Below are positions 1-64,000 of a stretch of 64,000 bases of DNA, piece by piece. The notes beneath the pieces are model-generated. The model was not told the origin of the DNA. It worked only from the letters and a program-made list of their open reading frames with translations, and did not search any database. This DNA is from Brachybacterium sp. SGAir0954 (GTDB lineage Bacteria > Actinomycetota > Actinomycetes > Actinomycetales > Dermabacteraceae). The stretch covers positions 1,116,001-1,180,000 of the forward strand of contig NZ_CP027295.1 in NCBI RefSeq assembly GCF_005490785.1. The letters run 5' to 3'. The first letter of the stretch is position 1. Each line of letters starts with the position of its first letter. The translations under genes were made by a program, and so were the position numbers.

Positions 1-1211
1 CTTCCGGTGGCGCAGATCGAGCTCATCGGAGCGCCACCGCTGCACGATTGCAGCGTCGAGTGGAAGGCGAGCCTGGAGACACCGGACTCCATCGCGCTGA
101 AGGCATAGTCGACGGTCCACAGTGCCTGGGCGTGCGTCCTCGAGGTCTCGTTCGTCCCCGGGCACGAGGTGGGGCCGGTCTCCTCCATCCACAGGGGCAG
201 ATCGTGCTCATCGGCCACGTCCTTGCCCATTCCGATGATTATCTTCGCCTGCTGACGCAGTGCGGGAGACGTGAGGTCCTCGACGGTGGGATTCGCGATC
301 GAGCCTTGAGGGCCGGAGCAGTCCCACAACGGATACCAGTGCATCGTCAATGCTGCTTCATCGCTGATGCCGGCCTCGGCGAACGCCCGCCACCACGGGG
401 CGTCATAAGCTCCTGGGCCGGCGATGGGGAGCTCGGGGGCAGTCTGCTCGACGGCCTCGGCGTAGTCGCGGAGAGAATCCTGGTACGCCTCGGGGTCCCA
501 GTCCGAGTCCCTGACGGCGAGCTGTGGCTGATTCTCGTGGAAGTACCCGTTCGGCTCATTGCCGATGGAGACAGCCAGGAGGCGATCGCCGAAGATGTCC
601 TGGGCGTAGGACGCCATGTCCGCCGCCCGCGCCGGATCGTCATGTCCGAGATCGAGGGTCAGTGTCACCTTCGCGTCGATGGTCTCCGCCGTGCGCTCCA
701 CGGCGCGGAGGGACTCCGGGGTGACGGTCGCTTCCGCCCAGTCGGGGGCGTCTTCCTCGGAGGACGTCCACCACATTCGGCGGTCGACTCCGTTCCCGCC
801 GAACCGGAGCACGGGGGCGTCGAGCTCTCCGAGTGTGAGCGTCAGGTTCGAATCGGCGGATCCCCACTGAGGGTTGGCGAGTTCGGTGGCATCGAAGCTG
901 AGCCCGATGGCGCCTCCGGAGCGCACGGCATTCTCGGGGAGGTCGAAGGAGACGGTCACCGGCTCGGAGCCGTCGTCATCCGGAAGGTCGAGCGTCAGGC
1001 TCTCGGGGGCAGGGTCGAAGCCGGGGACGTCGAGCCTCTCCGCCGGTGGTGGGGTGGTCGTCGTCGCCGAGGCGTGGTTCGACCCATCGGGGGCGAGCCT
1101 GTGTTGAATCTGGGGCACGATGACCGCGACGCCGACCAGAAGTGCGAGCACAGCTCCCACCGCAGCGACGAGTATCCAGGGGGAGCGTCGGCGAACCTTC
1201 TGCGCGGTCAC
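1..1211 (-). CDS. Membrane-anchored glycoside hydrolase, GH79/heparanase-like (partial, C-terminus beyond window)
   Basis: The reading frame starts at a GTG at 1211 and runs open off the left edge, giving about 403 visible residues. A basic N-terminus is followed by one hydrophobic segment (about residues 11-30), so it is a signal anchor or uncleaved signal peptide. A Thr/Pro linker leads into a TIM-barrel-like hydrolase. RFGGNGVDRR lies near residue 138, the clan GH-A acid/base motif IGNEPNGYF near 218, and WMEETG near 338 may hold the nucleophile. The GGN and NEPN spacing resembles GH79 glucuronidases; GH39 or GH30 remain possible. A TGAGG Shine-Dalgarno overlaps the stop of the upstream glycosyltransferase, 9 bp away, so the two are probably co-transcribed. 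Substrate unknown; acts outside the membrane. Confidence 0.7.
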   Translation of the reverse strand, partial: MTAQKVRRRSPWILVAAVGAVLALLVGVAVIVPQIQHRLAPDGSNHASATTTTPPPAERLDVPGFDPAPESLTLDLPDDDGSEPVTVSFDLPENAVRSGGAIGLSFDATELANPQWGSADSNLTLTLGELDAPVLRFGGNGVDRRMWWTSSEEDAPDWAEATVTPESLRAVERTAETIDAKVTLTLDLGHDDPARAADMASYAQDIFGDRLLAVSIGNEPNGYFHENQPQLAVRDSDWDPEAYQDSLRDYAEAVEQTAPELPIAGPGAYDAPWWRAFAEAGISDEAALTMHWYPLWDCSGPQGSIANPTVEDLTSPALRQQAKIIIGMGKDVADEHDLPLWMEETGPTSCPGTNETSRTHAQALWTVDYAFSAMESGVSRLAFHSTLQSCSGGAPMSSICATG

Positions 1212-1220
1212 GCAGCGACC

Positions 1221-3140
1221 TCAGACCATCACGTGGGCGTCGTTGCGGCCGAACCAGGCGACGTCCGCGCTCGCCAGCAGCTCTCTGTCGCTCGCCGACC
1301 ACGCGTGCCCGCCGCTCTCGCCATGGCGCATCTGGGTGAAACTGAACCTGTCAGCGGAATACACCTTGCCGCCGGCGGCCACGACATCGGAGAGGAACGT
1401 CGAGTCCTCGCCCCGCGAGATGTCCGCGAAGGGATGTGCCCCGAACACGTCGCGCCCGGCGGTGATCGTCGGACCCATGACGCGGTCGGTGAACCGATGC
1501 TCCATCCAGGGGAATCGGAGCAGCGTCGCGTCCGTGCCGGCGAGATACATGTAGTGAGCGTGCTTGCCGACCACGTCGGCGCCGGAGAACGCCCGCGCGT
1601 GGAGCAGGTCATGGAGGTAGTGAGGGCCGTAGATGTCGTCGTCGTCCATCTTCGAGAGCACATCACCGTCCGCTCGCTCGACCGCCGCGTTGAGACAGGC
1701 GCCGAGGGTCCAGCTCTGCGGGGCCTCGCGCACCGAGACGTCTTCGATCCCGAGCTCGCGCGCCCGGTCCAGGATGCTCCGCTCCGCCCCGAAGCCGTGC
1801 GTCGTGACGATCAGCTGTCGCTGAACGCCCGTCTGTCCCGCGAACTGCGTGAGGAGGTGGTCGATCTGTCCCGGGCGATTCGTCGCCGCAAGAGCGGAGA
1901 CGCTGGGGAGGCCGGCTGCGCCGGAGAGTCCAAGCCTGCCGGCGCGCTCACCGAGTCCCACCGACTCCAGCACCTGTCGCGTCCGATGCGTGTACGTGTG
2001 CTCGTTCCAGATCCTCCGCTGAGCGCGATGCACAGTGCGATCGCGGAGCTCGGGGGAGCGGACCAGTGCTCGGACCACGTGCGCGGCGTCATCGCGGTCG
2101 GTGACGACGGGTACCTCGTCCGGGGGGAAGAACTGCTCGATGGCCGGCGACGGGGTCGAGACCACGGGAGTGCCCGAGGCAGTGATCTCGAAGATCCGCC
2201 GCGCGCACATGGAGGGGCTCGTGACCACCGAGTTCACGTTGAGGAAGACCTTGTACGCCTGATACGCCGTGAGCATGCGGTCGTAGGAGAGCGATCCGAC
2301 GACCCGCTCACCGAGCTCGCCGGGGAACTGGTAGCGCTCGTCGTCACCGAGGAAGCGCGAGAAGATCTCGAGACCGGTTCTCATCGTGCGTGAGGCGTCC
2401 AACGCTCCACCCAGGAGGAGGTCCATCTGTGCACGGCGCTCGGGGAACTTGTGAGCGAAGTACATCCCCGCGAAGGCGACATCCCGCACCTGGTGGCCAT
2501 GATGGGGACGGACGGGGTTGTGCACGGCGCTCTGCGCGGCGAACGGGAGTACGGCGACGCCCTCGTGGCCCAGCTCCTCGCGATAACGGGGGAGAAGGGT
2601 GACGTCCGAGGTGAAGACCTGGTCGAAGAGCTTGGCGGTCTCGAGGAAGTCCTCGAAGTGCGGCGGGTCCTCCTTGTTCCAGAACACCGTCGGGATGCCC
2701 TGCTCTCGGCAGTGGTCGACGAGCTCCCGTAGGGGCGCGCTCGGTGCGGCCGATCCGGTGAGCTGGTACTGCCAGGCGTCGCTGTTCCCGTGCCACGCGG
2801 ATTCGACGAGCAGCAGGTCCACCGGAGCGGCAGCGAGCTGCTCTTGCCACCCCTGCGGGGTCACGGCGACGGTGAACATCTCGTGGGACCAGGCGAGCAT
2901 CGAGAAGTCGTCGAGGATCACCGCGGCGCGCATCTCGGGCAGGTGAGGTGCGGCCGCCATCAGGCGCTTCGGGGGGAAGCTGAGGCGCCCCTCCGCATCT
3001 CTGCTGCCGAGGCCGTCCCCCACGCCATGACGCACGATCTTCCGTCGGGAGTTCCAGGTGCGGAGCTGCGAGACCCCACCGGTGCGCAGGTGCCAGAGGC
3101 CTGTGCGCAGGGTCTGCAATGACGTGCCGATTCCAGGCAT
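1221..3140 (-). CDS. Two-domain glycosyltransferase (CgeB/DUF3880-like GT plus GT2)
   Basis: 639 residues, with no signal peptide or clear membrane segment. Residues about 60-400 look like a CgeB/DUF3880-type GT-B glycosyltransferase: WNKEDPPHFEDFL, FDQVFTSD and FEITASGTPVVSTP are typical family motifs. Residues about 410-630 form a GT-A (GT2-like) domain with ATNRPGQIDHLL, then LNAAVERADGDVLSKMDDDD around residue 500, the Asp cluster being the expected metal/nucleotide-sugar site. Such fusions occur in surface glycan or cell-wall polymer clusters. ATG at 3140 is chosen because GGAG lies about 8 nt upstream. It is followed at 9 bp by the GH79-like hydrolase gene, suggesting a shared role in a cell-surface glycan. 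Donor and acceptor sugars cannot be read from the sequence. Confidence 0.8.
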   Translation of the reverse strand: MPGIGTSLQTLRTGLWHLRTGGVSQLRTWNSRRKIVRHGVGDGLGSRDAEGRLSFPPKRLMAAAPHLPEMRAAVILDDFSMLAWSHEMFTVAVTPQGWQEQLAAAPVDLLLVESAWHGNSDAWQYQLTGSAAPSAPLRELVDHCREQGIPTVFWNKEDPPHFEDFLETAKLFDQVFTSDVTLLPRYREELGHEGVAVLPFAAQSAVHNPVRPHHGHQVRDVAFAGMYFAHKFPERRAQMDLLLGGALDASRTMRTGLEIFSRFLGDDERYQFPGELGERVVGSLSYDRMLTAYQAYKVFLNVNSVVTSPSMCARRIFEITASGTPVVSTPSPAIEQFFPPDEVPVVTDRDDAAHVVRALVRSPELRDRTVHRAQRRIWNEHTYTHRTRQVLESVGLGERAGRLGLSGAAGLPSVSALAATNRPGQIDHLLTQFAGQTGVQRQLIVTTHGFGAERSILDRARELGIEDVSVREAPQSWTLGACLNAAVERADGDVLSKMDDDDIYGPHYLHDLLHARAFSGADVVGKHAHYMYLAGTDATLLRFPWMEHRFTDRVMGPTITAGRDVFGAHPFADISRGEDSTFLSDVVAAGGKVYSADRFSFTQMRHGESGGHAWSASDRELLASADVAWFGRNDAHVMV

Positions 3141-3326
3141 TGAGGTCTCCAGGAGGAAGGGGCCGGGGTCGACTCATCGTAGGTCGTGGTGGGTCCGGTG
3201 TGACGGGGGCTGACGGCTGGGCGCTGTCGTGCGGGCCACGCTCGGGACTTCCGAGGGTCGTCATCGCATTAGAGTGACCGATGGCTTCGCACCGGAGTCG
3301 TCCAGCACTGCACCCGGAGGAGACCT

Positions 3327-4088
3327 GTGGCCGAGGAGCCGACCCGCGGAGAGACGCTTCGCGTCACCGTGTACGGGAGCTGCGTGGCGCGAGATTCCGT
3401 GGATCTTTCCGGTGGCAACGCCGTCACGGTGGCCGACTACGTCGCCCGTCAGTCACTCCTCTCCTCCGGACACGACGCCTCCGACAGATTCCCGGTCGAC
3501 GCGGACGTGGCGCATCGGTTCCAGCGCCGCATGCTCGAAGCAGATTTCGCCGGGGATCTTGAAGCCCGACTGCGGCGCGCTGCCCCCACCACGGACGTGC
3601 TCATGTGGGACCTCACCGACGAGCGCCACGGGGTCTACGTCCTCGACGACGGCTCCGTCATCACACGCAGCATCGACCTCATCTCTGTTCCGCAGGCGCT
3701 GGCGGTGACCGAGGGCGGGCAGCACCTCCCCTTCGGGGCAGAGGAGCACTTCGAAGCCTGGTCTGCTCGTGCCTCGAAGTTCAAAGATCTCCTTGTCGAG
3801 CTCGACCTCTTCTCGAGGTCCGTGGTCATCCGTCTTCCCTGGGCACTGATCGGCCTGGACGGAGAGCCGACGCCTCCGAGCATGGGCATCAACGCCGTCG
3901 AGGCGAACGAGAAGTTCGAGCGCTACTACAAGAAGCTCGCCGAACTCGGGTTCGGGTTCATCGAGATCGATGACGAGCACGTCATCGCCGACCCCCAGCA
4001 TCGATGGGGCTCCGCCCCCTTCCACTACGCGCAGAGCGTCTACGACGAGATCATGCAGAAGGTCATCGAGCGGTCGTCGACAGTCTGA
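3327..4088 (+). CDS. DUF6270 family protein (SGNH-hydrolase-like)
   Basis: 253 residues, cytosolic by appearance. The N-terminus VTVYGSCVARD carries the GSC...RD signature that I associate with DUF6270 proteins, which have an SGNH-esterase-like beginning. The C-terminus has DDEHVIADPQHRWGSAPFHY with a conserved-looking His. The family is found in polysaccharide and capsule loci, which fits the neighbouring glycosyltransferase and hydrolase, but no enzymatic activity is established to my knowledge. GTG at 3327 is chosen for the strong GGAGGAG seven bases upstream. A TAGAGT at 3270-3275 is a plausible -10 giving a short leader. It is divergent from the glycosyltransferase operon. Confidence 0.65.
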   Translation: MAEEPTRGETLRVTVYGSCVARDSVDLSGGNAVTVADYVARQSLLSSGHDASDRFPVDADVAHRFQRRMLEADFAGDLEARLRRAAPTTDVLMWDLTDERHGVYVLDDGSVITRSIDLISVPQALAVTEGGQHLPFGAEEHFEAWSARASKFKDLLVELDLFSRSVVIRLPWALIGLDGEPTPPSMGINAVEANEKFERYYKKLAELGFGFIEIDDEHVIADPQHRWGSAPFHYAQSVYDEIMQKVIERSSTV

Positions 4089-4109
4089 GTCGTCGCGGCG
4101 CAGCCCCGC

Positions 4110-4901
4110 TCACCGCCCGTACGCCCGCGCGGGGATCTGGGTGGCGAGCTTGCCGCCGGAGACGTCCACGAGGGTGCCGGTGATGTAGCCCGCCTGGTCG
4201 CTCGCGAGGAAGATCAGCAGGTCGGCGACGTCGTCGGCCGATTCCCAGCGCCGCAGGGACAGGGTGTCCAGGAGGCGGTCCTGCGCCTCGGGCGGCATCT
4301 CCGCGAAGCCGTTCATGGCGGTGGGGACCATGCCGGGCGCATAGGCGTTGACGGTGACGTCGTACGGGCCGAGCTCCGAGGCGAGCACGCGGGTCAGCTG
4401 CACCACGGCGGCCTTCGACGCCGCGTAGGCGGCGCTGCCCACGCTCGGCACGATCGCGGCGAACGAGGCGGCGTTGATGATGCGGCCGCGCCGGGCGGTC
4501 TTCATGACCTCCGCGACGGCCTGGCTCATGAGGAACACGCCGCCCACGTTGACGTCGAAGCAGGCGCGCCAGCGGTCCCACTCGAGCTCGGCGACGGGGC
4601 CGTCGACGTTGATGCCGGCGTTGTTGATCAGCACGTCGATGGTGCCGTGGCGCTCGAGGATCGTGCCGACGGCGGCCTGCACCGACTCCGGCGAGGTGAC
4701 GTCCACGGTGAGGTTCTCGATGCGCGCGGGATCCGCGCCCGCCTCGTCGGGGGGCTCCGCGCCGGCGGCGGGCTCGGGGAAGGCGAGGTCGAGGGCCACG
4801 ACCCGTGCGCCCTCGGCGGCGAAGCGCCCGGCGATCACGGCGCCGATCCCGCGGGCCGCGCCCGTCACCACCACGACCCGGTCCCGCAGATCCAGCTCCA
4901 T
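4110..4901 (-). CDS. SDR family oxidoreductase (FabG-like)
   Basis: 264 residues, a classical short-chain dehydrogenase. The Rossmann motif TGAARGIG is at residues 13-20, the NNAG motif near 103, and the catalytic Ser (INAAS) sits 13 residues before the YAASK pair of Tyr and Lys. The C-terminal GTLVDVSGG is typical of FabG, gluconate and sugar dehydrogenases. The cofactor is NAD(H) or NADP(H); the substrate is unknown, probably a sugar acid or polyol given the FadR-type regulator next door. ATG at 4901 is preceded by AGGGTGGAG. It is divergent from a second SDR, sharing a 72-bp control region. Confidence 0.85.
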   Translation of the reverse strand: MELDLRDRVVVVTGAARGIGAVIAGRFAAEGARVVALDLAFPEPAAGAEPPDEAGADPARIENLTVDVTSPESVQAAVGTILERHGTIDVLINNAGINVDGPVAELEWDRWRACFDVNVGGVFLMSQAVAEVMKTARRGRIINAASFAAIVPSVGSAAYAASKAAVVQLTRVLASELGPYDVTVNAYAPGMVPTAMNGFAEMPPEAQDRLLDTLSLRRWESADDVADLLIFLASDQAGYITGTLVDVSGGKLATQIPARAYGR

Positions 4902-4960
4902 CGCTCCACCCTCCGTCGAATGAGTCGGAGCGCCCTGGTGGCCGCCCCGCGGAAAAAGCA

Positions 4961-4973
4961 TACTATTGACCGC
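4961..4973 (+). promoter_or_regulatory. Leaderless promoter for the SDR at 4974
   Basis: TACTAT at 4961-4966 is a near-ideal -10 hexamer. It lies 7 nt before GTG 4974, which is followed directly by ATG 4977. No Shine-Dalgarno is present, so transcription probably begins at the start codon. Confidence 0.5.
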
Positions 4974-5759
4974 GTGATGACGAGCAGCCCCGCCCCCGAG
5001 TCCGACGCCGCACCCGCCGCACACTCCGCCGGCGATACCCCCGCCCGCGTGCTCTGGGTGACCGGCGGCGGCAGCGGCATGGGCGCCGCGGCCGCGATCG
5101 CCGCGGCCCGCAGCGGCTGGACCCTCGCGGTCTCCGGCCGCCGCGAGGAGAAGCTCGCCGGGGTCGTCTCCGCGATCGAGGCGGCCGGCGGGCGCGCGAT
5201 CGCCCTCCCGCTCGACGTCACCGATACCGCCGCCGTGGCCCGCGCCGCGGAGGAGGTCGTGGAGCGCTGCGGCCGCCTCGACGGCGTGGTGCTCGCCGCC
5301 GGGCTCAACACGCCCCGTCGCCGCTGGGAGGACCAGGACCTCGGCGAGGTCGAGGCCGTGCTCACCACGAACCTCGGCGCCGTCACGAGCGCGCTGCACG
5401 CGGCGCTGCCGCACCTGCGCGCCGCGGGCGCGGGGATCGCGGTGGTCATCTCCTCCTACGCCGGATGGTCCTTCCAGCCCGGCGCGGGAGTCGCCTACTC
5501 CGCGAGCAAGACGGCGCTCGGCTCCCTCGTGCGCACCCTGAACCAGCAGGAGGCCCACCACGGCGTGCGCGCCTGCCACCTGTGCCCGGGCGACGTCGCC
5601 ACCGACTTCCTCGAGCAGCGCCCCGAGGTCCCTGGCGCCGAGGCCCGAGCCGTCATGCTCTCCCCGGAGGACGTGGCCGCCGCCGTGCTCCACGTGCTCG
5701 ACGCCCCTGCCCACGTGCGCGTGGACGAGCTCGTGATCTCGCCCGTCTCCCAGGCATGA
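4974..5759 (+). CDS. SDR family NAD(P)-dependent oxidoreductase
   Basis: About 260 residues. After a short Pro/Ala-rich tail the Rossmann motif VTGGGSGMG appears near residue 30. LAAGLN replaces the usual NNAG, and ISSYAG...AYSASK gives the catalytic Ser, Tyr and Lys. It is a 3-ketoacyl or sugar dehydrogenase-type SDR with unknown substrate. GTG 4974 is followed immediately by ATG 4977; I favour GTG because it is 7 nt from the -10 box, but the two differ by one residue. Its stop overlaps the ATG of the FadR-type regulator (ATGA), so the two are translationally coupled and the regulator probably controls both SDR genes. Confidence 0.82.
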   Translation: MMTSSPAPESDAAPAAHSAGDTPARVLWVTGGGSGMGAAAAIAAARSGWTLAVSGRREEKLAGVVSAIEAAGGRAIALPLDVTDTAAVARAAEEVVERCGRLDGVVLAAGLNTPRRRWEDQDLGEVEAVLTTNLGAVTSALHAALPHLRAAGAGIAVVISSYAGWSFQPGAGVAYSASKTALGSLVRTLNQQEAHHGVRACHLCPGDVATDFLEQRPEVPGAEARAVMLSPEDVAAAVLHVLDAPAHVRVDELVISPVSQA

Positions 5760-6499
5760 GCACCGCCTTCGCCCGCGCGCTCGACCAGCTGGGCGGGGCG
5801 ATCGCCCGCGGCGACCTGCCCACCGGCCACGCGGACACCGTGGACGGCTTCGTCACCCGCACCGGCGCCTCCCGCAGCGTGGTGCGCGAGGTGACGCGCG
5901 TGCTCACCGCGCTCGGCATGCTCAGCGCCGGCCGGCGCGTGGGCCTGCGCGTGCTCGGCCAGGAGCACTGGGAGCTGCTGGACCCGCATGTCATCCGCTG
6001 GCGGCTCGACGGGCCGGACCGCGCCGTCCAGGTGGACGAGCTGCGGGCCCTGCGCCGCGCGGTGGAGCCGGAGGCCGCGGCCGCCGCCGCACGTGCCGTC
6101 GGCCGCGACGGGGCGGAGCCCGCCGCAGGCGCCGTCGGCCACCGCGACGAGGAGCGGGTCGCGGCGCTCGCCGGCGCCGCGGGGGCGATGACGGCGGCGG
6201 CCGCGGCCGGCGACCCCGGCGCCTTCCTCGCAGCGGACCGCGCCCTCCACGCCGCCGTGCTCGCCCTCTCCGGCAACGGCATGTTCGTGCGCCTGGGCGG
6301 CGTGATCGAGGAGGCCCTGCGCAGCCGCGCCCTCCACGAGCGGGCGGACCTCCCGCCCGATCCCCACGACCTCGCCCTGCACCGCGAGGTCGCCCGCGCG
6401 ATCATCGCGGGGCAGGAGGCGCAGGCCCGGGACGCCCTGGCTGAGATCGTGGACCGCACGGAGCGGCCCGCGGGGACGGACCCGGCAACTAGGCTGTGA
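5756..6499 (+). CDS. GntR-family regulator, FadR/FCD subfamily
   Basis: 247 residues. The N-terminal winged-helix region (VDGFVTRTGASRSVVREVTRVLTALG) contains the RSVVRE recognition-helix signature of FadR-type GntR proteins. The C-terminal all-helical FCD domain has the usual ADRALHAAV...SGN and H...A pattern, with an Arg/Asp/His set that normally binds a metal and a carboxylate effector. The middle is Ala-rich. The ATG overlaps the stop of the upstream SDR. Regulators of this type often sense gluconate or other sugar acids and repress adjacent dehydrogenases, so the two flanking SDR genes are the obvious targets (inference). Confidence 0.82.
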   Translation: MSTAFARALDQLGGAIARGDLPTGHADTVDGFVTRTGASRSVVREVTRVLTALGMLSAGRRVGLRVLGQEHWELLDPHVIRWRLDGPDRAVQVDELRALRRAVEPEAAAAAARAVGRDGAEPAAGAVGHRDEERVAALAGAAGAMTAAAAAGDPGAFLAADRALHAAVLALSGNGMFVRLGGVIEEALRSRALHERADLPPDPHDLALHREVARAIIAGQEAQARDALAEIVDRTERPAGTDPATRL

Positions 6500-6546
6500 C
6501 CAGACGGTCGATCCCGACCGATGCCGACTTCCGGGGGAGGACGCCC

Positions 6547-6915
6547 GTGCCCACTGCGCTCGTGATCGAGGACGATGACGACATCCGTCGGCTCCTGGAG
6601 GTGGTGCTCCAGCAGGAGGGCTTCACCGTGCGCGCCGCCGCGAACGGGGCCGACGGGATCGCGGCGCTCGAGGCGGAGCCCCCGGACCTCGCCCTGGTCG
6701 ACGTGGGCCTGCCGGACATGGAGGGCTACGAGGTGGTGCGCCGCTCCCGTGCGGAGACCACCGGCCGCATCGTCATGCTCAGCGCCCGCACCCAGGACGC
6801 CGACATCCGATCAGGCCTGGAGGCCGGGGCTGACGCGTACCTCACCAAGCCGTTCCGCCCCCAGCAGCTGCGCACGGACCTCCGCCGGATCCTCGAGGGC
6901 GGCGACCCCGCCTAG
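6547..6915 (+). CDS. Receiver-only (CheY-like) response regulator
   Basis: 122 residues, consisting of a single REC domain with no output domain. EDDDD (acidic pocket), LVDVGLPD (phospho-acceptor Asp), MLSAR (Ser switch) and TKPFRP (Lys) are all present, so it should be phosphorylatable. GTG 6547 is chosen over the more distant in-frame GTG 6496 because GGGGGAGGA lies 6 nt upstream and the domain starts immediately after it. It converges on a membrane glycosyltransferase, with an orphan histidine kinase about 3 kb away on the other strand; they are a plausible pair. With no DNA-binding domain it must act by protein contact or in a phosphorelay. Confidence 0.85.
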   Translation: MPTALVIEDDDDIRRLLEVVLQQEGFTVRAAANGADGIAALEAEPPDLALVDVGLPDMEGYEVVRRSRAETTGRIVMLSARTQDADIRSGLEAGADAYLTKPFRPQQLRTDLRRILEGGDPA

Positions 6916-6926
6916 CCCACGCCCGA

Positions 6927-8819
6927 TCACCGGCGCCGCACGGGCACCATCCGCGTCTCGGTGACGGTCTCCGGCGCCACCGTGTGCGCCGTGCTCTGCA
7001 GCGCACGGCGCACCGAGATCTCCTGACGGACCACGTCCACGCTGTCCCGGCCGATCGCCGTGACCACGGGCACGAGCGCGCGCGCCGCCTCCATGTCGCG
7101 GTCGACGAGGGCCGCCTCCAGCTGCGCGGCGGCGCGCTCCAGACGTTCGGCGCCCACCATCGCGGAGGACACCTTGATCGAGCCGATCGCGTCCCGCGCG
7201 GGAGCCAGGACCTCCGCCGCCACGGCGCGCTCGAGACGTGACTGCCGAGTCGGCCACATGATCGCCCAGCCCGAGACGAAGTCCATCCCGAGGTCCGAGC
7301 GACCCTCGAGCTCCTCGACGAGATCCTCGATCCGGGAGGGGAGGATCAGCGCGAGCGCCTGCAGCTCCGGGCTCAGCTCGACCGGTGCGAGCACCCGGCC
7401 ATCGGCGTTGCGCTGCGTCTTCGCCCACCCCGTCCGCCCGGTCACGGCCCGCCACGCCGCGCGTGCGTAGTAGACGTACGTCAGGTACACGTACACGAGG
7501 TTCAGCAGGCCCAGGCCCACCGCCGCCGGGATCGAGACCTCGCCGCCGCTCACCCGTCGGTAGACGAGCCCCCACACCGCGTAGGGCAGCACCAGGAAGA
7601 GCAGCGCCGCGCCGAGGACGAGCAGCGGGTCCAGCCCCCGCCAGAAGTCCGCTCCGTGCTGGGCGGCACCCACGGCGAGCAGCAGCGGCACCAGCACCAG
7701 GTTCAGCATCATCACCAGCGGCTGCAGCATGAAGTAGTGGATCTCCAGCAGCCCGGCCGCGCTCAGCTCCCGGCTCCTCCGCAGCGCGGGCAGCGCCGAG
7801 GCGCACTCCATGTTGCCCTGCGCCCAGCGGGTGCGCTGCCGGATGAGCCGGCGCGTGTACGGGAGCGCCTCCTGGGAGACGTGCGCATCCCGCACATAGT
7901 GGTTCCGCATCCCCATCACGAGGATGTTCAGGCCCAGCTCGTAGTCCTCGCAGAGCTTCTTGCCCCACGGCCGCCCCTGCTCCTCGGCGATGGTGTCCAG
8001 GACCGTGAGCCGGGTGAACTGTCCGTTGCCCCCCATGCCGACGGTCCCCGTGCGCACGCGCAGCACCTGCATCGCCGAGTTGGTGGTGCGGAACTCGAGA
8101 TCCTGCATGCGCACGAGCATCCGGCCCACGAGGTTCAGCAGCCGCCCGTCCTCGGGGCGCGGGCGGCGGTCGCCGCGGTTCTTCATCCACACCTCGAGCT
8201 GCACCGCGCCGATCTCGTCATCGCCGAAGGACTCCGGCCCGGCCAGGAGCGTCAGCGTGTTGTCGGAGAGGAAGCCGTCGGCGTCCAGCACGCCCACGAT
8301 CGTCCGGTGACGGTCCGCGGGGGAATCGCCGACGTGCTCGGAGACGATCCGGTAGGCGGCATTCAGGGCGTCGCCCTTGCCCGTGCGTGCCTCGGGCGCG
8401 ACCCGGGAGATGAGGTGGACCTTCGGGTCGAACACCATCAGATCGCGGACCACCGCGGCGGTGGAGTCCTCACTCGCGTCGTCGATGACCCACACGTGGG
8501 CGCCCGGGAAGGAGGTCCGCGCGGCGGAGACGGTCTCCGCGATGACGTTCTCCTCGTCGCGGCACGGCACCAGCAGGTGCCAGGAGAGCGCATCCGGATC
8601 GCCGGCCGTGCTGCGGGGTGCGCGGATCTCGCGCAGGAAGGTCATGAGCAGCAAGGACACGTAGGTGAGAGCGCAGGCGGCGACGACCGTCAGCAGCAGG
8701 ACGGCGACGTCCTTCCACAGCATGGTGCCGAACTGCGTGAACGCCCCGGACATGCCGAACACGAAGACGGCGAGAAGGCCGTACGCCGACGCCAGCACGA
8801 TGATCAGAGCAGACCTCAC
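6927..8819 (-). CDS. Membrane glycosyltransferase family 2 (cellulose-synthase/hyaluronan-synthase-like)
   Basis: 630 residues. Two N-terminal membrane segments are followed by a processive-type GT2 catalytic domain: LLVPCRDEENVI near residue 76, IDDASEDS, the DADG metal site, CEDYELG (catalytic Asp) and QRTRWAQGN near 328 (QxxRW acceptor motif). Several more membrane helices follow (about 365-490), then a soluble, partly helical 130-residue tail of no recognised family. It probably makes or exports a surface polysaccharide. GTG 8819 is selected because hydrophobic sequence starts right there and GGAAGGG lies 8 nt upstream. The unusual tail could be a regulatory dock, perhaps for the receiver protein encoded 11 bp away (speculative). 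Confidence 0.8.
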   Translation of the reverse strand: MRSALIIVLASAYGLLAVFVFGMSGAFTQFGTMLWKDVAVLLLTVVAACALTYVSLLLMTFLREIRAPRSTAGDPDALSWHLLVPCRDEENVIAETVSAARTSFPGAHVWVIDDASEDSTAAVVRDLMVFDPKVHLISRVAPEARTGKGDALNAAYRIVSEHVGDSPADRHRTIVGVLDADGFLSDNTLTLLAGPESFGDDEIGAVQLEVWMKNRGDRRPRPEDGRLLNLVGRMLVRMQDLEFRTTNSAMQVLRVRTGTVGMGGNGQFTRLTVLDTIAEEQGRPWGKKLCEDYELGLNILVMGMRNHYVRDAHVSQEALPYTRRLIRQRTRWAQGNMECASALPALRRSRELSAAGLLEIHYFMLQPLVMMLNLVLVPLLLAVGAAQHGADFWRGLDPLLVLGAALLFLVLPYAVWGLVYRRVSGGEVSIPAAVGLGLLNLVYVYLTYVYYARAAWRAVTGRTGWAKTQRNADGRVLAPVELSPELQALALILPSRIEDLVEELEGRSDLGMDFVSGWAIMWPTRQSRLERAVAAEVLAPARDAIGSIKVSSAMVGAERLERAAAQLEAALVDRDMEAARALVPVVTAIGRDSVDVVRQEISVRRALQSTAHTVAPETVTETRMVPVRRR

Positions 8820-8907
8820 GGGGGGATCCCTTCCGCCGAGAGGGCCCTGTGCCCTCGCGCGATGGTAGCCCAGAGCGGGCCGCCGTGCGTTCGGTGCAGG
8901 CCGGGGG

Positions 8908-8935
8908 TTGCGCGATCGGGGCGCTCTCCTAGAGT
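8908..8935 (+). promoter_or_regulatory. Promoter of the PfpI-like gene
   Basis: TTGCGC (8908-8913) and TAGAGT (8930-8935) are separated by 16 bp and lie about 33 bp before the ATG, matching a housekeeping-sigma promoter with a short leader carrying GGAAGG. Confidence 0.45.
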
Positions 8936-8968
8936 CGACGGACATCGAACCGGAAGGAAGGCCCTGTC

Positions 8969-9526
8969 ATGAACGAGCAGAACGCTGACCAGAAGAGCGC
9001 CCTCATCATCGCGACGTCCTACGGGGTGGAGGCGGATGAGCTCCTCGCCCCGCAGCGGTACCTCGAAGGCGCCGGATACGCCGTCACGGTCGCGACCCCC
9101 GACGCGGAGGACATCCGGACCCTCGTCTCGGACAAGGACCCCGGGCCCACCGTCCCTGCGACCTCGACCCTCGCGGACGTCGACGTGGAAGGGCACGCGG
9201 TGCTCGTCGTCCCCGGCGGCACCCTCAACGCGGATTCCCTCCGACTCGACGCCGACGCGCTCCGTCTCGTGAAGGGCTTCGCCGAGGCGGGGACCCCGAT
9301 CGCCGCGATCTGCCATGGGCCCTGGCTCGCCGTCGAGGCCGACCTCGTCGAAGGGCGGACCCTCACCTCCTACGCCTCCCTCCGCACCGACATCTCCAAC
9401 GCGGGCGGCAGCTGGGTGGACGAGCCGGTCGCGGTGGATGACACGGGGTCCTTCACCCTCATCACCTCACGCACGCCGGAGGACCTCGAGCAGTTCACCG
9501 CTGCGATCGGGGAGCACCTCGCCTGA
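8969..9526 (+). CDS. DJ-1/PfpI family protein (type 1 glutamine-amidotransferase-like)
   Basis: 185 residues, the normal length for PfpI/YhbO proteins. VVPGGTLNADSLR supplies the conserved acidic/Gly turn and AAICHGPW the nucleophile elbow with Cys followed by His. Members act as protease, deglycase, chaperone or glyoxalase III-like stress proteins; which applies here cannot be decided from sequence. Cytosolic. ATG 8969 has GGAAGG about 8 nt upstream and its own promoter. Monocistronic, converging on the sensor kinase gene. Confidence 0.85.
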   Translation: MNEQNADQKSALIIATSYGVEADELLAPQRYLEGAGYAVTVATPDAEDIRTLVSDKDPGPTVPATSTLADVDVEGHAVLVVPGGTLNADSLRLDADALRLVKGFAEAGTPIAAICHGPWLAVEADLVEGRTLTSYASLRTDISNAGGSWVDEPVAVDDTGSFTLITSRTPEDLEQFTAAIGEHLA

Positions 9527-9585
9527 ACCGTTCTGCGTGTCCGGTGCATGCGTGCGACGCGCATCCCGCCCCGGGTCGAGGTGGC

Positions 9586-11301
9586 TCAGGCCGAGGCGCT
9601 CCCGCCGGACGTGGAGGGAGCGGACGCACGGAGACCGTCGGCGATCTCGCCGATCGGAAGCCTGATCGTGAAGGTGGACCCCGCTCCCGGGCTCGACACC
9701 ACGCTGATCTGGCCGCCGTGGGCCCGGACGATGCGGAGCGTGAGGGCCAGGCCGATCCCGTGGCCCGGGATGTCGCTCTCCAGCGCGGTCCGGGTGCGGT
9801 AGTAGTCGGTGAACAGATCCGTCTGCTCCTGATCCGACATGCCGATCCCCGTGTCCGTCACGGCCAGCTCGACGCTGCTCTCGGCGAAGCACGTGTGCAC
9901 GCGCACGGTCCCGCCGCGCGGGGTGTACTTCAGTGCGTTCGACACCAGGTTCCCGATGGCCTGCCTCATCCGAGAGGCATCGATCGGCTGCAGCGGCGTC
10001 TCCACGAGGTCCTGCTCGATGGTCAGCCCGAGCTCACCGGCGCGGAGGGCGACGGACTCGACCGTCTCGCGCAGGAGATCCGAGATGCGGGTCGGGCGCA
10101 GGGTGAGGGCGTCGGTGCCGGATCTCGAGGCCTGGTCCCGCAGCAGCTCCTCGACGATCGAGAGCAGCTGCTCGGCGTTGCGGTGCGCAACGTCGAGGAA
10201 GGATCCGGTCTCGCGGGGCAGGTCGGGGTCGTCCCGGGCGATCTCCAGGTAGCCGAGCACCGACGTGAGCGGCGTGCGCAGCTCGTGGGAGACGGTGGCG
10301 ACGAACTGCTCCTGCTTCCGTGCGGACTCGATGTACTGCGTGACATCGGTGAACACCACCACGGCGCCGTCCCGCTCCCCGTGGGCGTCGATGATCTGCC
10401 GCGCGGAGGTCGAGTAGGCGGCGCTCCCGGGCCCCGCCGGCCCCACGGAGATCACGTAGTTGCTGAAGGACTCCTGCTGCACCGCGCGACGCACCGGCCT
10501 GCGGTCAGGGTGGATGGGTCGGTTCGTCCCCGGGTAGTGCAGCAGCAGCTGCGACTCGTCCGGGTCACCGGGACCGGGCGGTGAGGCGCTCCTGTGGATG
10601 GTCCGCTGCGTGCGGTTCATCAGAAGATCGTGCCCGTCCCGATCGACCACCACGATGCCCGTGTCGACGCTGTCGATGATGTTCTCGAGACGCCGCTTCC
10701 ACATGTCGGCCGCGTCGAGCAGAGCCTCCTTCTCCGCGAGAGCGGTGGTGACCCGCTCGGTCTGTCGATCGTGCACCGCCAGCCCGCCGGTGACGAGGAG
10801 CCCCACCTGCAGCACCGTGAACGGGAGCAGCGCCGCCTGGGCGAGGGTGACGGAATCGAGGGGGTGCGCGCGGAGAAGCGTCGGCACCGTGAACGCCGCC
10901 GCCACGCTCACGGTCGCGAGGACGGCTCCGCGGGTCCTCAGGCGAGCGGCGAGCCAGAGCGCCGGGATGAGCGCGAGGAGCGAGGTGGCCGTCGCGATCT
11001 CCCGCATGAGGTCGCGCACCAGACCGATCGCCGCGATGTCGAGCAGCGGGACGATCGCGACGCCGAGGGGAGAGGCCCGGTCCCACGGCACGACGTAGGC
11101 GAGGAGGGTCGCGACCAGCAGCAGCCCGAGCGCTGCGAGATAGGCCGGCGCCAGGACCAGCGACGCCCCGGAGATCGCCACGACGACGGTGAACGTCAGG
11201 AAGAAGGCGAGGAAGTAGATCTGCTTCTCCGCAGTGCCGAAGGCTGGGGACACCACCTTCGCGAGCTGACGGGACAGCGAAGCGGCGACGTCCACGGCCA
11301 C
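9586..11301 (-). CDS. Membrane sensor histidine kinase with PAS-like domain (orphan)
   Basis: About 571 residues. Roughly six hydrophobic segments occupy residues 25-180. A PAS-like domain (ENIIDSVDTGIVVVDRDG...) follows at about 200-320, then a HisKA domain with the phospho-acceptor in SHELRTPL near residue 335, and a HATPase_c domain with NLVSNALKYTP, DTGIGM and GHGIGLALT. All ATP-binding boxes look intact. The start is GTG 11301 (GGAG 6 nt upstream); GTG 11295 is equally possible. No response regulator is adjacent. The nearest is the receiver-only protein at 6547-6915, with the GT2 and PfpI genes between. The multi-helix N-terminus suggests it senses the membrane or an intramembrane signal. 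Confidence 0.88.
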   Translation of the reverse strand: MAVDVAASLSRQLAKVVSPAFGTAEKQIYFLAFFLTFTVVVAISGASLVLAPAYLAALGLLLVATLLAYVVPWDRASPLGVAIVPLLDIAAIGLVRDLMREIATATSLLALIPALWLAARLRTRGAVLATVSVAAAFTVPTLLRAHPLDSVTLAQAALLPFTVLQVGLLVTGGLAVHDRQTERVTTALAEKEALLDAADMWKRRLENIIDSVDTGIVVVDRDGHDLLMNRTQRTIHRSASPPGPGDPDESQLLLHYPGTNRPIHPDRRPVRRAVQQESFSNYVISVGPAGPGSAAYSTSARQIIDAHGERDGAVVVFTDVTQYIESARKQEQFVATVSHELRTPLTSVLGYLEIARDDPDLPRETGSFLDVAHRNAEQLLSIVEELLRDQASRSGTDALTLRPTRISDLLRETVESVALRAGELGLTIEQDLVETPLQPIDASRMRQAIGNLVSNALKYTPRGGTVRVHTCFAESSVELAVTDTGIGMSDQEQTDLFTDYYRTRTALESDIPGHGIGLALTLRIVRAHGGQISVVSSPGAGSTFTIRLPIGEIADGLRASAPSTSGGSASA

Positions 11302-11450
11302 ATCCTTCTCCGGGGCCTCCGACGACTGGGGGGGGCAGAGGAGCAAGGCCCCCGCTGTGCTCCACCGACTGCAGTCTGGTGCCGTCAGACGGGTCTGGCA
11401 AGCCGGCTCCGCCACCGTGATCGCGCGCCGTCGGCCACCGTCTCCCCGGC

Positions 11451-12491
11451 TCAGGAGCGGAACCGCTCCACGTACCGCGCGAAGTCCCAGGCCTCGTGGG
11501 TCGCGTCCCCGTCCAGGAACTGGATCGCCGCCTCCCGGCCCTCCGCGTAAAGCGCCTCCCGCTGCTCGTCGGAGAGGTCGAACTCGGTGGGCTTCACGGC
11601 GGAGGTGTCGATGAAGATCGTGCGCGCCACCGCGTGCGAGGACTCGATGTGCATCCGGTCGTAGAAGCCCGTGACGGTGCCCGCCACGGCCCTGGCGAAG
11701 CTCAGCGGCCCGCGGATCCGGTGCACGGGCCCCGCCGCCTCGGTGGGCCGCTCGGAGAGCTTCACGGCGAAGGTGGGCCAGCGCGGCGCGCGGCCGCCGG
11801 GACGGTCGAACACCTCGACGGGGAAGTTCGAGAGCAGCCCGCCGTCCACGAGCCACGCCGCCCGGCCGAGCGCATCGGTGAAGCGGGCGGGGCGGAATAC
11901 GAACGGGATCGAGGCCGAGGCCCGCACCGCCTGCGCCACGTCCATCGCCCCGGGCTCCTGGCCGTAGGCGGCGGCGTCCTCCGGCAGGAAGCGCAGGCGC
12001 CCCGCGGAGAGGTCCGAGGCGGTCACCGTGAGCCGGGTGGCGGGGCCGGCGATCTCCTCGCCGTCCGGATCGGCATAGGCGAGATCCGCGAACGTGCGCA
12101 CCGGTGACGGGGCGTGCGCCTCGAGCTGCTCCCGCGTCCAGGACTCGAGCCGCTTCCCGGGGTGCACGCCGTTGCGCAGGGCGATCGCGAGCGTCATCCC
12201 CGGGAGGGTCCGGGTCCACCAGCCGCCGTCCTGGAAGGCGCGGTAGTCGGTGCCGCGCAGGATCTCCACGAGCGTCGTCGCCGGCACCCCGGCCGCCGCG
12301 AGCGCCCCGGCCATCGCCCCGGCGGAGGATCCCGCCACCCGGTTCACGGTGTATCCGCGCTCGGCGAGCACCTCGAGGGCGCCCGCGATCGCGATGCCCT
12401 TCACCCCGCCGCCCTCGAGCACGAGGTCCACGCGGCGGGACGGATCGGCGGGCGGGGGATCAGCGGGGAGCATCGGCGGGGGAGGGGTCAT
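11451..12491 (-). CDS. Patatin-like phospholipase
   Basis: 346 residues. LEGGGVKGIAIAGAL gives the oxyanion-hole Gly-rich loop, GSSAGAM the GxSxG serine elbow, and VDGGLLSNFP the DGG/A catalytic Asp, so the Ser-Asp dyad of patatins is complete. It probably hydrolyses acyl esters of lipids; no signal peptide is present, so it is cytosolic or membrane-peripheral. ATG 12491 lies 6 nt after TACGGT (12498-12503, minus strand) and has no good Shine-Dalgarno, so it may be leaderless, although it also lies only 43 bp downstream of the deacetylase gene and could be read from its transcript. Confidence 0.88.
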   Translation of the reverse strand: MTPPPPMLPADPPPADPSRRVDLVLEGGGVKGIAIAGALEVLAERGYTVNRVAGSSAGAMAGALAAAGVPATTLVEILRGTDYRAFQDGGWWTRTLPGMTLAIALRNGVHPGKRLESWTREQLEAHAPSPVRTFADLAYADPDGEEIAGPATRLTVTASDLSAGRLRFLPEDAAAYGQEPGAMDVAQAVRASASIPFVFRPARFTDALGRAAWLVDGGLLSNFPVEVFDRPGGRAPRWPTFAVKLSERPTEAAGPVHRIRGPLSFARAVAGTVTGFYDRMHIESSHAVARTIFIDTSAVKPTEFDLSDEQREALYAEGREAAIQFLDGDATHEAWDFARYVERFRS

Positions 12492-12497
12492 CGCCCC

Positions 12498-12503
12498 ACC
12501 GTA
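12498..12503 (-). promoter_or_regulatory. Possible leaderless -10 of the patatin gene
   Basis: TACGGT on the minus strand, 6 nt before ATG 12491. Confidence 0.35.
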
Positions 12504-12534
12504 GGGGCGGGCGCCCACGCCCCGAGGGGCCGTG

Positions 12535-14217
12535 TCAGCGGGCGGCGCCCCGCAGCTGCGCCGCCGCGCCCGAGGTCGCCGTCGGCGTCCCCGCGTCCTT
12601 CCGGGGCGCGGCGCCGTCCCGCTCCGCGCCGTGCGAGATCCGCTGCCCCGGGTGCAGCCTGTTCTGCGCGATCTCCTGGCAGGTGAGCGTCGTCAGCCCC
12701 GACTGCCGGATCCAGGCGAGCACGCTCGGCACCGCCGCGACGGACTGCTCGTGGATCTCGTGCATGAGGATGATCGAGCCGCGGTGCGCGGTGTCCTGCA
12801 CGGCGGCGAGGGTCTTCGCGGCGTCGCGGGTCTTCCAGTCCAGCGTGTCCACGTCCCACAGCACCACGCCCTCGCCGAGGGCCCCGGCGGCGCGGTCCGT
12901 GGTGCGGTTCCGGGCGCCGAAGGGCGGCCGCATGATCGAGGGCGCCCTCCCGATCGCCTGCTCGAGCACTGCCGCCGGCTTGTCCACCTCGTCGCCCAGG
13001 GCGGAGCCGTCCAGCTTCGAGAGCTCACGGTGGGACCAGGAGTGGCTGCCGATTTCGTGGCCCGCCGCCGCGGTCGCCGCGACGAGCGCGGGGGAGCCGT
13101 GCGCGCTGCGGCCGATCATGAAGAAGGTCGCCGCCGCGCGCTCCGCGAGCAGGTGCTCGCGCAGGGTCGCGTTCAGTCTCGGGCTGGGGCCGTCGTCGAA
13201 GGTCAGCGCGATCGAGCGCAGCAGCCGCGCGTCCGGGGCGGTCACGGGGGAGGGGCGCTCGCCCTCCGGGGCGAGCGGGGCGAGCTGGGTGCGCGGCCCG
13301 CGGGCGGCCGCCTCCCGGGCCGCGCCGCCCGTGCCCGGGTGCTCGGTCGTCGTCACGGAGCCGCCGGGATCGGGGACGGTGACGGCCTCGGGGTCGTGGC
13401 CGGAGGGCTCCGCGATCGCCGCGCGCACGGCGAGGCCGTCCTCGGCCAGCAGCGCGCCCGCCTGTTCCTCGGGCACGGTGAGCAGCAGCTCGCGGGCCCC
13501 GTCCCCGCGGCCCACCGTCGGCAGGAGCACGTCGAGGGTGCCGTCGGCCCGCGGCAGCAGCGCGGGACCGTTGCCCCACGGCCGCGGCTGCTCCTGCAGC
13601 AGCGCCGTCACCTCCTCGATGTCCACGCCCCGCTCCTTCCCCGCGAGGTCGCGGACGGCGCTCACGAACGCCGGCCACTGCTCGGCATCCACGAGGCCGG
13701 GGGAGGTGAAGGCGCGGTCGCCCTCGGCCCGGTACCAGAGCAGCGCCGTGGAGATCCCCTCCTCCTCGTGCACGTCCAGCAGCACCCCGAGCGCCTGCGG
13801 GGAGCTCGCGATGATCCGCCCGGTGACCTGCAGCGTCGCGTCCTCCCCGCGCACGGCACGCTCGCGCAGCAGCTTCGCGACGCTCACGCCGATCGCCGCG
13901 TCGAGGCCCGGCGCGGTGGGCAGGTGCGGGATCTCCACGGTGGCCGGCGCGAGCGCCGGGAGCTTCTGCATCGCCGCCTGCGGGACGTGCGCGGCGAGGT
14001 CCGGGAGGTCGGTGAGCGGGCCGTGCGCACGGTGCCCGCGATCCCGCCCGCCACCCGTGGGCCCCTGCGGGCCGCTCGGATGCAGGAGGGCGGCGCCGCC
14101 CACGCCCAGGCCCCCCAGCCCGAGCGCCGCGAGCGAGCCGGCGAGGAATCGGCGGCGCCGCAGCTCCGCCCTGCTGAGGTGACGGTGGCGGGTGCGCCCC
14201 TCGTGGTCCTGCCGCAT
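12535..14217 (-). CDS. Exported polysaccharide deacetylase (NodB domain) with N-terminal RsiV/DUF3298-like region
   Basis: 560 residues. The N-terminus has RRRRFLAG then a long Ala/Gly/Leu stretch, a possible Tat or lipid-free Sec signal. Residues about 85-250 resemble the DUF3298/RsiV domain often fused to peptidoglycan deacetylases (VTGRIIASSPQALGVLLDV). The NodB domain has TFDDGPSPRL (catalytic and metal Asp), SHSWSH (metal His pair), RPPFGA, LWDVDTLDW and LMHEIH, so it should be active. The likely substrate is N-acetylated peptidoglycan or another surface glycan (family knowledge). A TAGGCT -10 on the minus strand at 14271-14276 could drive it with a leader of about 50 nt. Confidence 0.85.
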   Translation of the reverse strand: MRQDHEGRTRHRHLSRAELRRRRFLAGSLAALGLGGLGVGGAALLHPSGPQGPTGGGRDRGHRAHGPLTDLPDLAAHVPQAAMQKLPALAPATVEIPHLPTAPGLDAAIGVSVAKLLRERAVRGEDATLQVTGRIIASSPQALGVLLDVHEEEGISTALLWYRAEGDRAFTSPGLVDAEQWPAFVSAVRDLAGKERGVDIEEVTALLQEQPRPWGNGPALLPRADGTLDVLLPTVGRGDGARELLLTVPEEQAGALLAEDGLAVRAAIAEPSGHDPEAVTVPDPGGSVTTTEHPGTGGAAREAAARGPRTQLAPLAPEGERPSPVTAPDARLLRSIALTFDDGPSPRLNATLREHLLAERAAATFFMIGRSAHGSPALVAATAAAGHEIGSHSWSHRELSKLDGSALGDEVDKPAAVLEQAIGRAPSIMRPPFGARNRTTDRAAGALGEGVVLWDVDTLDWKTRDAAKTLAAVQDTAHRGSIILMHEIHEQSVAAVPSVLAWIRQSGLTTLTCQEIAQNRLHPGQRISHGAERDGAAPRKDAGTPTATSGAAAQLRGAAR

Positions 14218-14462
14218 CAGTCGATCTGCCCTCTCCGCCCGGAACGGCGGGCTCGTGCCGCGCCTGAGTCAGCCTACGACCAATGCGGGGTCAAGGGGGC
14301 ACCAAAAAAGCAGGTCGTCGACGACCGGCGGGCGTGGGATCCGACTTTCGACGGAGGGCGAGGGCTGACGCCTCCCCCGGCAGGTGGACGGCCGCTCCGC
14401 CGCCCCCTCCGGCGTCGCCGGATCGGGCGCTCGCCGATGCCCCGCGCCGGGCGCGCGGCAAT

Positions 14463-14497
14463 CTCTCACTTGATTTTCTTCTTTCCTGAAGAGAGAG
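14463..14497 (+). promoter_or_regulatory. AT-rich hairpin in front of the MMPL gene
   Basis: CTCTCACTT (14463-14471) pairs with AAGAGAGAG (14489-14497) at 8 of 9 positions around a pyrimidine-rich loop of 17 nt. The right arm is the only Shine-Dalgarno-like purine stretch before GTG 14505, so folding could hide the ribosome site; it could equally be a repressor site. The upstream spacer (14218-14462) otherwise holds only the deacetylase promoter. Confidence 0.35.
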
Positions 14498-14504
14498 TTG
14501 GCTC

Positions 14505-16667
14505 GTGGCCACTCGAGAACCCGTCCTCCGCCCTCCGCTCCTGCTGCGAACCCTGCTGCCCGCCCTGCTCGTCGTGCTCTGGATCGCGGTGTTCGGCGCC
14601 GGAGGCGCCAGCTTCGGCCGGATCGGCGACGTCGCCACCGAGGACCGGGCCTCGTTCCTCCCCGCGAGCGCCGAGTCCACCGCGGTCCAGGACCGCATCG
14701 CGGAGTTCACCGGCTCGGACGCGGTCCCCGCGATCCTCGTGATCGAGCGGGACGGCGGTCTCGAGGACGCGGATCTCACCGCGCTCGAGGATCTCGTCGG
14801 GGACGCCGGCGACGTCGTGCCCGGCGCCACCGCCTCCCCGGTCATCCCCGCCGAGGACGGTGAGGCCGCCCAGGTCGTGGTGTCCATCCCGTCCGGCCAG
14901 GACGCCGGCGAGGCCGTCGAGGCCCTCGAGGCAGGTCTCGAGGATCTCCTGCCGGGCCTCGGCGCCTGGGTGAGCGGCCCCGCCGGCTTCACCGCTGACC
15001 TCCAGGCGGCCTTCGCCGGCATCGACGGGATCCTGCTGGTCGTCGCGCTCGCCGTGGTGCTGCTGATCCTCGTGATCGTCTACCGCTCGCCGCTGCTGCC
15101 GCTGCTCGTGCTCCTCAGCTCGATGACCGCGCTGTGCGCAGCGATCCTCCTCAACGTGAGCCTCGCGGAGGCCGGCCTGGTGACCATCAACGGCCAGGTG
15201 CAGGGCATCCTGTTCATCCTCGTGATCGGCGCGGCCACCGACTACTCGCTGCTGTTCGTCACCCGATTCCGTGAGGAGCTGCGCGACCACGCCTCTGCTG
15301 CCCGCGCCTCCTGGCGCGCACTGCGCGGAGTGCTCGAACCGATCCTCGCCTCGGGCGGCACGGTCATCGTCGGCCTGCTCTGCCTGCTGCTCTCCGACCT
15401 CGGCTCGAACGCCGCCCTCGGGCCGGTGGCCGCGATCGGCATCCTGTGCGCGATGCTCACCTCGCTCACCTTCCTCCCGGCGCTGCTCGCGCTCGTCGGG
15501 CGGGCCGCCTTCTGGCCCCGCGCTCCCCGCCATGGGAGCCCCCACCCCCAGCTCATCGGAGCCGACGCCCGGGGACCCTTCGCCCGCGCCGGCCGCCTCG
15601 TCGCCGCCGCCCCGCGCCGGGTCGCCGCCACGGTCGTCGCGCTGCTCGTCATCGGCTGCGGCGGGCTCACGCTCCTCCAGGCCGACGGTGTGCCCCAGAG
15701 CGAGTTCGTGCTCGGCGCGAGCCAGGCCCGCGACGGTCAGCAGGCCCTCGACCGCCACTTCGCGGGAGGCTCCGGCTCGCCCACCTACGTCCTCGCCCCG
15801 GCGGAGAGCCGCGCCGAGGTCGCCCAGGGGATCACGGCGACCGACGGCGTCGACGCGCTCGCCCTCGTCTCCCAGGACACGCCGTCGGGGAGCATCCCCG
15901 TCGGCGCCGACGGGGAGGTCACCCCCGAGGCGACCGCCGGACCCTTCGCCGGAGTCGAGCCCACCGAGATCGACGGACAGCTGCTCTTCTCCGTCACCCT
16001 CGACGCGCCCTCGGACTCCCTCGCGGCCGAGCAGGTGGTCACCGCCCTGCGCGACGCCGTCGGCCCCGACGGCGCCCAGGTGGGCGGCTCCACCGCGGTG
16101 GACCTCGACACGAACGCGACCTCCGCCCACGACCGCGCCCTCATCATCCCGATCGTCCTCGTCGCGATCACCCTCATGCTCGCCCTGCTGCTGCGATCCC
16201 TGATCGCGCCCGTGGTGCTGCTGCTGACCACCGTGCTCAGCTTCGGCACGGCGCTCGGCGTCAGCGCGGTCGTGTTCCACCTCATCGGCCAGGAGCGCTC
16301 CGACCCGTCGGTGCCGCTCTACGCCTTCGTGTTCCTCGTCGCTCTGGGGATCGACTACAACATCTTCCTCATGACCCGGGTGCGGGAGGAGTCGCTCGTC
16401 CATGGCACCCGGGAGGGCACGCTGCGCGGCCTGTCGCTCACCGGCGGCGTCATCACGAGCGCGGGCGTGGTGCTCGCCGCGACCTTCGCCGCGCTGCTCG
16501 TGATACCGATCCAGTTCCTCCTGCAGCTGGCGATCATCGTCGCGCTCGGGGTGCTCATGGACGCGCTCGTGGTGCGCACCTTCCTGGTGCCCGCCCTCGC
16601 GATCCTGATCGGTGACCGCATCTGGTGGCCCTCGAGGGTGCCCCGCGGATCACGCCCCTCGGCCTGA
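14505..16667 (+). CDS. MMPL/RND-family transporter
   Basis: 720 residues, the typical actinobacterial MMPL length. There are two repeats, each with one helix, a large extracellular loop and a five-helix bundle. The characteristic GAATDYSLLFVTRFREEL and ALGIDYNIFLMTRVREE motifs hold the proton-relay Asp-Tyr pairs on helices 4 and 10. It probably exports a lipid, antibiotic or other hydrophobic compound. GTG 14505 follows a weak GAGAG Shine-Dalgarno in a hairpin. Its 3' end overlaps the convergent SDR/DUF2867 gene by 18 bp. No regulator is directly upstream; the MarR gene at 18921 is the nearest candidate. Confidence 0.88.
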   Translation: MATREPVLRPPLLLRTLLPALLVVLWIAVFGAGGASFGRIGDVATEDRASFLPASAESTAVQDRIAEFTGSDAVPAILVIERDGGLEDADLTALEDLVGDAGDVVPGATASPVIPAEDGEAAQVVVSIPSGQDAGEAVEALEAGLEDLLPGLGAWVSGPAGFTADLQAAFAGIDGILLVVALAVVLLILVIVYRSPLLPLLVLLSSMTALCAAILLNVSLAEAGLVTINGQVQGILFILVIGAATDYSLLFVTRFREELRDHASAARASWRALRGVLEPILASGGTVIVGLLCLLLSDLGSNAALGPVAAIGILCAMLTSLTFLPALLALVGRAAFWPRAPRHGSPHPQLIGADARGPFARAGRLVAAAPRRVAATVVALLVIGCGGLTLLQADGVPQSEFVLGASQARDGQQALDRHFAGGSGSPTYVLAPAESRAEVAQGITATDGVDALALVSQDTPSGSIPVGADGEVTPEATAGPFAGVEPTEIDGQLLFSVTLDAPSDSLAAEQVVTALRDAVGPDGAQVGGSTAVDLDTNATSAHDRALIIPIVLVAITLMLALLLRSLIAPVVLLLTTVLSFGTALGVSAVVFHLIGQERSDPSVPLYAFVFLVALGIDYNIFLMTRVREESLVHGTREGTLRGLSLTGGVITSAGVVLAATFAALLVIPIQFLLQLAIIVALGVLMDALVVRTFLVPALAILIGDRIWWPSRVPRGSRPSA

Positions 16668-18239
16668 GCTGCGCCCCCGTGCCGCGGAGCTGCCCGCGGC
16701 ACGGGACGCCGGGGCATTCTCGCCCCGCCGGGCGGCGGCGAGGATGTTCCGGGCCATCGCCGGGAAGACGAGGGCGTGGAAGGGGGAGATCGCCCACCAG
16801 TAGAGCCGTCCCGGCAAACCGTCCGGGAAGTACACGGCCCGCTGGCGATAGCGGGAACCGCCCTCCTCGGCCGGGTCCACGCGCAGCTGCAGCCAGGCGC
16901 GCCCGCTCATGCGCATCTCCGCCCGGAGCGTGAGGACCCGTCCCTCCTCGATGTTCTCCACACGCCACCAGTCGACCGCGTCGCCCACCCGCAGCCGGTG
17001 AGGGTCACGGCGTCCTCGGCTCAGTCCCGGACCGCCCACCGCCCGGTCCGCCAGGCCGCGCAGCGTCCAGAGCAGCGGGGTGGAGTACCACCCCGACGCC
17101 CCGCCGATCCCTTCGATCACGCGCCACACCTCCGACGGGTCGACATCCGTCGCCACGAGCTCCCGCTCGTCCGTGTACACCGTCTGCCCCGCCCAGTCGG
17201 GATCCTCCGGCAGAGGCGCCTCCGGGGCGCGGTCCCGGCGCACGTCCGCCTCCCAGCTCGTGGCGATCTCCCCCTCGCGCTGGTGGTCCAGGGCGGTCCG
17301 CACGGCCGCGCGATAGGACGTGGGGCCGGAGGGCGGCGGGGGGAGGACCTCCGCGGCGAGCGGGGGCCGTGCCACGGCATCATGTTGCATCGAGTGGGCC
17401 AGGGGTGCGGCGATCGCCCGGGGGACGGGGGTGATCAGGCCGATCCACAGGCCGGAGAGCCCGGGGGCGGGAAAGGGCAGGGCGAGCACGCGGCGCCGCG
17501 ACAGCCCCGCCACCTCCGCGTAGATCGTCAGCAGATCGGCGAAGCGCAGCTCGGACTCGCCGCTGCCCACGGCGAGGGTGCCGGAGACCTCGCCGGGGGC
17601 GGTGGCCGCCGCGACGAGATAGTGGAGGACGTCGCTCACGGCGACGGGCTCGATGCGGTGCCGCACCCACCGCGGCGCCGGCATGATCGGCAGCCGCTCC
17701 GAGAGATGGCGGATGATCTCGAAGCTCGCCGAGCCGGCGCCGATGACCGTGGCCGCCTCGAGGACGACGACCGGCACCTCGCCCTCCCGCAGGATCTGCG
17801 CCACCCGCTCGCGCGAGCGCATGTGGGTGCTCAGGGGCTCGTCGTCGGGGTGCAGTCCCGAGAGGTACACGATGCGCCGCACGCCGGCGCGTGCGGCCTC
17901 CTCCGCCATGATGCGCGCCATCCGCGCCTCCCGCTCCTCGAAGCCGGAGCCGCCGCCCATCGCATGGACGAGGAAGACGACGACCTGCACCTCCGCCAGG
18001 GCACGGCGCACCGCCGAGCGGTCGGAGAGGTCCGCGGTGACGGCCTCGACCTCCTCCGCCCAGGGCTGCGCCGCGAGCCGCCGGGGGTCCCGCCCGCACA
18101 CGCGCACCCGTGCACCCGCGGCCCGCAGCTCGGGGACGAGCCGGCCGCCGACATAGCCGGTCGCCCCCGTCACGAGCACGCGCTCGGCATCATTCCGCTC
18201 GGCGGAGGTCCGTGCTTCCTCATCCTGGTTCGAGATCAC
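16650..18239 (-). CDS. SDR-type NAD(P)-binding protein with C-terminal DUF2867
   Basis: About 529 residues. The atypical/extended SDR Rossmann motif VLVTGATGYVGG begins near residue 18, and the NmrA/complex-I-like half runs to about 290. The C-terminal half (SEVWRVIEGIGGASGWYS..., VGDAVDWWRVE, YWWAISPFHALVFPAMARNIL) is the DUF2867 domain commonly fused in this arrangement. Function in the family is not established; SDR members of this branch are NAD(P)H sensors or reductases. The start at GTG 18239 is uncertain, since no clear Shine-Dalgarno is seen. It lies 85 bp downstream of marR on the same strand and may be co-transcribed with it. Its 3' end overlaps the MMPL gene. Confidence 0.8.
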   Translation of the reverse strand: MISNQDEEARTSAERNDAERVLVTGATGYVGGRLVPELRAAGARVRVCGRDPRRLAAQPWAEEVEAVTADLSDRSAVRRALAEVQVVVFLVHAMGGGSGFEEREARMARIMAEEAARAGVRRIVYLSGLHPDDEPLSTHMRSRERVAQILREGEVPVVVLEAATVIGAGSASFEIIRHLSERLPIMPAPRWVRHRIEPVAVSDVLHYLVAAATAPGEVSGTLAVGSGESELRFADLLTIYAEVAGLSRRRVLALPFPAPGLSGLWIGLITPVPRAIAAPLAHSMQHDAVARPPLAAEVLPPPPSGPTSYRAAVRTALDHQREGEIATSWEADVRRDRAPEAPLPEDPDWAGQTVYTDERELVATDVDPSEVWRVIEGIGGASGWYSTPLLWTLRGLADRAVGGPGLSRGRRDPHRLRVGDAVDWWRVENIEEGRVLTLRAEMRMSGRAWLQLRVDPAEEGGSRYRQRAVYFPDGLPGRLYWWAISPFHALVFPAMARNILAAARRGENAPASRAAGSSAARGRSSGRGA

Positions 18240-18324
18240 CCCGACATCGTCGCCCACGGCCAGCGCAGGCGCCACCGGCCCCCTGCCGCCGGACCGAGCG
18301 GTCCACGTGCTCGCTCGGCGGCGC

Positions 18325-18921
18325 TCATTCTCGTCCGGCGCGGCCCCTGTCCCGCGAACCGGCCCACTCCTGGGACGCGGGCGAGATCTCCTGGGCCATG
18401 TGGAGCAGGAAGCGGGTGACGGTCGAGCGCTCCTCACCGGACAGTGCCGCGGCCGCCCGGAAACGGCCGGCCTGCTGCCGTCCCATGGTGGACATCGCCG
18501 CCTCCCGCGTCGCAGGCTCGACCGTCAGAGCCAGGCTCCTCCTGTCGTGGGGATGGGGAGTGCGGCGGACATGGCCCGAGGCCTCCAGCCGATCGAGGAG
18601 CTTGGTTGTGGCCCCCGAGGACAGGCCGAGGTGGGCGCCGAGCATGCCCGGGGTCGTGACCTCGCCCCGGTTCTCGCTGATCATGAGGAAATGGACGGCT
18701 CGCATGTCCGTGGAGTTCAGGTCCATGTACTCCTGGGATGCGCGGGAGAGCTGCTCCTCCACCTGCCGCAGCTCCACCAGGGCGGCCATCAGGGCGTCGA
18801 TCTCGGCGATCTGCTCGGAGCTGAGCGACGAGCGGTCCACGAGCTCCCCGTGCGGGTCGTTCGCGTCGATGTCGAACGGCCTCCAGGCCGCGCGGGGCGA
18901 GCTGTCGGAGGGACGCGTCAT
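18325..18921 (-). CDS. MarR-family transcriptional regulator
   Basis: 198 residues. The winged helix is clear: NSTDMRAVHFLMI, TPGMLGAHLGLSSGATTKLLDRLEASGHVRRTPHPHDRRSLALTV, including the DxR wing. A 40-residue N-terminal extension precedes it. TAGAGT on the minus strand (18928-18933) is 6 nt before the ATG with no Shine-Dalgarno, indicating leaderless expression. Likely targets are itself, the following SDR/DUF2867 gene and perhaps the MMPL exporter (inference from position). Confidence 0.88.
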   Translation of the reverse strand: MTRPSDSSPRAAWRPFDIDANDPHGELVDRSSLSSEQIAEIDALMAALVELRQVEEQLSRASQEYMDLNSTDMRAVHFLMISENRGEVTTPGMLGAHLGLSSGATTKLLDRLEASGHVRRTPHPHDRRSLALTVEPATREAAMSTMGRQQAGRFRAAAALSGEERSTVTRFLLHMAQEISPASQEWAGSRDRGRAGRE

Positions 18922-18927
18922 GGCGTC

Positions 18928-18933
18928 ACTCTA
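18928..18933 (-). promoter_or_regulatory. Leaderless -10 of marR
   Basis: TAGAGT on the minus strand, 6 nt before ATG 18921, no Shine-Dalgarno. Confidence 0.5.
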
Positions 18934-18972
18934 CCGAGGGCGCCGGCGTGCCCGGCAGAGCGCGGTGGGCGA

Positions 18973-20019
18973 TCAGCCGTCGCCGCGGCGACGCAGGAGG
19001 ACCACGCCCGCGGTGCCCAGCAGCGCCACCCCGGCCACGGAGCCCACGGCTGTGACCATCGCGCCCCCGGCCGCCGGGCGGGCGGCGGCGCGCTGCTCGC
19101 CCTCGCCGCCGTCGGAGGCGGCTGCGGACGTCGCGGCGCCGCTCGGCGCGACCACCGCCGGGGTGCTCGCCTCGGCCGGGTCCGCGGCGGTGGCGGAGGC
19201 GGAGGTGCTGGGGGTGCTGATCTCCGCCGTCGGGCCGTCCGTCGTCGGCGACTGCGCGGCAGGGGTCGTCGGCGTGGCGCGCGCGGTGGCGTCCTCACCT
19301 GCGCGGCTCGGCGTCGTCGAGGCGCCGGTCCCCGGCTCCTCCGCCTGACCGGTGCTGCCCGAGGCGCCCGTGCCGCGGGAGCTGCCGCTCCCGGCGGAGC
19401 GGGTCGGCTCCTCGCTCGGCGTCGAGGAGGTGGTGGGCTCCGGCGAGCGGCTCGGGGACGGGTCCGCGCTGCGGCTCGCCGGGGGAGTGGTGGTCGGCTC
19501 CGGGGAGGGTTCCCGCGCCGTGGTGGAGGACGGGGCCGACGGCGGATCGCTCGTCCGGTCCTCCGTCGGATCCTCGGCGGGCGAGGACGGGTCCTCCGTC
19601 GGCGCCGGATCCTCCGACGGGGCGTCCTCCTCGACGACCGTGATCGTCGTCGAGGCGACGGTGCGGCCGTCGTCGATCACCGCGATGACCGCGCTGCCCG
19701 TCGCCTTCGGCGCCTCGAGGCTCGTGCTGAACCCGCCGTCCGCCCCGGTCGTCACAGAGCCGCGGTTCTCGCTGCCCACCTGCAGCGTCACGCTCCCGCG
19801 GGTCGTGGCGAGGCAGGAGCCGGTCACCGAGACCTGCGCCTGCGGTGCGACCTCGGAGGGGCTCGCGTTCACCTTCGGTGAGCGGCACACGTCCTCCTGG
19901 GTCTCCGGAGCGCCGGGCGAGGAATCCGCCATCACGGCCGCCGGAGCGAGGTGCGCCGTCACCACGAGCATCGCCGCGGCCAGCAGGCGCACGAAGAACG
20001 TCGGGGGGCGGATCGGCAC
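18973..20019 (-). CDS. Ser/Thr/Pro-rich surface protein with C-terminal membrane anchor
   Basis: 348 residues. A Sec signal peptide (about 1-31) is followed by an Ig-like/carboxypeptidase-regulatory-like domain at about 45-128 (SPSEVAPQAQVSVTGSCL...TTITVVEE), then about 190 residues of low-complexity Ser/Thr/Pro/Glu sequence, probably an extended, possibly glycosylated stalk. One C-terminal helix (VGSVAGVALLGTAGVVLLRRR) follows. No LPxTG is present, so it is held by the helix and not by sortase. GAGGAG precedes the ATG. Binding partner unknown; not otherwise recognised. Confidence 0.7.
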   Translation of the reverse strand: MPIRPPTFFVRLLAAAMLVVTAHLAPAAVMADSSPGAPETQEDVCRSPKVNASPSEVAPQAQVSVTGSCLATTRGSVTLQVGSENRGSVTTGADGGFSTSLEAPKATGSAVIAVIDDGRTVASTTITVVEEDAPSEDPAPTEDPSSPAEDPTEDRTSDPPSAPSSTTAREPSPEPTTTPPASRSADPSPSRSPEPTTSSTPSEEPTRSAGSGSSRGTGASGSTGQAEEPGTGASTTPSRAGEDATARATPTTPAAQSPTTDGPTAEISTPSTSASATAADPAEASTPAVVAPSGAATSAAASDGGEGEQRAAARPAAGGAMVTAVGSVAGVALLGTAGVVLLRRRGDG

Positions 20020-20149
20020 AGAGGCTCCTCAGGGACGGGGGTACCCGCCATACTCTAGGGAACGACCGCGTGGAGCGACGTCGCCCAGACCACGATCCGG
20101 GGCGGGCCGTCGGTGAGAGCGGTCACCGGCCCACGGCGAGGAGCCTGCG

Positions 20150-21217
20150 ATGTCAGAGAACGAGACGCCCCTCGCGGCGCGGGACCTCCCCGGCGCGAGC
20201 GGCGCCGACGGGCCCGCCCCGCGCGACGCAGCCCCCGAGGGGGCCGGGCCGCTCACCGAGGCGCAGGCGATCGAGATCGCCGAGGAGGCCCGCGCCGTCA
20301 CCGCGGAGATCGCGACCGTCGTCGAGGGCAAGCCCGAGGTCGCGGACCTCGCCCTGCTCGTCCTCCTCGCCGGCGGCCACCTCCTCGTCGAGGACATCCC
20401 GGGCGTCGGCAAGACGATGCTCGCGAAGTCCCTCGCCGCCGCGCTCGGCGCGACCCGCCACCGCATCCAGTTCACCCCGGACCTCCTGCCCGGCGACGTC
20501 ACCGGCGCGAGCGTGTTCAACCAGGCCACCTCCCAGTTCGAGTTCCGACCCGGGGCGGTGTTCACCCAGGTCCTCCTCGCCGACGAGATCAACCGCGCCT
20601 CCCCGAAGACCCAGTCCGCCCTGCTCGAGGCGATGGAGGAGCGGCAGGTGAGCGTCGACGGCGTCACCTACCCGCTCGAGGAGCCCTTCATGGTCGTCGC
20701 GACCGCGAACCCCGTCGAGATGGAGGGCACCTACCGCCTCCCCGAGGCGCAGCGGGACCGCTTCCTCGCGCAGACCTCCATGGGCTACCCCGTCGCCGGC
20801 GCGGAGGCCCGCATGCTCGCCGCCCAGACCGGCCCTGTCCAGGGCGGCGCCCGCGAGGTCATCGACGCCGTGCGGGCGCGCACCACCCCGCAGCGGATCG
20901 CCGCCCACGTGCGCGCGACCCGCCGCGTGCACATCGCCCCCGGCCTCCTCGAGTACGTGGTGCGCCTCGCGACCGCGACCCGCTCCCACCAGCAGGTCGC
21001 CCTCGGCGCCTCGCCCCGCGCCGCCGTGCACCTCGTGCGCGCCGCGAAGGCCCGCGCCGCGCTCGACGGCCGCCCCCACACCCACCCCGAGGACGTCCGC
21101 GCGGTGATCGGCCCCGTCTGGCGCCACCGCCTGCACCTCACCCCGCAGGCCCTCTCCCGCGGCGCGAGCACGGGGGAGGTCCTCGACCAGGTGCTCGCGG
21201 CGACCCCGCTGTCGTGA
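20150..21217 (+). CDS. MoxR-family AAA+ ATPase
   Basis: 355 residues. Walker A GVGKTMLAKSLA, Walker B LLADEINRASPKTQSALLEAMEE and the AAA lid are intact, as in MoxR proper. The gene is first in the operon moxR-DUF58-tgpA. MoxR ATPases act as chaperones that assemble or activate complexes, often with VWA/DUF58 partners. GAGGAG lies 7 nt before ATG 20150; TACTCT near 20052 is a possible -10. Its stop overlaps the GTG of the next gene (GTGA). Confidence 0.92.
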   Translation: MSENETPLAARDLPGASGADGPAPRDAAPEGAGPLTEAQAIEIAEEARAVTAEIATVVEGKPEVADLALLVLLAGGHLLVEDIPGVGKTMLAKSLAAALGATRHRIQFTPDLLPGDVTGASVFNQATSQFEFRPGAVFTQVLLADEINRASPKTQSALLEAMEERQVSVDGVTYPLEEPFMVVATANPVEMEGTYRLPEAQRDRFLAQTSMGYPVAGAEARMLAAQTGPVQGGAREVIDAVRARTTPQRIAAHVRATRRVHIAPGLLEYVVRLATATRSHQQVALGASPRAAVHLVRAAKARAALDGRPHTHPEDVRAVIGPVWRHRLHLTPQALSRGASTGEVLDQVLAATPLS

Positions 21218-22539
21218 CTACCCCTTCCCCGCCCGCCGGGCGCCGGCGCCGTGGCACCGAGCGGACGCCCGCCCCGGGCCGGCGGCTGCGCCCCACCACC
21301 CGCGGCATCGTCGTCGCCCTCGCCGCCGTGCTCCTGTGGGTGATCGGCGACCTCACCGAGCTCACCCCCGCCCGCTCCCTCGCCGCGGGCCTGCTGCTGT
21401 GCCTCGCCGCGGGGATCGTGTGCATCCTGCTGTGCGGGATCGGTCTGCGGGCCCGGCGCAGCCTGATCGACGACGCCGTGCCGCTGGGCAGCTCCGCCCG
21501 CGTGCAGGTGCGCCTCGCCGACGGCGCCCTGTTCCCGACTCTGCCGCTGGGACGCGGCGTGCTGCGCGAGCACCTGCCCGAGGCCCTCGGCGGCCGCGGC
21601 GACCTGCCGCTCGCCCGCCGCATGCGCCACACCCTCGCCGTCCCCCGCCGCGGTGCCCACGCGCTGGGCCCCTTCTCGATCGTCGTCGAGGACGTGCTGG
21701 GCATGTTCCGCCTCACCGTCACCGCGGAGGACGGCGCCCGCATCGCCGGGCTGCCCCGCGTGGAGACCGTGGAGCCGCTCGCGCTCGCCGCGGCCGGCAT
21801 CAGCCGCGACGGCGCCGGGCGGGCCGTCACCGGCGGCATCGGCGAGATCGGCGCCATGGCGCGGGTCTACGAGCCCGGCGACGACATCCGCCGCGTGCAC
21901 TGGCGCGCCTCCGCGCGCACCGGCCGCCTCATGACCCGCGAGGAGGAGCCCGCCGGCGGCCACAGCGCCGTGCTCGTGCTCGACACGAGCCGCCGCGAGG
22001 GCATCGCCGAGCCGCAGCGCACCGCCCTCGAGGACCGCCTCGTCTCCCACGCCGCCTCCGTGCTCGAGGCGCTCGGCGCGCACGGCTGGGAGGTGCGCGT
22101 GCTCGACGCGAGCGGTGACGAGATCACCCGCACCGAGCGCCGCATGGCCACGCGCGGCGCCTCCCCGCTGGGCCTCGAGGCGGACGCCGGAGCCCGCCGC
22201 ACGGCCCTGCTCGCCCTCGCCGACGTCGGCTTCGACGACGACCCCGCCTCCTTCGCCGCGGGCCGCGACCACGCCGCCGGCCACACCGCCCTCGCGATCG
22301 CGCTCGGCGCCGACGACGGCGACCCCTTCTCGGGTCTGGACCTGGACCGCTTCGCCGGCCGTGCCGCGCACCGCACCGCCCTCGCCCTCCGCTGCGCCGG
22401 CGACGGCGCGAGTGAGCGCGGGGGAGAGGCGGCCCCGGCCGTCTCCCGCCTCGGTGCCTGGACCCTCGTGCGGGGCACGAGCGCGGAGCCCGTGGGCGAG
22501 CTGCTGGCCGCCGCCGCGGACGACGGAGGCCTGCGATGA
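21214..22539 (+). CDS. DUF58 domain protein
   Basis: 441 residues. Two N-terminal membrane helices (about 30-80) are followed by the DUF58 core with the hallmark EIGAMARVYEPGDDIRRVHWRASARTGRLMTREEE (described by its ends: EIG...YxxGDDxRxxxW), and a VWA-like fold with VLVLDTSR. It is the usual partner of MoxR and a transglutaminase-like protein; the complex is thought to act at the envelope, but its biochemical role is unresolved. GTG 21214 overlaps moxR and its 3' end overlaps tgpA by ATGA, giving tight coupling throughout. Confidence 0.9.
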   Translation: MTTPSPPAGRRRRGTERTPAPGRRLRPTTRGIVVALAAVLLWVIGDLTELTPARSLAAGLLLCLAAGIVCILLCGIGLRARRSLIDDAVPLGSSARVQVRLADGALFPTLPLGRGVLREHLPEALGGRGDLPLARRMRHTLAVPRRGAHALGPFSIVVEDVLGMFRLTVTAEDGARIAGLPRVETVEPLALAAAGISRDGAGRAVTGGIGEIGAMARVYEPGDDIRRVHWRASARTGRLMTREEEPAGGHSAVLVLDTSRREGIAEPQRTALEDRLVSHAASVLEALGAHGWEVRVLDASGDEITRTERRMATRGASPLGLEADAGARRTALLALADVGFDDDPASFAAGRDHAAGHTALAIALGADDGDPFSGLDLDRFAGRAAHRTALALRCAGDGASERGGEAAPAVSRLGAWTLVRGTSAEPVGELLAAAADDGGLR

Positions 22540-25085
22540 GCCCGCTGCTGGGACGCCCCTCCCTCCCCGCCGGCCACGCGGCCGTGCGCGGCGTGCTGCT
22601 GCTCGTCGCGCTCATGCTCGCCGTCACGCCGCTGTCGATCCTCATCACCGGTACGGACTGGTTCACCCTCACCCTGATCGGCGCCGCGCCCGTGATCCTC
22701 TCCGGGATCGTGCTGCGCAGGCTGCTGCCGCTGCCCGCGCTGGTCCCCACCGTGCAGGTGCTCGTCGTCATTGCGACCGTGATCGTCGTCGAGCTGCGCC
22801 AGGACGTCGTGGACCTCTCCGGCGGCCCCGCCTCCCTGGTCACCGAGCAGGTGCGGCTGTTCCCGACCGCCGTCGCGGATCTGACCGCCTCGCTCGCGCC
22901 CGTCACCGTGGGCGCCCGCGGCACCGTGCTCGTGGTGCTGATCATGGCGCTCGTCGCCCTGCTGCTGGACATCATGTACCTCGACCTCGGCTGGCACACG
23001 CCCACCGCCCTCGTGCTCATGGGCCTCATCGTGGTGCCCGCGCTGCAGCAGCCCTCCGGCGGCGCCTGGTGGACCGTCGCCCTGCCGGTCCTCGCCGGGG
23101 CGATCGTGCTCGCCTCCCGCACCCTCCACGCCGATCCCGTGCTCGCCCAGCGGGACCCGCGGCCCCAGGCCGGGCCGCTCGCCGGCGCCGGCCGCACCGC
23201 GCTCGCCGCGAGCCTCGTGGTGCTGCTCGTCGCCGTGCTCACCGTGCCCGCCTCGCTGCTGCTGCCGCAGGTCGCGCCCAGCAGGGTCGCGCTCGACATG
23301 GACGTCGTCAACGCCTGGCGGAACAAGGACCAGGCGAACCTCGGCTCCGTCATGGTCGACGACTCCGTCTCCGTGCGCCGCTCCCTCCTGCAGCAGGACC
23401 CCGTCGAGGTGCTCCGCTACACGACCGACGCCGAGGACCCCTCCTACCTGCGCCTGCGGACCCTCACCCGCTTCGACGGCGAGACCTTCGCGGAGGGCGA
23501 CCCGGACACCGCCGCCTCCGGCTCCGAGGCGTTCTCCGACGGTCGCGACGACGGGAACGCCGTGAGCGGGGACGACTCCCTGCTCTCCGAGTACTCCGTG
23601 ACCGTCACCGACCTCGCGGGCGACCGCCTCCCCGCCCCGGCGGACGTCCGCGAGGTCAGCAGCACCGACGCCTCCCTCGACTCCCGGATCGCCGTGGACG
23701 CGACGAGCGGGGAGATCAGCGCCGGGGAGAGCTCGGGACCGCTCACCGGCATGGACTACCAGGTCGTCGCCGAGGAGAACCCCGCGAGCGCGCAGGAGCT
23801 GCGCGACGTCGACCCCTCGGTGCTCTCCGAGCCGCTGGACTCCGGCTACCTCCGCACGAGCGACGTGCCCGCCGCCGCGACGGACCTCGCCGACTCCCTC
23901 GTGGAGAGCTCCGGGGCGAGCAACGCCTTCGACACCGCCGTCGCCTTCCAGGACTACTTCCACAACTCCTTCGACTACTCGCTCACCGTCTCCACCCCGC
24001 CCGGGGAGGACCCGCTCGAGTCCTTCCTCGCGGACCGCGTGGGCTACTGCGAGCAGTTCGCCTCCGTGTTCGCGCTGATGATGACCTCGCAGGGCTATCC
24101 CACGCGCGTCGTCATCGGCTTCACGGCGGGGGACGTCGACGGCGACCAGCGCGTGGTCTCCTCGACGAACGCGCACGCCTGGCCCGAGGTGTGGTTCGGC
24201 CCCGAGCACGGCTGGGTGCGCTTCGAGCCCACGCCGTCGGCCGCGAACAACGGCATCGACGTGCCCGCCGTGACGGACGCGTCCCAGGAGACCGCGCCGA
24301 GCTCCGAGCCGAGCGCCGCGCAGACGACCACCGAGGAGCCCACCACCGAGGAGACCACCACGGAGGAGGAGACGACCACGCCGGAGGAGTCGCAGACGGC
24401 CTCCGACGCCGGCACCGGCGGCGTCTCCCGCACCGGCGCCGAGGTGGCCGGGGACCTCCTGCGCACCGTCGCCGTGCTCGTGGGCGCGGCGCTCGTCGCG
24501 GGTCTGCTCGCCGCGGCCGCCGTGGTGCTGCTGCGCCGCCGCCGGGACGCGCGCCGCACCGCCCGCTGGGAGCGCATGCTCGAGCTGGCGCGCGCGGACG
24601 GCGTCTCCTCCGGGGACATGGTGCGCGGCGGTCCCGCGGAGAGCGAGCTGTGGCGTCGCGCCTCCGGGCTCGTGGCCTGGGAGGACCTCGAGGCGGAGCT
24701 GCGCGGCCGGGCCGCCGCGGTGCGCTGGCTGGGCTGGACCGGGCTCTGGGGCCGGCCGCCGCTTCACCTGCGCCTGGACGCGGCCCGCCCGCCCGCCGCC
24801 GCCCTGGACGCACTGCTGGACGACATCGAGACCGGCTCCGGAGCGCGGGTCACGGACGAGCACCGCGAAGCGGCCGCACGGATCGGTGACGCCGTCTCCG
24901 ACGCCCGCTACGCCGTGCCCGTGGACCCGGCGCTGTGGGGGGAGGCGTCCGGAACCGGGGGAGGGGCCGACGGCGGCGGGGCCGACGACGGTGCCGACGA
25001 GGGGACGGCTCCCGGCGAGGTCGAGCGGCGCGCGCTGCGACCGGACCGCGACCTCCTCGTCGCGCTCGTGCGACGGGCGCGGTAG
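22536..25085 (+). CDS. TgpA-like membrane transglutaminase (DUF3488/transglutaminase-core)
   Basis: 849 residues. About six N-terminal helices are followed by a large extracytoplasmic domain with the papain-like triad: Cys in GYCEQFASVFALMM (near 503), His in TNAHAWPEVWF (near 546) and Asp/Pro region FEPTPS (near 563). A Thr/Glu-rich linker (TTEEPTTEETTTEEE) leads to a further helix and a DUF4129-like cytoplasmic tail with an acidic Gly/Asp-rich stretch. It should crosslink or cleave envelope proteins. Last gene of the moxR operon; convergent with the WYL regulator. Confidence 0.9.
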   Translation: MSPLLGRPSLPAGHAAVRGVLLLVALMLAVTPLSILITGTDWFTLTLIGAAPVILSGIVLRRLLPLPALVPTVQVLVVIATVIVVELRQDVVDLSGGPASLVTEQVRLFPTAVADLTASLAPVTVGARGTVLVVLIMALVALLLDIMYLDLGWHTPTALVLMGLIVVPALQQPSGGAWWTVALPVLAGAIVLASRTLHADPVLAQRDPRPQAGPLAGAGRTALAASLVVLLVAVLTVPASLLLPQVAPSRVALDMDVVNAWRNKDQANLGSVMVDDSVSVRRSLLQQDPVEVLRYTTDAEDPSYLRLRTLTRFDGETFAEGDPDTAASGSEAFSDGRDDGNAVSGDDSLLSEYSVTVTDLAGDRLPAPADVREVSSTDASLDSRIAVDATSGEISAGESSGPLTGMDYQVVAEENPASAQELRDVDPSVLSEPLDSGYLRTSDVPAAATDLADSLVESSGASNAFDTAVAFQDYFHNSFDYSLTVSTPPGEDPLESFLADRVGYCEQFASVFALMMTSQGYPTRVVIGFTAGDVDGDQRVVSSTNAHAWPEVWFGPEHGWVRFEPTPSAANNGIDVPAVTDASQETAPSSEPSAAQTTTEEPTTEETTTEEETTTPEESQTASDAGTGGVSRTGAEVAGDLLRTVAVLVGAALVAGLLAAAAVVLLRRRRDARRTARWERMLELARADGVSSGDMVRGGPAESELWRRASGLVAWEDLEAELRGRAAAVRWLGWTGLWGRPPLHLRLDAARPPAAALDALLDDIETGSGARVTDEHREAAARIGDAVSDARYAVPVDPALWGEASGTGGGADGGGADDGADEGTAPGEVERRALRPDRDLLVALVRRAR

Positions 25086-25151
25086 GGCGCGCGAGCAGGG
25101 GGGGCGGCCGCCGGCGAGTGCTCAGGTGCCGGCCGGCAGCGACGGCACCCG

Positions 25152-26159
25152 TCAGCCCTCCGCCGCGGGCGCATGCGCCGCCGCCAGCTGCTGCGCGAGC
25201 TCGTGCACGCGCTGCACGGCCTCCGGCGGGTCCACGACCTGCAGGTGGTCGCCGAACTGCAGGAGCTGGCGCACCGCCTCGAGCTCCTCGCAGGCCACGG
25301 TGATCGTGACCCGATCGCCCTCCGGTGCGGTGGCGCCGATGAGCCGGGCGCCCAGGATGCGCCGGGCGAGGTCGAGCCGATTCGCTCGCAGCAGCGCCCG
25401 CACCTCGAGGGCCGGGGCGGGGGAGAACTGCTCGAGCAGCGCCGTCCACACGCTCGCGAGCGTCTCACCGTCCCGCAGCCGCGCCGGCTCCGGGAGCGCG
25501 ATGTGCGGCCGGATCCGCGCGGCGTTGAACATCCGCGCCGTGCCCTCCACGTCGCCGACCAGGTACCACGAGCCGGCCTTGCTGACGAGGCCGTACGGAT
25601 CGACCGTCAGGCGCCGGGCGGCGCTCTCCCCGCTGCGCCGGTAGGCGAGCTCGACCCGTCGGCGCCCACGGCACGCGTCGAGCAGCGCGGTGAGGTCGGC
25701 GCCCGGATCGGCGGTGGGGCTGCCGTCGGACCGGCTGTCGGATCCGCCGTCGGAGCGGGCGACGAACCAGCCCGCGGAGTCGATCCGCAGGACGTCCGCG
25801 AGCGGCACGTCCGGCGTGAGCGGCCCGCGCATGGCCGCCTCGAGCTTCTCCTGCGCCCGGGTGCCGAGGTCCCCGAGCCCCACCGCGTCCAGCTGCCGCG
25901 CATCCAGTCCCGCCGCGGCGAGGAGCTGCAGCTCCGCGGGCTCGAGCCGGCTGAGGTCGAGCCGTGCCCGGCGGTCCAGGACGATGCCGCCGCCGCGACC
26001 GCGCTCCGTGTGGACGGGAACGCCGGCCTCGGAGAGCGCCTCGACGTCCCGCAGGATCGTGCGGCGGGAGACCTCGAACCGCCGCGCGAGCTCCTCGGCC
26101 GTCATGGACCCGCGGGTCTGCAGCAGGAGCAGCGTCGACATGAGGCGGGCGGACTTCAT
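25152..26159 (-). CDS. WYL-domain transcriptional regulator (YafY/DeoR-type HTH)
   Basis: 335 residues. The N-terminal HTH_11 (MTAEELARRFEVSRRTILRDVEALSEAGVPV) is followed by a WYL domain (GRRRVELAYRRSG...DPYGLVSKAGSWYLVG) and a WCX-type C-terminal extension. ATG 26159 is preferred to the longer 26240 start because GGGGAGG precedes it and the HTH begins at once. It is divergent from a VOC protein; this regulator/VOC pairing is common in actinobacteria. A 13-bp palindrome lies between the genes. Confidence 0.88.
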   Translation of the reverse strand: MKSARLMSTLLLLQTRGSMTAEELARRFEVSRRTILRDVEALSEAGVPVHTERGRGGGIVLDRRARLDLSRLEPAELQLLAAAGLDARQLDAVGLGDLGTRAQEKLEAAMRGPLTPDVPLADVLRIDSAGWFVARSDGGSDSRSDGSPTADPGADLTALLDACRGRRRVELAYRRSGESAARRLTVDPYGLVSKAGSWYLVGDVEGTARMFNAARIRPHIALPEPARLRDGETLASVWTALLEQFSPAPALEVRALLRANRLDLARRILGARLIGATAPEGDRVTITVACEELEAVRQLLQFGDHLQVVDPPEAVQRVHELAQQLAAAHAPAAEG

Positions 26160-26183
26160 GGAGACGATCCTCCCCCAGAAGGA

Positions 26184-26196
26184 GACAGGAACTGTC
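26184..26196. promoter_or_regulatory. Candidate WYL-regulator operator
   Basis: GACAG-GAA-CTGTC is a perfect 5+5 inverted repeat, 24 bp before the WYL start and 55 bp before the VOC start. It is the only clear dyad in the divergent spacer. Confidence 0.45.
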
Positions 26197-26251
26197 ATCT
26201 CTTCGTGGTGCTGTGGGTCGTGCACCGACCCCGACACCACAGGAGCACCCG

Positions 26252-26617
26252 ATGACGGCCCCCAACCTCTTCCTCCTCTACGTCCGCGACGCCGAGCGGT
26301 CCACCGCCTTCTACCGCGACCTGCTCGACATCGAGCCCGTCTTCACGAGCCCCCGCTACGTCGCCTTCGAGGTCGCGCCGGGCGTGCTCTTCGCGCTCTG
26401 GACCGGCCGCAGCGAGCACGCCGTCCCGGGCACGCCCCGCACGAGCGAGGTGGGGCTGATGCTGCCCGGGCCCGCCGCGGAGATCGACAAGCTCCACGAG
26501 AGGTGGGTCGCCCAGGGCGTGCGCAGCGTCGAGCCGCCGGCCGACGAGGTCTTCGGCCGCACCTTCGTCGTCGCCGACCCCGACGGCAACCTCATCCGCG
26601 TGAGCCCGATCGACTGA
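26252..26617 (+). CDS. VOC (glyoxalase/bleomycin-resistance) family protein
   Basis: 121 residues, one VOC domain with two beta-alpha-beta-beta-beta units: LFLLYVRDAERSTAFYRDLLDIEPV and VVADPDGNLIRVSPID. It is similar in form to PhnB/YwkD-type proteins; metal ligands are not certain. Members include isomerases, dioxygenases and drug-binding resistance proteins, so the substrate is open. ATG 26252 has AGGAG eight bases upstream. Probably the target of the divergent WYL regulator. Confidence 0.85.
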   Translation: MTAPNLFLLYVRDAERSTAFYRDLLDIEPVFTSPRYVAFEVAPGVLFALWTGRSEHAVPGTPRTSEVGLMLPGPAAEIDKLHERWVAQGVRSVEPPADEVFGRTFVVADPDGNLIRVSPID

Positions 26618-26699
26618 TCCGGTGTGGAGGTCGGACGGCCGAGTGCCCCGGAGGCGATACCGCCAGCCCCCGAGCCCGATCATCCCGGTGCCGTGGCGA

Positions 26700-28211
26700 T
26701 CACCTGCTTGTCGCGTCGATCTCCTCCACGTACTTCGCGACGCGCGCGAAGACCTCCTCGTCGTACGGACCCCACTCGGGATGAGGAGTGTCCTCTCCCC
26801 GGTAGGACTCGTCGGCGTAGTGCGCCTGGTACGCCGCGAGCTTCACCTCGAGCGCGGCACGCACCCCGGCATACGCGGGGTCGTCGGCCACGTTCCGCAC
26901 CTCCGTCGGGTCCGCAGCGAGGTCATACAGCTCCCACTCCGCCTCGAAGATCCTGTCCGAGGCGCCGGGGACGCCGAGCCCGGCGCCGTAGTAGTGGATC
27001 AGCTTGTGGTCCTGGGTGCGGATTCCATAGTGGGCGGGCGCGTGGTGGATCGGGTCGTCGTGCTCCCAGTAGCGGTAGTAGGCGGCGTCCGGCCAGTCCT
27101 CGACCTCCTCTCCGCGCAGCAGCGGGCGGAAGCTGCGTCCCTGCGAGGTGGGCAGCGCCCGAGAGGGATCGAGCCCGCAGATGTCCAGGAAGGTCGCTGC
27201 GAAGTCGACGTTGGTGATGATCGCCTCGCAGCGGGATCCGGGAGCGATCTCCGCCGGCCAGCGGATGAGCATCGGCATCTGCAGGGACTGGTCGTACATG
27301 AGGCGCTTGTCGAACCATCCGTGGTCTCCGAGGAAGAAACCCTGGTCGGAGGTGTAGACCACGAGGGTGCTGTCGCGGAGCCCCTGATCGTCGAGGTGGT
27401 CGAGCAGGCGGCCCACGTTGTCGTCGATCGACTGGATGCACTGCAGGTAATCGCGCATGTAGATCTGGTACTTCCAGCGCATCCGCGCTTCGCGGTTCTC
27501 CTCGCCGCGCAGGTGCGGGGGGACCTCGGTCTTGAGGTCATCGGCGCCCATGTCGTCCGCGATCGTCATGTGCACGCCGCGCACCGCCTGAGAACGGGAC
27601 TCGAGGTCGTCGAAGAAGGTCTCCGGCTCCGGGATCGAGCCGTCCGCATAGAGATGCGTGTGCTTCTCGTCGGGCACCCAGGGGCGGTGCGGCGCCTTAT
27701 GGTGGACCATCATGCAGAACGGCTCGTCCGCGTCACGCCCGTCGATCCACTCGATCGCGAGATCGGTGACGATGTCCGTCGCGTAGCCGGGCACCGTGCG
27801 CGGACCGTCCGCGTCGATCATCTCGGGATCCTGGTAGTCGCCCTGCCCGGGGAAGATCTGCCAGGCGTCGAAGCCGCGCGGGAGGGACTGCCCGTGCTCG
27901 CCGAGGTGCCACTTGCCGAACATCGCCGTGGCGTAGCCGTCCTCGTGGAGCGCCTCGACGAAGGTCGGGACCCGATAATCCATCTCCGTCCAGATCGAGG
28001 AGACGCCGTTCACGTGGCTGTAGGTGCCGGTGAGGATCGACGCTCGCGACGGGCTGCAAATGGAGTTCGTGCAGAACACGGCGTCCATCCGCACCCCCTC
28101 CTCGGCGATGCGGTCCAGGTGCGGGGTGCAGTTCACACGGCTGCCATAAGCGGAGATCGCGTGGGCGGCGTGGTCGTCGCTCATGATGAAGACGATGTTG
28201 GGGCGGGTCAT
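26700..28211 (-). CDS. Type I sulfatase (formylglycine-dependent)
   Basis: 503 residues, alkaline-phosphatase superfamily. The N-terminus NIVFIMSDDHAAHAISAYG supplies the Ca-binding Asp pair (residues 12-13). ICSPSRASILTG carries the C-x-P-x-R sulfatase motif with Cys52 to be converted to formylglycine. WHLGEHG and LGDHGWFDKR supply the later His/Lys and DH metal sites. No signal peptide is visible, so it appears cytosolic. It is third in the operon transporter-LacI-sulfatase (ATGA overlap with lacI), and the matching formylglycine-generating enzyme is divergently encoded 2.6 kb away. The likely substrate is an imported sulfated sugar or other sulfate ester; exact specificity cannot be read. 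Confidence 0.92.
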   Translation of the reverse strand: MTRPNIVFIMSDDHAAHAISAYGSRVNCTPHLDRIAEEGVRMDAVFCTNSICSPSRASILTGTYSHVNGVSSIWTEMDYRVPTFVEALHEDGYATAMFGKWHLGEHGQSLPRGFDAWQIFPGQGDYQDPEMIDADGPRTVPGYATDIVTDLAIEWIDGRDADEPFCMMVHHKAPHRPWVPDEKHTHLYADGSIPEPETFFDDLESRSQAVRGVHMTIADDMGADDLKTEVPPHLRGEENREARMRWKYQIYMRDYLQCIQSIDDNVGRLLDHLDDQGLRDSTLVVYTSDQGFFLGDHGWFDKRLMYDQSLQMPMLIRWPAEIAPGSRCEAIITNVDFAATFLDICGLDPSRALPTSQGRSFRPLLRGEEVEDWPDAAYYRYWEHDDPIHHAPAHYGIRTQDHKLIHYYGAGLGVPGASDRIFEAEWELYDLAADPTEVRNVADDPAYAGVRAALEVKLAAYQAHYADESYRGEDTPHPEWGPYDEEVFARVAKYVEEIDATSR

Positions 28212-29278
28212 GCGGGGGTCCTTCCGGGAGGGGTCTCAGGGAGTCGGGTGTCGAGGGCGGGAGGCAGCACGATGCTGAGGTGCTCGCGATCGGGGGCGAG
28301 CTCGGAGGAGAGGAGAGCAGCCGCACGACGTCCTGCCTCCTCGAGCGGCAGGCGGGAGTAGACGAGATCCGGCCAGATCTCCGTGCGCGGCCAGCTGCCG
28401 GCGAGGGCGGCGACGACGGTGCCGGGCGCGACGTGGGACACGGCCCGCAGCGAGGTCTCGACGTCCGCACCCCAGGAGCAGAGGACGGCGGTGGTGTCGG
28501 GATCGTCGACGCCGAGCAGCGCGTCGGTGATGCTCCGGAGAGTGGATGCCAGGTACCCCCTCGCGATGGCGCCGTCCTCCGCATCCGTCCGTGCGAGGTC
28601 CTCGTCGCTCATCCCGGTGCTGACCACGCGCATCGTCACGCCGTCCGCGTGACCCAGCGCGCGCATCAGCGTCGCCTGCCGATCCCGCTCCGCTCGTGAC
28701 GAGACCTCAGGGCGGACGTGGAGAATCGTGCGGATGTCGCGTCCCGCGAGATGCGTGATCATCTCGCGGGCGCCATGCGCGTAGTCGAAGTCGACGGCGG
28801 AGTGGGGAGCGTCAGCGGCTCGCCCGCCGCAGTCGATCGTCACGAGCGGGGCCACACCGACGGCCGCCGCCTCGACGAGCGCGGGCGGTGGCACCGCGTC
28901 GTCGTGACCGACGAAGATCAGGCCGTCGATCATGCCGTTGCGGCAGTCCTCGAGGACCCCGGCCGTGGCATCGGGCAGCACCGTCATGCGGAGGCCCGAC
29001 GTGGCGAGCCCGTTCGCGATGCCCTGCACGATCGCCGCGTACCTGAGGTTCGTGAGCGGCTTGGTGAGCACCACCCCCGCCGTGCGGCTCGAGCGGGTGC
29101 GCAGCGACCGGGCCATGGCGTTCGGGGTGTATCCGAGCTCCTTGGCGATCCGGCGCACGCGCGCTCGGGTCTCGGGAGCGAGATGGACATGCGAGTCGTC
29201 GTTCAGGGCGTAGGAGACGGTCGAGACGGACACGGAGGCGCGACGGGCGACGTCCTTGAGCGTGGGGCGGGTCATCAT
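28208..29278 (-). CDS. LacI-family transcriptional regulator
   Basis: 356 residues. The HTH TLKDVARRASVSVSTVSYALNDD and hinge YTPNAMARSLRT are classical, followed by the periplasmic-binding-like effector domain. The start at ATG 29278 (tandem ATGs) is 4 bp after the transporter stop, and its own stop overlaps the sulfatase ATG. It is the obvious repressor of this operon and of the divergent FGE operon through the two palindromes at 30764-30798; the inducer is probably a sulfated or desulfated sugar (inference). Confidence 0.92.
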   Translation of the reverse strand: MMTRPTLKDVARRASVSVSTVSYALNDDSHVHLAPETRARVRRIAKELGYTPNAMARSLRTRSSRTAGVVLTKPLTNLRYAAIVQGIANGLATSGLRMTVLPDATAGVLEDCRNGMIDGLIFVGHDDAVPPPALVEAAAVGVAPLVTIDCGGRAADAPHSAVDFDYAHGAREMITHLAGRDIRTILHVRPEVSSRAERDRQATLMRALGHADGVTMRVVSTGMSDEDLARTDAEDGAIARGYLASTLRSITDALLGVDDPDTTAVLCSWGADVETSLRAVSHVAPGTVVAALAGSWPRTEIWPDLVYSRLPLEEAGRRAAALLSSELAPDREHLSIVLPPALDTRLPETPPGRTPA

Positions 29279-29282
29279 CGGA

Positions 29283-30704
29283 TCATGCCGTCTCGTCCCG
29301 GCGGTGAGCGAGGGCTTCCGCGTTCTGCTGCACACGGCGCCGTCCGAGCGGGAAGAGGACCAGCAGGATGAGGCCGGCCAGGAGATACAGGACTCCCGGC
29401 ACGAGTGTCGAGAAGAGGTAGATCCCGTCGATGGTCGCAGCGGACTGCACGTCCTCCCCGGACCGGAACCCGACGATCGCGAGGGCGAAGCCGCCCACGC
29501 CGCCCGCGATGGCCTGGCCCACCTTCCGGGCCCAGGTGTTGATCGCATAGACGGTGCCGTCGTCCCGCTCGCCGCTGCGCACCTCCTCGGCGTCGATGAC
29601 ATCGCCGACCAGCGCCCAGATGAGCAGGTTGTAGAAGCCCAGACCGAAACCGGCGAGGAAGGCCAGACCGATGAAGATCCACGGTGAGGCGATGTGCAGC
29701 GCGAACAGGAGCACGTAGAGCGTTCCGGTGGCGAGGAGAGCGGTCGTGACGACCTCCTTCTTCCCGAAGCGGGTGGCGAGTCGCGCGGCGATCGGGGAGA
29801 GCAGGAGCCCCGGGAGGAACGACGCGAGCTGGGCCGGACCGGACAGCGAGCCGTCGTTGAAGTGGTAGAGCCACAGGTAGGCGGCCATCGTCCCGTAGAG
29901 CAGGGAGCCCAGCATGATGACGATGTTCGCGCTGATGAGGGTGAGGAGCGGGCGGCTCCCTGCGAGGGAGCGGACCAGGCTGAGGAAGCTGCGTGCGGAG
30001 GCGTCACGCGGCGGGGCGGCGACGCGTTCGCGGACGTTCGCGACGCAGATCCAGTACCAGAGGGCGGCGAGGGCCGAGAAGACGATCGCGGTGGCGAAGA
30101 GTCGGCCGGGCATCAGCTGCGACGTGCCGTCGACCATCCCGAACACGATGAGCGGCGGCACCAGCGAGACGAGCAGGCCCGCGGAGTTCGCCCCGATTCC
30201 CCTGAAGACCGAGAGCGAGGCGCGCTCCTCGGGGACGATCGTCAGGACGGAGGCCATCGATCCGTACGAGATGTTCGCGACCGTGTAAAAGACCGAGCCC
30301 CACAGCAGGTAGGTGATGGCGGCGAACGCGAGGCGGAGCCCGTAGTCCCAGTCGCCGACCATCGGCAGGTACATGAGAGCGCTCGCGACGGCGAGCGGCA
30401 CGGCGACCCGGCCGATCCAGGGACGGAACCTGCCGTGGGATGAGGGGGCATGACGGTCGAGGAAGCGGCCCCAGCCCACGTCGGTGAAGGCGTCGATGAG
30501 CCGCGCGGCCAGGAAGAGCGTGCCCACGTGCGCGGGGTTCAGACCTGCCACGTTGGTGTAGTAGACCATCAGGAACGCGTTGGCCAGCAGGAACGTGAAG
30601 TCGTTGCCGAGGTCGCCGAACAGATAACCCACCCGGTCTCGGATCCCGAAGGGGCGTGCGGCGAGGAGTTGGTGCGGCGAGGCCGTGTCAGCGGTGGTGC
30701 TCAT
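29283..30704 (-). CDS. GPH-family (MelB-like) sugar transporter
   Basis: 473 residues with about 12 membrane helices. GYLFGDLGNDFTFLLANAFLMVYYTNVAGL and the loop DRHAPSSHGRFRPWIGRV are the glycoside-pentoside-hexuronide cation symporter signatures (MFS_2); GTVYAINTWARKVGQAIAGG is the typical helix 10/11 motif. It probably imports a glycoside, perhaps sulfated, using a cation gradient. First gene of the operon with lacI and the sulfatase; GAGAG precedes the ATG. Confidence 0.9.
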   Translation of the reverse strand: MSTTADTASPHQLLAARPFGIRDRVGYLFGDLGNDFTFLLANAFLMVYYTNVAGLNPAHVGTLFLAARLIDAFTDVGWGRFLDRHAPSSHGRFRPWIGRVAVPLAVASALMYLPMVGDWDYGLRLAFAAITYLLWGSVFYTVANISYGSMASVLTIVPEERASLSVFRGIGANSAGLLVSLVPPLIVFGMVDGTSQLMPGRLFATAIVFSALAALWYWICVANVRERVAAPPRDASARSFLSLVRSLAGSRPLLTLISANIVIMLGSLLYGTMAAYLWLYHFNDGSLSGPAQLASFLPGLLLSPIAARLATRFGKKEVVTTALLATGTLYVLLFALHIASPWIFIGLAFLAGFGLGFYNLLIWALVGDVIDAEEVRSGERDDGTVYAINTWARKVGQAIAGGVGGFALAIVGFRSGEDVQSAATIDGIYLFSTLVPGVLYLLAGLILLVLFPLGRRRVQQNAEALAHRRDETA

Positions 30705-30763
30705 GGGGGTTCTCTCTTCATCGAGGGGACTCCGCGCAGTGGCGGTGAGGCAGACGCTAGATA

Positions 30764-30798
30764 CTCAATCGTTTGAGGTGAAGGCTCAAACCTTTGAG
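30764..30798. promoter_or_regulatory. Twin LacI-type operators of the sulfatase locus
   Basis: CTCAAACCTTTGAG (30785-30798) is a perfect 6+6 palindrome with a 2-bp centre, and CTCAATCGTTTGAG (30764-30777) is the same site with one mismatch. Their centres are 21 bp apart, two helical turns, placing both on one DNA face between the divergent transporter and FGE genes. This is what a cooperative LacI-family repressor would use. Confidence 0.7.
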
Positions 30799-30871
30799 TT
30801 TTCCGAGAGAGGTGTCATCGGCATCGGAGGGCGATGTCGGAGCCGAAACGGCATACCCTGCCCAGGGAGCA

Positions 30872-31945
30872 ATGAGCGTGGAGGAGACGGGTGTGAGCGG
30901 CGAGGACGCGCAGGGCTGCGGCTGCGGATGCGGCATGCCGTCGAGGGAGCAGTCCATCGGCATCGGTGAGAGGCCCCCGTCGGCCGCCGTCCCGTCAGCC
31001 GATGCCCCGTCGGCCGCCGCCCCCTCCGGCACCCCCGCCCCGGGCCGCCATCGAATCGCGCAGGCCACCGTTCCTGCGGGGACTTTCACGATGGGCGACT
31101 CCTGGGGTGACCGGAACCGGGCCGACGGCGAGGTGCCCCGCCACGAGGTGCGCCTGAGCGGCTTCGAGATCGACGCCACGACCGTCACCAACGCGGACTT
31201 CACGCGCTTCGTCGACGCCACGGAGTACCGCACCGAGGCGGAGGTCTTCGGCTACTCCGCCGTCTTCCACCTCGCGATCACCGCGCCCGAGCAGGACCTC
31301 ATGCCGCCCGCGGCCGGCACCCCCTGGTGGCGCGGCGTGCACGGCGCGAGCTGGCGCCGTCCCGGCGGTTCCGGGTCCAGCCTGCGCGGCCTCGAGGACC
31401 ACCCCGTCGTGCACGTGAGCTGGAACGACGCCCGGGCCTACTGCGACTGGGCCGGGCGCCGCCTGCCCACCGAGGCCGAATGGGAGTACGCCGCGCGCGG
31501 CGGCATCGAGGGCGCCAAGTACCCCTGGGGCGACGCCGAGGTGGACGACGGCGGCTGGCGCGCCAACATCTGGCAGGGCGAGTTCCCCCGCATCAACACC
31601 CTCGAGGACGGCCACCTCACCACCGCCCCCGCGCGCAGCTACACGCCCAACGGCTACGGGCTCTGGCAGCCCGTGGGCAACGTGTGGGAGTGGTGCGAGG
31701 ACCGCTTCCATCCCGCCACCTACCGGCGGCCCGGTCAGAGCGGGGAGATCGTGGACCCCACCGGCCCCGAGGACGGCGAGGAGCGCGTGCTGCGCGGCGG
31801 CAGCTACCTCTGCCACGACTCCTACTGCAACCGGTACCGCAACGCCGCCCGCTCCCGGAACACCCCGGACTCCTCGATGGGCAACGCCGGCTTCCGCACC
31901 GTCGCGCTCCGCATCCCCGACGCCCGCCGCACGGAGGACTCATGA
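30872..31945 (+). CDS. Formylglycine-generating enzyme (sulfatase-modifying factor)
   Basis: 357 residues from ATG 30872. The FGE-sulfatase fold begins near residue 70 (TVPAGTFTMGDSWGDRNRADGE). VHVSWNDARAYCDWAGRRLPTEAEWEYAARGG, PVGNVWEWCED and RGGSYLCHDSYCNRYRNAAR are the family hallmarks. The two Cys of CHDSYC match the copper/active-site pair of aerobic FGE, so it should oxidise the sulfatase Cys to formylglycine. An unusual Cys/Gly-rich stretch (CGCGCG) sits near residue 20. GTG 30893 has a much better Shine-Dalgarno (GGAGGA) and would remove 7 residues. It is first of an operon with two DUF202 genes, divergent from the sulfatase operon. Confidence 0.92.
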   Translation: MSVEETGVSGEDAQGCGCGCGMPSREQSIGIGERPPSAAVPSADAPSAAAPSGTPAPGRHRIAQATVPAGTFTMGDSWGDRNRADGEVPRHEVRLSGFEIDATTVTNADFTRFVDATEYRTEAEVFGYSAVFHLAITAPEQDLMPPAAGTPWWRGVHGASWRRPGGSGSSLRGLEDHPVVHVSWNDARAYCDWAGRRLPTEAEWEYAARGGIEGAKYPWGDAEVDDGGWRANIWQGEFPRINTLEDGHLTTAPARSYTPNGYGLWQPVGNVWEWCEDRFHPATYRRPGQSGEIVDPTGPEDGEERVLRGGSYLCHDSYCNRYRNAARSRNTPDSSMGNAGFRTVALRIPDARRTEDS

Positions 31946-32307
31946 CCGAACAGCAGCGACGCTTCCCCGCCTCCGTGTACCGAGAGGGGGAGGAGCCCGA
32001 TCCCCGCTTCAGCCTCGCCAACGAGCGCACCTTCCTCGCCTGGGTGCGCACGGCGCTCGCGCTCTACGCCGGGGCCTTCGCCCTCGAGGCGCTCGCGATC
32101 CCCGAGCCGCTCGTCTGGCGCGCCTCCGCCGCCGCGGTGTTCCTCGTGCTCGGCACGCTCGCCGCGCTGCAGGCCTGGTGGGGCTGGCGGCAGACCGAGC
32201 GCGCCCTGCGCCGCGGCCTGCCGCTGCCGGGGCTCGGCGTGGGCGGCGTGATCGTGATCGGCGTGGTGATCGCCGCCGCGCTCGTCGCCCTCGGGATGTG
32301 GGTGTGA
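31942..32307 (+). CDS. DUF202 (YidH-like) small membrane protein
   Basis: 121 residues. LANERTFLAWVRTALALYAG is the DUF202 signature, and three membrane helices follow (about 32-50, 60-78, 98-118). The ATG overlaps the FGE stop (ATGA), and its own stop overlaps the next DUF202 gene. The function of the family is unknown. Co-translation with FGE is unusual and hints at a membrane role tied to sulfatase maturation, though simple gene packing could also explain it. Confidence 0.82.
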   Translation: MTEQQRRFPASVYREGEEPDPRFSLANERTFLAWVRTALALYAGAFALEALAIPEPLVWRASAAAVFLVLGTLAALQAWWGWRQTERALRRGLPLPGLGVGGVIVIGVVIAAALVALGMWV

Positions 32308-32687
32308 CCGGCGCCGGCAGCGGTCGTGGGGCCGACGGCGGCGCCGGTGTCCGCGGCGCCGTGTTCGACCCGGGCCTGCAGCCCGAGCGCACCCTCCTCG
32401 CCTGGCGCCGCACCTGCCTCTCCTTCGCGGCGGGCAGCCTCGTCGCCATGCGCTTCGCCCTCGAGTCGCTTGGCACGGTCGCCGTGGTCGTCGGGGTGCT
32501 CGGCGCGGCCCTCGCCGGGCTCGCCTACCTGCTCGCCGTCACCGGGTACCGCCGCGCGAACCGCTCGCTCACCGCGCAGGGCGCCCTGACCCGCAGCGGT
32601 CTGCCGATGCTCGTCGCGACCCTCGCCGTGCTCGCGATCGGGGCGCTGGGCGCCGCCTTCCTGCTGCGCAGCGGGTTCGGGATCTGA
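32304..32687 (+). CDS. Second DUF202-type membrane protein
   Basis: 127 residues from GTG 32304 (GTGA overlap). FDPGLQPERTLLAWRRTCLSFAAGSL is the second common DUF202 form, lacking the first protein's SLANERT but keeping ERTxLAWxR, with three helices. Paired DUF202 proteins of these two forms often occur together, suggesting a heteromeric membrane unit. Last gene of the FGE operon; a strong inverted repeat follows at 32708-32736. Confidence 0.8.
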   Translation: MTGAGSGRGADGGAGVRGAVFDPGLQPERTLLAWRRTCLSFAAGSLVAMRFALESLGTVAVVVGVLGAALAGLAYLLAVTGYRRANRSLTAQGALTRSGLPMLVATLAVLAIGALGAAFLLRSGFGI

Positions 32688-32707
32688 GGCCCCGCGCGGC
32701 CGTCCCG

Positions 32708-32736
32708 CCCGCGGCCCCGTCGGCCCCGGCCGCGGG
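32708..32736 (+). terminator. Inverted repeat after the FGE operon
   Basis: CCCGCGGCC and GGCCGCGGG form a perfect 9-bp stem around an 11-nt loop. No U-tract follows, as is common for terminators in high-GC genomes. The loop contains a GTCGGCCCC unit. Confidence 0.5.
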
Positions 32737-32789
32737 CCCGCGGATGTTCATCGGCCGACACCGCCGCGACGCCGGCTCCCGGCCGGTGC

Positions 32790-32934
32790 TAGCGTGTCCG
32801 GCGAATGAACCACATTCTCCGGGGTCAGTGAAACTCTGAGCCGGCGGTGACAGTCCGCGACCCAGCTCCTTCGGGAGCTGGTTGACCTGGTGGAACTCCA
32901 GGACCGACGGTGAAAGTCCGGATGGGAGGAGATG
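32790..32934 (+). promoter_or_regulatory. Promoter and FMN riboswitch (RFN element) of the rib operon
   Basis: TAGCGT at 32790-32795 is a plausible -10. The aptamer spans about 32814-32934: CTCCGGGG, a GTGAAACTC stem, GCCGGCGGT, AGTCCGCGA, a variable hairpin (CAGCTCC/GGAGCTG), and the conserved 3' core GACCGACGGTGAAAGTCCGGATGGGAGGAG. These match the RFN consensus closely. It should reduce ribD-ribE-ribBA-ribH expression when FMN is abundant. About 120 nt of expression platform, ending with the GGGAGGA Shine-Dalgarno, separates it from ribD. Confidence 0.92.
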
Positions 32935-33055
32935 TGGCGTCGCCCAGGCGACGCCTGGTGCGCCCTGCGTGCACCCTGCGTCGACCCCCGGCGTCGTCCA
33001 TGGCCCTGTGCACGCTCCAGGCCATCTCCCCGGACCGCACTCCGGGAGGACGACC

Positions 33056-34177
33056 GTGCACGACCCGCACCCTCCGCAGCCCGCCGCCGCAGGCGCCGCG
33101 CCGCTGCCCGCCCTCGTGCTGCCCGCCGCCGAGCACGCCGCGCTGCGGCGCGCCCTCGAGCTCGCCGCCCGCGGCCCCGCCGACACCCCGAACCCGCAGG
33201 TCGGCTGTGTGCTCCTCGCCCCCGACGGGACGACCCTCGGCGAGGGCCATCACCGCGGCGCGGGCACCCCGCACGCCGAGGCCGACGCCTTCGCGGACGC
33301 CGCCGCCCGCGGCCACGACCCCCGCGGCGGCACCGCCGTCGTCACCCTCGAGCCCTGCCGCCACACCGGCCGCACCGGCCCCTGCGCCCGCGCCCTCCGC
33401 GAGGCGGGCGTGGCCCGCGTCGTCTTCGCCCTGCCCGATCCGGGCGCGGCCGAGGGCGGCGGCGGGGCCGAGCTCGCCGCCGCCGGCATCGACGTCGCCG
33501 GCGGCCCCGCGGCCGTGGGGGAGGAGCTCGCAGAATCGGCCCTCGACCTCATCGGCCCCTGGTATGCGCGCGCCGCCCGGCCTGCCGTGCGCGTGATCCT
33601 CAAGACCGCGACCACGCTCGACGGCCGCGTCGCCGCCGCGGACGGCACGAGCCGCTGGATCACCGGCCCCGCCGCCCGCGAGCACGCGCACCGGGTGCGC
33701 GCGGGCGTCGACGCGATCGTCGTGGGCACCGGGACCGTCCGCGCCGACGACCCCGCCCTCACCGCCCGCCCCGCCGGGGCAGCAGCAGGACCTCAGCCGC
33801 TGCGGGTCGTCGTCGGGCGCCGTCCCGTGCCCGCGACGGCGCGGATCCGCGGATCCGACGGCCGCTTCCTGCAGGTGAGCACGCACGACCCGGCGCTCGT
33901 CATCGCCCACCTCGCCGCCCGCGGCGTGCGTCGCGTCGTCGTCGAGGGCGGCCCCCGGCTCGCGACGTCCTTTCTCCGCACGGGCGCCGTCGACGAGCTC
34001 CACGCCTACCTCGCGCCCGTGCACCTCGGCGCGGGCACGGCCGCCGTCGGGGACCTCGGCGTCGCCACGATCGGCGAGGCGCTGCGCTGGCGCACCGAGC
34101 ACGTCGAGTGCCTCGGCGAGGACGTGCTGCTCATCGCCCGCCCCGCGGCCGGCGACCCCGCCACCGGCCACCCCTGA
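33056..34177 (+). CDS. ribD: Bifunctional riboflavin deaminase/reductase RibD
   Basis: 373 residues. The N-terminal deaminase has NPQVGCVL, the zinc site TPHAEADAF and LEPCRHTGRTGPCARAL. The C-terminal reductase has ILKTATTLDGRVAAADGTSRWITG. It converts the pyrimidinone from GTP cyclohydrolase II to 5-amino-6-ribitylaminouracil phosphate. GTG 33056 with GGGAGGA upstream is chosen over in-frame upstream codons that lie inside the riboswitch. First gene of the rib operon. Confidence 0.95.
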   Translation: MHDPHPPQPAAAGAAPLPALVLPAAEHAALRRALELAARGPADTPNPQVGCVLLAPDGTTLGEGHHRGAGTPHAEADAFADAAARGHDPRGGTAVVTLEPCRHTGRTGPCARALREAGVARVVFALPDPGAAEGGGGAELAAAGIDVAGGPAAVGEELAESALDLIGPWYARAARPAVRVILKTATTLDGRVAAADGTSRWITGPAAREHAHRVRAGVDAIVVGTGTVRADDPALTARPAGAAAGPQPLRVVVGRRPVPATARIRGSDGRFLQVSTHDPALVIAHLAARGVRRVVVEGGPRLATSFLRTGAVDELHAYLAPVHLGAGTAAVGDLGVATIGEALRWRTEHVECLGEDVLLIARPAAGDPATGHP

Positions 34178-34224
34178 CGCCCATGACCACCACCGCCCCG
34201 CACGACCCCACCGAAGGAGACCCC

Positions 34225-34851
34225 ATGTTCACCGGCATCGTCGAGGAGATCGGCACCCTCACCTCCCTCACCCCGCAGCCCGACGGCTCCGCCCGGCTGC
34301 TCCTGACCGGCCCGCTCGCCGCCTCCGACGCCGGCCTCGGCGACTCGATCGCCGTCGACGGCGTGTGCCTCACCGTCGTGGACCTCCCCGGCGACGGCAG
34401 TTTCGCCGTGGACGCCGTCCCCGAGACCCTGCGCCGTACCGCACTCGGCGAGAAGGCCGCCGGCGCCCCCGTCAACATCGAGCGCTCCCTGCGCGCCGAC
34501 TCCCGCCTGGGCGGCCACATCGTCCAGGGGCACGTCGACGGCGTGGGTCGCCTCCTCTCCCGCCGCGGCGAGGGGCGCTGGGAGGACCTCCTGTTCACCC
34601 TGCCCGCGGAGATCGCGCCGCTCGTCGCGGAGAAGGGCGCCGTGACCGTCTCCGGCGTCTCCCTCACCGTGACCTCCGCCGGGGCGGACTCCTTCGGCGT
34701 CTCCCTCATCCCCGCGACGCTCGAGGCGACGACCCTCGGCACGCTCCGCGAGGGGGACGCCGTGAACCTCGAGGTCGACGTCATCGCCCGCTACGTCGCC
34801 CGCCTCACCGGCTTCACCGCCGACGTGGCCGCGGAGGGGGAGGGGCGATGA
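34225..34851 (+). CDS. ribE: Riboflavin synthase alpha chain RibE
   Basis: 208 residues, two lumazine-binding repeats: MFTGIVEEIG...VDGVCLTV and GGHIVQGHVDG...VSGVSLTV. It dismutates two 6,7-dimethyl-8-ribityllumazine molecules into riboflavin. ATG 34225 has GAAGGAGA in front and gives the canonical MFTGIVEE start; an ATG at 34183 is less likely. Overlaps ribBA by ATGA. Confidence 0.95.
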   Translation: MFTGIVEEIGTLTSLTPQPDGSARLLLTGPLAASDAGLGDSIAVDGVCLTVVDLPGDGSFAVDAVPETLRRTALGEKAAGAPVNIERSLRADSRLGGHIVQGHVDGVGRLLSRRGEGRWEDLLFTLPAEIAPLVAEKGAVTVSGVSLTVTSAGADSFGVSLIPATLEATTLGTLREGDAVNLEVDVIARYVARLTGFTADVAAEGEGR

Positions 34852-36239
34852 CCGAGCACGGCACGACCAGCCCCGCCGACGGCGCCCCCGCGGACGACGA
34901 GCGCTCCTCCCGCATCGCCCGCGCCCTCGCCGAGATGCGCGCCGGCCGCCCCGTGCTCGTCGCCGACTCCGCGGACCGCGAGAACGAGGTCGACGTCATC
35001 CTCTCCGCCGCCCTCGCCACCCCCGACTGGGTCGCCTGGACGGTCCGGCACTCCTCCGGCTACCTGTGCGCGCCGCTGCCCGCGGAGCTCGCCGACCGCC
35101 TCGAGCTGCCGCTCATGGTCCCGCGCACCCGCGACCCGCTGCGCACCGCCTACACGGTGAGCGTCGACGCCGCCCAGGGCGTCACGACCGGGATCTCCGC
35201 CGCGGACCGCACCCGTACCCTGCGCGCCCTCGCCGCGGCCGACGCCGGGCCCGAGGACCTCATCCGCCCCGGTCACGTGCTGCCGCTGCGCGCGGTCGCC
35301 GGCGGCGTGCGCGAGCGGCCCGGCCACACCGAGGCCGCCGTGGACCTGTGCCGCCTCGCGGGCCTGCCGCCCGTCGGCATGATCTGCGAGCTCGTGCGGG
35401 ACGACGGCGAGGTCATGCGCCTGCCCGAGGCGGAGCGCCTCGCCGAGCAGCACGGACTCGCCCTCCTCACGATCGCGGACCTCGCAGCGGACCTCGACGC
35501 CCGGGCGACCGCCGCGACCCGCGCCGCCGCGCCCGTGCCCGGCGCCGCGGAGCCCGCCCCGCGCGTGCACCGCGTCGCCACCGCCCAGCTGCCCACCCGG
35601 CACGGCGCGCTCACCGTGCACGCCTACCGCGACCGCCGCACCGGCGCCGAGCACCTCGCCCTCGCGGCAGGGGAGATCGGGCCCGACGCCGTCACGACCG
35701 TGCGCGTGCACTCCGAGTGCCTGACGGGGGAGGCACTGGGCTCGCTGCGCTGCGACTGCGGCCCCCAGCTCGACGCCGCCCTCGCCGCGATCGCCCGCGA
35801 CGGCGGCGCGGTCGTCTACCTGCGCGGCCACGAGGGTCGCGGGATCGGCCTCGCCGAGAAGATCGCCGCCTACGCCCTCCAGGACCAGGGGCGGGACACG
35901 GTCAGCGCGAACCTCGAGCTGGGCTGGCCCGCGGAGGCCCGCGAGTACGGCGCCGCCGCCGCGATCCTGCAGGACCTCGGCACGGCCCGCGTGGACCTGC
36001 TGACCAACAACCCGGACAAGGCCGCCCAGCTCACCGAGCACGGCGTGGGCGTCGAGCAGGTCTCGCCGCTCGTGGTGGGCGTGGTCCCCGAGAACACCGC
36101 CTACCTGCGCACCAAGGCCGAGGAGATGGGCCACCGCCTCCCGCCCGAGCTGCTCGACCCCACCGGATCCTCGAGCCCCACCACCCCTGACACCCCTCGA
36201 CCCGACACCACCACCACCACGGAAGGACCCCACTCATGA
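34848..36239 (+). CDS. ribBA: Bifunctional DHBP synthase / GTP cyclohydrolase II RibBA
   Basis: 463 residues. The RibB half has DRENEVD, where Val replaces the usual Gly but the acidic residues are kept, and RPGHTEAAVDL. The RibA half has the zinc motif SECLTGEALGSLRCDCG, LRGHEGRGIGL and LTNNPDKAAQL. It supplies both carbon building blocks of riboflavin. The C-terminal tail is rich in Thr/Pro. It overlaps ribE and ribH by ATGA at each end, so the four enzymes are translationally coupled. Confidence 0.95.
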   Translation: MTEHGTTSPADGAPADDERSSRIARALAEMRAGRPVLVADSADRENEVDVILSAALATPDWVAWTVRHSSGYLCAPLPAELADRLELPLMVPRTRDPLRTAYTVSVDAAQGVTTGISAADRTRTLRALAAADAGPEDLIRPGHVLPLRAVAGGVRERPGHTEAAVDLCRLAGLPPVGMICELVRDDGEVMRLPEAERLAEQHGLALLTIADLAADLDARATAATRAAAPVPGAAEPAPRVHRVATAQLPTRHGALTVHAYRDRRTGAEHLALAAGEIGPDAVTTVRVHSECLTGEALGSLRCDCGPQLDAALAAIARDGGAVVYLRGHEGRGIGLAEKIAAYALQDQGRDTVSANLELGWPAEAREYGAAAAILQDLGTARVDLLTNNPDKAAQLTEHGVGVEQVSPLVVGVVPENTAYLRTKAEEMGHRLPPELLDPTGSSSPTTPDTPRPDTTTTTEGPHS

Positions 36240-36703
36240 GCAAGGCCGGAGCCCCCGCCCTCACCCCCGACGGCCACGGCCGTCACGTCGTCATCGTCGC
36301 CGCGAGCTGGCACGACACGATCATGGACGCCCTCGTCGCCGGTGCGCAGCGCGCCCTCGACGCCGCCGGGGCCACCCACGAGCTGCTGCGCGTGCCCGGC
36401 TCCTTCGAGCTGCCGCTCGGAGCCCTCCGCGCCGCCGAGAGCGCGGACGGCGTCGTCGCCCTCGGCACCGTGATCCGCGGCGGCACCCCGCACTTCGAGT
36501 ACGTGTGCCAGGCCGCGACCCAGGGCTTGATGGACGTCTCGCTGCGCACGGAAAAGCCCGTCGGATTCGGCCTCCTGACCTGCGACGACGAACAGCAGGC
36601 GCTCGACCGCTCGGGGCTGCCCGGGTCGAGCGAGGACAAGGGGGCGGAGGCCGCGGAGGCCGTCGTCTCCCTGCTCGCCGCTCTCCCGGCCCCCACCGTC
36701 TGA
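36236..36703 (+). CDS. ribH: 6,7-dimethyl-8-ribityllumazine synthase RibH
   Basis: 155 residues, normal length. VVIVAASWHDTIMDALVAGA, VPGSFELPLGA, ALGTVIRGGTPHFEYVCQA and GFGLLTCDDEQQALDRSG are the substrate and phosphate-binding motifs; the catalytic His of the TPHFE segment is present. It makes the lumazine that RibE consumes, usually as an icosahedral shell. Last gene of the operon, followed by a strong terminator. Confidence 0.95.
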   Translation: MSKAGAPALTPDGHGRHVVIVAASWHDTIMDALVAGAQRALDAAGATHELLRVPGSFELPLGALRAAESADGVVALGTVIRGGTPHFEYVCQAATQGLMDVSLRTEKPVGFGLLTCDDEQQALDRSGLPGSSEDKGAEAAEAVVSLLAALPAPTV

Positions 36704-36737
36704 GCCGGCCGGGCGGCACCGGTCCCCGGGCATGCGA

Positions 36738-36780
36738 ACGGGGGCGGGGCCAGGGCGTCTGCCCCGGCTCCCGCCCCCGT
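36738..36780. terminator. Strong terminator between ribH and ndh
   Basis: ACGGGGGCGGG pairs with CCCGCCCCCGT, extended with small bulges to a hairpin of about 43 nt. It lies between converging genes and can serve both. Confidence 0.75.
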
Positions 36781-36790
36781 CGTGGGGCGC

Positions 36791-38173
36791 TCAGGCCTGG
36801 TGGTCGGCGCCGAACTTGCGGTGCCGGGCCTGCTCCTCGAACTCGCGGGCCGCGCGCAGCGAGTCGACCTCGCCCACCACCGGGTTCGGCTGGTGGGTGG
36901 CGCGCGTGCCGCTGTACAGGGACAGCAGGTTCATGGCGACGGCGCGCTGGTTGCGGTGGCCGAGCAGCTTCGTGACGTGCACGCCGAGCCACGCGAACCA
37001 GCCGACGGTGCCGTTGAGGCCGATCGAGCCGACGCCCGGGAGCTCCGGCATCTCGGTGATCGCGGCATGGCGGCCGATGGTCGCCATCGTGCCGAGGTCG
37101 ACGTAGTGGAAGGGCTTCTTGACCTTGCCGGCGACGTCGGCCGCGATCGCGCGAGCCACCGCGCGGCCGGCCTGGATGGCGGGCTGGGCGAGCTGGGGGA
37201 GGGAGCCGTCGCCACCGGCGATGTCACCCGCGGCGAACACGCCCGGGAAGCCCTTGACCTCGAGGTTCTCGTCGACGTCGAGGCGGCCGCGCTTGTCCTG
37301 GGGCAGGCCCCAGGTCTTCACGACGTCCGCGATGGCGACGCCCGCGGCCCAGATGGTGATGTCGGACTCGAGGACGGTGTCGTCATCGAGGGTCACGTAG
37401 TCGTAGCCCACGGACTTCACGCCGTGACCCAGGCACAGGTGCACGCCGCGGTCCTCGAGCTCGTGCGCCGCGTACTCGCGGAACTCCTCGCGGAACTCCT
37501 TGATGAGCTCGCCGCCGCGCTGCACGAGGCGGATGTTCAGGGTGCCCGGGTCGAGCTCCGGGTAGAGGATGTCCAGCTCCTGCTTGCGGAAGTCGGCGAG
37601 CGCACCGGCGATCTCGACGCCGGTGGGGCCGCCGCCCACGATCGAGACGTGCAGCACGTCCCCGTCGCGGGCGCGGCTCGCGCGCTCGAGCTCGGAGAAC
37701 ACACGGTCGCGGATCGCGATGGCCTGCGAGCGCGTGTACATCGGCATCGCGTGCTCCTCGGCGCCCGGCGTGCCGAAGTAGGTGGTCGTGGCGCCGTTGG
37801 CGAGCACGAGGTAGTCGTAACGCAGGCGCTTCTCGCCGCGCTGGCCCTCGTCGACGGTGACGACCTTCTGGTCGGGGTCCACGCCGATGACCTCGCCCTG
37901 GCGGTAGCGCATGTTGGGGACCTTGAGCGAGAGGCCGCGCAGGAACATCGTGACGTCGCCCGGGTTCAGGCCCGCGGTCGCCACCTGGTAGAGCAGCGGC
38001 TGGAAGGTCTTGTAGACGTTGCGGTCGATGAGGGTGACGCGCACGCGGGAATCCGCCAGGCCCAGCACCGCGTTGGCCCCCGCGAAGCCGCCTCCGATGA
38101 TCACCACGTGGGGCCAGCTCCCGCCGTCCTTCGCGGGGACGGTGGGACGACGTGCCAGGAACGGCAACACCAT
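36791..38173 (-). CDS. ndh: Type II NADH:quinone oxidoreductase
   Basis: 460 residues. The FAD site VVIIGGGFAGANAVLGL (near 23-39) and NADH site VSIVGGGPTGVEIAGALA (near 178) are intact, and FAAGDIAGGDGSLPQLAQPAIQAG is the second FAD motif with the quinone-site AQPAxQ. An amphipathic C-terminal membrane-binding segment (VGWFAWLGVHVTKLLG) is present. It transfers electrons from NADH to menaquinone without pumping protons. ATG 38173 has AAGGAG upstream. Monocistronic. Confidence 0.93.
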   Translation of the reverse strand: MVLPFLARRPTVPAKDGGSWPHVVIIGGGFAGANAVLGLADSRVRVTLIDRNVYKTFQPLLYQVATAGLNPGDVTMFLRGLSLKVPNMRYRQGEVIGVDPDQKVVTVDEGQRGEKRLRYDYLVLANGATTTYFGTPGAEEHAMPMYTRSQAIAIRDRVFSELERASRARDGDVLHVSIVGGGPTGVEIAGALADFRKQELDILYPELDPGTLNIRLVQRGGELIKEFREEFREYAAHELEDRGVHLCLGHGVKSVGYDYVTLDDDTVLESDITIWAAGVAIADVVKTWGLPQDKRGRLDVDENLEVKGFPGVFAAGDIAGGDGSLPQLAQPAIQAGRAVARAIAADVAGKVKKPFHYVDLGTMATIGRHAAITEMPELPGVGSIGLNGTVGWFAWLGVHVTKLLGHRNQRAVAMNLLSLYSGTRATHQPNPVVGEVDSLRAAREFEEQARHRKFGADHQA

Positions 38174-38641
38174 GGGGAGCTCCTTCTGGGTGACGGCGGG
38201 AGCCGGTCCGAGCGTGCCGCGTCGGGCGGGCCCATCGTCGAGGGGGTGTGACGGTCGGTAGGGCGGGACGGCGGTCAGGAGCACCACGGACGGGGCGCCG
38301 GACGCCCATCCGCGGGAAGTCGCATCGATGCTACCCAATCCGGGCTCCCGCGCCCATCCTCGCAGGCCCGGGATGTGGCTGAGGAGACGGACGCGGGGGC
38401 CCGCGATGCCCGGCGCCCCGGTCGCGGCGGCCCCGCGGGAATCGCGACGGGCGCCGACCGCGACCCCAGGGCGTCGTGAAGGCGGCATCCGGGCGAACGT
38501 TTGATAACGCTCCGGTCACCACCTCGGCGAACGGATCCGGGGAGACGCGCGGGCGGCTTGAATGGACGAGGCCCACGCCACAGCCGCCGTGGTGCCGCCC
38601 CCCTCCCGTCCCCCGTCTCTCCCCGCGCCAGGAGCATCTCC
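38174..38641. other. 468-bp intergenic region between ndh and the 5'-nucleotidase
   Basis: Divergent spacer. The ndh leader lies at the left and the nucleotidase Shine-Dalgarno (AGGAG) at 38627-38631. An A/T patch around 38500-38512 (CGTTTGATAACG) is the only promoter-like element visible. No coding sequence or RNA could be supported. Confidence 0.4.
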
Positions 38642-41194
38642 ATGACCCCCTCGGTCTCGCGCCGACTCGCCCGCCGCACCGCCGCCGGGCTCGGCATCGC
38701 CGCCGTCTCCCTCACCACGTTCCTCGGCGCCGGCGTCCCCGCCCTCGCCGCGGGCACGGGCGACCAGGTGACGCTGCTGAACATCAACGACTTCCACGGC
38801 CGGATCTCCTCGACCGCGAAGGACCTAGCGTGCACGGTCGTCACCGAGGAGAAGGCGGCGCCGAACTCGGCGCTGCTCTCCGCGGGGGACAACATCGGCG
38901 CCTCGGAGTTCGCGTCCTACATCGACGACGACAACCCGACGATCGACTACCTGAACGCCCTCGGCCTCGGCGCGTCGGCCGCCGGCAACCACGAGTACGA
39001 CAAGGGCTACGACGACTTCACGACCCGCGTGCAGGAGCGGGCGGACTGGCCCTACCTCGCCGCGAACGTCACCAAGGACGGCAAGGCCACGACCGATCCC
39101 TACGCGATCGTCGACGCCGGTGACGTGAAGGTCGCCGTCGTCGGCGCCGTCACCCAGGAGACCCCGGGGCTCACGTCCCCGGCCGGCCTGCAGGGCGTCG
39201 AGTTCGGCGATCCGGTGGACGGCGTGAACGCCGCGATCGAGGAGCTGAAGGCCTCCGGCGAGCAGTACGACGTGCTCGCCGTCGAGTACCACGAGGGCTC
39301 CTCCGGCTCCTCCGAGCCGGGCAGCGCCCCCACCCCGACGCCCGTCTTCACGCACCTGATCGACGACACCACCGCCGAGGCGGACGTCATCTTCACCGCC
39401 CACACGCACCAGTCCTACGTCTACCAGGCGGCCGTGCCCGGCGAGTCCGGCGAGACCCGGCCCGTCGTGCAGACCGGCTCCTACGGCGAGAACCTCGGCA
39501 AGGTCACCCTCGAGAAGGCCTCCGACGGCGACTGGGACGTCGTCGCCGACGCCACCGCGCTCGTCCCCACCGAGGGCGCGGACCTCGAGGCCTGCGCGGG
39601 CGACGCCGCCTACGACACCGCCGCGACGATCGCGGACGACGCTGCCGCCGCCGGCGCCGAGGCCGCGAAGAAGGAGGTGGGCGACATCGACACCGACGTC
39701 ACCACCGCCTACGCGCCCGACGGCGCCGAGTACGTCGACGGCGTCTGGACGAAGAAGAAGGGCTACACCGGCCGCGGCGACGACCGCGGGAGCTCCTCGG
39801 CGCTCTCCGACGAGCTCGCCGACTCGATGGTCTGGGCCACCCAGCAGGACTCCTACTCCGGGGACCGCGCAACGATCGGCGTCATGAACCCCGGCGGCGT
39901 GCGCGACAACCTCGCCTACGCTCCCTCCGGCGACGAGGGCAACGGCGTGGTCACCTACGGCGAGGCGAACAACATCGTCCCCTTCGTCAACAACCTCTCC
40001 ACCACGACCCTCACGGGCGCCCAGTTCGAGGACCTCCTCGAGGAGCAGTGGCAGCTCGACGCGGACGGCAACGTCCCCTCCCGCGGCTACCTGCAGCTCG
40101 GCCTCTCGGGCAACGTCGACTACACCTTCGACGAGTCCGCCGCGCAGGGCGAGCACATCACCTCCGTCAGCATCGACGGGAAGCCCCTGGACCCGAAGGC
40201 CTCCTACAGCCTCGTCGCCGCGAGCTTCCTCGTGGCCGGCGGCGACAACTTCCACACCTTCGCCAAGGGAACGAACACCAAGGACACGGGCCTGCTGGAC
40301 CGTGACGCGTGGATCAGCTACCTCGGCAAGCACCGCGGCCTCAAGGCCGACTACTCCCAGCGCGGCATCGGTGTGCAGATCACGGCCGGCACCGGCTCCT
40401 CGATCGTGCGCCTGACGGGCCTCGAGTCCCGCTCCCTCGGTGCCCCGCAGATCAGCACGGCGACGCTCGAGATCGACGGCGAGACCTTCTCCGCCCCGTA
40501 CAAGCAGAACAAGGACGGCCAGTGGGGCGCCGACGTGCGCGTCACCCTCCCCGCCGGTGAGCACGAGGGCACCGTCACCGCCGTCCCGGTGACCGGCACC
40601 TCGGTGACCTTCCCGATCACGCTCGAGACGGAGCCGGTCTCCTTCTCCGACGTGCCCGCGGGCATGCAGTTCTCCGAGGACATCACCTGGGCCGCCGCCC
40701 AGGGTTACGTCACCGGCTGGAGCGACGGCACCTACCGCCCGCTGCAGGACGTGAACCGCGACGCGATGGCAGCCTTCCTCTACCGCATGGCGGGCGAGCC
40801 GGCCGTGACCCTGCCCGAGACGTCCCCGTTCACGGACGTGAAGCCCACGGACCAGCACTACACGGCGATCGTGTGGGCACAGCAGCAGGGCATCACGACC
40901 GGCTGGAGCGACGGCACCTTCCGCCCCACCACCCCGATCGCCCGTGACGCGATGGCCGCGTTCCTGTACCGCTACGCCGGCGAGCCCCGCTACTCGGACC
41001 CGGTCAAGGGCCCCTTCGAGGACGTCTCCGCCTCGCGCAAGTACGCCAAGGAGATCGCCTGGCTGCAGTCCACCGGCATCTCCACCGGCTGGAGCGACGG
41101 CACGTACCGCCCGCTGAACCCCATGAAGCGTGACGCGATGGCCGCGTTCATGCACCGCATGGACGACGCCGGCATCGAGTACGTCGAGGACTGA
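38642..41194 (+). CDS. Secreted 5'-nucleotidase/metallophosphatase with three SLH-like repeats
   Basis: 850 residues. Signal peptide about 1-37. The calcineurin-like domain has LLNINDFHGRI, SAGDNIGAS, GNHEYDKGY and TAHTHQSY; the 5'-nucleotidase C-terminal domain contains NPGGVRDNL. Residues about 665-850 hold three repeats with F.DV....I.W....G...GWSDGT(Y/F)RP......DAMAAF.(Y/H)R, matching S-layer homology domains, which would tether it to the wall. It releases phosphate and nucleosides from nucleotides outside the cell. It sits directly before a secreted nuclease gene, a logical partner, though a terminator separates them. Confidence 0.9.
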   Translation: MTPSVSRRLARRTAAGLGIAAVSLTTFLGAGVPALAAGTGDQVTLLNINDFHGRISSTAKDLACTVVTEEKAAPNSALLSAGDNIGASEFASYIDDDNPTIDYLNALGLGASAAGNHEYDKGYDDFTTRVQERADWPYLAANVTKDGKATTDPYAIVDAGDVKVAVVGAVTQETPGLTSPAGLQGVEFGDPVDGVNAAIEELKASGEQYDVLAVEYHEGSSGSSEPGSAPTPTPVFTHLIDDTTAEADVIFTAHTHQSYVYQAAVPGESGETRPVVQTGSYGENLGKVTLEKASDGDWDVVADATALVPTEGADLEACAGDAAYDTAATIADDAAAAGAEAAKKEVGDIDTDVTTAYAPDGAEYVDGVWTKKKGYTGRGDDRGSSSALSDELADSMVWATQQDSYSGDRATIGVMNPGGVRDNLAYAPSGDEGNGVVTYGEANNIVPFVNNLSTTTLTGAQFEDLLEEQWQLDADGNVPSRGYLQLGLSGNVDYTFDESAAQGEHITSVSIDGKPLDPKASYSLVAASFLVAGGDNFHTFAKGTNTKDTGLLDRDAWISYLGKHRGLKADYSQRGIGVQITAGTGSSIVRLTGLESRSLGAPQISTATLEIDGETFSAPYKQNKDGQWGADVRVTLPAGEHEGTVTAVPVTGTSVTFPITLETEPVSFSDVPAGMQFSEDITWAAAQGYVTGWSDGTYRPLQDVNRDAMAAFLYRMAGEPAVTLPETSPFTDVKPTDQHYTAIVWAQQQGITTGWSDGTFRPTTPIARDAMAAFLYRYAGEPRYSDPVKGPFEDVSASRKYAKEIAWLQSTGISTGWSDGTYRPLNPMKRDAMAAFMHRMDDAGIEYVED

Positions 41195-41204
41195 CCTCCT
41201 CCTC

Positions 41205-41246
41205 GGGTCCCCGGGGGTGGGCCGTCACGCCCGCCCCCGGGGACCC
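41205..41246 (+). terminator. Terminator after the 5'-nucleotidase gene
   Basis: GGGTCCCCGGGGGTGGGC and GCCCGCCCCCGGGGACCC pair into a long hairpin with a 6-nt loop, 11 bp after the stop codon. Confidence 0.75.
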
Positions 41247-41310
41247 GCCCTGTCCCACGCCTCACCCCCGCCTCATCCCCCTCCGCTGCGTCCCCCTGCT
41301 AGGAGCCCCC

Positions 41311-44022
41311 ATGAGCCCCGCCCGCACCCTCCTCCCGCTGCGCCGCCTCGCCTGCGGCGCCGCCGCCCTCGCCCTCGGCGCCGGCCTCGTGCCCGCCCTC
41401 GACGCCCCGGCCCGCGCCGCCGATCTGCTGCCCCCGGGCGACCTCCGCATCAGCGAGGTCTACGGCGGCGGCGGCAACTCCGGCGCCACGTACACCCACG
41501 ACTTCGTCGAGCTGCGCAACACCTCCGACGCGCCGATCAGCCTCGCCGGCTGGTCCCTGCAGTACGCCGCGAAGGCCGGCGCGTTCTCCGCCGGGAACAC
41601 GCTCCAGCTGACCGGCACCGTCCCCGCGGGCGGCACCTTCCTCGTCCAGCTCGCCCAGGGCAGCGGCGGCACCGAGGCGCTGCCCACCCCGGACCAGACC
41701 GGGAGCCTCGCCCTCTCCGGCACCGGCGGCGTCGTCGCGCTGTCGAACGCGAGCGGCACCCTCACCTGCCAGTTCGAGACCTGCGCGGGCGAGACCGCCG
41801 TCGTCGACCTGCTCGGCTGGGGCGGCGCCGCGACTTATGCGGGCACCGCCCCCGCCGCGGCGACCACGAACGCCACCTCCGTCTCCCGCACCGCGGAGAC
41901 CGGGGACAACGCCGCGGACTTCACCACGGGCGCCCCCACCCCGCAGCCCTCCGGGGCGGACCCGATGGACCCGACCGATCCGACGGACCCGACGGACCCC
42001 GTCGAGCCGGGCGCCGTCGTCCCGATCGCGGAGATCCAGGGCACCGGCGCGGCCTCCCCGCTCGCCGGGACCACCGTCACCACCGAGGGCGTCGTCACCG
42101 CCGTCTACGCGACCGGCGGCCTGAACGGCTACGTCATCCAGACCGGCGGCACCGGCGGCGACATCGACCCCGCCACCGCGGAGGCCTCGCAGGGCCTGTT
42201 CGTGCACTCGCCCGCCACCGTCGGCGACGTCGAGATCGGGCAGGGCGTCAAGGTCACCGGTCAGGTCTCCGAGTACTACGACGCGACCCAGATCTCCGTC
42301 GCCGCGGGCGGCCTCACCACCCCGGACGCCGAGCTCGCGCCCGTCGAGCCGGCCGTCCTCACCGGCGGGTTCCCCACCGATCCCGAGCAGCGCGAGCGGC
42401 TCGAGAGCATGCTGATCCTGCCCGCGGAGGGCGACCTCACCGTCACCGACGTCTACGAGACGAACAAGTACGGCGAGGTGGGCCTCGCGATCGGCGACCA
42501 GGCCTACCGCCAGCCCGCGGAGACCCTGCGCCCCGGCGCCGAGGCGACCGCCCTCTACCAGCAGCAGCTCGACGACATGATCCTGCTGGACGACGGGAAG
42601 ACCACGAACTTCTCCACCGCCACGGACGTGCCGATGTCCTACCTCTCCACCGAGGAGCCCGTGCGCGTGGGCGCCGGCGTCGGCTTCGAGGAGCCCGTCG
42701 TGCTCTCCTACTCCTTCGACACCTGGCGCCTCCAGCCCACGACCCCGTGGGAGTCCTCCGCGACCGACGGCATCAGCTTCGAGGACACCCGCCAGGCGAC
42801 GCCCGACGAGGTGGGCGGCGACCTCCAGGTGGGCACCTTCAACGTGCTCAACTACCTCACGACCCTCGGCGAGGACACCCCCGGCTGCGAGCCGTACACC
42901 GACCGCGCCGGCGAGGGCACCTCGGTGCGCGGCGGCTGCGACCCGCGCGGCGCCTGGGGCCAGGACGACCTCGACCGCCAGCAGTCCAAGATCGTCGACG
43001 CGATCTCCACCTCCGGCCTCGACGTCGTGGGCCTCATGGAGATCGAGAACTCCGCGCGCCTCGGGGAGGAGGCCGACGAGGCCACCGCGACCCTCGTCGC
43101 CGCGCTGAACGAGAAGGACGGCGCCGGCACCTGGGCGTACGTGCCCACCGCCGCGGCCTACGAGGCCGCCGGATCCGACGCCGGCCAGGACGTCATCTCG
43201 AGCGCCCTGATCTACAAGCCCGCCGCGGCCGCCCCGCAGGGCGATGCCGTGGTGCTCGCCGAGGATCCGGCCTTCGCCAATGCCCGTGAGCCGCTCGGCC
43301 AGGTGTTCGCGCCCGTCGGCGAGGACAGCAAGGGCCGTGCCGTGCAGGGCGAGCCGTTCTTCTTCGCCGTGAACCACTTCAAGTCCAAGGGCTCGAAGGA
43401 CGCCGCGGACGCCTCCCTCCCCGCGGATCCGGTGCAGGGCAACTCCCGCACCTCCCGCCTCGCGCAGGCGAACGCCCTGAACACGTGGGTGCAGGAGCAG
43501 CAGGAGGCGCTCGGCGTCGAGGACGTGCTGCTGGGCGGCGACTTCAACGCCTACACGCAGGAGGACCCGCTGCAGGTGTTCTACGAGGCCGGCTACACGG
43601 ACCTCGGCTCCACCTTCGACGAGGACGGCTGGTCCTACAGCTTCGACGGCATGACCGGCTCCCTGGACCACGTGCTCGCCAACGACTCCGCCCGCGAGCG
43701 GATCACCGGCGCCACGGACTGGTCCATCAACGGCGCCGAGTCCCCGCTCGCGCTGTACAGCCGCGCGAACACCAACGTCACCGAGCTGTACCAGGAGGGC
43801 CCCTTCGCCTCCTCGGACCACAACCCGATGATCACCGGCCTGGACGCCGAGTTCGCCCCGGCCTCCGGCGGCGGGAACGGGAACGGCAACGGCAACGGCA
43901 ACGGCCACGGGAACGGGAACGGCAAGGGCCGGGACAACGACAACAAGGGCCCCGGGAAGAACAACGGCACGCCCGGTGGCAGCAACAGCGGCATCGGGAA
44001 GGGCAAGGGCCGGCAGGGCTGA
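41311..44022 (+). CDS. ExeM/NucH-family extracellular endonuclease
   Basis: 903 residues. Signal peptide about 1-36; lamin-tail domain about 43-165 (DLRISEVYGGGGNSG...HDFVELRN); acidic Asp-Pro-Thr linker near 212-228; OB-fold-like domain about 230-340; endonuclease/exonuclease/phosphatase domain about 505-845 with VGTFNVLNY, VGLMEIEN, GGDFNAY, GSLDHVL and SDHNPM, all metal and catalytic residues present. The tail is a Gly-Asn repeat followed by Lys/Gly/Asn-rich sequence, without LPxTG or a helix. It degrades extracellular DNA/RNA, feeding the 5'-nucleotidase upstream. Confidence 0.9.
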   Translation: MSPARTLLPLRRLACGAAALALGAGLVPALDAPARAADLLPPGDLRISEVYGGGGNSGATYTHDFVELRNTSDAPISLAGWSLQYAAKAGAFSAGNTLQLTGTVPAGGTFLVQLAQGSGGTEALPTPDQTGSLALSGTGGVVALSNASGTLTCQFETCAGETAVVDLLGWGGAATYAGTAPAAATTNATSVSRTAETGDNAADFTTGAPTPQPSGADPMDPTDPTDPTDPVEPGAVVPIAEIQGTGAASPLAGTTVTTEGVVTAVYATGGLNGYVIQTGGTGGDIDPATAEASQGLFVHSPATVGDVEIGQGVKVTGQVSEYYDATQISVAAGGLTTPDAELAPVEPAVLTGGFPTDPEQRERLESMLILPAEGDLTVTDVYETNKYGEVGLAIGDQAYRQPAETLRPGAEATALYQQQLDDMILLDDGKTTNFSTATDVPMSYLSTEEPVRVGAGVGFEEPVVLSYSFDTWRLQPTTPWESSATDGISFEDTRQATPDEVGGDLQVGTFNVLNYLTTLGEDTPGCEPYTDRAGEGTSVRGGCDPRGAWGQDDLDRQQSKIVDAISTSGLDVVGLMEIENSARLGEEADEATATLVAALNEKDGAGTWAYVPTAAAYEAAGSDAGQDVISSALIYKPAAAAPQGDAVVLAEDPAFANAREPLGQVFAPVGEDSKGRAVQGEPFFFAVNHFKSKGSKDAADASLPADPVQGNSRTSRLAQANALNTWVQEQQEALGVEDVLLGGDFNAYTQEDPLQVFYEAGYTDLGSTFDEDGWSYSFDGMTGSLDHVLANDSARERITGATDWSINGAESPLALYSRANTNVTELYQEGPFASSDHNPMITGLDAEFAPASGGGNGNGNGNGNGHGNGNGKGRDNDNKGPGKNNGTPGGSNSGIGKGKGRQG
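43873..43926 (+). repeat. Hexanucleotide repeat encoding (Gly-Asn)n
   Basis: Nine 6-bp units GG(G/C)AAC, with variants GGCCAC and GGCAAG, encode the Gly-Asn tail of the nuclease. It is likely variable in copy number between strains. Confidence 0.7.
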
Positions 44023-44085
44023 GCCCTGACCTCGACCGGTGCTGAGGCCGGGGCGCTCTCGCGGCGCCTCGGCCTCGCCGACGCC

Positions 44086-45408
44086 GTGGTGGTGGGCCTC
44101 GCCGCGATGATCGGCGCGGGCGTCTTCGTCTCGCTCGGTGCCGCGGCGGATCTCGCCGGTCCCGCCGTGCTCGCGGCGCTGCTGCTCGCGGCCGTCGTCG
44201 CGCTCGCCAACGCCACCTCGACCGCCCAGCTCGCCGCTCGCTACCCGACCTCCGGCGGCAGCTACGTCTACGGGCGTGAGCAGCTGGGGCACGGGTGGGG
44301 CTTCCTCGCCGGCTGGTGCTTCGTCATCGGCAAGACGGCCTCCTGCGCGGCGATGGCGCTCGTCGTCGCGGCGTACCTGGTGCCGGAGGAGGTCTGGCGG
44401 CGGCCGGTCGCCGCGGGCGTGGTCCTCGTGCTCACGGCGGTGAACCTCGTGGGCGTCACCCGCACGGCGGCGCTCGCCCGGGTGCTCGTCGCCGTCGCGG
44501 TCACCGCCCTGCTGCTCACCGCGGGCCGCCTCGCCGCGGGCGTCCTCACCGGGCCCGCCATCGGGGCCGACGGCGCGGGGGAGGCCGGGGGAGCGGCCGA
44601 GGGGGACGCCGTGGCCACCGGCGGGACCACGGCCACGGGCCTCGCGGCGGCGGTCCCGGGACCGCTCGCGGACGTGCCGGACGGCACCCTCGGCGTGGTC
44701 CTCGCGGTGCTGCAGGCCGCGGCGATCCTGTTCTTCGCCTTCGCGGGCTACGCCCGGGTCGCGACGCTGGGGGAGGAGGTCACCGCCCCGCGCCGCACCA
44801 TCCCGCGGGCGATCCTGCTGGCCCTCGGCATCGTGCTCGCGCTGTACATGCTGCTCGCGGTGCTGCTCGTGCTCGTCGGTCCCGCTCCGGGCGGGACCGG
44901 CTGGGGAGCGGCGCCCTTCGTCACCGCGCTCGACGCCGTCGGTGCGGGCGGTGGGTGGACGCTCGTCGTGACGGTCGGGGCGACGGCCGCCGCGGCGGGC
45001 TCCCTGCTCGCGCTCGTCGCCGGGGTCTCCCGCACGATGCTCTCGATGGCGCGCGAGGGAGATCTCCCGCGCCCGCTCGCGGCGGTCTCGGCGCGCTTCG
45101 AGGTGCCGTGGCGGGCGGAGGTGACGGTCGGGGCGCTCGTCGTGGCGCTCGTGCTGCTCGTGCCGAGCGCGCTCACGGCCGTCGCGGCCTCGTCCTTCGG
45201 TGTGCTGCTGTACTACGCGGTCGCGAACGCGGCGGCGCTCACCCAGAGGGGTGACGACCGGCTGTTCCCGCGGGCGCTCCAGGTCGTGGGGCTCGCGGGC
45301 TGCGTGCTGCTCGTCGCCGCGCTCCCGTGGCCGACGCTCCTCGCGGGTCTCGGCGTGGTGGCCACCGGGATCCTGGTGCGGCTGCTGGTCCGTTCCCGCA
45401 CTGATTAA
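44086..45408 (+). CDS. APC-superfamily amino acid permease
   Basis: 440 residues from GTG 44086, with about 12 helices. GLAAMIGAGVFVSLG is the helix-1 substrate motif and GYARVATLGEEVTAPRRTIPRAI the conserved loop after helix 6. An Ala/Gly/Glu/Asp-rich insert of about 30 residues lies near 155-190. The start is doubtful: homologous-looking sequence LSRRLGLADAVV precedes GTG 44086 in frame, back to the TGA of the nuclease gene, but contains no ATG, GTG or TTG. A CTG at 44026 is the only alternative. The stop (TAA) lies inside the control region of the ArsR gene. Substrate unknown. Confidence 0.8.
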   Translation: MVVGLAAMIGAGVFVSLGAAADLAGPAVLAALLLAAVVALANATSTAQLAARYPTSGGSYVYGREQLGHGWGFLAGWCFVIGKTASCAAMALVVAAYLVPEEVWRRPVAAGVVLVLTAVNLVGVTRTAALARVLVAVAVTALLLTAGRLAAGVLTGPAIGADGAGEAGGAAEGDAVATGGTTATGLAAAVPGPLADVPDGTLGVVLAVLQAAAILFFAFAGYARVATLGEEVTAPRRTIPRAILLALGIVLALYMLLAVLLVLVGPAPGGTGWGAAPFVTALDAVGAGGGWTLVVTVGATAAAAGSLLALVAGVSRTMLSMAREGDLPRPLAAVSARFEVPWRAEVTVGALVVALVLLVPSALTAVAASSFGVLLYYAVANAAALTQRGDDRLFPRALQVVGLAGCVLLVAALPWPTLLAGLGVVATGILVRLLVRSRTD

Positions 45409-45440
45409 GCGTTGACTTATATGACGGGGGTGGGCAGGAT
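45406..45440 (+). promoter_or_regulatory. Promoter and candidate ArsR operator
   Basis: TTGACT (45412-45417) and CAGGAT (45435-45440) are 17 bp apart, and CAGGAT ends 6 nt before GTG 45447, implying a leaderless mRNA. The dyad TAAG-N6-CTTA (45406-45419) overlaps the -35 box, where an ArsR repressor would bind. Confidence 0.5.
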
Positions 45441-45446
45441 GGCCGC

Positions 45447-45806
45447 GTGCACGCGCTCGACGTCCTCGGCGACCCCGTGCGGCGACGGATCCTCGAGCTC
45501 CTCGCCGCAGGCGGGGAGCGCAGCGCGGGCGAGATCGGCGAGGTGGTCCAGGCGGAGTTCGCCATCAGCCAGCCTGCCGTCTCCCAGCACCTGAAGGTCC
45601 TGCGCGAGCACGGCTTCGCGAGCGTCCGCCCCGAGGGCAGGCGCCGCCTCTACGCGGTGGACCCGCGCGGGCCCGCCGAGGCCCGGCAGTGGCTCACCCC
45701 CTTCGAACGCTTCTGGCTCCCGAAGCTCGACGCGCTCGGCACCGAGATCGCCCGCGGGAAGCGGCAGCGCCGCCTCGCGACCCCACCCCACGAGAAGGAG
45801 ACCTGA
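45447..45806 (+). CDS. ArsR-family transcriptional regulator
   Basis: 119 residues. Winged helix: LGDPVRRRILELLAAG, SAGEIGEVV, ISQPAVSQHLKVLREHGFASVRPEGRRRLYAVD. No metal-binding Cys motif is present, so it is not a metal sensor of the ArsR/SmtB type. It belongs to the branch encoded beside AHSA1/SRPBCC proteins. Its stop is 1 bp from the next start, so it is co-expressed with its likely partner and probably autorepressed. Confidence 0.88.
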   Translation: MHALDVLGDPVRRRILELLAAGGERSAGEIGEVVQAEFAISQPAVSQHLKVLREHGFASVRPEGRRRLYAVDPRGPAEARQWLTPFERFWLPKLDALGTEIARGKRQRRLATPPHEKET

Positions 45807-45807
45807 C

Positions 45808-46467
45808 ATGGTCGACGTCCCCACCCAGCTCGCCTCCGTCAGCCGTGCCTACCGCGTCGAGGAGCGCGACGGCGAGCCCCAGCACGTCCAGACCCTCGAG
45901 CAGGACTACCCCGCCGCCCTCGCGGACGTCTGGGAGGCCGTCACCACCGCGGAGCGCATCGCCCGCTGGTTCCTCCCGATCTCCGGCGAGCTGCGCGAGG
46001 GCGGCCGCTACCAGTTCGAGGGGCAGGCCGGCGGTGAGGTGCTCAGCTGCGAGCCCCCGGCCGACGGCGCCGCCGCCTACTCCGTGAGCTGGGAGGCCAT
46101 GGGCAGCGTCTCCTGGGTGACCGTGCGCCTCGAGGCGGTCTCCGAGGAGTCCACCCGCTTCGAGCTCGAGCACAGCAGCACGGTCGCCGACGTCCCCGCG
46201 GAGATGTGGGAGACCTTCGGCCCCGGCGCGACCGGCGTCGGCTGGGACGGCGGCCTGCTGGGCCTCTCCCTGCACCTCGGCGCCGTCGAGGGCTCGCTCG
46301 CCCCGTCGGAGGCGGAGGCCTGGGCCGGCACCGAGGAGGGACGTTCCTTCTATCGCGGCGCGGCCGACGGCTGGGCCGTCGCCCACACCGCCTCCGGCGA
46401 GGACCCCGAGGTCGCCCAGCGCAACGCCGACGCGACCTACGGCTTCTACACGGGCACCGGGGCCTGA
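45808..46467 (+). CDS. SRPBCC/AHSA1-family protein
   Basis: 219 residues. The helix-grip fold region is about 30-145: LEQDYPAALADVWEAVTTAERIARWFLPISGELREGG... and VTVRLEAVSEESTRFELEHS. The C-terminal third (WAGTEEGRSFYRGAADGWAVAHTASGED) is the extension seen in members paired with ArsR genes. It is probably a small hydrophobic-ligand-binding protein; the role is not established. AAGGAGA precedes the ATG. Confidence 0.85.
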   Translation: MVDVPTQLASVSRAYRVEERDGEPQHVQTLEQDYPAALADVWEAVTTAERIARWFLPISGELREGGRYQFEGQAGGEVLSCEPPADGAAAYSVSWEAMGSVSWVTVRLEAVSEESTRFELEHSSTVADVPAEMWETFGPGATGVGWDGGLLGLSLHLGAVEGSLAPSEAEAWAGTEEGRSFYRGAADGWAVAHTASGEDPEVAQRNADATYGFYTGTGA

Positions 46468-46471
46468 GAGC

Positions 46472-47218
46472 TCAGACCGCGCGGGCGACCAGCACGTACT
46501 CGCGGCCCGGCCGGTCCGGCGCCTCCCGGATCTCCCGGACCTCGAGACCGGCCTCCGCGAGGGAGGCACGCAGCTCCGCCTCCTCGCGGAAGCGGAGGGT
46601 CGAGGTCGAGGAGCGCGTGGTGCCGTCCTCGAAGCGGAAGTCGTCCGTGAAGGTCACCAGCGGCAGCGCCACCTCGACCGACCGCGCACGGCTGCGCACA
46701 CGGCCCACGCCCGGCACCTCGTGCACCTGCGGATCCGTGTCCGCCTGCCAATCCTCCCAGGCCCGCCGCTCCGGCCGGCGGGACTCCGCGACGAACCATC
46801 CGCCGGGGCGCAGGGCGGCGCGGATCCCTCGCAGCGTGCGCAGCCAGGACTCGTCCGTGAGGAACACCTGGGCGACGTTCCCGGTCATCACCGCGAGATC
46901 CGCGCCGAGCGGCGGGAGGTCCGGGGCGGTGCCGTGGATCCAGGTGACCGCCTCGGCGTGGGGTTTGGACCGGGCGACGTCGAGGGAGGCCGCGGCCGGG
47001 TCCACCCCGGTCACCGTCAGACCCCGCGCGGCGAGCCGCACCGCGAGGGAGCCGGTCCCGCAGCCCACGTCCACGATCGTGCGGGCGCCGAGCTCGTCGA
47101 TCAGCGCCTCGTAGTGGTCGAGGTCGTCGCGCTCGCCGTCGAAGGTGTCGTAGCAGGCGGCGAGTCGGGGGTCGGCATAGATCTGATCCGGAGCGGGGTC
47201 CGGGGCGGCGGTGCTCAT
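46472..47218 (-). CDS. Class I SAM-dependent methyltransferase
   Basis: 248 residues. Motif I VDVGCGTGSLAVRLA, then VTGVDPAAASLDVAR (acidic post-motif), and the motif IV-like region ADLAVMTGNVAQVF. The substrate cannot be told. TAGCCT on the minus strand (47225-47230) ends 6 nt before the ATG with no Shine-Dalgarno, so it is probably leaderless. It converges on the AHSA1 gene with only 4 bp between stops. Confidence 0.87.
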   Translation of the reverse strand: MSTAAPDPAPDQIYADPRLAACYDTFDGERDDLDHYEALIDELGARTIVDVGCGTGSLAVRLAARGLTVTGVDPAAASLDVARSKPHAEAVTWIHGTAPDLPPLGADLAVMTGNVAQVFLTDESWLRTLRGIRAALRPGGWFVAESRRPERRAWEDWQADTDPQVHEVPGVGRVRSRARSVEVALPLVTFTDDFRFEDGTTRSSTSTLRFREEAELRASLAEAGLEVREIREAPDRPGREYVLVARAV

Positions 47219-47224
47219 GGGGCG

Positions 47225-47230
47225 AGGCTA
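47225..47230 (-). promoter_or_regulatory. Leaderless -10 of the methyltransferase at 47218
   Basis: TAGCCT on the minus strand, 6 nt before the ATG. Confidence 0.45.
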
Positions 47231-47291
47231 GGGTGCCCGCCCGGCAGGTGACCAGCGGTTTTCTGGGCCGCGCTGCTGTGGACGGCCCACG

Positions 47292-47987
47292 TCAGGTGAA
47301 GCTCGTCCAGGTGGTGTCCGCGTCGATGAGCCAGTGGTTGCGCAGCGTGAGCGCCCGCTCGGTCGCGGCGAGGGCGCCCGCGACGACGAGCGCGGTGTTC
47401 AGCTCGGCGCTCAGGCTGATCGGGGACGTGAAGGTGCCCACGCGCGCCGCGATCACCTCGACCGAGGTCACGAGCTCCACGATCTGCGGGATCGTCACGG
47501 CGAGGCTCACCAGCAGCACCACGATCGCAACGGCACCGAGGATCCGGCTCGCGAGCGGGAAGCGCCGACCCAGCCGCGCCCGCAGCCCCTCGGCTGAGCG
47601 CGGGTGCGGGGTGAGCAGTCGCGCCTCGCCGCCGTCGGGCACGTGGTGCATGCGGGAGAGGCCGTAGCTGGTGCGCGCCACCTCGATCACCCCGCCGGGC
47701 ACGGGGAAGGCGGCGGGCGGATTCGCCACGTGGGTGCGGCGGCCGTCGCGGTACAGCGCCATCGGGGGAGTGGGCTCCTTCTCCTCGGGGTCCAGGCTCC
47801 CGGAGAGCTCGTCCGCGAGGTGGTGCACGTCCACCCCGTAGCGGTGCACGGCGCCGTCGGGCTCCTCGAGGTCGAGGTGGAACAGGGTCCGATGCAGCAG
47901 CTGCCAGGTGCGGAAGGGCTTCAGTGCGCGGCCGTCACCGGGGCGCACGCGGCGCTCGCGGCGTCGTCGGCGGTGCTTGTCGAACAT
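47292..47987 (-). CDS. Membrane protein of unknown function
   Basis: 231 residues, not recognised. It has a very basic N-terminus (KHRRRRRERRVR), a central soluble beta-rich region about 30-150 (FHLDLEEPDGAVHRYGVDVHHLADEL...VIEVARTSYGLSRMH), and two hydrophobic helices at about 160-182 and 196-216. ATG 47987 has GGAG 8 nt upstream. The cytosolic domain before two helices could be a sensor or scaffold, but no motif supports a role. Confidence 0.6.
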   Translation of the reverse strand: MFDKHRRRRRERRVRPGDGRALKPFRTWQLLHRTLFHLDLEEPDGAVHRYGVDVHHLADELSGSLDPEEKEPTPPMALYRDGRRTHVANPPAAFPVPGGVIEVARTSYGLSRMHHVPDGGEARLLTPHPRSAEGLRARLGRRFPLASRILGAVAIVVLLVSLAVTIPQIVELVTSVEVIAARVGTFTSPISLSAELNTALVVAGALAATERALTLRNHWLIDADTTWTSFT

Positions 47988-48131
47988 GACGGAGCTCCGA
48001 TGGTGGGGGCGGGGCCCGGGGGAGGGCCGCTCCCATCCCACCCGGTCGCGCCGCCGATGGCCAGGGCCACGGGCTCATCCTGTCCGAAGGTCGGAGCGGG
48101 CGGAGCCGCCGCCACCGACCCTGGTCGCCCC

Positions 48132-49682
48132 TCAGCGCACCCGGTACTCGCGGGGGAGCTCCTCGAGCAGCCGCAGCCAGATCTCCGAGGCCGACGGGTA
48201 GCTGGCGACCGCGTGCCGCAGCACTCTGACCGGCACCCGGCCCACGATCGCGACGGTCGCGGCGTGGATCAGCTCCCCGGCCTCGGGGCCCACGAGCGTC
48301 GCCCCGAGCAGGGTCCGGGTGGCGGCGTCGACGACGATCTGCGCGGTCCCGGCGGCGTCGTCCCGCAGCAGGGCCGTGCCGGCGGCGCCGGTGAAGGGCA
48401 CCTGCGCCGTGACCACCTCGTGGCCCGCCTCCCACGCGGCCCGCTCGGTGAGCCCCACGCGGGCCACCTGCGGGTCGGTGAAGATCACCTGCGGGACGGG
48501 GACCTCCTCGGGGACCGGCCCCGTCCCGTCGGCCCCGTCGGCCCGGTCGGGCTGCCCCTGCTCGCGCAGCGCCTCCGCGCGGATAGCGGCGCCGAGCACG
48601 CGGGCGCGGTACTTGCCCCAGTGCGTCAGCGGCGCCTCCCCGCTCGCGTCGCCCACGGCCGCGAGCCACGACGGCAGGCCGCCGGAGGTCACGTCCTGCG
48701 GGGTGAGGCCGAGGGCGTCCAGGCCCACGTCGTCCAGCCGCGGGCGGCGCCCCGTCGCGACGAGCACCTCGGCGGCGGTGAGCGTGCGCGCCTCGCCTAC
48801 CGCGTCGCCGCCGCTCAGCTCGAGGGTCACCTCGCCGCCGTGCACGCGGCCCAGGCCCGTCGCCTCCGCCCGCTCGCGCCGTGCCGACGCGACGGTGGTC
48901 CCGGTGAGGACGGTGACGCCCGCGGCCTCGAGCGCTTCGCGCACGTGGATGCCTGCGAAGGGCTCCTCAGCGCCGAGAAGGCCTTCGCCCCGCACGATCA
49001 CGGTCACCTCGCTGCCGAGCGCCGCCATCCAGGTCGCCGCCTCGACCGCGACCACGCCGCCGCCCACGATCGCGAGGGAGGCCGGGACCTCGACCACGCC
49101 CGTCGCATCCCGCGAGGTCCACGGCTCGAGGCCCGTGAAGGCCTCCGGGATCACGGGGGCCGAGCCGGTCGCGATGACGACCCGGCGCCGGGCGCGCACG
49201 GTGACCGCATCGGCGCCCGCCGCCAAACCCTCGCCGGGCCCCACCCGCAGCTCCCGCTCGCCCGTGAGCACGGCGTGCCCGCGCACCACGCGGATCCCCG
49301 CGCCCTCGGCCCAGGAGACCTGGCCGGCGTCGTCGTAGCCGGAGACCCAGGCGTCGCGGCGGGCGAGCAGACCCGCCGGCTCGATCCGCGGGGTGGTGAG
49401 CCCGTCCAGGTGCGCGGCGGTGTGGGCCACGTCGATCGGGCGCAGCAGCGCCTTGGAGGGCATGCACGCGTAGTAGGAGCACTCCCCGCCCATGAGCTCG
49501 CGCTCGACGATCACCGCGGTGAGGTCCGTGCCCTCGATCGCGTACTGGGCGAGGTTCTCGCCCACCGGGCCGCCGCCGATCACGACGACGTCCGCGGTGA
49601 CGGTCTGCGGGTCGGGGCGATCCTCGGGGGTGGTGCTCTCGGCGGCGGTGGTGGTGGACGGGCCCTGCGCGGCGGTGCTCAT
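48132..49682 (-). CDS. FAD-dependent pyridine nucleotide-disulfide oxidoreductase
   Basis: 516 residues, with the dihydrolipoamide dehydrogenase/mercuric reductase layout. FAD site VVVIGGGPVGENLA, redox Cys pair GGECSYYACMPSKALL, NAD(P) site LAIVGGGVVAVEAATWMAALG, second FAD motif WLAAVGDASG. The dimerisation domain ends RHAVASYPSASEIWLRLL. Where lipoamide dehydrogenase and glutathione reductase have the catalytic base HPT..E, this protein has YPS..E, so its disulfide chemistry or substrate must differ. TAGCGT on the minus strand (49689-49694) is 6 nt before the ATG (leaderless). A 9-bp repeat encodes an inserted Ala/Gly/Asp-rich loop near residue 385. Confidence 0.85.
   Translation of the reverse strand: MSTAAQGPSTTTAAESTTPEDRPDPQTVTADVVVIGGGPVGENLAQYAIEGTDLTAVIVERELMGGECSYYACMPSKALLRPIDVAHTAAHLDGLTTPRIEPAGLLARRDAWVSGYDDAGQVSWAEGAGIRVVRGHAVLTGERELRVGPGEGLAAGADAVTVRARRRVVIATGSAPVIPEAFTGLEPWTSRDATGVVEVPASLAIVGGGVVAVEAATWMAALGSEVTVIVRGEGLLGAEEPFAGIHVREALEAAGVTVLTGTTVASARRERAEATGLGRVHGGEVTLELSGGDAVGEARTLTAAEVLVATGRRPRLDDVGLDALGLTPQDVTSGGLPSWLAAVGDASGEAPLTHWGKYRARVLGAAIRAEALREQGQPDRADGADGTGPVPEEVPVPQVIFTDPQVARVGLTERAAWEAGHEVVTAQVPFTGAAGTALLRDDAAGTAQIVVDAATRTLLGATLVGPEAGELIHAATVAIVGRVPVRVLRHAVASYPSASEIWLRLLEELPREYRVR
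48519..48550. repeat. 9-bp repeat (GTCGGCCCC-type) inside the oxidoreductase gene
   Basis: GTCGGCCCC (48528), GTCGGCCCG (48537) and a degenerate third copy follow each other with 9-bp period, encoding an Asp/Gly/Ala loop on the minus strand. Confidence 0.55.
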
Positions 49683-49688
49683 GGCGTC

Positions 49689-49694
49689 ACGCTA
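49689..49694 (-). promoter_or_regulatory. Leaderless -10 of the disulfide oxidoreductase
   Basis: TAGCGT on the minus strand, 6 nt before ATG 49682. Confidence 0.5.
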
Positions 49695-49748
49695 CGCGCG
49701 TCGGCGGGCCCGTGGTGGGGTGCGGCGAAGGGGGACAGAGCACGCCGG

Positions 49749-49754
49749 TACTCT
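49749..49754 (+). promoter_or_regulatory. Leaderless -10 of the HAD phosphatase
   Basis: TACTCT, 6 nt before GTG 49761, no Shine-Dalgarno. Confidence 0.5.
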
Positions 49755-49760
49755 CCGAGG

Positions 49761-50588
49761 GTGACCTTCCGACTCGTCGCCTCCGACCTCGACGGCACCC
49801 TGCTCCGCGACGACGGGTCCGTGGCGCCCCGCACCCGCGCCGCCCTCGACGCGGTGCGCGCCGCCGGCGCGGCGGTGATCCCCGTGACCGCCCGGCAGCC
49901 GATCGGCGTGCGGGCGATCGCGGCAGCGGCGGGGATCGAGGGCCGCGTGCTGTGCAGCAACGGGGCGCTGTGCGTGGACCCGGGCACGGGGGAGACGCTC
50001 TGGGAGGAGACGGTCGCCGTGGCCGCGCAGCGGGAGCTCGCCCACGCCCTCCGGCGGGCGGTCCCCGGCGTGCTGTTCGCGAGCGTCCGGGACCGGGGCG
50101 AGGTGTTCGTCGCCGAGCGGGACTACATCGCCGGCGTGCGCTACGCCGACCACAAGCGCGACCCGGCGACGATGATCCCGGCCGGGTGGGACCTCGTCAC
50201 CGGCACGGCGAGCCTGAAGTTCCTCGCCCGCCACCCCGCGCTGCCGGCCGACGCCCTGCTCGAGGCGGCGCGGTCGCTGGGCGTCGAGGGCGTGGAGCTC
50301 ACCCATTCGGGCGCGCCGTTCCTCGAGGTGCAGCCCGCCGGGATCACGAAGGGTGCCGCGCTCGCCCGGCTGTGCGACGCGCTGGGCGTGGCACGGGAGG
50401 AGGTGCTGGCCTTCGGTGACGCCCCGAACGACCGCGACATGGTCGCGTGGGCGGGGCACGGCGTGGCCGTCGGCAACGCCGCGGGCGAGGTGCGGGAGGT
50501 CGCGGCGGAGGTCACCGCGAGCAACGAGGACGACGGCGTCGCGCGGGTCCTCGAGCGCCTGCTGGCCGGCGGTGCTTTCGGGCGCTGA
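49761..50588 (+). CDS. Cof-type HAD phosphatase
   Basis: 275 residues. Motif I ASDLDGTLL (nucleophile Asp), motif II VTARQP, motif III Lys in QPAGITKGAAL, motif IV FGDAPNDRDM; a C2-type cap lies between. It belongs to the YbiV/Cof sugar-phosphate phosphatase type. TACTCT (49749-49754) ends 6 nt before GTG 49761 without a Shine-Dalgarno, so it is leaderless; it faces an equally leaderless divergent oxidoreductase gene. Confidence 0.9.
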   Translation: MTFRLVASDLDGTLLRDDGSVAPRTRAALDAVRAAGAAVIPVTARQPIGVRAIAAAAGIEGRVLCSNGALCVDPGTGETLWEETVAVAAQRELAHALRRAVPGVLFASVRDRGEVFVAERDYIAGVRYADHKRDPATMIPAGWDLVTGTASLKFLARHPALPADALLEAARSLGVEGVELTHSGAPFLEVQPAGITKGAALARLCDALGVAREEVLAFGDAPNDRDMVAWAGHGVAVGNAAGEVREVAAEVTASNEDDGVARVLERLLAGGAFGR

Positions 50589-50640
50589 GACGGGCCGTCC
50601 ACAGCGGTGGCGGTGGTCCTCGGTCGTCGGCCCCCGCTCG

Positions 50641-50646
50641 TAGGCT
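50641..50646 (+). promoter_or_regulatory. Leaderless -10 of sbcD
   Basis: TAGGCT, 7 nt before ATG 50654. Confidence 0.5.
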
Positions 50647-50653
50647 CAGGGGC

Positions 50654-51811
50654 ATGAGGATCCTGCACACCTCGGACTGGCACCTGGGCCGCACCCTGCA
50701 CAAGGTCGACCTGCACGAGCACCAGGCCGCGTTCCTGGACTGGGTGGTGGAGACCGTGGTCGAGCGCGCCGTGGACGTGGTCGTCGTCCCCGGCGACGTC
50801 TACGACCGCGCGGTCCCGGCCGTCTCGAGCGTGCGGCTGCTGGACCGGGCGCTCGCGCGCATGGCCGAGCACACCACCGTGATCATCACGCCCGGCAACC
50901 ACGACTCCGCGGACCGTCTCGGCTTCGGCCGTGAGCTCATGCGCGCGGGTATCCACCTGCTCACCGACCTCCCCGGCATCGAGCACCCGGTGAGCGTCGA
51001 GGACGAGTACGGCGAGGTGCTCTTCTTCGGCCTGCCCTACCTCGAGCCGGACGTCGCCCGCACCGCGCTCGTCGGCCGGGAGGAGGCGCCGCTCGCCCGC
51101 AGCCACGAGGCCGTCACGCGCACGGCCCTGGACCGGGTGCGGGAGCGGGCGGCCGCGCACCCCGGGGCGCGCACCGTGGTCCTCGCCCACACCTTCGTCA
51201 CCGGCGGCGAGGGCAGCGACTCCGAGCGGGACCTCTCCGTGGGCGGCGTGGACTCCGTTCCCGCCGGGGTGCTGAGCGGCATCGACTACCTCGCGCTCGG
51301 CCACCTCCACGGCTGCCAGGACCTCACGGCGACCGTCGGCGCCCCCGCCTGGTACTCCGGGTCGCCGCTCGCCTTCTCCTTCTCCGAGCGCCGCCACCGC
51401 AAGGCCGTGCTGCTCGTGGAGCTGGGGGAGCGGGGGCAGGTCGAGGTCGAGCGCCTCGCGACCCCCGTGCCGCGGCGCCTCACCGAGCTGCGCGGCACGC
51501 TCGAGGAGATCCTCGCCGAGGGCGAGGAGCACGGCGGGGACTGGGTCAAGGCCGTCGTCACGGACCCCGCCCGTCCCGCCCACCTGCAGGAGCGGCTGCG
51601 GGAGGCGTTCCCCGAACTGCTGCTCACCGAGTACGCGCCCGAGGGTCGCGAGCAGGGCGCCGCCGCCCCCGTGGTGCGCCGCGAGGCGGATCCGCTCGAG
51701 GTCATGGACCAGTTCCTCACCGACGCGACGGGCGGCGCCCCGAGCCCCGCGGAGCACGACGTGCTCGAGCAGGCCTATGCGCACGTGCGCCGGGAGCAGG
51801 CCGCCTCGTGA
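50654..51811 (+). CDS. sbcD: Exonuclease SbcD (Mre11-type nuclease subunit)
   Basis: 385 residues. Phosphoesterase motifs: ILHTSDWHLGR (DxH), VPGDVYDRA (GD), TPGNHDSADRL (GNHD), LAHTFVTGGEGS, ALGHLHG (GHxH). With SbcC it cleaves DNA ends and hairpins. TAGGCT (50641-50646) ends 7 nt before the ATG, implying a leaderless transcript. Overlaps sbcC by GTGA. Confidence 0.93.
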   Translation: MRILHTSDWHLGRTLHKVDLHEHQAAFLDWVVETVVERAVDVVVVPGDVYDRAVPAVSSVRLLDRALARMAEHTTVIITPGNHDSADRLGFGRELMRAGIHLLTDLPGIEHPVSVEDEYGEVLFFGLPYLEPDVARTALVGREEAPLARSHEAVTRTALDRVRERAAAHPGARTVVLAHTFVTGGEGSDSERDLSVGGVDSVPAGVLSGIDYLALGHLHGCQDLTATVGAPAWYSGSPLAFSFSERRHRKAVLLVELGERGQVEVERLATPVPRRLTELRGTLEEILAEGEEHGGDWVKAVVTDPARPAHLQERLREAFPELLLTEYAPEGREQGAAAPVVRREADPLEVMDQFLTDATGGAPSPAEHDVLEQAYAHVRREQAAS

Positions 51812-54800
51812 AGCTCCACCACCTGCGCCTCACCGCGATCGGCCCCTTCGCCGGCACCGTCGACGTCGACTTCGCCGCCCTCGGCGCGAGCGGCATGTTC
51901 CTGCTCGAGGGGCCCACCGGCTCCGGCAAGTCCACGATCCTCGACGCGATCGTCTACGCCCTCTACGGCCAGGTCGCCGGCAGCGCCACGAGCACCGACC
52001 GCATCCGCTCCCAGTTCGCCGGCCCCACCGAGCCGAGCGTCGTGGACCTCGTGTTCGAGACCGGCGCCGGGATCTTCCGGGTGCGCCGCAGCCCCGAGTT
52101 CCAGCGCACCAAGCAGCGTGGGACGGGCACCACCAAGGAGCAGGCCAAGGCCGTGCTCTGGCGGATCGGCTCGCCCGAGCTCATCCCCGCCGTGGTCGAG
52201 GACTCCGCCGGCGCCGGCGCGGGCCTCGAGGCCGTCGCGACCCGCATGGACGAGGTGGGACGCGAGATCCAGCGCGCCGTGGGCCTCAGCCGCGAGCAGT
52301 TCACGCAGACGGTCCTGCTGCCCCAGAACGAGTTCGCCCGCTTCCTGCGCGCGGGCACGGCCGAGCGTCAGCAGGTGCTGCAGCGGGTCTTCGGCACCGA
52401 GCTGTACGAGCAGGTCGAGAAGCGCCTCGCCGAGATGCGTGTCGATGCGAACAAGCAGGTCACCGCCGCGAGGGAGACGCTCGGCCGGGCGCTCGCCCGC
52501 TTCGTCGAGGCGACCGGCGTCGAGGGGGAGCAGGAGGCGGCCCTCACCGGGCAGGCGCAGGCCCTGCGCCCGGAGGCGCTCGCCGAGGGGGCCGACGCCG
52601 CCCTCGCCGGCGTCACGACGCGCGCGCAGGAGGCCACGGCCCGCGCGGCCGCGACGCAGCAGGCGGAGCAGGCGGCGCGCACCGCCGCCGAGGCCGCCGC
52701 CCTCGCCGCCCGCCGCATCGACCGCCGCCGCGAGCTGCGGACGCTCGCGGCGCGGCTCGAGGAGCAGAAGCCTGCCGTCGACGGCGCACGCACCGCCCTG
52801 TCCCGTGACGAGGCGGCCCGGCCGGTCGTCGGCGCGCTCGGGCGCCGCGAGGAGGCCCGCGCCCGCGCCGCTGCCGCGATCGAGGCGCTCGCCGACCTCG
52901 CCGCCCGCACCGGCGAGGAGCGCCCCGACCTGCTCGCGCTGCTGCCCGACGGGGCCGACAGGGCCGACGGCGCCGCCGGGACCGACGGGACGGCCGGCGG
53001 CTCCCGGGCCGCGGAGGCGGACGCCGCCCTCGCCGCCGCCGTCCAGGAGTCGACCACCGCGGCCGGCGCCCTCGCCGATCTCGTCGCCCTCGAGACGGGG
53101 CTCGCCGCCCGGGAGAAGGCCCTCGACGAGGAGCGCGAGCGGATCGCCGCCTCGCGCACCGCCCTGGCCTCGGCCACCGCTCTGCTCGAGGCGCGGCCCG
53201 CCGCCCGGGAGGAGCTCGTCACCGCGCGGGACGAGGCCCGCACCCGCGCCGCCGGCCTCGCCGATGCGCGGCTCGCGCAGGCCGCCGCGACGGAGCAGGC
53301 GACCGCATCCCGCGCCGCGCAGCAGCAGGCCGCCGCCGTCGAGACCGCTCTGGAGACTCAGAAGAAGGCACTGGCCACGGCCTCCTCCGCCGCCGAGGCG
53401 GAGTCCGCGCTGCGTCGCCGTCGCTACGCCGGGATCGCCGCCGAGCTCGCCGTCGCCCTCGAGGACGGGGACCCGTGCCCCGTGTGCGGCGCTCTCGAGC
53501 ACCCCCACCGCGCGGACCCGGCGAAGGACGCCGTGAGCCCCGAGCAGGTCGAGGCCGCGGAGGCCGCCCGGGTCGAGGCGGAGGCCGCACGCTCCCGCGC
53601 CGAGCAGGCCCACGCCCTCGCCGAGGAGAAGCTCGCGCGCCTGCGCGAGGCCGCCGGTGAGCTCGAGCCCGACGCCGCCCGCGCCGCCCTCGAGGCCGCG
53701 ACCACCCGGGTGCAGGCCGCGCAGGAGGCGCAGGAGACGGCCTCCCGGCTCGAGCAGCGGATCACCGCCCACGATGCCGAGACCGAGCAGCTCACCCGGC
53801 GCGGCCAGGCGGACGCCCTCGCCCTCTCCCGCGCGGAGACGGCCCTCGAGGCCGCCGCGACCGCGATCGGGACGGACCGGGAGCGGATCGTCGAGGCCCG
53901 CGGGGAGGACGGCAGCGTCGGCCACCGGCGCCGCGCGCACCTCGCCCGCGCCGCCGCCGCGACCACGCTGCGCGACGCCCTGCGCGCCCGCACCGAGGCC
54001 GAGGAGCGGGCCCGCGAGGCGGAGGAGGAATCCACCCGTGCCCTCGCCGCCGCCGCGATCGCCACGGACGAGCAGGCCCGCGCCGCCGTGCTCGAGCCCG
54101 CCGAGCGCAGGCGCCTCGCGACGCTCCTCGAGGCCCGGGCCGTGGACGAGGCCCGCCTCGCCGACGGCCTGGCCGAGGAGGGCGTCGGCGACGCCCCGAC
54201 GACCGACGCCGCCCTCGAGGAGGCACGGGCCGCGGTCACCGCGACCGCGCAGGCCCTCACCGTCGCCCAGGCTGCCGCCCGGGAGGACGGCGCCGCCGCG
54301 GCGCGCCTCGAGGCGGTCGCCGAGCGCGGCCGCACCGCCCGCACCGCCCTCGACCGGGCGATCGACGAGGTGCGCAGCGTGAGCGAGCGCGCCGGCGTGA
54401 TCGTGCGCGTCGCCGACCTCGCGACCGGCCGCTCTGCCGACGGGGAGCGCGTGCAGCTGTCCACCTACGTGCTCAAGTGGCGGCTCGACGCCGTGGTCGA
54501 GGCGGCCAACGCGCGCCTGGCCCTGTTCTCCGGGTCGGAGCTCGAGCTGCTGCGCGACACCGGCGCCCGCGGCGCCCGGAAGACGGGACTGGACCTGCTG
54601 GTCATGGACCGCCGCACCGATCAGGTGCGCGTGCCCGAGACCCTCTCCGGCGGCGAGACCTTCTTCGTCTCTCTCGCACTCGCCCTGGGCCTCGCGGACA
54701 TCGTCATGGGGGAGGCGGGCGGCGTGCAGATGGAGACCCTCTTCATCGACGAGGGCTTCGGCTCCCTGGACCCCGAGACGCTCGAGACCGTGGTCCGCGA

Positions 54801-54936
54801 GATCGGGCGCCTCGCGGAGGGCGGCCGCACCATCGGGATCGTCAGCCACGTCGGCGACATGAAGGCGCAGGTCGCCGAGCAGATCCACGTGCGCCGCGGG
54901 GAGGGCAGCCGATCCACGCTCACGATCACCGCCTGA
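51808..54936 (+). CDS. sbcC: Exonuclease SbcC (Rad50-type SMC ATPase)
   Basis: 1042 residues. Walker A GPTGSGKSTILDAI near 36, long Ala/Glu/Arg coiled coils, the zinc-hook CPVCG near 556, ABC signature LSGGETFFVSLALALGLAD near 945 and Walker B TLFIDEGFGSLD near 977. It forms the SbcCD complex for double-strand-break and hairpin processing. A Gly/Asp/Ala stretch near 382-396 is encoded by five 9-bp repeat units and interrupts the first coil. Confidence 0.93.
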   Translation: MKLHHLRLTAIGPFAGTVDVDFAALGASGMFLLEGPTGSGKSTILDAIVYALYGQVAGSATSTDRIRSQFAGPTEPSVVDLVFETGAGIFRVRRSPEFQRTKQRGTGTTKEQAKAVLWRIGSPELIPAVVEDSAGAGAGLEAVATRMDEVGREIQRAVGLSREQFTQTVLLPQNEFARFLRAGTAERQQVLQRVFGTELYEQVEKRLAEMRVDANKQVTAARETLGRALARFVEATGVEGEQEAALTGQAQALRPEALAEGADAALAGVTTRAQEATARAAATQQAEQAARTAAEAAALAARRIDRRRELRTLAARLEEQKPAVDGARTALSRDEAARPVVGALGRREEARARAAAAIEALADLAARTGEERPDLLALLPDGADRADGAAGTDGTAGGSRAAEADAALAAAVQESTTAAGALADLVALETGLAAREKALDEERERIAASRTALASATALLEARPAAREELVTARDEARTRAAGLADARLAQAAATEQATASRAAQQQAAAVETALETQKKALATASSAAEAESALRRRRYAGIAAELAVALEDGDPCPVCGALEHPHRADPAKDAVSPEQVEAAEAARVEAEAARSRAEQAHALAEEKLARLREAAGELEPDAARAALEAATTRVQAAQEAQETASRLEQRITAHDAETEQLTRRGQADALALSRAETALEAAATAIGTDRERIVEARGEDGSVGHRRRAHLARAAAATTLRDALRARTEAEERAREAEEESTRALAAAAIATDEQARAAVLEPAERRRLATLLEARAVDEARLADGLAEEGVGDAPTTDAALEEARAAVTATAQALTVAQAAAREDGAAAARLEAVAERGRTARTALDRAIDEVRSVSERAGVIVRVADLATGRSADGERVQLSTYVLKWRLDAVVEAANARLALFSGSELELLRDTGARGARKTGLDLLVMDRRTDQVRVPETLSGGETFFVSLALALGLADIVMGEAGGVQMETLFIDEGFGSLDPETLETVVREIGRLAEGGRTIGIVSHVGDMKAQVAEQIHVRRGEGSRSTLTITA
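52951..52995 (+). repeat. Five 9-bp units inside sbcC
   Basis: GGGGCCGAC, AGGGCCGAC, GGCGCCGCC, GGGACCGAC and GGGACGGCC run in register, encoding a Gly-Ala-Asp-type loop within the coiled coil. Confidence 0.6.
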
Positions 54937-54954
54937 GCGGCCGGTCCCTGCCGC

Positions 54955-55201
54955 TCAGCGCTTCGCGGCGGCAGGGACGGCCGCCGTGGGCCGCCAGCTC
55001 TTCAGCACCTTCATCGCGAAGCGGGAGGAGATCTTCGAGACGCCCGGGATCGCGATGACCTCCTCGGTGAGGACGTGCTCGTACGCCTCGAGGCCTGCGA
55101 CGGCCACGCGCACGCAGTGGTCGGGCGAGCCGAACAGGCGGTACAGCTCGACCACCTCGTCGAAGCCCTGGATCGTCGTCTCGAAGCGCTCGACGATCGT
55201 C
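54955..55201 (-). pseudogene. 3' remnant of an Lrp/AsnC-family regulator gene
   Basis: The minus-strand frame reads IVERFETTIQGFDEVVELYRLFG, then DHCVRVAVAGLEAYEHVL and IAIPGVSKISSRFAMKVLKSW, which matches the second half of an Lrp/AsnC ligand-binding (RAM) domain. The helix-turn-helix and first half of the RAM domain are missing; upstream the frame runs into a 9-bp repeat encoding Gly-Pro-Ala. A GTG at 55155 could start a 66-residue peptide, but nothing supports function. With the shortened azlD beside it, this looks like a locus eroded by deletion. Confidence 0.65.
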
Positions 55202-55246
55202 GGCCCCGCAGGACCCGCAGGACCCGCACGACCCGTCGGACCCGGA
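55202..55246. repeat. Five 9-bp units at the lrp/azlD junction
   Basis: GGCCCCGCA, GGACCCGCA, GGACCCGCA, CGACCCGTC and GGACCCGGA lie in tandem exactly where the lrp-like sequence stops and 10 bp before the azlD start. Confidence 0.7.
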
Positions 55247-55255
55247 GGCCGCGCA

Positions 55256-55485
55256 TGTCGGAGACCACCTACCTCCTGGCCGTGATGGTGATCGGCTTCG
55301 GCATCACCTTCGCCCTGCGGGCCGTGCCCTTCGTGATCCTGCAGCCGCTGCGCGACTCGCCGCTGGTCGCGCAGATGTCCCGCTGGATGCCGGTGGGGAT
55401 CCTCGCGATCCTCGCCGTGTCGACCCTGCGCAGCTCGATCGGCGCGGGGACGGCGACCTTCGTGCTGCTCGTGAACCTGGCCTGA
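55256..55485 (+). pseudogene. Shortened AzlD-like branched-chain amino acid exporter subunit
   Basis: 76 residues: YLLAVMVIGFGITFALRAVPF and PLRDSPLVAQMSRWMPVGIL are AzlD helices 1 and 2, and the end GTATFVLLVN matches the usual AzlD C-terminus. Family members have about 100-110 residues; some 30 residues containing a middle helix are missing between about 60 and 61, without a frameshift. No azlC is present in the window. Either a degenerate gene or an unusually small protein; I favour decay because the adjacent regulator is also truncated. Confidence 0.6.
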
Positions 55486-55539
55486 GGGGGGGGGACGGGT
55501 CCGCGACCCGGCAGTCCGTCAGCTCCGACGGTCAGCAGC

Positions 55540-56217
55540 TCAGCGCCGGCGCCCGGAGTCGCCCCGCCCGGCGATGTCCTCGAGGACATCGATCTCGCCG
55601 GTGCGCGACCAGTGCCGCTCCTCACGGCCGAACAGCGGCACCCCGAGCCGCGTGAGCAGCGGGGCGAGCATCGCGCCCATCCATGCGCCGAGCGAGTTCG
55701 AGAAGACGTCGTCGATGTCCGCGATCCGCACCCCGCAGGGGTAGAGGCCCCAGGCGCCCGTGTACTGGGTCGCCTCGATGAGCACCGAGAGCATGACGCC
55801 CATCGCGAGCGCCGTCGTCACGTCGAGGCGGAACACGCCGCGCAGGATCGCGCCGAGCGGCACGAACAGCACGATGTTGGCGATCAGCTGCAGCGTGGGC
55901 CAGGCGATGAGCAGGCCGATGCCGGTCGTCCCCGCGCTGTACGTGTCGATGATCTGCGTGATCGCGTGGAAGGGGACCGCGCGCAGCTCCCCGCCCACGC
56001 GCCGGCTGCAGGTGACGGCGACCTCGTAGGCGGGGGCGACGGTGAGCCCCGCGAGCGCCATCGTGTACACGCAGATCGCGGCGACGCCGATCAGGCGCAG
56101 GGGGCGCCAGCGGCCGAACCGACGGCGCTGCAGCAGCACGGCCACAGGGCTGATCAGCACGAACACCCCGAGGCCGCCCACCACGCCCACCAGGGCCAGT
56201 CGCACCAGCTCGTTCAC
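55540..56217 (-). CDS. VanZ-family membrane protein
   Basis: 225 residues with about five helices. ANIVLFVPLGAILRG and SVLIEATQ...DIDDVFSNSLGAWMG are the VanZ signature. VanZ relatives alter teicoplanin sensitivity in some hosts, but most are uncharacterised envelope proteins. GTG 56217 is preferred because TAGCGT (minus strand, 56225-56230) ends 7 nt before it, giving a leaderless transcript. Confidence 0.87.
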   Translation of the reverse strand: MNELVRLALVGVVGGLGVFVLISPVAVLLQRRRFGRWRPLRLIGVAAICVYTMALAGLTVAPAYEVAVTCSRRVGGELRAVPFHAITQIIDTYSAGTTGIGLLIAWPTLQLIANIVLFVPLGAILRGVFRLDVTTALAMGVMLSVLIEATQYTGAWGLYPCGVRIADIDDVFSNSLGAWMGAMLAPLLTRLGVPLFGREERHWSRTGEIDVLEDIAGRGDSGRRR

Positions 56218-56224
56218 GCCGGGC

Positions 56225-56230
56225 ACGCTA
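56225..56230 (-). promoter_or_regulatory. Leaderless -10 of the VanZ-family gene
   Basis: TAGCGT on the minus strand, 7 nt before GTG 56217. Confidence 0.5.
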
Positions 56231-56350
56231 CGACCGCCCGCTGGGAACTGGCCCGCGGGCCCGAGGTAGCTCACACCGGGTGGGCGTCCCCGCCCGCCCG
56301 GGCGCGCAGGGTTCTACGATCTCCTCGTCCCCCCGACGGCAGGAGCCACC

Positions 56351-57343
56351 ATGACGACCACGCCCGGCGCCGCCCCGCGCGCCTTCGCCCACCCCGCCCC
56401 CGCGGCGGGCTCCCGGATCGTCGGGACCGGCCACTACCGGCCCGAGCGCGTCATGACGAACACGGACCTCGAGAAGCTCGTCGAGACGAGCGACGAGTGG
56501 ATCGTCCAGCGCACCGGCATCGAGGAGCGCCGCATCGCCGCGGAGGACCAGGACGTCGCGGACCTCGCCGCGGAGGCCGGCCGGATGGCCCTCGCCGACG
56601 CCGGCGTGGACCCCTCCGAGGTCACCCAGGTCATCGTCGCCACCTGCTCGAACCTCGAGCGCTCCCCGAGCGCCGCGGGCCGCGTCGCCCAGCTGCTGAG
56701 CCTCACGGACCCCGCCTCCTTCGACGTGGGCGCCGCCTGCTCCGGCTTCGAGCACGCGCTCGCCGTGGCGGACATGTCGATCCGCTCCGGCACCTCGACC
56801 ACCACGCTCGTCATCGGTGCGGAGAAGCTCTCCCAGGTCACCGACTACACCGATCGCACCACGTGCATCCTCACGGCCGACGGCGCCGGCGCGATGGTCC
56901 TGCGCCCCAGCGACGAGCCCACCATCTCGCCCGTCGTCTGGGGCAGCGTCCCCGAGCTCGCGGACGCCGTCACCATCAACGGCGAGGGCCCCGCCTTCGC
57001 GCAGGAGGGGCGCAAGGTGCTCGGCTGGGCGCTGCGCGAGGCCCCGAAGATCTCCCGCCGCATCGTCGAGGCCGCCGGCCTGACCATGTCGGACATCGAC
57101 GTGTTCGTGCCCCACCAGGCGAACCTGCGGATGATCGAGCCGCTCGCCGCCGCGCTGGACCTGCGGGAGGACGCGATCGTCGCGGACGACATCGTCACCT
57201 CCGGCAACACCTCCGCCGCGACGATCCCCCTCGCGATCTCCCGCCTCCGCGAGGCCGGCCGGATCCCCTCCGGGGCGACCGCGCTGCTCGTCGGCTTCGG
57301 CGGCGGCTTCTCCTGGGCCGGTCAGGTCGTGCGCCTGCCCTGA
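56351..57343 (+). CDS. 3-oxoacyl-ACP synthase III (FabH-type)
   Basis: 330 residues. The catalytic triad is present: Cys near 130 in GAACSGFEHAL, His near 255 in VPHQANLRMIEPLA, Asn near 285 in SGNTSAATIPLA; GFGGGFSWAG ends the protein. It starts fatty acid synthesis by condensing acyl-CoA with malonyl-ACP. It stands alone, outside a fab cluster, with CAGGAG before the ATG, so it may be a second FabH or one for branched primers. Confidence 0.88.
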   Translation: MTTTPGAAPRAFAHPAPAAGSRIVGTGHYRPERVMTNTDLEKLVETSDEWIVQRTGIEERRIAAEDQDVADLAAEAGRMALADAGVDPSEVTQVIVATCSNLERSPSAAGRVAQLLSLTDPASFDVGAACSGFEHALAVADMSIRSGTSTTTLVIGAEKLSQVTDYTDRTTCILTADGAGAMVLRPSDEPTISPVVWGSVPELADAVTINGEGPAFAQEGRKVLGWALREAPKISRRIVEAAGLTMSDIDVFVPHQANLRMIEPLAAALDLREDAIVADDIVTSGNTSAATIPLAISRLREAGRIPSGATALLVGFGGGFSWAGQVVRLP

Positions 57344-57422
57344 CCCGGGCCCGTCCGGGGCGGCCGCATAGGATGGCGCCCGCCCGCTGCTCGCCCGTCC
57401 GTCCCCGCACCCGGAGGTCCCC

Positions 57423-57935
57423 GTGGTCGATTCGCTGACCGTCCAGGTCGTGGTGACCGTGCTCGTCGCCCTCGCCTACGCGGTGGGGCTCATGGGGATC
57501 ATCGTGCCGGTGCTGCCGGGCACGATCCTCATCGTCATCTCGACTCTCGTCTGGGCGATCGTCATCGGCGGCTGGCCGGCCTGGGTCGCCTTCGCGATCG
57601 TGCTGGTGCTCGGCGCGATCGGGATGACCTGCAGCTACGTGCTCACGGGACGGAGGCTGAAGGCGCACGAGGTACCCACCTGGCCGCTGCTCGTCGGCAT
57701 CGCGGCGGGCATCGTCGGCATCTTCGTGATCCCGTTCCTGGGCCTGCCGATCGGCTTCATCGTCGGGCTGTACGTCTCCGAGGCGCTGCGTCTGAAGGAC
57801 GCACGCCGCGGCCTGACCAGCGCCTGGGTCGCCGTGAAGGCGCTGGGCACGGGGATCCTCGTGGAGTTCTCGCTCGCGATGCTCTCCACGATCACCTTCG
57901 CGATCGCGGTGACGGTCCACTTCGTGACCCGCTGA
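57423..57935 (+). CDS. DUF456 membrane protein
   Basis: 170 residues with about four to five helices. GIIVPVLPGTILI and the Gly-rich G.IGMxxxY segment, with FVIPFLGLPIGFIVGLYVSE, match DUF456. Function unknown. GGAGG precedes GTG 57423, and TAGGAT near 57369 is a possible -10. Its stop directly abuts the convergent LysR stop, with no base between. Confidence 0.82.
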   Translation: MVDSLTVQVVVTVLVALAYAVGLMGIIVPVLPGTILIVISTLVWAIVIGGWPAWVAFAIVLVLGAIGMTCSYVLTGRRLKAHEVPTWPLLVGIAAGIVGIFVIPFLGLPIGFIVGLYVSEALRLKDARRGLTSAWVAVKALGTGILVEFSLAMLSTITFAIAVTVHFVTR

Positions 57936-58892
57936 TCACCCCAGCGGGACGAGCGGCCGCGCCCCCGGCGGCGGGGTCGCCGCGGTCCCTGCCTCCGCCT
58001 CGGCCGTGCCGGGGGAGGGGGTCCCCAGCAGCTCGAGCAGCAGCACGGCGGGGACGTCGGCGCGCGGGCTGATCGGGCTCACCGCCCCCACCGTCCACTC
58101 CGGGGACTCCGCTCCGGGCAGCGGGATCGTGCGCAGCGTCGCCGCCTGCGGCTTGGCCGCCACGTGCCGGGGGACGATCGCCACGCCCAGGCCGCGGGAG
58201 ACGAGGTCGAGGAGGGTGTGGACGTCGTTCACGCTGCAGCGCACGCGGCGCGTCACCGCATGCGCGGCGAGCAGCTCGTCGTTGAGGGTGCGCACACCCC
58301 ACGAGGGGCTGAAGTCCACGAAGTCGCGGCCCGCGAGGTCGCTCCAGCGCAGGGGCGTGCGCGAGGCGAGGTCGCTGTCCGCGGGGACGACGAGCACGAG
58401 CGGCTCCCCGCCCAGGGGCTGGTGGCGCAGGGAGGTCGGCGGGCGCGTGGTCGCGACGAAGGCGACGTCGAGGGTCCCGCCGCGCACCGCGTCGACGAGC
58501 TCGTGGGAGCCGGACTGCGCGAACTCCGTGGCGACGCCCGGGTAGCGGCGGTGGAAGCGCTCGAGCAGCGTGGAGACGTCCACGAGCCCCAGGCACTGCT
58601 CGGCCCCCACCCGCAGGGAGCCGCTCACCGTCCGGGTCGAGCGCACCACGGCGTCGCGCGCGCGGGCCGCCTCGTCGACCATCGCCCGGGCGTGCGGCAG
58701 CAGCGCCTCCCCGGCCGCGGTGAGCTCCACCCGGCGCGTGGTCCGGTCGAACAGCGGCGTGCCGAGCTCCGACTCGAGGCTGCGGATGGCGCTGCTCAGC
58801 CCCGACTGCGACACCCCGGTGAGGGCCGCGGCCCGCGTGAAGTGGCGCTCCTCGGAGAGCGCGAGCACGTACTCCATCTGCCGCAGATCCAT
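57936..58892 (-). CDS. LysR-family transcriptional regulator
   Basis: 318 residues. N-terminal HTH: MEYVLALSEERHFTRAAALTGVSQSGLSSAIRSLESELGTPLFDRTTRRVELTAAG (the standard LysR start, described by its ends). The effector domain follows. ATG 58892 has GGAGGACC upstream. It is divergent from an aldo-keto reductase, the classic LysR target arrangement, with an inverted repeat between. The C-terminus is Pro/Ala-rich. Confidence 0.9.
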   Translation of the reverse strand: MDLRQMEYVLALSEERHFTRAAALTGVSQSGLSSAIRSLESELGTPLFDRTTRRVELTAAGEALLPHARAMVDEAARARDAVVRSTRTVSGSLRVGAEQCLGLVDVSTLLERFHRRYPGVATEFAQSGSHELVDAVRGGTLDVAFVATTRPPTSLRHQPLGGEPLVLVVPADSDLASRTPLRWSDLAGRDFVDFSPSWGVRTLNDELLAAHAVTRRVRCSVNDVHTLLDLVSRGLGVAIVPRHVAAKPQAATLRTIPLPGAESPEWTVGAVSPISPRADVPAVLLLELLGTPSPGTAEAEAGTAATPPPGARPLVPLG

Positions 58893-58928
58893 TGATCGGT
58901 CCTCCTCATGACGCACATCGGTCCATGC

Positions 58929-59803
<875 letters not shown>

Positions 59804-59820
59804 CCCCCACCTCCGCATCC

Positions 59821-59852
59821 GGAGGGCCGGCGACGCACGCCGCCGGCCCTCC
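59821..59852 (+). terminator. Terminator between the two AKR genes
   Basis: GGAGGGCCGGCG and CGCCGGCCCTCC form a perfect 12-bp stem with an 8-nt loop. Confidence 0.7.
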
Positions 59853-59883
59853 GCCCCCTCACCCCAGCACAGGAGCAGCGACG

Positions 59884-60816
59884 ATGCGCACCTTCACCCT
59901 CCCCGGCACGGAGATCACCGCGCCCAACGTGGTCCTCGGTCTCATGCGGATCCAGGACAAGTCCGACGACGAGGTCCGCACCCTGGTGCGCACCGCCCGC
60001 GACGCCGGCATCGACTTCTTCGACCACGCCGACGTCTACGGCAGCTCCACCCACGGCTGCGAGCGGCGCTTCGCGGAGGCCATGCGGCTGACCCCGTCCG
60101 AGCGCGAGCAGATCACCCTGCAGACCAAGACCGGGATCCGCCACCCCGGCCCCTACTTCGACTTCTCCGCCGAGCACATCGTCGAGTCCGTCGAGGAGTC
60201 CCTCGCCGCGCTCGGCACCGACTACCTCGACATCCTGCTGCTGCACCGCCCGGACGCCCTCGTGGAGCCCGAGGAGGTGGCGGACGCCTTCGACCGGCTG
60301 CACGAGGCCGGCAAGGTGCGCTCCTTCGGCGTCTCGAACCACACGCCCCGGCAGATCGACCTGCTGAAGAAGCACGTGCGCCAGCCGATCGTCGCGAACC
60401 AGGTGCAGCTCTCGATCACGCACGCGCCGCTCATCGCCCAGGGCGTCGCCGCGAACATGCAGGGGCTCGACCAGTCGATCAGCCGGGACGACGGTCTCGT
60501 CGACCACGCCCGCCTGCACGACATCACGCTGCAGGCCTGGTCCCCCTTCCAGGCGGGCTTCTTCGACGGGCCCTTCCTGGGGTCGGAGAAGTACCCCGAG
60601 CTGAACGCGGTGCTGGACCGCCTCGCGCAGCAGTACGACGTCACGACCACCGCGATCGCGGTCGCCTGGATCACCCGGCACCCGGCGAACATGCAGGTGG
60701 TGCTCGGCACCACGACCCCGCAGCGGGTCACCGACTCCGCGGCGGGATCGGACCTGCCGCTCACCCGCGCCGAGTGGTACGAGATCCTCCGGGCGGCGGG
60801 CTACACCGTCCCCTGA
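59884..60816 (+). CDS. Aldo/keto reductase, YdhF-type
   Basis: 310 residues. Catalytic Asp/Tyr in FFDHADVYGSS, Lys in LQTKTGIR, His in ILLLHRPD; SNHTPRQIDLL and QAWSPFQAG follow. This matches the YdhF (AKR11-like) oxidoreductase branch and not the 278-residue AKR upstream. AGGAG lies 8-9 nt before ATG 59884. It overlaps the convergent XRE gene by 16 bp. Confidence 0.88.
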   Translation: MRTFTLPGTEITAPNVVLGLMRIQDKSDDEVRTLVRTARDAGIDFFDHADVYGSSTHGCERRFAEAMRLTPSEREQITLQTKTGIRHPGPYFDFSAEHIVESVEESLAALGTDYLDILLLHRPDALVEPEEVADAFDRLHEAGKVRSFGVSNHTPRQIDLLKKHVRQPIVANQVQLSITHAPLIAQGVAANMQGLDQSISRDDGLVDHARLHDITLQAWSPFQAGFFDGPFLGSEKYPELNAVLDRLAQQYDVTTTAIAVAWITRHPANMQVVLGTTTPQRVTDSAAGSDLPLTRAEWYEILRAAGYTVP

Positions 60817-61730
60817 TCCCGCACCGCCCCTCCCGCCCCGGGCAGCACGCTCCCCGAGGCGGGGGAGGCGGCGTCGTCGGCCGCACGCTCCGAGGCCCAC
60901 CAGCTCGCGAGCAGCCGCAGCTTCTCCTCGCTCTCGGAGCCCGGGACGGCGGTGTACACGGTGAGATCGGCGCCGTCGTCGGCCCGCAGGTCCAGCACGT
61001 TGTACTCGAGCTCCACGAGCCCCACGACCGGATGGCTCAGGCGCTTCAGGCCCTCGATGTGCAGCCGCACGTCGTGCCGAGCCCAGCGCCGGCGGAACTC
61101 CTCGGAGCGGGTGGACAGCTCGCCCACGAGCTCCGTGATCGAGGGGTCGAAGGGGTTCCGCCCGGCGACCGCGCGCAGGGACGCCACGTTGACGTCGGCG
61201 ATCATCTCCCAGTCCGGGTAGAACTGCCGCGAGGCGGGGTCCAGGAAGATGAAGCGCCCGTAGCCGGGACGCTCGCCCTGGGAACGGAACAGCGGGTCGT
61301 ACAGCGCACGGGCCAGCGGGTTCGTCGCGAGGATCTCGCTGCGCGGGTTCGCGAGCACCGCCGCACCCTCGGAGATCGAGTCCACGAGATGCAGCATGCT
61401 GGGCCGGATCCCCTGCTCCTGACGGCGCGGGGCTCGGGCCCGGTGGCCGGCGTTCGCGGCCCGCGCGAGGTTCATGAGGTACGTCTGCTCCGCCTCGTCC
61501 AGACGCAGCGCCGTGGCGATCGCACCGAGCACCTCGTCGGAGACGCCGCGCAGGTCACCGCGCTCCACCTTCGTGTAGTACTCGACGCTCACGCCCGCGA
61601 GCACCGCGACCTCCCCGCGGCGCAGCCCGGGCACGCGGCGCGGGCCGCCCGGGGGAAGGCTCACCATCGCGGGGGTCACCTTCGCACGGCGGCTGATGAG
61701 GAACTCGCGCACCTCGTCCTTCTGGCTCAT
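60801..61730 (-). CDS. XRE/MmyB-type regulator
   Basis: 309 residues. HTH: VPGLRRGEVAVLAGVSVEYYTKVERG, followed by the MmyB-like ligand-binding (PAS-type) domain VLATNPLARALYDP...GRFIFLDPASRQFYPDW. Regulators of this class commonly control a divergent dehydrogenase, here the zinc ADH. TACGCT on the minus strand (61738-61743) ends 7 nt before ATG 61730 (leaderless); GGGAG is also present. An in-frame extension to 61907 is low-complexity and unlikely. Confidence 0.88.
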   Translation of the reverse strand: MSQKDEVREFLISRRAKVTPAMVSLPPGGPRRVPGLRRGEVAVLAGVSVEYYTKVERGDLRGVSDEVLGAIATALRLDEAEQTYLMNLARAANAGHRARAPRRQEQGIRPSMLHLVDSISEGAAVLANPRSEILATNPLARALYDPLFRSQGERPGYGRFIFLDPASRQFYPDWEMIADVNVASLRAVAGRNPFDPSITELVGELSTRSEEFRRRWARHDVRLHIEGLKRLSHPVVGLVELEYNVLDLRADDGADLTVYTAVPGSESEEKLRLLASWWASERAADDAASPASGSVLPGAGGAVRDQGTV

Positions 61731-61737
61731 GCTCCCG

Positions 61738-61743
61738 AGCGTA
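61738..61743 (-). promoter_or_regulatory. Leaderless -10 of the XRE regulator gene
   Basis: TACGCT on the minus strand, 7 nt before ATG 61730. Confidence 0.45.
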
Positions 61744-61801
61744 GGGGCGCCGGCGACGGCGAGGGAGGTCTCGTGAGTACCCCGCACCGATGCCCCGGGC
61801 C

Positions 61802-61846
61802 CGTCGGTCTCGTCCCCGTCGTCCTCGTCCCCGTCATCCCCGTCCC
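61802..61846. repeat. Three 15-bp repeats between xre and adh
   Basis: CGTCGGTCTCGTCCC, CGTCGTCCTCGTCCC and CGTCATCCCCGTCCC lie head to tail in the divergent spacer, upstream of both genes. They may alter promoter spacing if copy number varies. Confidence 0.65.
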
Positions 61847-61975
61847 TGGGGGGCTCTCGCAGTACACCTCTCGCCCCGGACTCCCGGGCGTCGGCCGGTG
61901 ACCGCACGCTGGTGAGGTCCCCGCCGGCAGAGTCCCGCCGACGGGTCCCGACTCCGACCTCACAGGAGATCCGCC

Positions 61976-63031
61976 ATGAAGGCCACCCTCATGTTCGGCG
62001 CGGGCGACGTCCGCGTCCAGGACGTCCCCGAGCCCACGATCCTCCGCCCCACCGACGCGATCGTGCGCACCGTCCGCACCTGCGTCTGCGGCTCGGACCT
62101 GCACCCCTATCACTCGATGGAGGCGCAGGAGCACGGCCAGTCGATGGGCCACGAGTCCCTCGCCGTCGTCGAGGAGATCGGCGCCGAGGTCACCTCGCTG
62201 CGCCCCGGCCAGCTCGTCGTCGCGCCCTTCTCCTTCTCCGACAACACCTGCGAGATCTGCCGCGACGGCTTCCAGACGGCCTGCCCCCACGGCGGCTTCT
62301 ACGCGACGCCGGAGACGAACGGACTGCAGGCGGAGTTCGCCCGCATCCCCCTCGCCGACGGCTCCCTCGTCCCCGTCCCCGAGGTGGATGCCGACACGGC
62401 CGACGAGTCCCTGCTCGCGTCCCTGCTGACCCTCTCCGACGTCTACCTCACCGGCTATCACGCCGCGTACGTGGCGAAGGTGCGCCCCGGCCAGACGGTC
62501 ACCGTCGTGGGCGACGGCGCCGTGGGCCTCTCCGCGGTGCTCGCCGCGAAGCAGCTCGGCGCGGAGCGGATCATCCTCATGGGCCGCCACACCGCCCGCA
62601 CCGACCTGGGTCGCGAGTTCGGCGCGACCGACGTCGTCTCCGCGCGCGGCGAGGAGGGCGTCGCGGAGGTCCTCGAGCTCACCGGCGGCCTCGGCAGCGA
62701 GGCGGTCCTCGAGGCCGTGGGCCACATGCCCGCCTACGAGCAGTCCTACGGCGTGGTGCGCGCGGGCGGCGTCATCTCCCGCGTGGGCGTGCCCCAGTAC
62801 GAGGAGGCGCCGGTGGGCTTCGGCTCCCTGTTCGGGAAGAACGCGCGCCTCGCCGGCGGCCCCGCTCCCGTGCGCGCCTATCAGGAGGAGGCGATCGGCC
62901 AGGTGCTGCGCGGCGAGATCGAGCCCGGCAAGGTGTTCGACCGCACCGTGGGCCTGGACGGCGTGCCCGCGGGCTACGCCGCGATGGACGCCCGCGAGGT
63001 GCTCAAGGTAATGGTGGACCCGCGCCTCTGA
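61976..63031 (+). CDS. Zinc-dependent alcohol dehydrogenase (MDR family)
   Basis: 351 residues. The catalytic zinc site CVCGSDLH and GHES, and the Rossmann motif VVGDGAVGLSAVLAAKQLGA, are intact. The structural-zinc loop is DNTCEICRDGFQTAC, with only three of the four usual Cys; an Asp occupies the first position. Substrate unknown, perhaps an alcohol or polyol. AGGAGA precedes the ATG. Divergent from the XRE regulator. Confidence 0.88.
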   Translation: MKATLMFGAGDVRVQDVPEPTILRPTDAIVRTVRTCVCGSDLHPYHSMEAQEHGQSMGHESLAVVEEIGAEVTSLRPGQLVVAPFSFSDNTCEICRDGFQTACPHGGFYATPETNGLQAEFARIPLADGSLVPVPEVDADTADESLLASLLTLSDVYLTGYHAAYVAKVRPGQTVTVVGDGAVGLSAVLAAKQLGAERIILMGRHTARTDLGREFGATDVVSARGEEGVAEVLELTGGLGSEAVLEAVGHMPAYEQSYGVVRAGGVISRVGVPQYEEAPVGFGSLFGKNARLAGGPAPVRAYQEEAIGQVLRGEIEPGKVFDRTVGLDGVPAGYAAMDAREVLKVMVDPRL

Positions 63032-63044
63032 GCCTCGTCGCCCT

Positions 63045-63084
63045 CCCGCCCGTCCGTCCCCCGCGAGGGGGACGGACAGGCGGG
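63045..63084 (+). terminator. Terminator after the ADH gene
   Basis: CCCGCC plus GTCCGTCCCCC pair with GGGGGACGGAC plus GGCGGG around a 4-nt loop. Confidence 0.7.
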
Positions 63085-63093
63085 CGCGCCGAC

Positions 63094-63099
63094 TAGGCT
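63094..63099 (+). promoter_or_regulatory. Leaderless -10 of the terminal methyltransferase
   Basis: TAGGCT, 7 nt before GTG 63107; same hexamer and spacing as at sbcD. Confidence 0.5.
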
Positions 63100-63106
63100 C
63101 CCCCGC

Positions 63107-63919
63107 GTGAGCACCGACGACCCCCAGCACCCGCCGGTCCCGCCCGTGTCCCGCCGCTCTCAGCCGCGGTTCCGCTCCCGGGAACGGCGCGCCGAGCTCG
63201 CCGAGGCCTTCACCCGCACCGGCGCGGACTACGACCGGCTGCGCCCGGCCTATCCCGAGGCGGCGCTCGACGCGATCCTCGCCGCCCTTCCCGCCGCCGT
63301 CGAGCGCCGGACCGCGGTGGACCTCGGCGCGGGGACCGGCAAGCTCTCCGCCGCCCTCGCCGCCCGCGGCCTCGTCGTCACCGCGGTGGACCCCGCCGCC
63401 TCGATGCTCGACGCGCTCCGGGACCCGGGAGTCGAGCGCGTGGTGGGGACCGCGGAGGCGACGGGCCTGCCGGATGCCTGCGCCGATCTCGTGACGGCCG
63501 CCCAGGCCTGGCACTGGTTCGAGGCGGACGCCGCGAGCGCGGAGGTGCTCCGCCTGCTGCGCCCCGGCGGGGTGCTCGCACTGCTGTGGAACACCCTGGA
63601 CGTGCAGATCCCCTGGGTGCACCGCTACTCGCGGATCATGCACGCGGGGGACGTGCAGCGCGACGACTTCGCCCCGCCCGTGGCCGGCGGGCTCGCCCTC
63701 GCCGAGCGGGTCGTCGTGCGGTGGGAGGACCCGATGGCAACGCCGGACCTCGTGGATCTCGCCCGCACCCGCAGCTACGTCATCACCGCGGAGGAGGAGC
63801 GGCGGGAGAAGGTGCTCGCGAACCTCGACTGGTACGTGCACGAGCACCTGGGCCATGAGCGGGGGAGCACCGTCGGCCTGCCCTATCGCACCGATCTCTT
63901 CCTCTACCGCGCGGCCTGA
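63107..63919 (+). CDS. Class I SAM-dependent methyltransferase
   Basis: 270 residues. Motif I VDLGAGTGKLSAALA, VTAVDPAASMLDALRD and AQAWHWFEADAASAEVLRLLRPGG fit the Methyltransf_11 type (UbiE/Coq5-like); the AQAWHWF segment is typical of a broad uncharacterised group. TAGGCT (63094-63099) ends 7 nt before GTG 63107, so it is leaderless. After its stop the last 81 bp hold at most the C-terminal end of a minus-strand gene (a TGA at 63962-63964), too short to name. Confidence 0.85.
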   Translation: MSTDDPQHPPVPPVSRRSQPRFRSRERRAELAEAFTRTGADYDRLRPAYPEAALDAILAALPAAVERRTAVDLGAGTGKLSAALAARGLVVTAVDPAASMLDALRDPGVERVVGTAEATGLPDACADLVTAAQAWHWFEADAASAEVLRLLRPGGVLALLWNTLDVQIPWVHRYSRIMHAGDVQRDDFAPPVAGGLALAERVVVRWEDPMATPDLVDLARTRSYVITAEEERREKVLANLDWYVHEHLGHERGSTVGLPYRTDLFLYRAA

Positions 63920-64000
63920 GCCCCGGCCCGCGCCGTCCCCCTGCGCACCGGCATCCGCCGATCAGGGGCACGGGACGTCCGCGCGCAGAAGTCCTCGATA

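Follow-up and report, generated by a model that had tools for sequence, protein, structure and literature searches.

The window, a 64,000-nucleotide stretch of the Brachybacterium sp. SGAir0954 genome, contains two divergent operons. The minus-strand operon encodes an S1 sulfatase, a LacI-family regulator and a GPH-family symporter, and the plus-strand operon encodes a formylglycine-generating enzyme (FGE) and two DUF202 proteins (Table 1). An earlier note on this DNA had described the same six genes (transporter, repressor, sulfatase, FGE and the DUF202 pair); all six open reading frames are present where it had placed them and reach the curated Pfam cut-offs in a profile search. Neighbouring genes overlap or almost abut inside each operon, and no glycoside hydrolase or sugar-catabolic gene was found within the two operons. 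A nagA-like gene elsewhere in the genome scores just below its cut-off.

Table 1. Genes and regulatory features of the sulfatase-FGE locus (positions within the window)
Feature	Position	Strand	Evidence
S1 sulfatase, Cys-type, S1_11-like, no visible signal peptide	26700..28211	-	PF00884 184.5 bits; SGSH_C; CSPSR from residue 52
LacI-family regulator; overlaps sulfatase start	28208..29278	-	PF00356 60.8 bits
GPH-family (MFS_2) cation symporter	29283..30704	-	MFS_2/GPH 268.7 bits; TIGR00792 299.4 bits (cut-off 231.35)
Operator 2, CTCAATCGTTTGAG	30764..30777	no strand	set by eye between weak -35 and -10 (TAGCGT) of the GPH promoter
Operator 1, CTCAAACCTTTGAG	30785..30798	no strand	21 bp from operator 2
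FGE, aerobic sulfatase maturase	30872..31945	+	PF03781 255.8 bits; catalytic pair in YLCHDSYCNRYR
Codons of the FGE N-terminal cysteine tail, CGCGCGMPSR, residues 16-25	30917..30946	+	
DUF202 membrane protein a; 4-nt overlap with FGE stop	31942..32307	+	PF02656 58.6 bits
DUF202 membrane protein b; 4-nt overlap with DUF202 a	32304..32687	+	PF02656 52.5 bits

The sulfatase combines the S1 catalytic domain with the C-x-P-x-R signature of its family, the first residue of which is Cys52, as had been proposed. Since the catalytic core already starts at residue 3, no signal peptide is visible, in agreement with the earlier prediction that the protein lacks one. Its best solved relatives are 5g2v (N-acetylglucosamine-6-sulfatase, 413 bits) and 7p24 (mucin-desulfating sulfatase, 390 bits). 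The eight top PDB matches, which also include an exo-L-galactose-6-sulfatase, score 322-413 bits, and the next one scores 150 bits. We take 5g2v to be BT4656 and 7p24 to be BT3177, and S1_11-type enzymes are among the top matches. BT4656 and BT3177 are labelled S1_11 in the available part of one study (PMC10154612), and judged by overall sequence similarity the window sulfatase is nearest to the S1_11 enzymes, which act on 6S-GlcNAc or 6S-L-galactose. In the alignment, Asp and Arg of the His/Asp/Arg recognition triad of S1_11 (within FDKR) appear to be conserved as D301 and R303. A single further S1 sulfatase is matched in this genome; it is split over two frames, which leaves the window enzyme as the only intact Cys-type sulfatase found.

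The FGE assignment of the earlier note likewise stands, given the family-level score and the catalytic cysteine pair in RGGSYLCHDSYCNRYR. Its likely start is the ATG at 30872 rather than the TTG at 30794, a codon within one of the operators. It is the only matched FGE of the genome with the catalytic pair, which a second FGE-like protein lacks, and no anaerobic maturase (TIGR03942) was found in the genome; the FGE therefore probably matures the window sulfatase.

The regulator has a LacI-type helix-turn-helix domain and palindromic operators nearby. No Pfam model of a sugar-binding effector domain reaches 0.001, but residues 5-329 can be aligned to a LacI-family model of NCBIfam (GntR). The operators, two tandem 14-bp near-palindromes, lie between the two operons, and no third exact match occurs across the 3.41 Mb genome. 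Tandem operators accompany all five cassettes that carry this LacI (the window and L128-L131) and are absent from the other 39 of the 43 loci scanned. A promoter search found no sigma-70 consensus promoter on either the GPH or the FGE side; the sole terminator-like match in the FGE promoter search overlaps the operators. The proposed combination of an importer and a local, operator-equipped repressor beside a Cys-type sulfatase and an FGE, the only catalytic one matched in the genome, is borne out.

Conservation of synteny, which the earlier note had suggested as a check, was observed for the six-gene set in four of the 46 other genomes searched in the family. The exact order is kept in three of them (G009, G013 and G034), and in the fourth, G019, FGE and GPH are separated by an additional sulfatase gene and an MFS gene. 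A sister locus in G045 and G046 encodes a 66-67% identical sulfatase together with a LacI regulator and, at a distance of a few kb, an FGE. Near copies of the window FGE, defined as full-length and at least 65% identical, occur in 18 genomes, and 13 of the 18 lack the sulfatase-LacI-GPH cassette. In seven of these 13 cassette-less genomes, transglutaminase and/or MoxR-like genes, the upstream neighbours of the cassette in the window, are located within the same 17.5 kb. For the other four cassette loci (L128-L131), BLAST finds neither gene in the stretches that were fetched, so that the window is the one cassette locus pointing to insertion at a fixed chromosomal place.

The gene identities, the operators, the uniqueness of the FGE and the conservation pattern, all read directly from the DNA, lead us to favour an inducible import-and-desulfate cassette that was set beside a resident sulfatase-maturation operon (probability about 0.6). 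As for substrate, transport, induction and the action of the FGE on this sulfatase, we infer the following course. The GPH symporter would import a small sulfated compound intact, the likeliest candidate being a 6-O-sulfated sugar such as 6-sulfo-GlcNAc or a small glycoside. Until a ligand relieves the repression, LacI would silence the GPH-LacI-sulfatase operon through both operators, one of which is placed between the predicted -35 and -10 elements of the GPH promoter. The neighbouring copper-dependent FGE would convert Cys52 of the sulfatase to formylglycine, and the putatively cytosolic, S1_11-like enzyme would then strip the sulfate. The FGE and its two DUF202 partners would form an older resident module serving any sulfatases of the strain.

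Alternatively, LacI might repress both operons as one dedicated unit, which would confine FGE production to conditions that call for its single sulfatase. The geometry of the window is compatible with this idea, as the operators occupy the stretch separating the two divergent operons, ~74 bp upstream of the start of the only catalytic maturase found. However, the operator-FGE distance grows to ~250 bp in G013 and G034, and in G019 the displaced FGE has no operator, the operators having remained at GPH. The shared operator region of the earlier note therefore holds for the arrangement in the window, although the operators go with the GPH operon and co-regulation of the FGE is not conserved. The description of the maturase as dedicated is not supported: with the cassette absent from 13 of the 18 genomes, the FGE does not always accompany the sulfatase, which matches an observation that the note had named as contrary, an FGE beside unrelated genes in relatives. 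Altogether, we consider a dedicated, co-regulated unit unlikely. A slightly better case, albeit still a rather improbable one, can be made for sulfur scavenging instead of carbon use, in which GPH would act simply as the importer of small sulfate esters, and the sulfatase would release their sulfate. The lack of catabolic genes in both operons is consistent with such a role, and so is the sister locus of G046, where an SsuA-family (sulfonate-type) ABC importer (TIGR01728, 188 bits; cut-off 163.5) is encoded immediately upstream of the sulfatase. Against it, the nearest solved sulfatases are carbohydrate 6-O-sulfatases, and the LacI and GPH families mostly serve carbohydrates.

The DUF202-FGE link of the proposed resident module recurs in the same genus, in G082, G105, G130 and G118, in Microbacterium sp. 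STN6 and in Acrocarpospora (adjacency among the matches listed), and is thus considered real but local. Among 149 genomes of the order, DUF202 is matched in 86 and the FGE family in 68. A general role of the DUF202 pair as sulfatase partner was ruled out using 40 fetched DUF202 loci. Three of these (L209-L211) had been picked for a known adjacent FGE, and for a fourth (L180) an FGE was known nearby; the 36 others have no FGE or sulfatase within ~6 kb. Neither was found in 20 shifted control loci, of which 16 came from the genomes of the DUF202 loci. No account of FGE together with DUF202 was found in the literature searched.

The arrangement of the locus is neat rather than radical, and the N-terminal tail of the FGE matters more. 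According to the available parts of two sources (PMC7279497, PMC4505483), human FGE has an N-terminal extension with two cysteines, Cys50/Cys52. These cysteines are required for sulfatase activation in cells, the extension is dispensable in vitro, and a review calls it unique to higher eukaryotes. The window FGE begins with the tail CGCGCGMPSR, and a di-cysteine tail (CC or CxC) is present in 116 of the 141 catalytic bacterial FGEs examined; no account of it was found among the literature matches listed. We hypothesize that the tail has a role in copper acquisition. Tentatively, and at somewhat worse than even odds, we propose that the di-cysteine tail (CC-x-P or CGCG-x-P-x-R) is an ancient and mostly overlooked part of FGE that, in the cell, may load or hold Cu(I) on behalf of the active-site cysteines. 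The tail would then be older than the eukaryotic endoplasmic reticulum and a functional homologue of human Cys50/Cys52, and the standard S. coelicolor enzyme would lack it because its start codon was placed too far downstream. Alignment with the crystallised S. coelicolor chains starts only downstream of the CC position. The tail is also encoded, immediately upstream of that alignment start, in a genome with an FGE 99% identical to the crystallised Streptomyces enzyme.

The tail cysteines could instead be non-functional, being chance residues of an unstructured tail or a product of translating sequence upstream of the gene. In the order sample, 17 of the 37 FGEs keep the catalytic pair and have no tail, and the S. 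coelicolor FGE, seemingly tail-less in the form studied, is active after copper treatment according to the available part of PMC4505483. Chance is nevertheless difficult to reconcile with the wide occurrence of the tail, with its three state changes on the FGE tree versus 23.6 in shuffles, or with its presence in 29 of 37 named FGEs (shuffle mean 4.0, maximum 8). Moreover, the frame starts M/V-T-x-x-[HR]-x-x-CC in every one of the 12 Streptomyces-type loci fetched, and we regard a functionless tail as quite improbable. If bacteria do have the same kind of tail, retention in the endoplasmic reticulum alone cannot be its basic job, which would become open to study in a simple cytosolic system. 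Such a bacterial tail would also be relevant to multiple sulfatase deficiency and to biocatalytic uses of bacterial FGE, the latter because the crystallised S. coelicolor chains seem to be without the tail.

Among known systems, BT4656 and BT3177 share the S1 family and, as far as the alignment shows, the Asp-Arg of FDKR with the window sulfatase, which differs in its lack of a visible signal peptide, its location beside an FGE and an inserted loop of ~12 residues relative to the five solved relatives aligned. One of the two candidate O3 histidines, present in BT4656 and BT3177, is replaced by Arg in the sulfatases of this family (YYRYW versus YYHYY), which, like the inserted loop, counts against a firm substrate assignment. 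The available part of PMC10154612 describes Bacteroides heparin sulfatases as periplasmic. Bacterial and human FGEs (2q17 and 6muj; SUMF1) share full-length core similarity (399 and 308 bits) and the catalytic cysteine pair with the window enzyme, which is presumably cytosolic and carries CGCGCGMPSR. The E. coli locus yidF-yidG-yidH / yidI / yidJ-yidK / yidL similarly combines two overlapping DUF202 genes with an SGSH_C-type sulfatase, a symporter and a putative regulator; in contrast to the window, its symporter is of the SSF family and the stretch has no FGE, and YidF matches no Pfam family. The ats clusters of Bifidobacterium breve resemble the window as self-contained sets of sulfatase, maturase, transporter and regulator for GlcNAc-6-sulfate, but use a radical-SAM maturase and a ROK regulator.

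Our sequence-based reading of the locus is an inducible uptake-and-desulfation cassette that adjoins a general maturase. The genome holding the window is a single contig of 3.41 Mb, and Pfam and NCBIfam families assign the six ORFs that fill the locus to an S1 sulfatase with an SGSH_C domain, a LacI regulator and a GPH symporter on the minus strand (the cassette) and, divergently, to a formylglycine-generating enzyme (FGE) with both catalytic cysteines and two DUF202 proteins. Two FGE-family proteins are found in the genome, the second of which (L168) lacks the catalytic cysteine pair (RGGSYLGREDSETG), and the anaerobic sulfatase maturase family TIGR03942 has no match there. The only other S1 sulfatase matched in the genome (L169) is split across two reading frames, is 58-60% identical to the window sulfatase and is a remnant, which leaves the window FGE and sulfatase as the only predicted complete pair in these genome searches.

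Coordinates of the locus and related features (C1, contig of the window's own genome)
Feature	Position	Remark
Window	C1:1116001-1180000
Six-ORF locus	26700-32687	window positions
FGE start codon	30872	ATG, best start; protein begins MSVEETGVSGEDAQGCGCGCGMPSREQ
FGE tail CGCGCGMPSR	30917-30946	residues 16-25
Sulfatase CSPSR		from residue 52
Second FGE-family protein (L168)	C1:97693-98421
Split S1 sulfatase (L169)	C1:2233676-2234787
Sister locus (L132, genome G046)	5383-10864	positions in L132

Among 47 family genomes, the window's own included, the sulfatase occurs at no less than 85% identity in five (own 100%), every one with LacI, GPH and FGE of the window type; the gene order is exact in G000 (the window's own genome), G009, G013 and G034, and G019 carries an insertion. 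Eighteen of the 47 encode a full-length FGE with at least 65% identity, a count that excludes partial copies in G029 and a second copy in G009. A DUF202 pair lies 3' of this FGE in 11 of the 18, the G016 contig being short. The cassette is missing from 13 of these 18 genomes, and in seven of the 13 cassette-free loci (L148, L149, L150, L152, L153, L156, L158) the 17.5 kb around FGE also hold a transglutaminase gene, a MoxR-like gene or both, the neighbours seen in the window. This pattern suggests a resident FGE module and a variable sulfatase cassette. L158 shares a further feature with the window, riboflavin genes next to its DUF202 pair. Neither neighbour was detected in the stretches fetched for the other six cassette-free loci (L151, L154, L155, L157, L159, L160) or for the four other cassette loci (L128-L131), and a single fixed insertion place of the cassette is indicated for the window only.

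Variants of the arrangement were also observed. In L154 (G011) the FGE-DUF202-DUF202 module adjoins three other sulfatases of different kinds. G045 and G046 encode a sulfatase 66-67% identical to that of the window together with LacI, the FGE being ~4 kb off. Directly upstream of this sulfatase in G046 is an SsuA-family ABC importer, so that importer, S1_11-like sulfatase and LacI stand in a row as a sister locus with another transporter.

Between the two operons lie two 14-bp near-palindromes, CTCAATCGTTTGAG and CTCAAACCTTTGAG, spaced 21 bp. With two mismatches allowed, a search confined to the window gives four strand-wise matches, a number equalled in 2 of 100 shuffles; genome-wide, the pattern CTCAANCNTTTGAG has no further exact match and its reverse has none. 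Tandem sites of equal spacing with at most three mismatches to CTCAAACGTTTGAG are present in all five LacI cassettes (the window and L128-L131, L128 holding the weakest site with three mismatches); within the 43-locus set L128-L170, the remaining 39 have none. They are found ~60-120 bp from the GPH start in each of the five; the GPH-proximal site, as placed by eye, is flanked by a weak -35 and a -10 resembling TAGCGT, and a consensus promoter scan found no promoter. The predicted repression of the GPH-LacI-sulfatase operon is well supported by the sequence. The operators lie ~74 bp from the FGE start in the window but ~250 bp from it in both G013 and G034; the G019 FGE has no operator because a further sulfatase and an MFS gene intervene. 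A putative repression of FGE by these operators is not well supported by the sequence.

The window sulfatase starts directly with the catalytic core and is therefore probably cytosolic. In the PDB comparison its top eight solved relatives reach 322-413 bits (the ninth, 150 bits); they include an N-acetylglucosamine-6-sulfatase (5g2v, which we take to be BT4656), a mucin-desulfating sulfatase (7p24, presumably BT3177) and an exo-L-galactose-6-sulfatase (7lha). In a review (PMC10154612), the S1_11 enzymes BT4656 and BT3177 are described as 6S-GlcNAc sulfatases, the N-acetyl-binding region is missing from about half of the subfamily, especially aquatic members, and the latter recognise L-galactose via the same His/Asp/Arg triad. 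The Asp and Arg appear conserved in the window sulfatase; of two candidate His positions, one carries Arg throughout the set covered, the 16 distinct family sulfatases that among those fetched fitted the script pattern, and the other is conserved. With the His thus uncertain, a 6-O-sulfated sugar as substrate is a best guess only.

The cysteine tail of the FGE, scored as CC or CxC in the stretch of up to 70 residues that precedes the FGE core, is the unexpected result of this analysis. Among named loci it occurs in 29/37 FGEs that have both catalytic cysteines (mean 4.0 and maximum 8 in shuffles) and in 5/45 FGE-like proteins without this pair (mean 1.9, maximum 6); among fetched family loci, in 25/25 with the pair (mean 4.7, maximum 10) and 1/1 without; and in 3/4 of a first set of order loci (mean 1.3, maximum 3). 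All 29 class-level best matches to the Streptomyces FGE (30 loci minus one duplicate) carry it. In 40 order-level regions, hand-picked mostly from the top of the match list, it is found in 20/37 with the pair (mean 3.6, maximum 9) and 0/3 without. The tailed enzymes of this order sample are those closest to the window FGE: 19/19 above 45.5% identity and 1/18 below. Across the bacterial FGEs covered here such tails are widespread, whereas a more distant group of FGEs lacks them. A tree built with FastTree from 141 distinct catalytic FGEs includes 116 with the tail, and the trait requires 3 changes on it versus 23.6 in shuffles; the program warned of long branches, and the filters used for this tree retain 35 named rows, 27 of them tailed. 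The samples share taxa and are non-random. Because the upstream stretches come from translating the open frame, some may extend beyond the true start.

The crystallised stretch of S. coelicolor FGE provides a reference, and a protein of genome G779 (L304) is 99% identical to it. Upstream, the frame of this protein stays open as far as a GTG with GAGGA before it (VTLTHRPCCAPATAPVAVAAPSP...), adding a CC tail. Fifteen genomes matched at the same threshold, and the 12 fetched as loci all have CC in this position; three (L304-L306) use GTG as the start codon here and nine use ATG, five of them with an in-frame stop close upstream. PDB chain matches begin downstream of CC, at AV-AAPSP (6muj residue 7) and AAPSP (2q17 residue 36); from 6muj, with six residues only before the match, we infer that the crystallised constructs lack CC, the 2q17 N-terminus lying outside the comparison.

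In E. coli K-12, yidG-yidH, both DUF202, adjoin the sulfatase yidJ and the symporter yidK; YidF, a neighbour of the pair and of YidJ, matches no Pfam family (L171, yidF-yidL). DUF202 pairs beside FGE recur in a few other genera, but none of 36 DUF202 loci taken without prior knowledge of a close FGE has an FGE or sulfatase nearby. The motif of human FGE presumably resembles CGCG-x-P-x-R. A review (PMC7279497) describes the N-terminal Cys50/Cys52 extension of human FGE as unique to higher eukaryotes and names the pair of active-site cysteines as the holders of Cu(I). Holder et al. (PMC4505483) show that FGE is copper-dependent and the extension dispensable in vitro. A candidate function of the conserved cytosolic tail, either copper-loading or thiol-based, would reconcile these findings.
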